Shown here one piece after another: positions 1-22,548 of a stretch of 22,548 bases of DNA (within the stretch, counting starts at the first letter, position 1; every line of letters begins with the position of its first letter). Source of the stretch: a virus. The notes under the pieces are model-generated. The model was not told the DNA's origin, made no database searches, and was given only the letters and a program-made list of their open reading frames with translations. Made by a program: the position numbers and the translations under genes. Location: positions 1-22,548 of IMG/VR virus record IMGVR_UViG_3300006921_000175. One strand, given 5' to 3'.

Positions 1-1
1 A

Positions 2-397
2 GTATTTTCTTTTCCCATGAAAGTTGATTCTGGTGCAGTGTTTCGCACAGACATGTCTGCTATCGAACAGTTGAAACTATGGAAAGTTTATCAAGAAAAC
101 TGGTGCGAGCATAAGCCTTCTGTGACTATTTCTGTTAAAGAAGAGGAATGGTTGCAAGTTGGGTCGTGGGTATACGATAACTTCAAATATATGAGTGGTG
201 TCAGTTTCCTTCCATTTGCAGAGCATACATATAAACAAGCACCTTATCAGGATTGCACAAAGCAAGAATATGAGATGCTTTTGAAGAGTATGCCTGCAGC
301 TGTGGACTGGGAGAAACTGTCAGAATATGAGCAAACTGATATGACAATTGGTGCCCAAGAACTTGCATGTGCAGCAGGTTTCTGTGAGATTCAATGA
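2..397 (+). CDS. nrdJ: Class II (adenosylcobalamin-dependent) ribonucleotide reductase, C-terminal fragment (runs off the window)
   Basis: This is the last ~131 codons of a gene that begins before the window. The frame is open from base 2, and the ATG at 17 is internal (it reads SFPMK, a typical internal stretch). The segment NWCEHKPSVTISV, then MSGVSFLPF, HTYKQAPYQ and a C-terminal CAAGFCEI, matches my memory of monomeric B12-dependent ribonucleotide reductases. The two terminal cysteines are spaced CX4C, like the C-terminal redox pair that re-reduces the active site in the Lactobacillus-type enzyme. The family converts ribonucleotides to deoxyribonucleotides for phage DNA synthesis and needs adenosylcobalamin but not oxygen. 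The stop overlaps the next start (ATGA). Catalytic cysteines and the radical-generating part lie outside the window, so intactness cannot be judged. Confidence 0.82.
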   Translation, partial: VFSFPMKVDSGAVFRTDMSAIEQLKLWKVYQENWCEHKPSVTISVKEEEWLQVGSWVYDNFKYMSGVSFLPFAEHTYKQAPYQDCTKQEYEMLLKSMPAAVDWEKLSEYEQTDMTIGAQELACAAGFCEIQ

Positions 398-561
398 AAC
401 TCATAGTCTGCGTCTCTTGTGAGGCTGAGTTCATCATAAAATACAGTATGGACGATTATCATTATAGAGTAATGTATTGTCCATTTTGTAAATCTGATAT
501 TGATGACCCAGATTTTGAAGATGAGATAATTGACTGGGAAGATGAAGACACAATCTGCTAA
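394..561 (+). CDS. Small zinc-ribbon-like protein (55 aa)
   Basis: The ATG at 394 overlaps the stop of the nrdJ fragment by four bases, and the frame runs 55 codons to a TAA at 559-561. The protein has two Cys pairs, CVSC at residues 6-9 and CPFC at 29-32. These are the four ligands expected of a small zinc ribbon. They are followed by a very acidic tail (about 14 Asp/Glu in the last 22 residues) that ends in Cys. The product is probably a zinc-binding nucleic-acid or protein-interaction module, but its partner is unknown. The next gene starts inside its 3' end (542), which suggests translational coupling. Similar short CxxC/CPFC proteins are common next to nucleotide-metabolism genes in T4-like marine phages. 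The call is based on the Cys pattern only. Confidence 0.7.
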   Translation: MKLIVCVSCEAEFIIKYSMDDYHYRVMYCPFCKSDIDDPDFEDEIIDWEDEDTIC

Positions 562-880
562 GGCAAAAGGACGTAGACTTCAACAATGGTTTCGTGATTT
601 ACTTATTGAGAAATTAGAAGTTCATCCAGAAGATATAGAATCTCGCAGCATGGGCGCAGGTGGGGAAGACCTCATCATGGCTCGTGCTGCGAGAGCAAAG
701 TTCCCCTATTCTATTGAATGCAAAAATCAAGAAAGTGTTAACGTTTGGAAATCGTATGAACAAGCAAAGGAAAATGCTGGTGATTATGAACCAATCGTAG
801 TTCTAAAACGTAATAACACTAAACCTCTAGTCTTGGTTGATGCAGACTATTTCGTTCAATTACACGATAAAAACTCCTAA
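542..880 (+). CDS. PD-(D/E)xK-type nuclease, Holliday-junction-resolvase/VRR-NUC-like (112 aa)
   Basis: The frame is open from a TTG at 530, but the ATG at 542 gives a natural start, MKTQSAKAKGRR. Near residues 43-68 there is GAGGEDLIMARAA followed by SIECKNQ. The Asp of GGEDL and the E-x-K of IECK form a PD-(D/E)xK metal-binding core. Helix 1 (GRRLQQWFRDLL) and the later Q-A---A pattern (YEQAKENAG) fit the small resolvase-like/restriction-like fold. The likely role is structure-specific or general cleavage of phage DNA during recombination, repair or packaging; the substrate is not deducible. It overlaps the zinc-ribbon gene by 20 bases. A short gap holding a late-promoter-like motif follows it. 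Confidence 0.72.
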   Translation: MKTQSAKAKGRRLQQWFRDLLIEKLEVHPEDIESRSMGAGGEDLIMARAARAKFPYSIECKNQESVNVWKSYEQAKENAGDYEPIVVLKRNNTKPLVLVDADYFVQLHDKNS

Positions 881-883
881 ATA
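877..883 (+). promoter_or_regulatory. Candidate T4-type late promoter (CTAAATA)
   Basis: CTAAATA lies over the stop codon of the nuclease gene and 31 bases before the ATG at 914. It sits in the only real gap between the nucleotide-metabolism genes and the membrane/curli block. It resembles the TATAAATA late-promoter box of T4 and the shorter CTAAATA form described for marine T4-like phages. No -35 element is seen, as expected for late promoters read by a gp55/gp33-modified polymerase. The motif is short and the genome AT-rich, so chance is possible. Confidence 0.4.
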
Positions 884-913
884 GTTCGTAGTAATATAAC
901 AGATGGAGAGCTC

Positions 914-1192
914 ATGGAAGCGTTTAGCTTAATCGCTGACCTCGGCTTTTCTATCGCGGCCGTCGTGATCGGCGGGTTTTTTATCATATTATTGTTAAAG
1001 TATATACTTGATTCGGTTGTGAGTAGTGCTGAAAGTTTAAATGGTATGATCTCTTCTTTAGACAACCGTATAAAGACTATTAATAATGAAATCGTGAGGT
1101 TAGACGCTCTAGTATGTCATGTGCTAGGAGTAAAGCCCGATACACGAAGAATGTCTGCTGCCGATGGGAAAGACGATTCTAGAAAAGACTAA
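914..1192 (+). CDS. Single-pass membrane protein with cytoplasmic coiled coil, paralog 1 (92 aa)
   Basis: A GGAG Shine-Dalgarno element lies 7 bases before the ATG. Residues about 8-33 are one long hydrophobic segment (SIAAVVIGGFFIILLLKYIL). They are followed by a helical, heptad-like region containing SLDNRIKTINNEIVRLD and a charged tail. The next gene has the same architecture and a matching motif (DRVRMLDNDMIRLD), so the two look like tandem paralogs. Function is unknown. A membrane anchor with a short coiled coil fits a small holin-like or envelope-scaffold protein, but no known holin signature is visible. It is first in line after the candidate late promoter and leads into the curli genes. 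Confidence 0.65.
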   Translation: MEAFSLIADLGFSIAAVVIGGFFIILLLKYILDSVVSSAESLNGMISSLDNRIKTINNEIVRLDALVCHVLGVKPDTRRMSAADGKDDSRKD

Positions 1193-1197
1193 TAGTT

Positions 1198-1464
1198 ATG
1201 GATTTAATAAATGTAGTAGAGTTAGTAAATCAATATGGTGTACCCATAGTTGTCGCTGTGGGTATGGGTTATTTTATTTTTTATATTTGGAAGTTTGTTA
1301 CAAATAACATTCTTCCAAGTTTAGATAAAGCATTTGGTACTTTGGTACATTTGATTGACCGAGTAAGAATGTTGGACAACGACATGATTCGACTCGACCA
1401 AAAAATACACACCATCATAGAAATACAAGAATCAAGAAAACAGGTAGAAAAAGATGATGCTTAG
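1198..1464 (+). CDS. Single-pass membrane protein with cytoplasmic coiled coil, paralog 2 (88 aa)
   Basis: It starts five bases after paralog 1 stops. Residues about 14-33 (GVPIVVAVGMGYFIFYIW) form a transmembrane helix. They are followed by an amphipathic helix with the motif LIDRVRMLDNDMIRLDQKI, nearly the same pattern as paralog 1, and a charged C-terminus. Small phage proteins with this layout are frequent in marine T4-like phages and are usually left unnamed. Its last 11 bases overlap the start of csgF, so it is probably co-translated with the curli secretion genes and may act with them at the inner membrane. A holin-like role is an alternative; the sequence does not decide. Confidence 0.65.
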   Translation: MDLINVVELVNQYGVPIVVAVGMGYFIFYIWKFVTNNILPSLDKAFGTLVHLIDRVRMLDNDMIRLDQKIHTIIEIQESRKQVEKDDA

Positions 1465-1897
1465 AGCTTCACTTTTTCTTCTCTGTCTATTGTCTGTAAA
1501 CTCACATGCAGTTCAAATGACACATACGTTTAAATCACCGTCTTTTAATGGAAATGGGTATAGTGCACATGTGTTGACAATAGAAAATCAAGAGTTTTCC
1601 AGAAGTGAAGCACTTAGGGAAAAGAAAGAATCTGCTGAACGTCAAGCAATACGAGACGCGGCAAACACGAACCTTTCGAAATTTATGAAAAACGTAGAGT
1701 CTAGAATATACGCCCAACTGTCTAAGCAGTTGGTGGACAGTATGTTTGGAGAAGATGCTTCAACATCAGGCACCGTTACTTTTGAGGGAACAACAATCAG
1801 TTATACCAAAAGCAGCGATACCGTAGATTTAACAATTGTGGATACAAATGGTAGTTCGACTAATATCACTGTTCCTGTTGGCGACTTTACTTTCTAG
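1454..1897 (+). CDS. csgF: Curli assembly factor CsgF-like, exported
   Basis: It has a cleavable signal peptide (hydrophobic SLFLLCLLSV, then SHA before the mature part). The mature N-terminus QMTHTFKSPSFNGNGY matches the conserved start of enterobacterial CsgF (TMTFQFRNPNFGGNP), the segment that plugs into the CsgG pore. The C-terminal half carries the typical pattern: a helix with SKQLVDSMFGED, then strands with SYTKSSDTVDLTIVDT and a final TNITVPVGDF. At 147 residues it is close to the usual ~138. CsgF sits at the surface side of the CsgG channel and couples secretion to fibre nucleation. The neighbouring csgG confirms the call. ATGs occur at 1454 and 1457. The last 50 bases also encode the CsgG signal peptide in another frame. 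Confidence 0.86.
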   Translation: MMLRASLFLLCLLSVNSHAVQMTHTFKSPSFNGNGYSAHVLTIENQEFSRSEALREKKESAERQAIRDAANTNLSKFMKNVESRIYAQLSKQLVDSMFGEDASTSGTVTFEGTTISYTKSSDTVDLTIVDTNGSSTNITVPVGDFTF

Positions 1898-2636
1898 TTG
1901 CGCGAGCATCCAATCACAGGATGCTCCTGCATCAAGCACTGTGCCGTTAGTGAATGAACTATACAATATGACACCGCCTGTTCGTAAGGTGCCAATCGCA
2001 GTGTATAAGTTTAATGATGTAACAGGACAAAGAAAATCGAGTTCATCACTTGCACTGTTGAGTAGTGCGGTGACACAGGGTGGAGATATATGGTTAATCC
2101 AAGCCCTAAAGAAAGCAGGTAAGGGTGAGTGGTTTCAAGTTATAGAAAGAATGGAACTGGAAAATCTATTAAAAGAAAGACAGATTATACGAAACACAAG
2201 AAAGAACTATGATGGAGATAAGGCAGAAAAGATTAAACCTCTATTGTTCGCAGGAGTATTGCTGACAGGAGGTATAGTTGGATATGACACCAATACAAGT
2301 ACAGGTGGTATGGGTGTAAGATATTTGGGTATTGGTATGTCTGATGAATATCGTAAGGACATGGTAACAGTGGCTTTACGATTAATATCTGTACAGACAG
2401 GTGAAGTTTTATTGGCAGTTAGTTCTCAGAAAACTATTCTGAGTACAAAGTTATCTGCAACAGTTTTTAAGTTTTTGGATATGGGAACTAAATTGCTGGA
2501 GACAGAATCAGGGATAACGGACAATGAGTCCACAACCTATGCAGTAAGGAAGGCAATCGAACAATCGGTTATTGAAATAATCAAGGAAGGCGAGAAAAAA
2601 GAATTATGGGAATTTAAAAAGGAGGAAGAAAAATGA
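1848..2636 (+). CDS. csgG: Curli secretion channel CsgG-like outer-membrane lipoprotein
   Basis: The frame is open from a TTG at 1836, but the ATG at 1848 gives a clean lipoprotein signal ending in lipobox LSSC (Cys18). The residues after Cys are Ala-Ser, not Asp, which fits outer-membrane sorting. CsgG landmarks follow in order: VPIAVYKFNDVTGQ, an ALK---WFQVIER stretch, LENLLKERQIIR, TGGIVGYDTNTSTGGMGVRYLGIG, VALRLISVQTGEVL, KTILS, and a C-terminal ELWEF. This is the nonameric pore that exports curli subunits. The constriction-loop region between GQRK and SSAV lacks the Tyr and Asn-Phe found in E. coli CsgG. It overlaps csgF by 50 bases and curlin 1 by 4 (ATGA). No csgE is seen in the window. 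Confidence 0.93.
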   Translation: MVVRLISLFLLATLLSSCASIQSQDAPASSTVPLVNELYNMTPPVRKVPIAVYKFNDVTGQRKSSSSLALLSSAVTQGGDIWLIQALKKAGKGEWFQVIERMELENLLKERQIIRNTRKNYDGDKAEKIKPLLFAGVLLTGGIVGYDTNTSTGGMGVRYLGIGMSDEYRKDMVTVALRLISVQTGEVLLAVSSQKTILSTKLSATVFKFLDMGTKLLETESGITDNESTTYAVRKAIEQSVIEIIKEGEKKELWEFKKEEEK

Positions 2637-3316
2637 GAACGGGCATACTTACGATACTCGCTTACTTCGTTATGTGCAGTGTGAGTTATGCGAGTGACGT
2701 TTACATAACACAGTCTGGTGCGAGCCTGACTGCAAACATCAATCAAGATGGACAGACTAATAAGTTTGGTGATGGTACAACGGGCGTTACTTTAACAGGT
2801 GACAATCAGACATTGGACATTGACCAGATTGGTAACACTAACACTATCGCCGCATCTGTTGTAGGTGCAACACAGACGTTTACTCTCAAACAAGAAGGTA
2901 ACAGTAATACTTCTAATGTGTCTGTAGGAGCTCAAGGTGCTTCTGCTGATAACAGTATCATTCAAACACTCACTGGTAATTCAAATACCACTAACGTGAA
3001 CGTAGCAAAGACTGCATCGGGCGCTGATGCTGATGTTGATATCGTTGCTACAGGTGACAGCAATACTATTACCGTGAATGAGAATAGCACTGCAAGTATG
3101 ATTGGCGATGATAAGAAGATAACGAATATCACAGCTATTGGGTCGAGTAATACTATTACGTCAACTCATACCGGCGCTGCTGACCAAGACACTACTTTAC
3201 ACCATACAGGTGCTTCTAGTACATTTTCGATTACTCAAGGTGGTGCTCATGATGGCACAACTTCTATAACAACGGTTGGATCAGGACACAGTGTTACGGT
3301 TACTATGGACGATTAG
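2633..3316 (+). CDS. Curlin-repeat protein 1 (CsgA/CsgB-like), exported
   Basis: An N-terminal signal peptide (ILAYFVMCSVSYA, cleavage after YA-S) precedes a low-complexity, Asn/Thr/Ser/Gly-rich mature chain with no cysteine. The chain shows irregular curlin repeats with the pattern I-x-Q-x-G-x-x-N-x-x-x-x. Examples are VYITQSG, INQDGQTN, IDQIGNTNTI, LKQEGNSNTS, TGDSNTITV, IGSSNTITS and SITQGG. Curlins stack such strands into a beta-solenoid amyloid. The direct position after csgG, with a 4-base overlap, supports its being the exported substrate. Whether it is the major subunit (CsgA role) or nucleator (CsgB role) cannot be told. Later repeats lose Gln in favour of Thr/His, so the amyloid core may be weaker than in E. 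coli curli. Confidence 0.85.
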   Translation: MRTGILTILAYFVMCSVSYASDVYITQSGASLTANINQDGQTNKFGDGTTGVTLTGDNQTLDIDQIGNTNTIAASVVGATQTFTLKQEGNSNTSNVSVGAQGASADNSIIQTLTGNSNTTNVNVAKTASGADADVDIVATGDSNTITVNENSTASMIGDDKKITNITAIGSSNTITSTHTGAADQDTTLHHTGASSTFSITQGGAHDGTTSITTVGSGHSVTVTMDD

Positions 3317-4355
3317 TCTCATTCTCTTTAGCATCGGTGCTTATGGTGCTATTGGGAATGTGGTGAAACACAAAGGAAATGCTTCTGTAGAACGGTCAGG
3401 TGAGAAATCCGTTCTACAGAAGGGTTCTGATATCGAGTTCAAGGACACGGTGAAAACTGGTAAAGGCGATGTTGGTATCAAGTTCGTAGATGACACCAAC
3501 GTAGCAGTGAGTGCCCACAGTGCCTTGGTTATCGATGAGTTTATCTATGATCCCAACTCTAGAAAGGGGTCGAAGTTGGTTATGAATATTGCACTTGGCA
3601 CAGTGCGTTATGCGAGTGGTAATATTGCGAAGCTGAGCAATCAGAATGTAGACATTCGGACACCGACAGCAAGGATTGGTGTGTTGGGAACTGCATTCAG
3701 TATGACGGTGGATGAGGTTGGTAAGTCTTTAATTATTCTGTTACCCAATGCTGATGGGACAGTGGGTAAGATATCTGTGGATACTGATGTAGGACAGGTT
3801 ATAATGAACCAAGCATTTCAGTCAACAGTGGTTGGTACAGCAGAGGCAAAACCATCCAAGCCAGTGATACTTGATTTAACACTGGATCAGATTAACAACT
3901 TATTGATTATCAGACCACCAAAAAAGAAGATTATAGCGTTGCTTAGTGATTCAAAGAAAAGTAAGAATTTGCTGGATATTGATTTTCTTGAGTTTACAGG
4001 GTTGGATAAGAACGAGTTAGAAGAAGACCTGTTTGAGTTTAACGAGTTGGACATTAACGATTTGGATGTGGAGTTACTTGGTAACATCCTTGACCAGATT
4101 GCTCTTGCCCTAGCACAGGCAGAGTTGATAGATGGCCGAACCAGCGGGTTTAACAGGGCAACACAGGTTAATACGATAGTGGACGGCAACACAACACGCA
4201 TAATACGGAGAGTGGGCAACAGTACGATAGACCTAGATTTAATTAACGATTACGGATATACAATAAATTTAACACAGGGCGGAATACCTGTGCCAGAGAT
4301 AACAACGAGAGATGAGGACGCTTCTAACACTATTACTATCTATCAGTCTGAGTAG
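3291..4355 (+). CDS. FecR-domain periplasmic protein with curlin-like C-terminus
   Basis: The frame opens at a TTG at 3276, but the GTG at 3291 gives a proper signal peptide (LRLLWTISLILFSIGAYG-A). Residues about 20-180 are a FecR-type beta domain: VVKHKGNASVERSG, LQKGSDIEFKDTVKTG, GIKFVDDTNVAVSAHS, then GTVRYASGN and DIRTPTARIGVLGTAFS. The last motif is characteristic of the family. A middle acidic, Leu/Asp-rich segment (about 215-275) follows. The final ~40 residues read like curlin strands (GNSTIDL, YTINLTQGG, SNTITIYQS). FecR domains sense or carry signals in the periplasm. Stand-alone versions often neighbour CHASE2 cyclases, one of which lies 750 bases downstream. It overlaps curlin 1 by 26 bases and curlin 2 by 44. 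A structural anchor for the fibre is an alternative role. Confidence 0.85.
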   Translation: MLRLLWTISLILFSIGAYGAIGNVVKHKGNASVERSGEKSVLQKGSDIEFKDTVKTGKGDVGIKFVDDTNVAVSAHSALVIDEFIYDPNSRKGSKLVMNIALGTVRYASGNIAKLSNQNVDIRTPTARIGVLGTAFSMTVDEVGKSLIILLPNADGTVGKISVDTDVGQVIMNQAFQSTVVGTAEAKPSKPVILDLTLDQINNLLIIRPPKKKIIALLSDSKKSKNLLDIDFLEFTGLDKNELEEDLFEFNELDINDLDVELLGNILDQIALALAQAELIDGRTSGFNRATQVNTIVDGNTTRIIRRVGNSTIDLDLINDYGYTINLTQGGIPVPEITTRDEDASNTITIYQSE

Positions 4356-5106
4356 CACAGCACTTGCTGGAAACAGCGTGTATCTTGAGCAGATTGGTAC
4401 GAGTACAGATACTACTGTCAGCATAGACATTGACGGTAATAACAATTCTATCAATTTGTCGATGGAGGGCACTGGTAATGAACTAAATTTCAAACAAGAG
4501 GGAAACAATAATACCATCAGTTGGGTTTCCTATTGGGGTTCTGGTAAAATATGGGGCGGTGACTTGGATGGTAATAACAACACACTTAAAATTGAACAGT
4601 ACAACACCACAGGCTCAGACTCTAATAGAGTAGGTTTTCATATGCCTGGAAACAGTAATACTATTCATGTTTGTCAGGGAGCAATATTTTCTAGCAGCAC
4701 AGACACAACATGTTCAGGCTCACAGTCTCAAGAATATGGTGGACACACCATAAATCTGGATGTGCATGCAAATGGTAACAACATAAAAATAGGACAAGAG
4801 ACAGGCACAGGTAACGCTGACCACTACGCACAGATATACTATTACAACGGTGATAATAACAGCACTTTTATTACTCAAAAGGGAAATGGTGATAAAGATT
4901 TGAGAATGGACATAAGGACTGATGGTGGGGAACAAGAGATTATGCAAAAAGGAGATGGTGCACATACAGGAGTAGTTAATCTTCAAGGTAGTTATCACAC
5001 AGATATTACACTCATACAACGAGGCAACACAGCACAGTCTTATTCGTTAACACAAAATTGTCAAACAAGTGGCGGGTGCGCTGTTTCGGTGACACAAGGA
5101 AACTGA
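4312..5106 (+). CDS. Curlin-repeat protein 2 (CsgA/CsgB-like), exported, Cys-containing
   Basis: The start codon lies inside the fecR-like gene. The signal peptide is encoded in that overlap (LLTLLLSISLSSTALA, with an AxA-like site before GN). The mature chain has repeated curlin strands such as VYLEQIG, GNNNSINLS, LNFKQEGNNNTIS, GNNNTLKIEQ, GNSNTIHVCQ, NNIKIGQ, NNSTFITQKGNG, ITLIQRGN and VSVTQGN. By hand count it holds about 30 Asn and 29 Thr in 264 residues. Unlike curlin 1 and classical curlins it has four Cys in two close pairs, which could form disulfides in the periplasm. It is probably the second fibre component (nucleator or tip). It ends one base before the cyclase gene. Confidence 0.84.
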   Translation: MRTLLTLLLSISLSSTALAGNSVYLEQIGTSTDTTVSIDIDGNNNSINLSMEGTGNELNFKQEGNNNTISWVSYWGSGKIWGGDLDGNNNTLKIEQYNTTGSDSNRVGFHMPGNSNTIHVCQGAIFSSSTDTTCSGSQSQEYGGHTINLDVHANGNNIKIGQETGTGNADHYAQIYYYNGDNNSTFITQKGNGDKDLRMDIRTDGGEQEIMQKGDGAHTGVVNLQGSYHTDITLIQRGNTAQSYSLTQNCQTSGGCAVSVTQGN

Positions 5107-5107
5107 C

Positions 5108-7162
5108 ATGAAGAAATGGATTATATCATTTGCAGTAATTCTGATTCTGTGTGGAATTCGTTTTGCAGATCCGTGGTTTCTTGATGTGGTAAGACTCAAG
5201 GCATTAGACCAACACCAAAGAAACCAGACAGAACAGAGCTTGGATAATCTTGTTACAATAGAAATCAATAACGAAACTCTAAATAAAAAAGGTCAATGGC
5301 CCTGGAATAGAGAAACGTTATCCAAAGAAATAATACGGTTGTATGAGGCTGGCGCGGGTATGGTTGTGCTTCCTATACTCTTTGCACAACCTGATAGATT
5401 TGGTGGAGATGATTCACTTGCAGATGTTCTCAGTCAAACCCCAACCATTATAGGACAAATACCTACCACACAGAAAGATAACAGTGGTGTCATACGAGGC
5501 GTTGCAACAGTGGGTGAGCCATGGAATGGTTGGGTATATCAGTATCCAGGCGCAATCGGACCTATACCTTTACTAGCAGAAAAATCACATGCTGTTGGTA
5601 TGATGATTATTGCACCAGAGAAGGACGGCGTGGTTCGTCGTATGCCCTTGGTAGTTGCAGTGGGTGACCAACTATACCCAGCAATGAGCACGGAAATATT
5701 ACGGATGGTTGCCGGTGATATATCTTATCAAATGAAAACAGGTGTGGCAGGTGTTGAGAAATTACGCATACCTAAGTTTAAGATGATTGATACGGATGCA
5801 CATGGCAATATATGGTTGGACTTCAAATGGAAAACTCCAGTTCATGCATTGCATGAAGAGCTACCGGACCTTAGTGGCAAGATAGTAATTGTGTCAATAA
5901 CAGCATCTGGCCTTGACAGTGCAGTATCTACGCCTGTTGGTGTAATCTATTCACATGACCTTATTGGTGCTTCTGTTGCGACAATGATGACAGGCAGAAA
6001 TATCACTAGACCATATTGGACTAACCTTGCCGAGTTGGGTTCATCGTTTGGTCTTGCACTTTTATTGATGATTGTTGTGTTATTGCTACCTTGGTATTTT
6101 GGTGCAACACTCATGCCCGCAGCTGCTGTGGGTTTATTTTATGGAAGTTCACACCTTTTCACCAAACACGATTATTTGGTGGATTGGAGTTACCCTGTAA
6201 TTACAGTATTCTTTGCTTGGTCAATTGCAGCATTTTTGAGATTTATGGAAGAACACAAAAAGAGAATGGAAATCAAAAAACAATTTGAACATTATCTTGC
6301 ACCGGCAATGGTTAAGAAGTTACAGAGGAATCCAGACTTATTAAAATTAGGAGGTGAGACGAGAGAATTAACATTATTGTTTTGTGACATACGAGGATTT
6401 ACACCTATCAGTGAACAATTCAAAACTGATCCACAAGGATTAACAAAGCTCATTAATAGGTTTTTGACTCCTATGACAGATATCATCATGACTAATGATG
6501 GTACAATAGATAAATATATGGGTGACTGCATAATGGCATTTTGGAATGCTCCATTAGACGTTAAAGAACAACGTAGATTGGCAATTAAGTCCTCTCATGA
6601 GATGTTGAAACATCTTGAGGGATTAAACGTGGAGCTGAAGAAAGAGGAATCTCTTCCTATAAACATTGGTATTGGATTAAATACGGGAGATGTAGTCGTG
6701 GGCAACATGGGCAGTAATCAAAGATTTGATTATAGTTGTTTGGGAGATGCAGTTAATCTTGCAGCCAGACTTGAGGGGCAGAGTAAAGAGTATGGTATGA
6801 AAATAATTCTTGGCGAAGAAACCGCCAAGGAAATGGAGAGTGAATTTGTAGTATTAGAATTAGATAAAATCGCAGTGAAGGGTAAAACAGAAGGTGTCAC
6901 TATCTACACATCTTTAGGAACTCATAAAAATCTTTTCAATACGATGAACTATGATATGGCGCAAAGACAACATGGGAAGTTTTTGTTTTTCTATCGTAAA
7001 CAAGCTTGGCAGTTGGCATCAAAATGGCTTGATGATTTAGAGTTTGAGTTCAACGGCATGATGAAAGATTATTATGCCATGATGAGAGATAGAATAGAAC
7101 AATTACAGAAAGAAGACCTTCCTGAAGATTGGGATGGCGTGTATAGGGCGACAACAAAATGA
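5108..7162 (+). CDS. CHASE2-domain class III adenylate/guanylate cyclase
   Basis: This 684-residue inner-membrane sensor cyclase begins with a TM helix (about 4-20). A periplasmic CHASE2 domain (about 25-300) follows, with LVTIEINNETLNKKGQWPWNRE near its start. Three TM helices occupy about 312-385. The cytoplasmic class III catalytic domain (about 415-600) shows FCDIRGFT (metal Asp427), DKYMGDCIMAFW (Lys469, metal Asp473) and YSCLGDAVNLAARLE (Asn550, Arg554). All residues needed for catalysis are therefore present. The second base-specifying position is Ser543, where Thr or Asp is usual in adenylate cyclases. The likely product is cAMP, with cGMP not excluded. It lies directly after the FecR and curlin genes, suggesting that it reports envelope or fibre status to the cytoplasm. 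A cyclase of this type is very unusual in a phage. Confidence 0.93.
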   Translation: MKKWIISFAVILILCGIRFADPWFLDVVRLKALDQHQRNQTEQSLDNLVTIEINNETLNKKGQWPWNRETLSKEIIRLYEAGAGMVVLPILFAQPDRFGGDDSLADVLSQTPTIIGQIPTTQKDNSGVIRGVATVGEPWNGWVYQYPGAIGPIPLLAEKSHAVGMMIIAPEKDGVVRRMPLVVAVGDQLYPAMSTEILRMVAGDISYQMKTGVAGVEKLRIPKFKMIDTDAHGNIWLDFKWKTPVHALHEELPDLSGKIVIVSITASGLDSAVSTPVGVIYSHDLIGASVATMMTGRNITRPYWTNLAELGSSFGLALLLMIVVLLLPWYFGATLMPAAAVGLFYGSSHLFTKHDYLVDWSYPVITVFFAWSIAAFLRFMEEHKKRMEIKKQFEHYLAPAMVKKLQRNPDLLKLGGETRELTLLFCDIRGFTPISEQFKTDPQGLTKLINRFLTPMTDIIMTNDGTIDKYMGDCIMAFWNAPLDVKEQRRLAIKSSHEMLKHLEGLNVELKKEESLPINIGIGLNTGDVVVGNMGSNQRFDYSCLGDAVNLAARLEGQSKEYGMKIILGEETAKEMESEFVVLELDKIAVKGKTEGVTIYTSLGTHKNLFNTMNYDMAQRQHGKFLFFYRKQAWQLASKWLDDLEFEFNGMMKDYYAMMRDRIEQLQKEDLPEDWDGVYRATTK

Positions 7163-7335
7163 GCGCTCGCAACTTTACTAAAGGTCCATTAAAGTACAGA
7201 CCTATATGGTACGATGGGGATATTTTAAAGGCATGTGTTTTTGGGGTAGGATTAGGATTTGTTCTATCAATTATATTATTTTCTTCTTTCTTCACGACGG
7301 CCAACTGTGTGGTTAACAGTGTCACTAGGTTTTAG
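7159..7335 (+). CDS. Small single-pass membrane protein (58 aa)
   Basis: The ATG overlaps the cyclase stop by four bases (ATGA), and the frame ends at a TAG at 7333-7335, immediately before a promoter. A basic, aromatic N-terminus (residues 1-22) is followed by a hydrophobic helix at about 24-46 (ACVFGVGLGFVLSIILFSSFF) and a short tail with one Cys. It is the last gene of the curli-cyclase transcription unit. It could be an accessory of the cyclase or a lysis/envelope protein, but I recognise no family. The overlap with the upstream gene and the length of open frame favour a real gene. Confidence 0.5.
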   Translation: MSARNFTKGPLKYRPIWYDGDILKACVFGVGLGFVLSIILFSSFFTTANCVVNSVTRF

Positions 7336-7337
7336 TA

Positions 7338-7366
7338 TTGACAAACAGAGACTAATCTGTTATCAT
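7338..7366 (+). promoter_or_regulatory. Strong sigma70-type promoter (TTGACA-N17-TATCAT)
   Basis: TTGACA at 7338-7343 and TATCAT at 7361-7366 are 17 bases apart, in the first true gap after the curli unit. Predicted transcription starts near 7373, just ahead of the Shine-Dalgarno GAGG and the ATG at 7388. The -35 element is in a TATTGACAA context shared with four other intergenic promoters in the window. Confidence 0.8.
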
Positions 7367-7387
7367 ATATAAAACAATGAGGTAAAA

Positions 7388-7579
7388 ATGGATACATATA
7401 CACACACATTACTTGCGCTTTTTTGCATGATATTCTGTTGGTTTTGGGGTCGTCATCTTTCAACGAAAAACATCATCAGCCATTTGTTGGATACGTTGGA
7501 ACGTGATGGATATATCAAAACCAAAATCGATTCGGACGGTGATAAATGTTTGATAAAATTTGAGGAAATGAATAAATGA
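7388..7579 (+). CDS. Small membrane-anchored protein (63 aa)
   Basis: GAGG lies six bases before the ATG, and a strong promoter lies just upstream, so this is the first gene of a new transcript. Residues about 8-21 (LLALFCMIFCWFWG) form a membrane helix. The rest is a small soluble domain (ISHLLDTLERDGYIKTKIDSDGD) with a helix-then-hairpin pattern like a winged-helix fragment. Proteins of this size and pattern are common in T4-like marine phages and have no assigned role. It overlaps the next, lipoprotein gene by 4 bases (ATGA), so both probably act at the host envelope early in infection. Confidence 0.62.
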   Translation: MDTYTHTLLALFCMIFCWFWGRHLSTKNIISHLLDTLERDGYIKTKIDSDGDKCLIKFEEMNK

Positions 7580-7980
7580 AGTCTGCTCTAATTGTTGGCG
7601 CTTTGGTGTCTTGTCTAACTCTTACAGCTTGTAACTCTGTAACGAACCGACAAGGTGGTGCATTACTTGGTGGTGTCGCCGGTGGTATTTTAGGTAATCA
7701 AGTTGGTGGTGGTAACGGTAAGACTGTTGCAACTATTGGTGGTGCAATACTAGGCACCATTGCTGGGTCACAGATTGGTGGAAACATTGATCGTCAGAAT
7801 CAGCAACCGACTCAGATTATTGTGCAAAATCCACAACCTATTCATTCAACTGATGCATGTCATGCTTATGTTAGAAATCAAGGCGCATATGCATCTTGTA
7901 AACGCGGCGTGGCACAACGTAATGCAGAGCTGCAACGAAGGTTGGAACGTGAAGCATATAAAGTGGGAAATCACAATTAA
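7576..7980 (+). CDS. Glycine-zipper lipoprotein, 17-kDa surface-antigen-like
   Basis: The signal peptide ends in the lipobox LTAC (Cys19). The mature part holds a double glycine-zipper hairpin (residues about 27-70: GGALLGGVAGGILGNQVGGG, then GGAILGTIAGSQIGG). This is the hallmark of the Rickettsia 17-kDa antigen/2TM family of outer-membrane-associated lipoproteins. A C-terminal tail of about 60 residues carries two Cys (DACHAYVRNQGAYASC) and a basic helix. It is probably inserted in the inner leaflet of the outer membrane or the periplasm of the host. Possible roles are envelope alteration or superinfection exclusion, both inferred. The family is typical of alphaproteobacteria, so transfer from a host is plausible. 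Confidence 0.82.
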   Translation: MKSALIVGALVSCLTLTACNSVTNRQGGALLGGVAGGILGNQVGGGNGKTVATIGGAILGTIAGSQIGGNIDRQNQQPTQIIVQNPQPIHSTDACHAYVRNQGAYASCKRGVAQRNAELQRRLEREAYKVGNHN

Positions 7981-7985
7981 AACTA

Positions 7986-8014
7986 TTGACATTGTATCTG
8001 TGGTTTGATATTAT
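7986..8014 (+). promoter_or_regulatory. Strong sigma70-type promoter (TTGACA-N17-TATTAT)
   Basis: TTGACA at 7986-7991 and TATTAT at 8009-8014 are 17 bases apart. The -35 box is preceded by ACTA, the same context as the tmRNA and gp32 promoters. It lies in the 54-base gap before the bS21 gene and would start a short leader carrying the GAGGAGA ribosome-binding site at 8024-8030. Confidence 0.85.
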
Positions 8015-8034
8015 AACTGAAATGAGGAGATAAG

Positions 8035-8238
8035 ATGAAAGTTGAAGTTCGTAATGATAACGTTGATGTTGCTCTAAGAATTCTGAAGAAGAAACTTCAA
8101 GAGGATGGTTTCTACACTGAGATCCGAGAACGTGAACGTTTCAGGTCAAAAGGTGAGAAACGAAGACTGGCGAAGGCTGCTGGTCGTAGACGTTATTTGA
8201 AATCTTTGGAGAAAAGGAAAGTTGAATTCGGATACTGA
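8035..8238 (+). CDS. rpsU: Ribosomal protein bS21, phage-encoded
   Basis: The 67-residue protein has the bS21 layout: VEVRNDNVDVALRILKKKL, then GFYTEIRERERF, followed by a long basic helix (SKGEKRRLAKAAGRRRYLKSLEKRK in overlapping pieces). bS21 is a late-assembling small-subunit protein near the mRNA anti-Shine-Dalgarno site and can exchange on mature ribosomes. Phage copies, known from several marine phages including pelagiphages, are thought to bias host ribosomes towards phage mRNA. It has its own strong promoter and the best Shine-Dalgarno in the region (GAGGAGA), suggesting high early expression. Its last 17 bases contain the start of the next gene. Confidence 0.9.
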   Translation: MKVEVRNDNVDVALRILKKKLQEDGFYTEIRERERFRSKGEKRRLAKAAGRRRYLKSLEKRKVEFGY

Positions 8239-8548
8239 TTCTAGTGTAAGAACTAGTACAATTGAATTAAAGACTCATGAAATACCAACAAAAACAGTTA
8301 CTCCTACAAGTGGACCAAGTTGGTATCTCAAGTGGCTTTCAAGTGCATTTTTAATTGTTGGTCTTTTTTTGACTGCAAACAATTTATATCCTTGGAACCT
8401 TGCATTTCATGGTATAGGTCTTTTTGGTTGGTTCATTGTTTCAATTCTTTGGAATGACCGCGCATTGTTAATTGTAAATGCTGTTGGTCTTACTTTGTTA
8501 CTAAATGGTTTATTGGCTCATTATCTAAAAGGTTATGTTGGTGGCTAA
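8222..8548 (+). CDS. DUF6552-like integral membrane protein (108 aa)
   Basis: There is no ATG, so a TTG at 8222, inside the end of the bS21 gene and just after AAAAGGAAAG, is the best start. A soluble N-terminus of about 33 residues rich in Ser/Thr is followed by SWYLKWLSSAFLIVGLFLTANNLYPWNL-type membrane segments. I count three helices at about 35-52, 58-74 and 77-97 (FLIVGLFLTANNLY, HGIGLFGWFIVSIL, RALLIVNAVGLTLLLNGL). This fits a small conserved membrane protein of T4-like cyanophages and pelagiphages that I recall as DUF6552. Function is unknown. It overlaps bS21 by 17 and the next gene by 14 bases. Confidence 0.65.
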   Translation: MNSDTDSSVRTSTIELKTHEIPTKTVTPTSGPSWYLKWLSSAFLIVGLFLTANNLYPWNLAFHGIGLFGWFIVSILWNDRALLIVNAVGLTLLLNGLLAHYLKGYVGG

Positions 8549-9098
8549 AAAAATTCGTGCAAAAACTCAGAACAGTGGTTGGTCTGATCCTTCTAAGAAA
8601 AAGAAGACTCGCAAACCACGTAAACCTATGACTGAGGAACAACGGCGGGCCGCTGCTGAACGTCTTAAGAAGGCACGAGAGGCTCGTGCAAAAAAGAATC
8701 CTAACTATGGTAAGACTGGTCTTCATTCATCTCTACATGATTTGGATGAGGAGCATGAACTGCATCCTGATAAAATCAAGGAATGGATTAGGGTACAAAA
8801 AGATTTCATCTCTTCTGAAAAGAGAAACGAAAGAAACAATGTTAAAGGTGCAACTTCCCGTAAAATTAGCCATGAAGGGTATGTGAGAAGTATGCAAACA
8901 TATTTGAAGGATGGTGTGTGGGTCGATTTGTTTTATGGCGAAAGGCAACAATACAAAATGGAATTTATTTGTGCAGCCATGGCATATTATCATGAAGGAC
9001 CATATAAGGGTATGCCAAAACGAAGTGTGGGTGTCTGGTATCCAGATATCAATTGTGTTTACACAAAGGAAATGTTTGATTCGGATAGGAGTGGTTAA
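8535..9098 (+). CDS. Conserved marine T4-like phage protein with basic N-terminus (187 aa)
   Basis: The ATG at 8535 lies in the overlap with the membrane-protein gene. Residues 1-55 are strongly basic and helical (KKKKTRKPRKP, then MTEEQRRAAAERLKKAREAR), like a nucleic-acid-binding or ribosome-binding tail. The C-terminal two-thirds form a compact domain with aromatic motifs (KEWIRVQKDF, YVRSMQTYLKDGVWVDLFYG, CAAMAYYHEGPYKGMPKRSVGVWYPD in pieces). I recognise it as a hypothetical protein conserved in T4-like cyanophages and pelagiphages, but no function is known to me. Its place behind bS21 in one operon makes a translation- or RNA-linked role conceivable. Confidence 0.7.
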   Translation: MLVAKKIRAKTQNSGWSDPSKKKKTRKPRKPMTEEQRRAAAERLKKAREARAKKNPNYGKTGLHSSLHDLDEEHELHPDKIKEWIRVQKDFISSEKRNERNNVKGATSRKISHEGYVRSMQTYLKDGVWVDLFYGERQQYKMEFICAAMAYYHEGPYKGMPKRSVGVWYPDINCVYTKEMFDSDRSG

Positions 9099-9527
9099 GT
9101 GACCATGTGTGAAGAACCGATTCAGAAAAATAACGTGATTGCTGGGCCGTGGAAGGCAAGGCCCAAGAGAGAAGTTATTCTTCAGGATGAGAAAATCATT
9201 GAAGACCAAGAGAACGCAATGTTCTGTGATACTCTGACTGAAGGGTTGTTGATTCAGATGATTAACACTATAGATGAGAATGGATTTGAAACTAATACTG
9301 AAAACTTTTTGAGAGATATGGGTTGGATTATTGAATCTGTTCGCAGCACTCTATATAGAGAGATGGATTTAGAGCATCCAATGTCTGAATTGATACGAGA
9401 ATTTACTAAAGAAATAGAGCCTGAAGAAAAACAAAAGTCTCGTCACTTTATTTTAGATATGGGAAGATTGGGTGATACATTGAAAAGATTTCGGAATGAA
9501 GATGAAGATGAAAAAGAAACAGAGTAA
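9099..9527 (+). CDS. Conserved phage protein, acidic, unknown function (142 aa)
   Basis: The GTG at 9099 directly follows the previous stop and is 7 bases after AGGAG. The ATG at 9105 would leave 13 bases, so the GTG is preferred. The protein begins with a short basic motif (VIAGPWKARPKREVIL). It continues with two amphipathic helical regions (TEGLLIQMINTIDENGFE, FLRDMGWIIESVRSTLYREM) and a very charged C-terminus (FRNEDEDEKETE). No catalytic motif is evident. Similar proteins occur at this place in T4-like marine phages. It overlaps the oxygenase gene by 32 bases, which accounts for the alternating Asp/Glu/Lys tail seen in both reading frames. Confidence 0.65.
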   Translation: MTMCEEPIQKNNVIAGPWKARPKREVILQDEKIIEDQENAMFCDTLTEGLLIQMINTIDENGFETNTENFLRDMGWIIESVRSTLYREMDLEHPMSELIREFTKEIEPEEKQKSRHFILDMGRLGDTLKRFRNEDEDEKETE

Positions 9528-10176
9528 GTTCCATGAGGTGTTTAGTCCAACAATATTAGAGACACAAGTATCCGACAGATTTGTTGACATCATTAATAGA
9601 GTTGGTGACAGTGTGTTAAGTGATTCCATGTACATTGCCAAGTGGGATTGGTCACACAAGCTTGTTGGTAAAGTAACCAGTGAAGTTCAGATACCCATCT
9701 CTGATAAGGATGAAAAAGAATTTCTTTTTAAGATTATGCGTGAGAAATGTCTTGAATACTTGAATTACATTATTAGTAAGAACCGAGCATATCTTTGGTA
9801 TAAGATGGCTGGACGTGACACAAAACCTACCGTAGATAACATTCATTTAGTTCATAGTTGGATTGTCAGTCAATATGCTGGAGAGTACAATCCTTATCAT
9901 CATCATGGCGGTGATATTTCTGCTGTGGTGTATCTAAAAATTCCTGATGGTATGGAAGAAGAGTTAAGGAAAGAGTATCAAGATCACTATCCTTCAAACG
10001 GATTGATTGAATTCATGTATGGTGAAAATCAAGACATGAGAAGTGACAATATCAAGTTCAAACCAGAGGTAGGAACTATGTTATTGTTTCCCTCTTATTT
10101 GAAACATTTTGTGTATCCTTTTTACAGTGAAGGTGAGAGAAGAAGTATGAGCTTCAATGCTCATATGAAAGTATGA
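9496..10176 (+). CDS. 2OG-Fe(II) oxygenase-like protein 1 (TIGR02466/P4H-like)
   Basis: Several ATGs cluster at 9496, 9502 and 9508; the first is used. The core reads LVHSWIVSQYAGEYNPYHHHGGDISAVVYL (in pieces), giving His135-137 and Asp140 as the HxD-type iron ligands. The distal ligand is probably His204 in LKHFVYPF, with a downstream Arg in ERRSMSFN for 2-oxoglutarate. The strands GTMLLFPSYLKH and the double-stranded beta-helix order fit the family. Such enzymes hydroxylate proteins, nucleic acids or small molecules, and T4-like marine phages often carry several with unknown substrates. Two further oxygenases of this group occur in the window. It overlaps the next gene by four bases. Confidence 0.8.
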   Translation: MKMKMKKKQSKFHEVFSPTILETQVSDRFVDIINRVGDSVLSDSMYIAKWDWSHKLVGKVTSEVQIPISDKDEKEFLFKIMREKCLEYLNYIISKNRAYLWYKMAGRDTKPTVDNIHLVHSWIVSQYAGEYNPYHHHGGDISAVVYLKIPDGMEEELRKEYQDHYPSNGLIEFMYGENQDMRSDNIKFKPEVGTMLLFPSYLKHFVYPFYSEGERRSMSFNAHMKV

Positions 10177-10403
10177 AGGAATTAATAATTCTGGTTATAA
10201 TGTCTTACCCCCAACATCAGTACCCTGATTTTGTAAAGATAACCCAACAAGACGGTCGGCCTCTGGTTTTTAATAACTATGAAGATTGTTCTGATTATAT
10301 TGATAGAAACTTTGAGAAGTTACAAAAGTTTGCAAGACTTGCAGAACCAGAAGCAAATGACGCATATATGATGACGTGTGCTGAAAAGAGATACCATAAA
10401 TGA
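10173..10403 (+). CDS. Small conserved protein, unknown (76 aa)
   Basis: It begins in a 4-base overlap with the oxygenase (ATGA) and ends in a 4-base overlap with the RNase H gene, which supports a real gene. The first ten residues are hydrophobic (MKELIILVIM), but no convincing signal peptide follows. The rest is a small alpha/beta domain with DGRPLVFNNYEDCSDYIDRNF and two Cys. It may be a phage-conserved accessory protein of unknown role. No motif identifies a function. Confidence 0.55.
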   Translation: MKELIILVIMSYPQHQYPDFVKITQQDGRPLVFNNYEDCSDYIDRNFEKLQKFARLAEPEANDAYMMTCAEKRYHK

Positions 10404-11257
10404 TTTTAGTTGATATGAACCAAATTGGTGTTGCAAGTGTCATGATGCACTTGAACATCACAAAACGTGATAGTGTTGATGTGCCTTTGGTGCGTCACAT
10501 GATTCTTAATTCTCTTCGTATGTATCGTCATAAGTTTAATGAAGAGTATGGTGAGCTGGTTATCTGTTATGATTCCAGACACTATTGGAGACGTGATTTC
10601 TTTCCAGAGTATAAAGCCAGTAGAAAGAAAACCAGAGAAACTTCTGGTCACAATTGGAATGACATCTTTGAATGTCTGAATACTGTCAAAGATGAACTCA
10701 TAGAATTTTTTCCGTACAAGGTTCTTGAGGTATACGGTGCAGAGGCTGATGATATTATTGCTGCATTGTGTCTTGAACTTGAATTTGATAATGGTAAGAC
10801 ATTGATTCTGTCCGGCGACAAAGACTTTGTTCAGTTGCAGAAATATAGTAACGTCACACAATACAGCCCAATCACGAAAAAGTTTGTGGATGGTGTTGAC
10901 CCTAATGAATATCTCTGTGAACATATTCTTAAGGGTGATGTAAGTGATGGTGTTCCAAATGTGTTATCGCCGGACAATACGTTTGTTGATGGGTTGCGTC
11001 AGCGTCCATTGAGTAAGAAAAAGATTGCTGATATCTTAGAGGATTTGAATGAAGGTGAATTGCTTTATGCAGCATCTTGGTATCGTAATTATCAGAGGAA
11101 TCAGAAGCTGATTGATTTGAAAGAATCACCTAAAGAGTTGTTTTTGGAATGTATAGAGTCATATCAAAAAGCACCAGAAGGTGACCGTAGTAAACTACTA
11201 AATTATTTTATAGATAATAAGTTAAAAGATTTGATGGACAACATAGGAGATTTTTAA
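10400..11257 (+). CDS. rnh: T4-type RNase H (FEN-1-like 5' nuclease)
   Basis: This 285-residue FEN-superfamily nuclease has the acidic metal centre spread over the expected motifs: MILVDMN (Asp5), VICYDSRHYWRR (Asp58), GAEADD (Glu115, Asp117, Asp118), LSGDKDF (Asp140, Asp142) and KGDVSDG (Asp180, Asp183). The basic PEYKASRK helical-arch motif is also present. In T4 the enzyme removes RNA primers and 5' flaps from lagging-strand fragments, stimulated by gp32 and gp45. A gp32 gene lies 10 kb downstream here. Length and motif spacing are normal, so it should be active. It is joined by a 4-base overlap to the small gene upstream and followed one base later by the DUF6433-like gene. Confidence 0.92.
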   Translation: MILVDMNQIGVASVMMHLNITKRDSVDVPLVRHMILNSLRMYRHKFNEEYGELVICYDSRHYWRRDFFPEYKASRKKTRETSGHNWNDIFECLNTVKDELIEFFPYKVLEVYGAEADDIIAALCLELEFDNGKTLILSGDKDFVQLQKYSNVTQYSPITKKFVDGVDPNEYLCEHILKGDVSDGVPNVLSPDNTFVDGLRQRPLSKKKIADILEDLNEGELLYAASWYRNYQRNQKLIDLKESPKELFLECIESYQKAPEGDRSKLLNYFIDNKLKDLMDNIGDF

Positions 11258-11258
11258 T

Positions 11259-11735
11259 ATGCCATATACACCATTAATGTCTGAGGTTTTGGACAAAGTT
11301 GCGAAAGCGAAGAGTAAAGATAAGAAGGTTGAGTTGTTGAGACAACACAATACAGACGCATTGAGAATGGTTCTCAAGTCGTCTTTTGATCCCAACATTG
11401 AATGGGATTTGCCAGAAGGTGATGTTCCATACACACCAAATGATGCTCCAGAAGGAACAGAGCATAACATGCTTGTACATGAGGCAAGAACTTTGTTTCA
11501 TTATATTAAGGGTGGCAATCCTCAATTGACAGGTAACCGTAGAGAAAACATGTTTATTCAAATGTTGGAAGGGTTGCATCAAAATGAAGCAGAACTTGTG
11601 GTTGCTGCAAAGGACAAGGCTCTACACAGAAAGTATAAGGGTTTATCTGCTAACGTGGTAAAAGAAGCATTTGGTTGGACTGAAGATTATATGCAACCAG
11701 ATGATGATTATCCAGGCGAACACGCAAGATCGTAA
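11259..11735 (+). CDS. DUF6433-like conserved T4-type phage protein (158 aa)
   Basis: It begins MPYTPLMSEVLDKV and contains HNTDALRMVLKSSFDP, the segment VPYTPNDAPEGTEHNML, then YIKGGNP and NMFIQMLEGLHQNEAELVVAAKDK. I recall this series of motifs from a helical protein found in nearly all T4-like cyanophages and related phages (DUF6433). Its function is unknown. The family often lies near replication genes, as it does here next to RNase H. It is wholly soluble, with no Cys and no obvious catalytic residues. Its stop (TAA) shares a base with the next ATG. Confidence 0.78.
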   Translation: MPYTPLMSEVLDKVAKAKSKDKKVELLRQHNTDALRMVLKSSFDPNIEWDLPEGDVPYTPNDAPEGTEHNMLVHEARTLFHYIKGGNPQLTGNRRENMFIQMLEGLHQNEAELVVAAKDKALHRKYKGLSANVVKEAFGWTEDYMQPDDDYPGEHARS

Positions 11736-12211
11736 TGGATGTTGGTGTTTGGGTAACTGGGAGCATATTGGCTCTTGGTGGTATATTAGGTGCCTCTTGG
11801 TACACACAAGACAAAGAAAAACAGATAGAGTGTCTTGCTAAAAACTTGTACTTTGAGGTTGGAAATCAAGGCACAGCAGGAATGCTTGCTGTGTCTTCTG
11901 TTGTTATAAATCGTATCAATGACGATAGATTTCCAAGCACTATGTGTAAAGTGATCCATCAAAAAAGAGGTGGTGTTTGTCAATTTAGCTGGTATTGTGA
12001 TAAAAAATCTGATAATCCATCAGACAAAAAAATATATCAAGAAAAACTTGACTTTGTTCGTAAATTGTTAGATAATGATAGACAGTGGGTTGACATCACA
12101 GATGGTGCAACAAACTACCACGCTAATTATGTTAGACCCTCTTGGAGAAAGAGGTTAAAAAGAACAACTGAAATTGATAAACATATTTTTTATAGATGGA
12201 ATAAAAAATAA
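11735..12211 (+). CDS. SleB-like cell wall hydrolase (lytic transglycosylase type) with N-terminal membrane anchor
   Basis: Residues 5-22 form an uncleaved or signal-arrest-type helix (VWVTGSILALGGILGASW). The catalytic domain (about 30-158) has LAKNLYFEVGNQGTAGMLAV with the presumed catalytic Glu41. It also has VVINRINDDRFPSTMCKVI, CQFSWYCD, the conserved ATNYHANYV, and WRKRL with a terminal HIFYR. These are the signatures of the Hydrolase_2/SleB family that cleaves glycan strands of peptidoglycan. The phage role is probably host lysis (endolysin) or local wall opening. A second peptidoglycan-type enzyme (M15) lies 4 kb downstream. The gene overlaps its upstream neighbour by one base and abuts the PP-loop gene. 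Confidence 0.85.
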   Translation: MDVGVWVTGSILALGGILGASWYTQDKEKQIECLAKNLYFEVGNQGTAGMLAVSSVVINRINDDRFPSTMCKVIHQKRGGVCQFSWYCDKKSDNPSDKKIYQEKLDFVRKLLDNDRQWVDITDGATNYHANYVRPSWRKRLKRTTEIDKHIFYRWNKK

Positions 12212-13390
12212 ATGGTAATGTTTGATTATCACCTTCTTTTTAGATTTGCAAATACGAAAAGAGTAAAAATTATTTGGTGTCGAGATCATCAAACACACGG
12301 TGTTCGCTTTAATAACCCAGTTATCAAATATGTTGCTAAATTTGTTGGAGCCACTACTACTATAGTAGATAGAACAGGACAGACTAATACCTCTTGGTTT
12401 GATTATAGTCCAATTCCTTCTGATGTTAATACAGAAAAGTCATTTGAAACTTGTGCATTAGAAACAGCAGAAAATATTTGGAATCTAGCTCGTAAGAAAA
12501 ATAATCTTCCTGTTCATATTGGATGGAGTGGCGGAATAGATTCTTCTGTTGCACTTCTAGCTTTGTTAGAAACAAAACCTATTGACAAAGAATTGCATGT
12601 AAGATATACTATAGATTCAATAGAGGAATTTCCAAGTCTATACAATGAAGTAGTTTCCAAGCAATGGAAACCTGTACCAGTGGATATGTTGTACGACACT
12701 GATTACTATAACAGAACAGATTGTCTTAAAGTATCTGGTGATTGTGGTGACCAACTTTTTGGTAGTGATAGTATATTAGATGATGATAATGCTTTTCATG
12801 ATTCTTGGCAAATTATGAAAAAATGGGATTTAGAGAAAGTATATGCTCCAGTTTTTTTAGAAGGGGGTAAACGTTCAGTTTGGCCAGCAGATTTAGAAAT
12901 GCAACCTGAACTTTGGAAATACATAGACAACCATGTTACTCGTGCACCATTTGAAATTAAAACTAGATTTGATTTATATTGGTGGATTAATTTTTCTTTA
13001 AAGTGGCAACATGTTAAGTATCGTATGCCAATACAATTTTCTGGTGCGACAGAATACAAATCTAATTTAGCATTTTTTGATACAGAGGACTTTCAACGTT
13101 GGTCATTGTCAAATCATGATAAGAAACACAAGTATACTTGGACATCTTATAAATGGCCCGCAAAAGAATTTATCCACAAATATCATCCTGATAAAGATTA
13201 TCTTATTTACAAAAGGAAAGTTGGTTCTGGGATGAGTTCAGATCCTTGGCGTAAGAAGGGAGAAAAATGGCCCAATCGACCGCAGTTGATTTTAAGTGAT
13301 GGTAGAATATGGAAATATAGTGATGGAGAAATACCGGCACATGTTGATGAAGAGGTTTCAATTTTTGAAGAGTTTTATTGGTTAAGATAA
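12212..13390 (+). CDS. Asparagine-synthase-like PP-loop ATPase without a glutaminase domain
   Basis: The ATG follows the previous stop directly. The PP-loop SGGIDSS at residues 106-112 and a later SGDCGDQLFG (175-184), equivalent to the GxGGDELFG of asparagine synthases, mark an AsnB-type ATP-pyrophosphatase domain that adenylates a carboxylate. The N-terminal ~95 residues are short and have no catalytic Cys1, so no glutamine amidotransferase domain is present. The amine donor would have to be ammonia or another protein. Many lines of this gene look more AT-rich than the curli region, which may reflect separate acquisition. Substrates could be asparagine, a surface sugar/amino acid or a modified base; the sequence does not say. 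It overlaps the next gene by one base. Confidence 0.78.
   Translation: MVMFDYHLLFRFANTKRVKIIWCRDHQTHGVRFNNPVIKYVAKFVGATTTIVDRTGQTNTSWFDYSPIPSDVNTEKSFETCALETAENIWNLARKKNNLPVHIGWSGGIDSSVALLALLETKPIDKELHVRYTIDSIEEFPSLYNEVVSKQWKPVPVDMLYDTDYYNRTDCLKVSGDCGDQLFGSDSILDDDNAFHDSWQIMKKWDLEKVYAPVFLEGGKRSVWPADLEMQPELWKYIDNHVTRAPFEIKTRFDLYWWINFSLKWQHVKYRMPIQFSGATEYKSNLAFFDTEDFQRWSLSNHDKKHKYTWTSYKWPAKEFIHKYHPDKDYLIYKRKVGSGMSSDPWRKKGEKWPNRPQLILSDGRIWKYSDGEIPAHVDEEVSIFEEFYWLR
12582..12610 (+). promoter_or_regulatory. Promoter-like sequence inside the PP-loop gene (TTGACA-N17-TATACT)
   Basis: A consensus TTGACA at 12582-12587 and TATACT at 12605-12610, exactly 17 bases apart, sit inside the coding frame (encoding IDKELHVRYT). 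The -35 is preceded by CTA as in the intergenic promoters. It could feed the downstream PhoH/oxygenase/exonuclease genes, but AT-rich coding DNA can produce such matches by chance. Confidence 0.35.
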
Positions 13391-13884
13391 TGAATATATT
13401 TTATGTTGATAAAGATCCCATGATTGCTGCACAAATGATGTGTGATAAACATGTGGTGAAAATGATATTGGAGAGCGCACAGTTGCTCTCTACTGCACAT
13501 CGTGTTCTTGATGGTGATGTATATGCTGACTCGGTAGGTTTGTATAAGACAGCCCACAAGAACCATCCTAGCACCATCTGGACTCGTGCTAGTGTGCATA
13601 ATTATAATTGGTTGTACAATCATATGAATGGTTTGATGCAAGAATACACTTGTCGATATAATAAACATCATGCATCAGAACGACTGAACGCGCCTCTAAG
13701 AAAAACTCCTACTAATATTTCTGTAGTTGATTTTTTTGATCCACCACAATGTATGCCAGACTATTGTAAGACAGAAGATACTGTCAGTGCATATCGTTAT
13801 TACTACATAAATGAGAAAGCAAGTTTTGCAAAATGGAAGAATGCAAAAATACCGGAGTGGTTTAATGTCGGAGCGGCCGCATGA
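13390..13884 (+). CDS. Conserved phage protein with DKDPMIAAQMMCDKHVVKM motif (164 aa)
   Basis: The start at 13390 gives MNIFYVDKDP and shares one base with the upstream TAA, a better choice than the TTG at 13378. The N-terminal motif DKDPMIAAQMMCDKHVVKMILES, followed by AQLLSTAHR, KNHPSTIWTRAS and NYNWLYNHM, is highly conserved in T4-like marine phages, as I recall. Its clustered His, Asp, Cys and Trp suggest an enzyme or metal site. The C-terminal part (YRYYYINEKASFAKWKN) is rich in aromatics. I have seen similar proteins linked to pyrimidine-dimer glycosylase-type annotations but cannot confirm that. It overlaps the following gene by 20 bases. Confidence 0.68.
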   Translation: MNIFYVDKDPMIAAQMMCDKHVVKMILESAQLLSTAHRVLDGDVYADSVGLYKTAHKNHPSTIWTRASVHNYNWLYNHMNGLMQEYTCRYNKHHASERLNAPLRKTPTNISVVDFFDPPQCMPDYCKTEDTVSAYRYYYINEKASFAKWKNAKIPEWFNVGAAA

Positions 13885-14080
13885 TTTTATTTCCAAGAGA
13901 ATAGAAAAGACAGAGAAACAGATTCTTTCATATATAGATAGACTGAACAAAAAACATTCTTTTGACAATCTAAATAAAACTGAAAAACTAAAGGGACAGC
14001 TCAAGATGTTAGAGTTGGTTTTTTCTTATATTCACAGAAAGGTAAAAGAACTAAACAAAGAGTTAGAGGGTAAAAAGTAA
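13865..14080 (+). CDS. Small coiled-coil protein, unknown (71 aa)
   Basis: The open frame extends upstream to an ATG at 13811, but the ATG at 13865 is the likely start. The longer version would overlap the previous gene by 74 bases without gain. The product MSERPHDFISKRIEKTEKQIL is highly charged and predicted helical throughout (LKGQLKMLELVFSYIHRKVKEL), consistent with a small coiled coil or helical hairpin. There is no catalytic signature and no membrane segment. Its last base is shared with the ATG of the next gene, fitting the dense operon. Confidence 0.55.
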   Translation: MSERPHDFISKRIEKTEKQILSYIDRLNKKHSFDNLNKTEKLKGQLKMLELVFSYIHRKVKELNKELEGKK

Positions 14081-14394
14081 TGCCAACATATACATTTTTC
14101 AATGAGTTATCAGGAACAGAATATGACGAGTTCATGTCTATTTCTGCTATGGAAAAAATGATGAAAGAAAACCCACATGTTAAACGAGTGTGGAATCCTG
14201 ATTGTGCTCCTGCTTTGGCTGGAGATCATCTTATGGGTGTGGGTCCAAAGAACGATGAAGGATTTAAAGATGTGATGAGAGGCATTGCTTCTAAACATCC
14301 TGACTCACCGATGGCAGACAAGTATGGTAGTGGTAAGAGCACTAAAAGATTACAAGCTGAAAACATTTACAGTAAACATAGGAACAGAAAATAA
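14080..14394 (+). CDS. FmdB-like N-terminus protein lacking the zinc ribbon (104 aa)
   Basis: It starts MPTYTFFNELSGTEYDEFMSIS, the opening strand pattern seen in FmdB-type zinc-ribbon regulators and in conserved cyanophage homologs. The two CxxC pairs expected of a zinc ribbon are absent; a single Cys is found in WNPDCAPAL. The C-terminal half (FKDVMRGIASKHPDSPMADKYG) is typical of the phage version, where it ends in a basic tail. Function is unknown. One-base overlaps at both ends place it in the operon with PhoH. Confidence 0.62.
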   Translation: MPTYTFFNELSGTEYDEFMSISAMEKMMKENPHVKRVWNPDCAPALAGDHLMGVGPKNDEGFKDVMRGIASKHPDSPMADKYGSGKSTKRLQAENIYSKHRNRK

Positions 14395-15107
14395 TGTCGT
14401 CTAAGAAAGTTGCTAAGGATATCGTGCAATCTAGTTTGGTTGATATCAAACCTATCACAGACAACCAAAAGATTGTCTTTGATTCGTGGAAGAAAGATAA
14501 ACACCAGTTTATGTATGGTTCTGCCGGGACTGGTAAGACTTTTGTATCCTTGTATCTTGGTCTGAGAGATGTTTTGGATTTGAAGACACCATATGACAAG
14601 GTGATTCTGGTTCGTTCTTTGATACCTACCAGAGAGATTGGTTTTCTGCCGGGCGATGAAGAAGATAAGGCTGCACTGTATCAGGTGCCGTATCAAAACA
14701 TGGTCCGTTGGATGTTCAAGATGCCAAATGAACAGTCGTTTAATAATCTATACGACAAACTAAAATCACAAGGCTCTTTGTTTTTCTTGTCAACTTCTTT
14801 TCTTAGAGGGTTGACATTTGACAACAGTGTGATTATAGTAGATGAATGTCAGAACCTAAATTTTCATGAACTTGATACCATCATTACAAGAGTTGGACAA
14901 GACTCTAGAATTGTTTTTTGTGGAGACTTTGGTCAGACCGATTTGCAGAAAACGAGTGAGAAAAATGGTATTTATAACTTCTTGCATATTCTACAAGAGA
15001 TGGAAGAATTTAATTGTATAGAATTTGGCATTGGAGATATTGTTAGATCTGGTTTTATAAGAAACTATATCATTAACAAGATAAAAATGGGTTTTCATGG
15101 AGAATAA
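14394..15107 (+). CDS. phoH: PhoH-like P-loop ATPase
   Basis: The 237-residue protein has a Walker A GSAGTGKT at residues 42-49, the PhoH motif VILVRSLIPTREIGFLPGD, a Walker B VIIVDECQN (Asp150, Glu151), and FCGDFGQTD as the sensor motif. These are the complete signatures of the PhoH/RNA-helicase-like family. Phage PhoH genes are widespread in marine myoviruses. Although named for phosphate starvation, their role is unsettled; proposals include RNA modification or degradation. All ATP-binding residues are present and the length is typical. It overlaps the next gene by 11 bases and the preceding one by one. Confidence 0.92.
   Translation: MSSKKVAKDIVQSSLVDIKPITDNQKIVFDSWKKDKHQFMYGSAGTGKTFVSLYLGLRDVLDLKTPYDKVILVRSLIPTREIGFLPGDEEDKAALYQVPYQNMVRWMFKMPNEQSFNNLYDKLKSQGSLFFLSTSFLRGLTFDNSVIIVDECQNLNFHELDTIITRVGQDSRIVFCGDFGQTDLQKTSEKNGIYNFLHILQEMEEFNCIEFGIGDIVRSGFIRNYIINKIKMGFHGE
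14811..14839 (+). promoter_or_regulatory. Promoter-like sequence inside phoH (TTGACA-N17-TATAGT)
   Basis: TTGACA at 14811-14816 and TATAGT at 14834-14839 have 17-base spacing, within the codons for RGLTFDNSVIIVD. It could give extra transcripts for the oxygenase, M15 peptidase and exonuclease genes. The -35 lacks the CTA prefix of the intergenic set, and the sequence is constrained by the Walker B region, so chance is likely. Confidence 0.25.
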
Positions 15108-15762
15108 AATTTATATCAAGCCAACTCAAAAGGATTGGCCGATATTTCACATGAAGTCTCCCGTAAAGATTAAAAATCTACGGGGAAGTAGTGTTGATGC
15201 ATTTAATCAAGAACTGGAGAATGACATTAGAGACTCTGGTGATAGATTGCAAGGCGCCACTGCTGCAAAATGTTATATGACACAATGGGATATGCATCAA
15301 GAATATAACTCGTTCAAGAAACTAAGTGAACTGGTGATTAGTCTTGCCAAGACAGTGCCACTTGCAAATGCAACAAATCAAAATGGTGACCCAAGACAAT
15401 ATGACTATGAAGTTGTAGACAGTTGGGGGCTCATTTATGAGAAAGGACAATTTACAAAATCACACCAACATTGGCCACACACCTGGAGTTTTACCTATTG
15501 TGTAAAGGGTTGTGACAGTTGCGCTCCGTTAGTTTTTAATGATGCTGGTTCCTGGGGTGATGTTGATCGTCCATTCATGGTAACACCAAATGTTGGTCAA
15601 GTAATTCTTTGGCCTGCGTGGTTATATCACTCTGTGCCTGAACAAGAATGTGATCATGAGAGAATAATGTCAGTTGGTAATTTAACAGTGGACTGGGAGA
15701 AAAGTGTGATTCCAGTTACAGAACATAAACTAACGCAACCACCAAAAGGAGAAAATAACTAG
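15097..15762 (+). CDS. 2OG-Fe(II) oxygenase-like protein 2
   Basis: Core motifs are SHQHWPHTWSFTYCV (His123, His125, with His128 nearby), LWPAWLYHSVPEQ (His178) and HERIMSVGN (Arg189). They give the two histidine ligands and the 2-oxoglutarate-binding Arg of the double-stranded beta-helix fold. The usual Asp/His second ligand is here His125 in an H-x-H arrangement, as in several TIGR02466-type enzymes. The substrate is unknown. It starts 11 bases before the phoH stop and ends sharing one base with the next GTG start. Together with the enzymes at 9496 and 20008 it shows that this phage carries at least three distinct members. Confidence 0.8.
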   Translation: MENKIYIKPTQKDWPIFHMKSPVKIKNLRGSSVDAFNQELENDIRDSGDRLQGATAAKCYMTQWDMHQEYNSFKKLSELVISLAKTVPLANATNQNGDPRQYDYEVVDSWGLIYEKGQFTKSHQHWPHTWSFTYCVKGCDSCAPLVFNDAGSWGDVDRPFMVTPNVGQVILWPAWLYHSVPEQECDHERIMSVGNLTVDWEKSVIPVTEHKLTQPPKGENN

Positions 15763-15905
15763 TGCGAGTATTAAGATACTTGAGAAATTTATTTAATTAT
15801 AATTATCGGAGACAGAAAGAAATAACGGCGTATCTATCAAAATCAGTTGATTTGGTAGATTTAGAACATAGACAGAAAAAATTAGCAAGAAAGAGGATTT
15901 ACTAA
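15762..15905 (+). CDS. Small DUF3563-like protein (47 aa)
   Basis: A GTG at 15762 shares a base with the previous stop. The frame runs 47 codons to the TAA at 15903-15905, which in turn shares a base with the next ATG. The protein begins with a basic amphipathic helix (VLRYLRNLFNYNYRRQK). It then carries AYLSKSVDLVDLEHRQKKL, closely resembling the AYLAxSVDLxDLExR segment of short DUF3563 proteins of proteobacteria. No function is known; a membrane-associating basic helix is plausible. The perfect fit between two overlapping neighbours makes it a convincing gene. Confidence 0.68.
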   Translation: MRVLRYLRNLFNYNYRRQKEITAYLSKSVDLVDLEHRQKKLARKRIY

Positions 15906-16360
15906 TGGCTTACAATTTATCGTCAAGATCAAAAAGTCGCCTAGAAGGCGTAGAAGAAGATTTGGTTAGAGTTGTTGAACGTGCTATCGAGTTGACAGAA
16001 GTTGACTTTGGTGTAATTCAAGGACTTAGAACAAAAGAAGAACAAGAAGCATTGGTTGCTAAAGGTGCTTCTAAAACTATGAAGTCAAAGCACCTAGAAG
16101 GTAAGGCTGTGGATTTGATGGCATACATCAATGGTCGCGGTTCTTGGGAACTGAACGTGTATGATGAAATTGCAGATGCGATGAAGGCTGCTGCGATTGA
16201 GTTGGACGTTGGCGTTCGTTGGGGTGCTGCGTGGAGTGTGTCTGACATTCGTGAGTGGGATGACACTATGGAAGAGGCTATGCTGAGTTATGTTGACCTT
16301 CGAAGGTCACAGGGTCGCCGTCCGTTTATTGATGCACCACATTTTGAGTTGATTTCGTAA
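15905..16360 (+). CDS. M15-family peptidoglycan peptidase (L-alanyl-D-glutamate/D-Ala-D-Ala type endolysin)
   Basis: The 151-residue enzyme has the VanY/endolysin zinc motif SKHLEGKAVD (His63, Asp70), upstream FGVIQGLRTKEEQ, a VGVRWGAAW stretch in the WGG-W position, and a terminal DAPHFELI with the third zinc ligand His146. These are the marks of metallopeptidases of the M15C type used by many phages to cleave peptide crosslinks. It has no signal peptide, so a holin or another route would be needed for access to the wall. It probably acts in lysis together with the SleB-type hydrolase at 11735. Its stop is directly followed by the exonuclease start. Confidence 0.88.
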   Translation: MAYNLSSRSKSRLEGVEEDLVRVVERAIELTEVDFGVIQGLRTKEEQEALVAKGASKTMKSKHLEGKAVDLMAYINGRGSWELNVYDEIADAMKAAAIELDVGVRWGAAWSVSDIREWDDTMEEAMLSYVDLRRSQGRRPFIDAPHFELIS

Positions 16361-17077
16361 ATGGCTGAATTTGATCATGTAGATATGTCGTGGTATCCTA
16401 CGGCAGATTTGAAAACAAAAAACATCAATGGTAGAAGATTCTATGTAACACCAAAGGGATACTATCCATCGATTACGACTGTGCTCTCGGACCGTAACAA
16501 GAAAGGACTGTTTGAGTGGCGTAAGAGAGTGGGTGAGGATGTTGCAAATCATATTGCAAGAAAGGCAGCTTCAAGAGGCACCAAGGTTCATCATATGTGT
16601 GAGGACTATCTGAACAACAAGGATATCTCACATCATAAAAAAGATTTTCTACCTTGGTGTCTCTTCAATGAAATGAAGGATAAACTGCTTTGTAATATAA
16701 ATAATATACATGCACAGGAATGTGGTTTGTATAGTGATAAGTACAGAGTTGCTGGTAGAACAGATTGTATTGCAGAATACAATGGTGAACTATCAATCAT
16801 AGATTTTAAAACTTCCACTAGTGAGCGCACAGATTCATGGAATGAAAATTATTACATTCAAGGTGCTGCATACGCTGAGATGTTTGGTGAGAGAGCGGGA
16901 ATACTCGTTGATCAAGTAGTGATACTTGTAGTTACTGAAGATGGGACAACACAAGAATTCATAAAGAAAAAACACGATTATCTTCCAATGCTTACTGAAT
17001 CTATACATAGATGGGAAGAGAAAAATGAAATACCTAATTTTAACATTGACAATGATATTGGGGTTGCTACTACCTAA
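16361..17077 (+). CDS. RecB/Cas4-like PD-(D/E)xK exonuclease
   Basis: A core of GRTDC (Asp135) followed by LSIIDFKTS (Asp148, Lys150) and YYIQGAAYAEMFGE forms motifs II, III and the QxxxY motif of the RecB-type nuclease domain. An N-terminal YPSITTVLSDRNKKGLFEWRKRVG and SRGTKVHHMCEDYL match the helical start, with His in motif I. The same exonuclease is found in many T4-like marine phages and is probably used in recombination or degradation of host DNA. No Cys cluster for an iron-sulfur centre is present, unlike Cas4 or AddB. The last 53 bases also encode the signal peptide of the next protein in another frame. Confidence 0.85.
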   Translation: MAEFDHVDMSWYPTADLKTKNINGRRFYVTPKGYYPSITTVLSDRNKKGLFEWRKRVGEDVANHIARKAASRGTKVHHMCEDYLNNKDISHHKKDFLPWCLFNEMKDKLLCNINNIHAQECGLYSDKYRVAGRTDCIAEYNGELSIIDFKTSTSERTDSWNENYYIQGAAYAEMFGERAGILVDQVVILVVTEDGTTQEFIKKKHDYLPMLTESIHRWEEKNEIPNFNIDNDIGVATT

Positions 17078-17441
17078 TTGGGCAAATGCTCAGAGTAATA
17101 CCATACCTTGGCCGACAAGCAAATCATCTGTCGCGGAATGGACAGTTGGCGAGATGATTCAAGTCGTCTTTATTTGTAGAGATGAAGTCACAGTGAGAGA
17201 ACTCGCTGAAGCTGATATGAAATCTTTACAAAACATTGCTGTGTTATCACAACAGAAATTAGCGATGGGAGATTGTATAACACTTCCTAGACAAGTGCCA
17301 TTTAAGATTAATGACCTCATTTTTCAGTACAAAGATCATAAAGGGATAGATACTGTTCTATTGAAGGTCCGTTTGCTTTTTGGATCTCGTGTATTTGAGG
17401 GATATACGATTGCTCCAGGTGTATTTAAGCAATCTATTTGA
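17025..17441 (+). CDS. Exported (periplasmic) protein of unknown function (138 aa)
   Basis: A clear signal peptide (KYLILTLTMILGLLLPNWANA, cleaved before QSN) is encoded inside the 3' end of the exonuclease gene. The mature 115-residue protein has two Cys (FICRDEV, MGDCITL), probably bridged in the periplasm. It also has beta-strand-like segments near the end (LIFQYKDHKGIDTVLLKVRLLF, FEGYTIAPG). I do not recognise the family. It is the last gene before the tmRNA promoter. Secretion makes an envelope role such as exclusion or wall modification plausible, but nothing shows which. Confidence 0.68.
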   Translation: MKYLILTLTMILGLLLPNWANAQSNTIPWPTSKSSVAEWTVGEMIQVVFICRDEVTVRELAEADMKSLQNIAVLSQQKLAMGDCITLPRQVPFKINDLIFQYKDHKGIDTVLLKVRLLFGSRVFEGYTIAPGVFKQSI

Positions 17442-17449
17442 AAAAACTA

Positions 17450-17478
17450 TTGACAACAGAACAAGGATTTAGTATACT
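17450..17478 (+). promoter_or_regulatory. Strong sigma70-type promoter for tmRNA (TTGACA-N17-TATACT)
   Basis: TTGACA at 17450-17455 and TATACT at 17473-17478 have 17-base spacing, with ACTA in front of the -35. It is placed so that transcription would begin near 17485, at the start of the acceptor piece of the permuted tmRNA. Of the intergenic promoters in the window, it is the nearest to consensus. Confidence 0.88.
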
Positions 17479-17533
17479 TTATCTATGGTTGTAAGAAATG
17501 ACCTGGAGGCATTGCGGACGGGAGTTCGATTCT

Positions 17534-17582
17534 CCCCACCTCCACCAAAGATATTTCTCACGAGATATTTTTGGTGGGGGTG
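17534..17582 (+). other. tmRNA precursor processing hairpin joining the two pieces
   Basis: The acceptor-stem strands are extended by a second helix. ACCAAAGATATTTC, which begins at the tRNA-like CCA region, pairs with GAGATATTTTTGGT before the coding piece (two G-U pairs), with a small TCAC-type loop. Together they make one continuous ~21-bp hairpin from CACCTCC to GGGGGTG. The non-tmRNA part (about 17548-17575) is the spacer normally removed when a permuted tmRNA matures. The host's tRNA nucleases would be expected to cut it. Confidence 0.75.
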
Positions 17583-17721
17583 ACAAGGTTTCGACGTGGT
17601 GAGAGAAGGGAAATGGACAACTCGACAGGCGAATGTCGTAAAACTAGCAAAACCTTTAAACGCCAACGATGACGTTTACTTTGAGGACTTTGCGCTAGCT
17701 GCGTAAAACTTCACGGGGTAT

Positions 17722-17753
17722 GGGTTCCACCTTGTTATACAACGGACCCTTTT
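17722..17753 (+). terminator. Hairpin plus T-run at the end of the tmRNA coding piece
   Basis: GGGTTCC (17722-17728) can pair with GGACCC (17744-17749) with one bulge. The loop contains a further TTGT/ACAA stem, and TTTT follows. This could be the intrinsic terminator of the tmRNA transcript, the last pseudoknot of the mature RNA, or both. Some read-through into the HTH gene is likely, since no other promoter is seen before it. Confidence 0.5.
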
Positions 17754-17784
17754 AAATTTGTCATGACTAAGGAGAAAATTTATT

Positions 17785-18042
17785 ATGACTACTTTGACTC
17801 AGACACAACGTGTCATTAATGCACTTGAGAATGGTGCAGAACTTACTGCTAAACAAATTAGCGCCCGTTATGGTGTGAAAAATGTTCGTGCAGTTATCAG
17901 TCAACTTCGCACGGAAGGATACGCTATCTTTCTTAACAAGCGTGTATCGTCTTTTGATGGTGAAACGTATTCCAAGTATCGTCTTGGAACGCCGACTCGT
18001 GCAATTGTAGCCGCTGGTTACGCCGCATTGCGCGCTGCGTAA
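17785..18042 (+). CDS. Small helix-turn-helix protein (85 aa)
   Basis: An AAGGAGA ribosome-binding site lies 10 bases upstream of the ATG. Residues 5-55 form a winged-helix/HTH (TQRVINALENGAELTAKQIS, ARYGVKNVRAVISQLRTEG), followed by a basic wing (FLNKRVSSFDGETYSKYRLG) and a C-terminal TPTRAIVAAGYAALRAA. I recall very similar small proteins in T4-like cyanophages and pelagiphages, unnamed or called HTH proteins. The likely role is DNA binding as an internal transcription regulator. It is flanked by the tmRNA and a perfect terminator hairpin, so it forms a nearly self-contained unit with high expression potential. Confidence 0.78.
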   Translation: MTTLTQTQRVINALENGAELTAKQISARYGVKNVRAVISQLRTEGYAIFLNKRVSSFDGETYSKYRLGTPTRAIVAAGYAALRAA

Positions 18043-18057
18043 AACTTAATTAAGGAT

Positions 18058-18087
18058 TGGCCCACCTTTACCAAACGGGCCATTTTT
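18058..18087 (+). terminator. Intrinsic terminator (TGGCCC/GGGCCA + T5)
   Basis: TGGCCC at 18058-18063 pairs perfectly with GGGCCA at 18077-18082 around a 13-base loop, directly followed by TTTTT. It lies 15 bases after the HTH gene stop. This is the clearest Rho-independent terminator in the window. Confidence 0.85.
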
Positions 18088-18100
18088 AAAGGACATAGTG

Positions 18101-18319
18101 ATGCCGTTAAACACTGCAAAAACTTTCTCTATGAACATAGAAAATATAGTTTTAGAGAAAAATATTACACATATGGATGCAGTTCTCTGGTATTGTGAAC
18201 AAGAAGGTATCGAACCAGATACTATTAACAGACTTATTTCTAAATCTCTCAAAGAGAAGATTGAGGCAAATGCAAGAGAATTAAATTTCCTACCAAAACA
18301 TGCTCAATTACCTGTCTAA
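18101..18319 (+). CDS. 33: Probable gp33-like late-transcription accessory protein (72 aa)
   Basis: AAAGGA lies seven bases before the ATG at 18101 (a GTG at 18098 is an alternative). The sequence FSMNIENIVLEKNITHMDAVLWYCEQEGIEPDTINRLISKSLKEKIEANARELNFL (read in pieces) matches, helix for helix, the C-terminal half of T4 gp33. That half reads FIIEKMVEEFGMSYLEATTAFLEENSIPE followed by KFIPSGIIEKIQ. gp33 links host RNA polymerase to the gp45 sliding clamp and so activates late promoters with gp55. The marine version is shorter, lacking the T4 N-terminus. The identification is by my own alignment from memory and is probable, not certain. It lies just past a terminator with no clear promoter of its own. 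Confidence 0.66.
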   Translation: MPLNTAKTFSMNIENIVLEKNITHMDAVLWYCEQEGIEPDTINRLISKSLKEKIEANARELNFLPKHAQLPV

Positions 18320-18325
18320 AAGGTA

Positions 18326-18354
18326 TTGACAACTTCACCAAATTTTAGTAATAT
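18326..18354 (+). promoter_or_regulatory. Sigma70-type promoter before coiled-coil/tRNA unit (TTGACA-N17-TAATAT)
   Basis: TTGACA at 18326-18331 and TAATAT at 18349-18354 are 17 bases apart, in the 66-base gap after the gp33-like gene. It would produce the transcript carrying the small coiled-coil gene, tRNA-Thr and tRNA-Asn. Confidence 0.8.
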
Positions 18355-18385
18355 AGATATAGTTACATTCACATAGGAGAAAAAA

Positions 18386-18598
18386 GTGATTGACGTGACC
18401 GACCAAGAACGTTCTGAAAATTTCTTTCAGGCAAAGTATGACGAACTTCGTAAGGAGATGCGTGATGAACACACTGAGATGGCATATCTCAAGAAAGAGA
18501 ACGAGGAACTACGTGAGCGAGTGAAGAAACTTGCATCTCGTCAACCTAGTTGGCCTAAGGGATATCGTCCTCATCGTGAGAAGTCTCATAGACGATAA
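18386..18598 (+). CDS. Small charged coiled-coil protein (70 aa)
   Basis: A GTG start at 18386 has AGGAGA seven bases upstream and a promoter ahead. Residues 10-52 form a strongly charged heptad helix (FFQAKYDELRKEMRDEHTEM, YLKKENEELRERVKKLASR). A basic proline-containing tail with many Arg/His follows (PKGYRPHREKSHRR). The tail may bind nucleic acid while the coil dimerises. I do not recognise a family. It is the only protein gene of the tRNA transcript and ends nine bases before tRNA-Thr. Confidence 0.65.
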   Translation: MIDVTDQERSENFFQAKYDELRKEMRDEHTEMAYLKKENEELRERVKKLASRQPSWPKGYRPHREKSHRR

Positions 18599-18607
18599 TG
18601 TATTATT

Positions 18608-18683
18608 GCCGGTTTAGCTCAGTTGGTAGAGCAGTTGCTTTGTAAGCATCATGTCGGGAGTTCAAGTCTCTCAACCGGCACCA
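18608..18683 (+). tRNA. tRNA-Thr (anticodon UGU)
   Basis: The 76-base cloverleaf has acceptor GCCGGTT/AACCGGC, D arm with AGCTCAGTTGGTAGAGC, and anticodon loop TTTGTAA (TGT at 18641-18643). The T arm is GGGAG-TTCAAGT-CTCTC, and CCA is encoded (18681-18683). One T-T mismatch is present in the anticodon stem. It decodes ACA (and others by wobble), the most used Thr codon in curlin 2 by hand count. Confidence 0.94.
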
Positions 18684-18687
18684 ATAT

Positions 18688-18762
18688 TCCTCAGTAGCTC
18701 AGTGGTAGAGCAAGTGACTGTTAATCACTCGGTCGGTGGTTCGAGCCCATCCTGGGGAGCCA
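18688..18762 (+). tRNA. tRNA-Asn (anticodon GUU)
   Basis: It starts four bases after tRNA-Thr. The acceptor TCCTCAG/CTGGGGA has one T-G pair, the anticodon stem is perfect (AGTGA/TCACT), and the loop CTGTTAA carries GTT at 18720-18722. The T arm contains TTCGAGC, the discriminator is G, and CCA is encoded. It reads AAC and AAU. Confidence 0.94.
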
Positions 18763-18781
18763 ATTAAAGTAAAGGTTTACA

Positions 18782-19039
18782 ATGATGACTGAACTAAATC
18801 TAAACCGTGATGATCTTATCAAACTCCTAAAATTTACCCTGGCCAGGGTAAATGAATTAGAGAATATTATCTCCGAGGATGAACAACTGACCGAGGCGCA
18901 TGCAACAATTAGTGCTGCGAGAACTTTTATGACCGATACACCTTACCCACCAAATTGGCCATATGGTCAAAAATCAAAAAAAACTATGAAAAATAATTTT
19001 GATTATGAAATGGTGGACTATGGAGATTATGAGCCGTGA
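18782..19039 (+). CDS. Small phage protein, helical N-terminus, unknown (85 aa)
   Basis: ATGATG at 18782, after AAAGTAAAGG, starts a frame whose stop overlaps the GTG of thyX by four bases. The first half is an acidic helical segment (RDDLIKLLKFTLARVNELENII, AHATISAARTFM). The second half is a Pro/aromatic linker and a basic-then-acidic end (NWPYGQKSKKTMKNNFDYEM). No known motif is seen. Its coupling with thyX may mean it is simply carried as a leader gene. Confidence 0.55.
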   Translation: MMTELNLNRDDLIKLLKFTLARVNELENIISEDEQLTEAHATISAARTFMTDTPYPPNWPYGQKSKKTMKNNFDYEMVDYGDYEP

Positions 19040-19701
19040 GCGTTAAGTTGATATCACATTCTCGTTCATCAGTTGATAATTGGATGCAATCACCTCATGC
19101 TGATTTTACACATCTAGTTGCTTACTGTGCAAGGGTATCTAATCCAAGTAATCAGAACAACGAAGAAACGTCTGAAAAACTTATCAAGTATCTCATAAAG
19201 AACAAGCATTGGTCACCACTTGAAATGGTGAATGTTTGTTTGGAGATTAATACCACCAGAGACATTGCAAGACAGATGTTGCGACATCGCTCATTTTCAT
19301 TTCAAGAGTTTAGTCAGCGATATGCTGACCCAACAAAGGATATGGAGTTTGTTCGTCGTGGTGCCAGATTACAAGACCCAAAGAATAGACAAAATTCAAT
19401 TGATGCAGCATCTATTGATGTTCAAGACCATTGGGATATGCAACAGCAAGAAGTGATTGAACTTTGCAAAGAAGTTTATCAGTGGGCAATTGAAAAGGGT
19501 ATTGCCAAAGAACAGGCTCGTTCTGTTTTACCAGAAGGACTAACTATGTCTCGTATGTATATGAATGGCACGCTTCGTAGTTGGGTTCATTACATTGAAT
19601 TGAGAACAGCAAACGGAACGCAGAGAGAACATATGGATATTGCAACCGCATGTGCAATAGAAATTGCTAAGGTTTTTCCTTTACTGAATGAGGTTATTTG
19701 A
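19036..19701 (+). CDS. thyX: Flavin-dependent thymidylate synthase ThyX
   Basis: The start is a GTG overlapping the previous stop by four bases. The ThyX signature RHRSFSFQEFSQRY covers residues 83-96 (RHR-x2-S at the FAD/dUMP site; the usual Asn is Gln here, as in other proteobacterial/phage forms I recall). Upstream HWSPLEMVNVCLEI and downstream QARSVLPEGLTMSRMYMNGT, RSWVHYIELR and REHMDIATACA match the family end to end. Length (221) is normal. It makes dTMP from dUMP using methylene-tetrahydrofolate, FAD and NADPH, feeding phage DNA synthesis alongside the class II ribonucleotide reductase at the window start. Confidence 0.95.
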   Translation: MSVKLISHSRSSVDNWMQSPHADFTHLVAYCARVSNPSNQNNEETSEKLIKYLIKNKHWSPLEMVNVCLEINTTRDIARQMLRHRSFSFQEFSQRYADPTKDMEFVRRGARLQDPKNRQNSIDAASIDVQDHWDMQQQEVIELCKEVYQWAIEKGIAKEQARSVLPEGLTMSRMYMNGTLRSWVHYIELRTANGTQREHMDIATACAIEIAKVFPLLNEVI

Positions 19702-19703
19702 TT

Positions 19704-20006
19704 ATGGCTCTGATGCCAATTTATTTTACTACAAACAATACTCGTAAACGAAAGAAGTCAAAGAAGAAAGTTGTTGTTGCAAAAAAATTAGACCGAAGTA
19801 AACTCACTGGTATAAGTATTTCATCTCCAATATATAGACGTGAAACACCATATATACCTAGTAACAGCACTGGTATTGGTAACACAACCAAGAGGGACAA
19901 TAACCATGAGTTAGAAGTGTCCAAAAACTATACCATTGCTCCCGCCTATAACAAGGGTGCATATCAGGTTATAGGTAAAGATAACATTAAAGACATTGGA
20001 CGATAA
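19704..20006 (+). CDS. Basic N-terminus protein of unknown function (100 aa)
   Basis: The ATG at 19704 follows the thyX stop by two bases (the TTG at 19698 is a weaker start). The N-terminal third holds a very basic run (TRKRKKSKKKVVVAKKLDRS) suggestive of nucleic acid binding. The rest is rich in Ser, Tyr, Asn and Ile with repeated YIPSNSTGIGNTTK-like segments and no hydrophobic core. It is probably disordered. I recognise no family. It lies between thyX and the third oxygenase, in the same operon and closely spaced. Confidence 0.55.
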   Translation: MALMPIYFTTNNTRKRKKSKKKVVVAKKLDRSKLTGISISSPIYRRETPYIPSNSTGIGNTTKRDNNHELEVSKNYTIAPAYNKGAYQVIGKDNIKDIGR

Positions 20007-20007
20007 T

Positions 20008-20721
20008 ATGAGCGCGATTGAAATACCTGTCTTTCCGGCAGGCGTATTGAAGATTTATAATAACCCCAATCCACCTGAGATTCCTTCTATGGAGGATTTT
20101 CAGTTCAACCAGCAAGCAGTTTCAAATCCAGATACCACACAGTTTTTGGAGACACCAAACATTGTTGACCACGATGGTCTAGCAGATTTGAAAGTGTGGT
20201 TTGAAGAGTGTGTGAAAGACTATCTTGATAATGTAATGACATTGGATTATCGAGAGTTTTGGATTCATGAAAGCTGGTTGAACAAGGCTGCACCTGGCAG
20301 TTCTCAAAGTATGCATAATCATGGCAACTCTCTTATTAGTGGTGTATATTATGTTTCATCTACACCACAACATCCACCACTAGTGTTTGAGAAAATACCA
20401 TCAAATTCTGATCCGTTCTTCTCACTAAGAAAACACTACAGTAAGGCAAACGCAAACTTTACAAACAAGCTTGCCATGCCTTGCACTCAAGGTTCTTTGA
20501 TTATGTTCAACTCGTATCTATTCCACGGGTTTGGACAAAATGTGACAGACCAGTCAAGAGTAAGTCTAGCATTCAACGTTCTTGCAAACCTTACAGAAAA
20601 GGATGCATATCGCATTGACTTCGTAAAGAATGAACGATGGCTGAATACTGAGGATGCTACAAACTACACGGTTGACACTGATGGTTCATCGGGTTCCATA
20701 CAAAGACGCATGTCTAAATGA
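20008..20721 (+). CDS. 2OG-Fe(II) oxygenase-like protein 3
   Basis: It starts at the ATG at 20008, one base after the previous stop. The core has SQSMHNHGNSLISGVYYV (His103, then His105 in the HxH/HxD position), YLFHGFGQN (His173) and SRVSLAFNVLAN (Arg184). This gives the iron ligands and the 2-oxoglutarate Arg of the TIGR02466/2OG-FeII_Oxy_5 group. N-terminal GVLKIYNN and FWIHESWLNKAAPG are typical strands. At 237 residues it is somewhat longer than the other two. The C-terminal 40 residues are polar and Thr/Asp-rich. It overlaps the next gene by four bases (ATGA). Confidence 0.82.
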   Translation: MSAIEIPVFPAGVLKIYNNPNPPEIPSMEDFQFNQQAVSNPDTTQFLETPNIVDHDGLADLKVWFEECVKDYLDNVMTLDYREFWIHESWLNKAAPGSSQSMHNHGNSLISGVYYVSSTPQHPPLVFEKIPSNSDPFFSLRKHYSKANANFTNKLAMPCTQGSLIMFNSYLFHGFGQNVTDQSRVSLAFNVLANLTEKDAYRIDFVKNERWLNTEDATNYTVDTDGSSGSIQRRMSK

Positions 20722-21527
20722 AATCTGCTGTAGTTCTAGGTAATGGTGAATCACGTAGTTGGTTTTGTCCTGACTACTTAGAGTATCCCATTGCAAATTT
20801 AGAGTTGTGGGGATGCAATGCAATATATCGTGATGGTGTAGTAGACAATCTTGTTTCAATGGATTATGCCATGCAACAAGAAATCTACATGTCAGGATAT
20901 CCTTTGAACCATAAGTGTTGGTTTGCAAACTGGACTCGGGTTCCTACACAAGTTGCAGAAATGATGATGATGGGAACAACCATACCAAAAGAATTTGTTC
21001 ATTGGCCAAAATCAAATGCATCTGATGAATGTGTTATTTCGGGTAAAGATCCTGCCACAGTGCAGACAAGAATAGATGAGATGATGAAAGACTTTCCACA
21101 TCTTGACACAGAAGATTTGAAACTCAAAATGGAAAAGGATGTGGGTGTTTGGATTACACCAGTTTTTGATGAGGACCGTGTGCAGACTATTTCAAACCTT
21201 GAAGGTTGGTCTGCCGGAAATGTTGGATTGTTTCTTGCAGCAGAAAACGGTGCAACTGAAGTTTACATGTTAGGTTTTGACTTGAGTGATTACAAAAAAC
21301 CAGTGAACAACATCTACAAAGGGACAGAAAACTATTTGCCGAAGACAGCCAAAGGGTTTAATCCTGTCAACTGGATTATTCAGATGAACTCGGTGTTCGA
21401 GAAGCATCGCCGTGTAACTTTTTATTGGGTAGACAGCATATGGAAAGCCTATTCAGATAAATTTCTCACTCCTAATATAAAGCACATTGACAAGAATGCG
21501 TTTCTTGACAGAGTAGGAACATTTTAA
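20718..21527 (+). CDS. DUF115/GT42-like Rossmann protein (glycosyltransferase-like), unknown
   Basis: The N-terminal motif VVLGNGESRSWF and WGCNAIYRDG, followed by VSMDYAM, has the layout of the GNGPS...RCN motif of sialyltransferase-like GT42 and DUF115 proteins. Later, SAGNVGLFLAAENGATEVYMLGFDLSDYKKP (read in pieces) resembles their SGxYxxxxAxxxGxxEIYLxGxD motif. These families use nucleotide-sugar or related substrates and often decorate surface glycans. A conserved version occurs in T4-like marine phages without a named function. It could modify host surface structures, or bind a nucleotide for an unrelated purpose. It ends 18 bases before the gp32 promoter. Confidence 0.5.
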   Translation: MKSAVVLGNGESRSWFCPDYLEYPIANLELWGCNAIYRDGVVDNLVSMDYAMQQEIYMSGYPLNHKCWFANWTRVPTQVAEMMMMGTTIPKEFVHWPKSNASDECVISGKDPATVQTRIDEMMKDFPHLDTEDLKLKMEKDVGVWITPVFDEDRVQTISNLEGWSAGNVGLFLAAENGATEVYMLGFDLSDYKKPVNNIYKGTENYLPKTAKGFNPVNWIIQMNSVFEKHRRVTFYWVDSIWKAYSDKFLTPNIKHIDKNAFLDRVGTF

Positions 21528-21533
21528 AGGAGG

Positions 21534-21540
21534 ATAAATA
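21534..21540 (+). promoter_or_regulatory. Late-promoter-like ATAAATA before gp32
   Basis: GATAAATA lies between an orphan AAAGGAGG and the -35 element of the early promoter of gp32. It resembles the T4 TATAAATA late box. T4 gene 32 also has promoters of several classes. The evidence is the motif alone. Confidence 0.25.
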
Positions 21541-21545
21541 AACTA

Positions 21546-21574
21546 TTGACAACACACATTCGTTATGATACTAT
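21546..21574 (+). promoter_or_regulatory. Sigma70-type promoter for gp32 (TTGACA-N17-TACTAT)
   Basis: TTGACA at 21546-21551 with the ACTA prefix and TACTAT at 21569-21574 are 17 bases apart. Transcription would begin near 21581, leaving an A-rich leader of about 39 bases with AGGAG before the ATG at 21620. In T4 the gp32 leader is a target of autoregulation; here I see no clear pseudoknot. Confidence 0.78.
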
Positions 21575-21619
21575 TAATAAACACTATACGTTAACACACG
21601 AAAACATAAGGAGACAAAT

Positions 21620-22531
21620 ATGTCATTCGCATCAATGAAACGAAATAACGCACTTGATGATCTTCTGGGTGCCGCCCAGAAAGAAAGTGCACCCCAAGAG
21701 AAAAAGTCCTATGCAGATGAACGTCTGTGGAAGCCGTCTATGGATAAGACTGGTAACGGTTATGCCGTTATTCGTTTTCTTCCTGCTCCCGAAGGTGAAA
21801 CTCTACCTTGGGCTAAACTCTGGAATCACGCATTTCAGGGTCCAACTGGTCAGTGGTATATTGAGAACTCGCTGACTACTCTGGGGAACAACGATCCTGT
21901 TTCTGAGTATAACTCCAAACTTTGGAACTCTGGTATTGAGTCCGACAAAGAGATTGCTCGCAAGCAGAAGAGGAAGCTGCAATATTATGCCAACATCTAT
22001 GTTGTGACTGATAGTGCACATCCTGAAAACGAAGGTAAAGTATTTCTTTATCGATTTGGTAAGAAGATCTTTGATAAGGTCACAGAAGCAATGTCGCCAG
22101 CATTTGAGGACGAGACTCCAATCAATCCGTTTGATTTCTGGAACGGTGCGAACTTCAAGTTGAAGCTTCGTAAGGTTGATGGTTACTGGAACTATGATAA
22201 GTCAGAGTTTTCTGCACCATCTGCTTTGTTGGATGATGACGATGAACTTGAAGGGATTTACAACAAGTTGTATTCTCTTGAAGAGTTTACTGCATCGTCA
22301 AACTTCAAATCCTATGAAGAACTGAAGACTCGTTTTGAGTTGGTTCTTTCTGGTGTTACACCTTCTCGCACAGTTGAAACTCTTATGGAGAATGAACCTG
22401 TTGCGGCTCCAAAGGTTGAAACTAAACCAGAGGCACCGCCCCGTGTTAGTCAACAATCTGTTGCAAAGGCGGATCAGTCAGAAGGTGAAGATATGATGTC
22501 TTACTTTGAGAAACTGGCAGAAGAAGCCTAG
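21620..22531 (+). CDS. 32: gp32-like single-stranded DNA-binding protein
   Basis: The 303-residue protein opens with the LAST-type basic motif region (FASMKRNNALDDLLGA). It then has KSYADERLWKPSMDKTGNGYAVIRFLPAP, PENEGKVFLYRFGKKIFDKV, GANFKLKLRKVDGYWNYDKSEF and FKSYEELKTRFELVLSG (in pieces). These are close to T4 gp32 in the OB-fold core. An acidic C-terminus (SEGEDMMSYFEKLAEEA) provides the protein-interaction tail. It coats replicating phage DNA and recruits replication, repair and recombination enzymes, including RNase H. It has no cysteine at all, so the zinc finger of T4 gp32 is missing; a longer polar loop (YIENSLTTLGNNDPVSEY) sits in its place. It has its own promoter. Confidence 0.94.
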   Translation: MSFASMKRNNALDDLLGAAQKESAPQEKKSYADERLWKPSMDKTGNGYAVIRFLPAPEGETLPWAKLWNHAFQGPTGQWYIENSLTTLGNNDPVSEYNSKLWNSGIESDKEIARKQKRKLQYYANIYVVTDSAHPENEGKVFLYRFGKKIFDKVTEAMSPAFEDETPINPFDFWNGANFKLKLRKVDGYWNYDKSEFSAPSALLDDDDELEGIYNKLYSLEEFTASSNFKSYEELKTRFELVLSGVTPSRTVETLMENEPVAAPKVETKPEAPPRVSQQSVAKADQSEGEDMMSYFEKLAEEA

Positions 22532-22548
22532 AGAGACAGTAGGTATTG

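Follow-up and report, generated by a model that had tools for sequence, protein, structure and literature searches.

Permuted tmRNAs in related phages

tmRNA is an RNA that frees stuck ribosomes. Methylophilales phage Melnitz and pelagiphage Mosig were published with a permuted ssrA in 2022 (PMC9004378), so the tmRNA described here is not new in kind, and its novelty is lower than the earlier note had assumed. The whole stretch of DNA analysed here (the window) spans 22,548 bases, which make up an IMG/VR virus record from an environmental sample. Melnitz (EXVC044M; MZ577097) resembles the window in being T4-like and in carrying a permuted ssrA with an ALAA tag in the slot between a nuclease gene and gp33, behind a sigma-70 promoter with 17-nt spacing, and the two also have a related curli and adenylate cyclase region. 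In contrast to the window, the Melnitz tmRNA is of the alpha type (106.7 bits with the alpha model vs 25 bits with the beta model), has a 142-nt intervening sequence and is followed by a glutamine riboswitch; a search for a glutamine riboswitch near the window tmRNA gave no match. Mosig (MT647606, where the gene is annotated) and HTVC008M (KC465899) use the same slot, and their tmRNAs are likewise permuted and of the alanine type, but they are alpha type (67.6 and 83.8 bits, respectively) with the short tags GEDNFALAA and ANFNEYALAA. For HTVC008M, the permuted tmRNA with its ANFNEYALAA tag was located at 2121-2462 of locus L107, while GenBank record KC465899 has no tmRNA feature. A manA RNA motif (RF01745, 64.0 bits) was also seen in Mosig (L108, 2165-2372, minus strand).

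Outside phages, the betaproteobacterial two-piece tmRNA (RF01850) shares coding-piece and pseudoknot motifs with the window tmRNA, which matches this family above its cut-off but is phage-borne and has a tag of 14 aa instead of about 10. The cut-off for the beta permuted form was exceeded in 16 of 399 Burkholderiales genomes, and the 149.5 bits of the window tmRNA lie well under the top scores of bacterial members, which reach 336 bits. The nearest sampled bacterial permuted tmRNAs are only about 70% identical to it.

Taken with the results below, the two-piece tmRNA of the window is likely functional and owned by the phage. It is of the betaproteobacterial permuted type and lies in a tmRNA slot conserved in T4 phages like Melnitz and the pelagimyophages, where the beta type probably replaced the alpha type in the window clade. 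New compared with the published phages is the occurrence of beta-type tmRNA in the window clade (21 contigs) and of the alpha type in the other tested slot relatives, with the flanking genes shared.

Genes for gp33 and gp32 in the window mark the phage as T4-like, and no integrase was seen. It belongs to the phage group of Melnitz, Mosig and HTVC008M. The first match of both the gp32 and the adenylate cyclase proteins was Melnitz (OM43 host), and the adenylate cyclase also matched HTVC008M (SAR11 host). The gene order PhoH, nuclease, tmRNA, gp33 is common to the window, Melnitz and HTVC008M, and the order nuclease, tmRNA, gp33 is found in Mosig as well. Elsewhere in the window, curli-like genes and a FecR-like protein gene followed by an adenylate/guanylate cyclase gene (1454-7162) are arranged as in Melnitz and HTVC008M. 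Behind gp33, adjacent genes for tRNA-Thr(TGT) and tRNA-Asn(GTT) were observed (18608-18762), where L018 and L206, two sister contigs, carry tRNA-Thr together with tRNA-Gly.

Structure of the window tmRNA

The tmRNA and the genes on both sides of it are listed below.

16361..17077, plus strand: PD-(D/E)XK exonuclease, upstream landmark of the slot (PF12705, phrog_298)
17025..17441, plus strand: small protein encoded just before the tmRNA (no match in Pfam or PHROG)
17450..17478, plus strand: sigma-70 type promoter TTGACA-17-TATACT (11/12 matches), ending about 7 nt short of where the tmRNA precursor is predicted to begin
~17486..17547, plus strand: acceptor piece, which supplies the 3' half of the tRNA-like domain (Rfam, ARAGORN and pair alignment; 5' end predicted)
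17520-17536, plus strand: T arm, within the acceptor piece
17537-17543, plus strand: 3' strand of the acceptor stem, within the acceptor piece
17548..17575, plus strand: intervening sequence of 28 nt, which can form a hairpin extending the acceptor stem
17576..~17752, plus strand: coding piece with the 5' strand of the acceptor stem including G3 (17578), the D-loop region with GGUUUCGAC, the tag frame and the 3' pseudoknot (Rfam, ARAGORN; 3' end approximate)
17662..17706, plus strand: tag reading frame ANDDVYFEDFALAA and stop codon TAA (ARAGORN)
17714..17749, plus strand: 3' hairpin (17722-17727 with 17744-17749) and pseudoknot (17714-17718 with 17730-17734)
17785..18042, plus strand: winged helix-turn-helix protein directly downstream of the tmRNA (PF14090)
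18098..18319, plus strand: late-transcription coactivator gp33, downstream landmark of the slot (PF16805, 3.7e-20; phrog_254)

ARAGORN and two Rfam models agreed on a complete circularly permuted tmRNA at 17487-17763. The tmRNA_permuted model (RF04321) matched 17487-17706 over its full length (model positions 1-213) with 152.9 bits and an E-value of 7.6e-31 against a cut-off of 47, and the beta_tmRNA model (RF01850) matched 17425-17763, also in full, with 149.5 bits and an E-value of 2.2e-46 against a cut-off of 84. ARAGORN called a permuted tmRNA (tmRNA*) at 17455-17797 with the tag ANDDVYFEDFALAA. In the gene, the coding piece follows the acceptor piece after a 28-nt spacer, and the acceptor stem is formed by pairing of 17576-17582 (GGGGGUG) with 17537-17543 (CACCUCC). 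The G3-U70 pair of the alanine type is G17578-U17541, followed by the discriminator A17544 and an encoded CCA (17545-17547). These results bear out what the earlier note had read from the letters, namely a phage-encoded permuted tmRNA with this order of pieces, alanine identity and an ALAA tag; the Rfam matches span both pieces, and the pseudoknot is present. The pseudoknot region contains the CCUUGUUA motif, which is common to several betaproteobacterial permuted tmRNAs, and the tag is 14 aa long with an ALAA end. The fold of the precursor gave a z-score of -4.3, with the strand better than all 200 shuffles.

The window tmRNA lies between a PD-(D/E)XK nuclease and gp33 behind a TTGACA-17 promoter. 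The start of transcription expected about 7 nt past this promoter coincides with the predicted 5' end of the tmRNA, and the same -35 and -10 elements with 17-nt spacing precede nearly all slot tmRNAs, of the alpha as well as the beta type.

Conservation of the tmRNA and its slot

The pairing was followed in an alignment of 8 distinct relatives (336 pair cells), with slid pairing partners as the control. Standard pairs were found in 97.0% of the 336 cells, compared to 44-55% in the slid controls (at most 54.8%). Five pairs, distributed over the T arm, acceptor stem and 3' hairpin, had compensatory changes on both sides, compared to 0-1 pairs in the slid controls. Between the window and sister contig L018, all codon differences in the tag were synonymous.

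The slot PhoH-nuclease-tmRNA-HTH-gp33-ThyX is syntenic across phages of both tmRNA types, L075 and L080 among them; L075 and the window are 70% identical in the nuclease, 79% in the HTH protein, 79% in gp33 and 69% in ThyX. Every intact slot tested held a tmRNA except that of a single-cell virus (AG-345-P14), the single empty slot seen, and the tmRNA is near-universal in the nuclease-gp33 slot, suggesting that these phages probably have a constant need for ribosome rescue. The idea that the slot is often empty was rejected, as Rfam detected an alpha tmRNA in 13 contigs where ARAGORN had called none. The published survey relied on ARAGORN (PMC9004378), and its counts are probably too low given the 13 slot tmRNAs missed by this program.

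As ssrA is a common integration site (PMC9004378), the tmRNA might be a passive remnant of a prophage that had integrated into a host ssrA or been excised from it imprecisely. There is hardly any chance of this, since the tmRNA is complete in the sampled relatives, shows compensatory changes, has its own promoter and stays in synteny over many contigs. Insertion as an att remnant was accordingly ruled out by conservation.

Type of the tmRNA and the host

Beta_tmRNA was the best of the clade models compared for the window tmRNA. With alpha_tmRNA (RF01849) it scored 77.4 bits, over the cut-off of 50 for that model yet 72 bits under the beta score, and its T loop is the canonical UUCGAUU, in place of the GCAGUAC or GCGGUAC of the alpha type. 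The alpha type was therefore ruled out for the window by model score (77.4 vs 149.5 bits). A type survey was performed on IMG/VR contigs retrieved through the nuclease. All contigs with an intact tmRNA and a nuclease at least about 76% identical to that of the window were beta type (122-149 bits), and the remaining contigs were alpha type, as were the outgroups Melnitz, HTVC008M and Mosig. The beta coding-piece pattern was found in 20 contigs besides the window, with the same gene neighbourhood where this could be checked, and the beta-specific motifs of the coding piece (CAACYCGNCAGGCGA..CGU and the CCUUGUUA pseudoknot) occur together.

A separate observation concerns two alpha-type phage tmRNAs, L028 (3488-3842) and L032 (2155-2565), in which the coding piece and tag are nearly identical. 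L028 has a canonical UUCGAU T loop and a GGGGGUG/CACCUCC acceptor stem, whereas L032 has GCAGUAC and GGGGGCG/CGCCUCC; the sequences suggest that the tRNA-like domain seems to have changed as one unit.

The earlier note had held that the permuted form ties the host to lineages with two-piece tmRNA, with Alphaproteobacteria fitting best. The second part does not agree with the model scores, and the first is not supported either, in view of two results. Melnitz infects an OM43 strain yet has an alpha two-piece tmRNA, and all 12 Burkholderiales genomes found with 3-hexulose-6-phosphate synthase, a RuMP marker whose carriers were taken as Methylophilaceae-like, have a one-piece tmRNA (12/12). The permuted form and the type therefore do not identify the host of the phage, and caution is needed in reading a host or a host switch from phage tmRNA type or permuted form. 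A direct copy of an OM43-like host ssrA is unsupported for the same reason, the one-piece tmRNA of the 12 RuMP-positive genomes.

An exact search of bacterial species genomes with the window acceptor half and spacer gave no match, and a looser pattern was found in five Herbaspirillum genomes and nothing else. In 360 class-level genomes, the best DNA matches covered 36-44 nt of the 3' half of the tRNA-like domain, up to 37/37 identical, and those of the loci that ARAGORN could call were one-piece tmRNAs with tags such as ANDDNYAIAA. These matches were not read as pointing to a donor, because the stretch consists mostly of conserved letters.

Replacement in place or common descent

In the nuclease tree, beta-bearing phages are nested inside the group, with a poorly resolved base. 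In the best tmRNA tree, the window clade grouped with tmRNAs of Betaproteobacteria and of other phages, and the clade of alpha-type slot tmRNAs with Alphaproteobacteria; the branch between the two tmRNA types had a support of 100/100. The slot contigs sampled are fragments. Nearest to the window clade in this tree were other phage permuted tmRNAs (L086, 183-563; L093, 1311-1691), which have a predicted tag of 27 aa, AEDADTFEFGALSFTGNTVGGEVAVAA.

The shared genes on both sides, the alpha-type outgroups and the position of the beta phages inside the nuclease tree indicate that a resident tmRNA of the alpha type was probably exchanged for a beta-type RNA in the window clade, with retention of the flanking genes, promoter layout and FED[FY]ALAA tag end. 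This tag end (TTTGAGGAYTWTGCRCTAGCTGCR, FED[FY]ALAA) is common to both slot groups and missing from sampled host tags. We infer a mosaic as the preferred reading, in which the beta scaffold would have been imported and the resident tag end kept or reacquired.

For this replacement part alone, the alternative is that the beta-like features evolved within the phage lineage from one ancestral slot tmRNA, without foreign import. The slot and promoter layout are the same and the tag end is similar, which could equally mean common descent with remodelling; in the AU test, a tree uniting beta- and alpha-type slot tmRNAs was not rejected (lnL difference 22.6, p 0.21), and the case of L028 shows that an alpha-type phage tmRNA can acquire a canonical T loop in its tRNA-like domain. 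We regard such remodelling as rather unlikely, as the beta coding-piece motifs are present together and the score gaps are large in both directions, the beta model leading by 72 bits in the window and the alpha model by 82 bits in Melnitz. With alpha and beta tmRNAs in a single genomic setting, these phages form a natural pair for tests of SmpB and AlaRS compatibility and of tag choice.

Predicted role of the tmRNA

The window tmRNA is plausibly active in ribosome rescue, and judging from its sequence features the most likely role would be extra rescue capacity working with host SmpB. Host RNA polymerase would transcribe the tmRNA early from the sigma-70 promoter. Going by established tmRNA biology, tRNA-processing enzymes of the host would then excise the 28-nt spacer, host AlaRS would charge the tmRNA through G3-U70, and host SmpB would bring it to ribosomes that stall on mRNA that is broken or lacks a stop codon. 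Addition of the 14-aa tag ending in ALAA would expose the product to degradation by ClpXP or other host proteases, and the freed ribosome could go back to phage translation. In L005 and L013, an unrelated 76-nt hairpin replaces the spacer while both mature pieces match the window, which is consistent with the spacer being cut out. A search for SmpB in three complete relatives and seven contigs found none; its lack in the three complete relatives fits the use of host SmpB.

The tmRNA could instead serve mainly proteolysis, the tag marking host or aberrant proteins so that amino acids are recycled. Such a role was put forward for Melnitz (PMC9004378), and the tag end is phage-specific, with a length of 14 aa that exceeds the sampled Burkholderiales tags (mostly 10 aa). 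However, tagging and rescue are one reaction, tmRNA targets stalled ribosomes and not chosen host proteins, and the tag terminates in an ordinary ALAA, so proteolysis as the main purpose is improbable. More doubtful still is a decoy sequestering host SmpB or AlaRS. It is suggested by mycobacteriophage DS6A, whose tag-less tmRNA form inhibits endogenous tmRNA in E. coli (PMC11915505), and the complete tRNA-like domain and the phages without an SmpB of their own would suit it, but a decoy needs neither an intact tag frame, with its synonymous changes, nor a conserved coding piece with pseudoknot.

Small genes in the tmRNA spacer of relatives

In alpha-type relatives, the tmRNA spacer holds a conserved gene for a protein of 38-44 aa with one hydrophobic segment, e.g. 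MKTPLVREVSKWMFKAYIVWSICADITLLAGLIYLVFF. This nested small membrane-protein gene was located at L040 2182-2295, L047 6978-7091, L061 1782-1892 and many other loci. The spacer measures 159-186 nt in the alpha-type contigs with the nested gene, compared to 5-47 nt in sampled bacteria, and the TGA stop of the gene overlaps the first bases of the coding piece. With a pN/pS of 0.02-0.45 over 36 pairs, the nested gene appears to be under purifying selection. An IMG/VR scan gave 284 relatives of it; among the best 80 of these, 78 end exactly at a canonical start of a tmRNA coding piece, and 71 also have an acceptor end upstream. The phage record collection contained no match to the nested protein, and none in PHROGs or Pfam was convincing. 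The window's own 28-nt spacer does not contain such a gene.

There is about an even chance that the nuclease-gp33 slot, behind its fixed early promoter, acts as a cassette site exchanging tmRNAs of different bacterial origin while the phage tag end is kept, and that the spacer of sister phages doubles as a small membrane-protein gene, the transcript giving two tmRNA pieces and possibly a protein.

A different small protein, matching DUF6356 (E 4.8e-8), was observed in the tmRNA spacer of L058 (2694-2822), L059, L063, L064, L070, L071 and L074, and its occurrence at the same position suggests that the spacer is a site for small genes.
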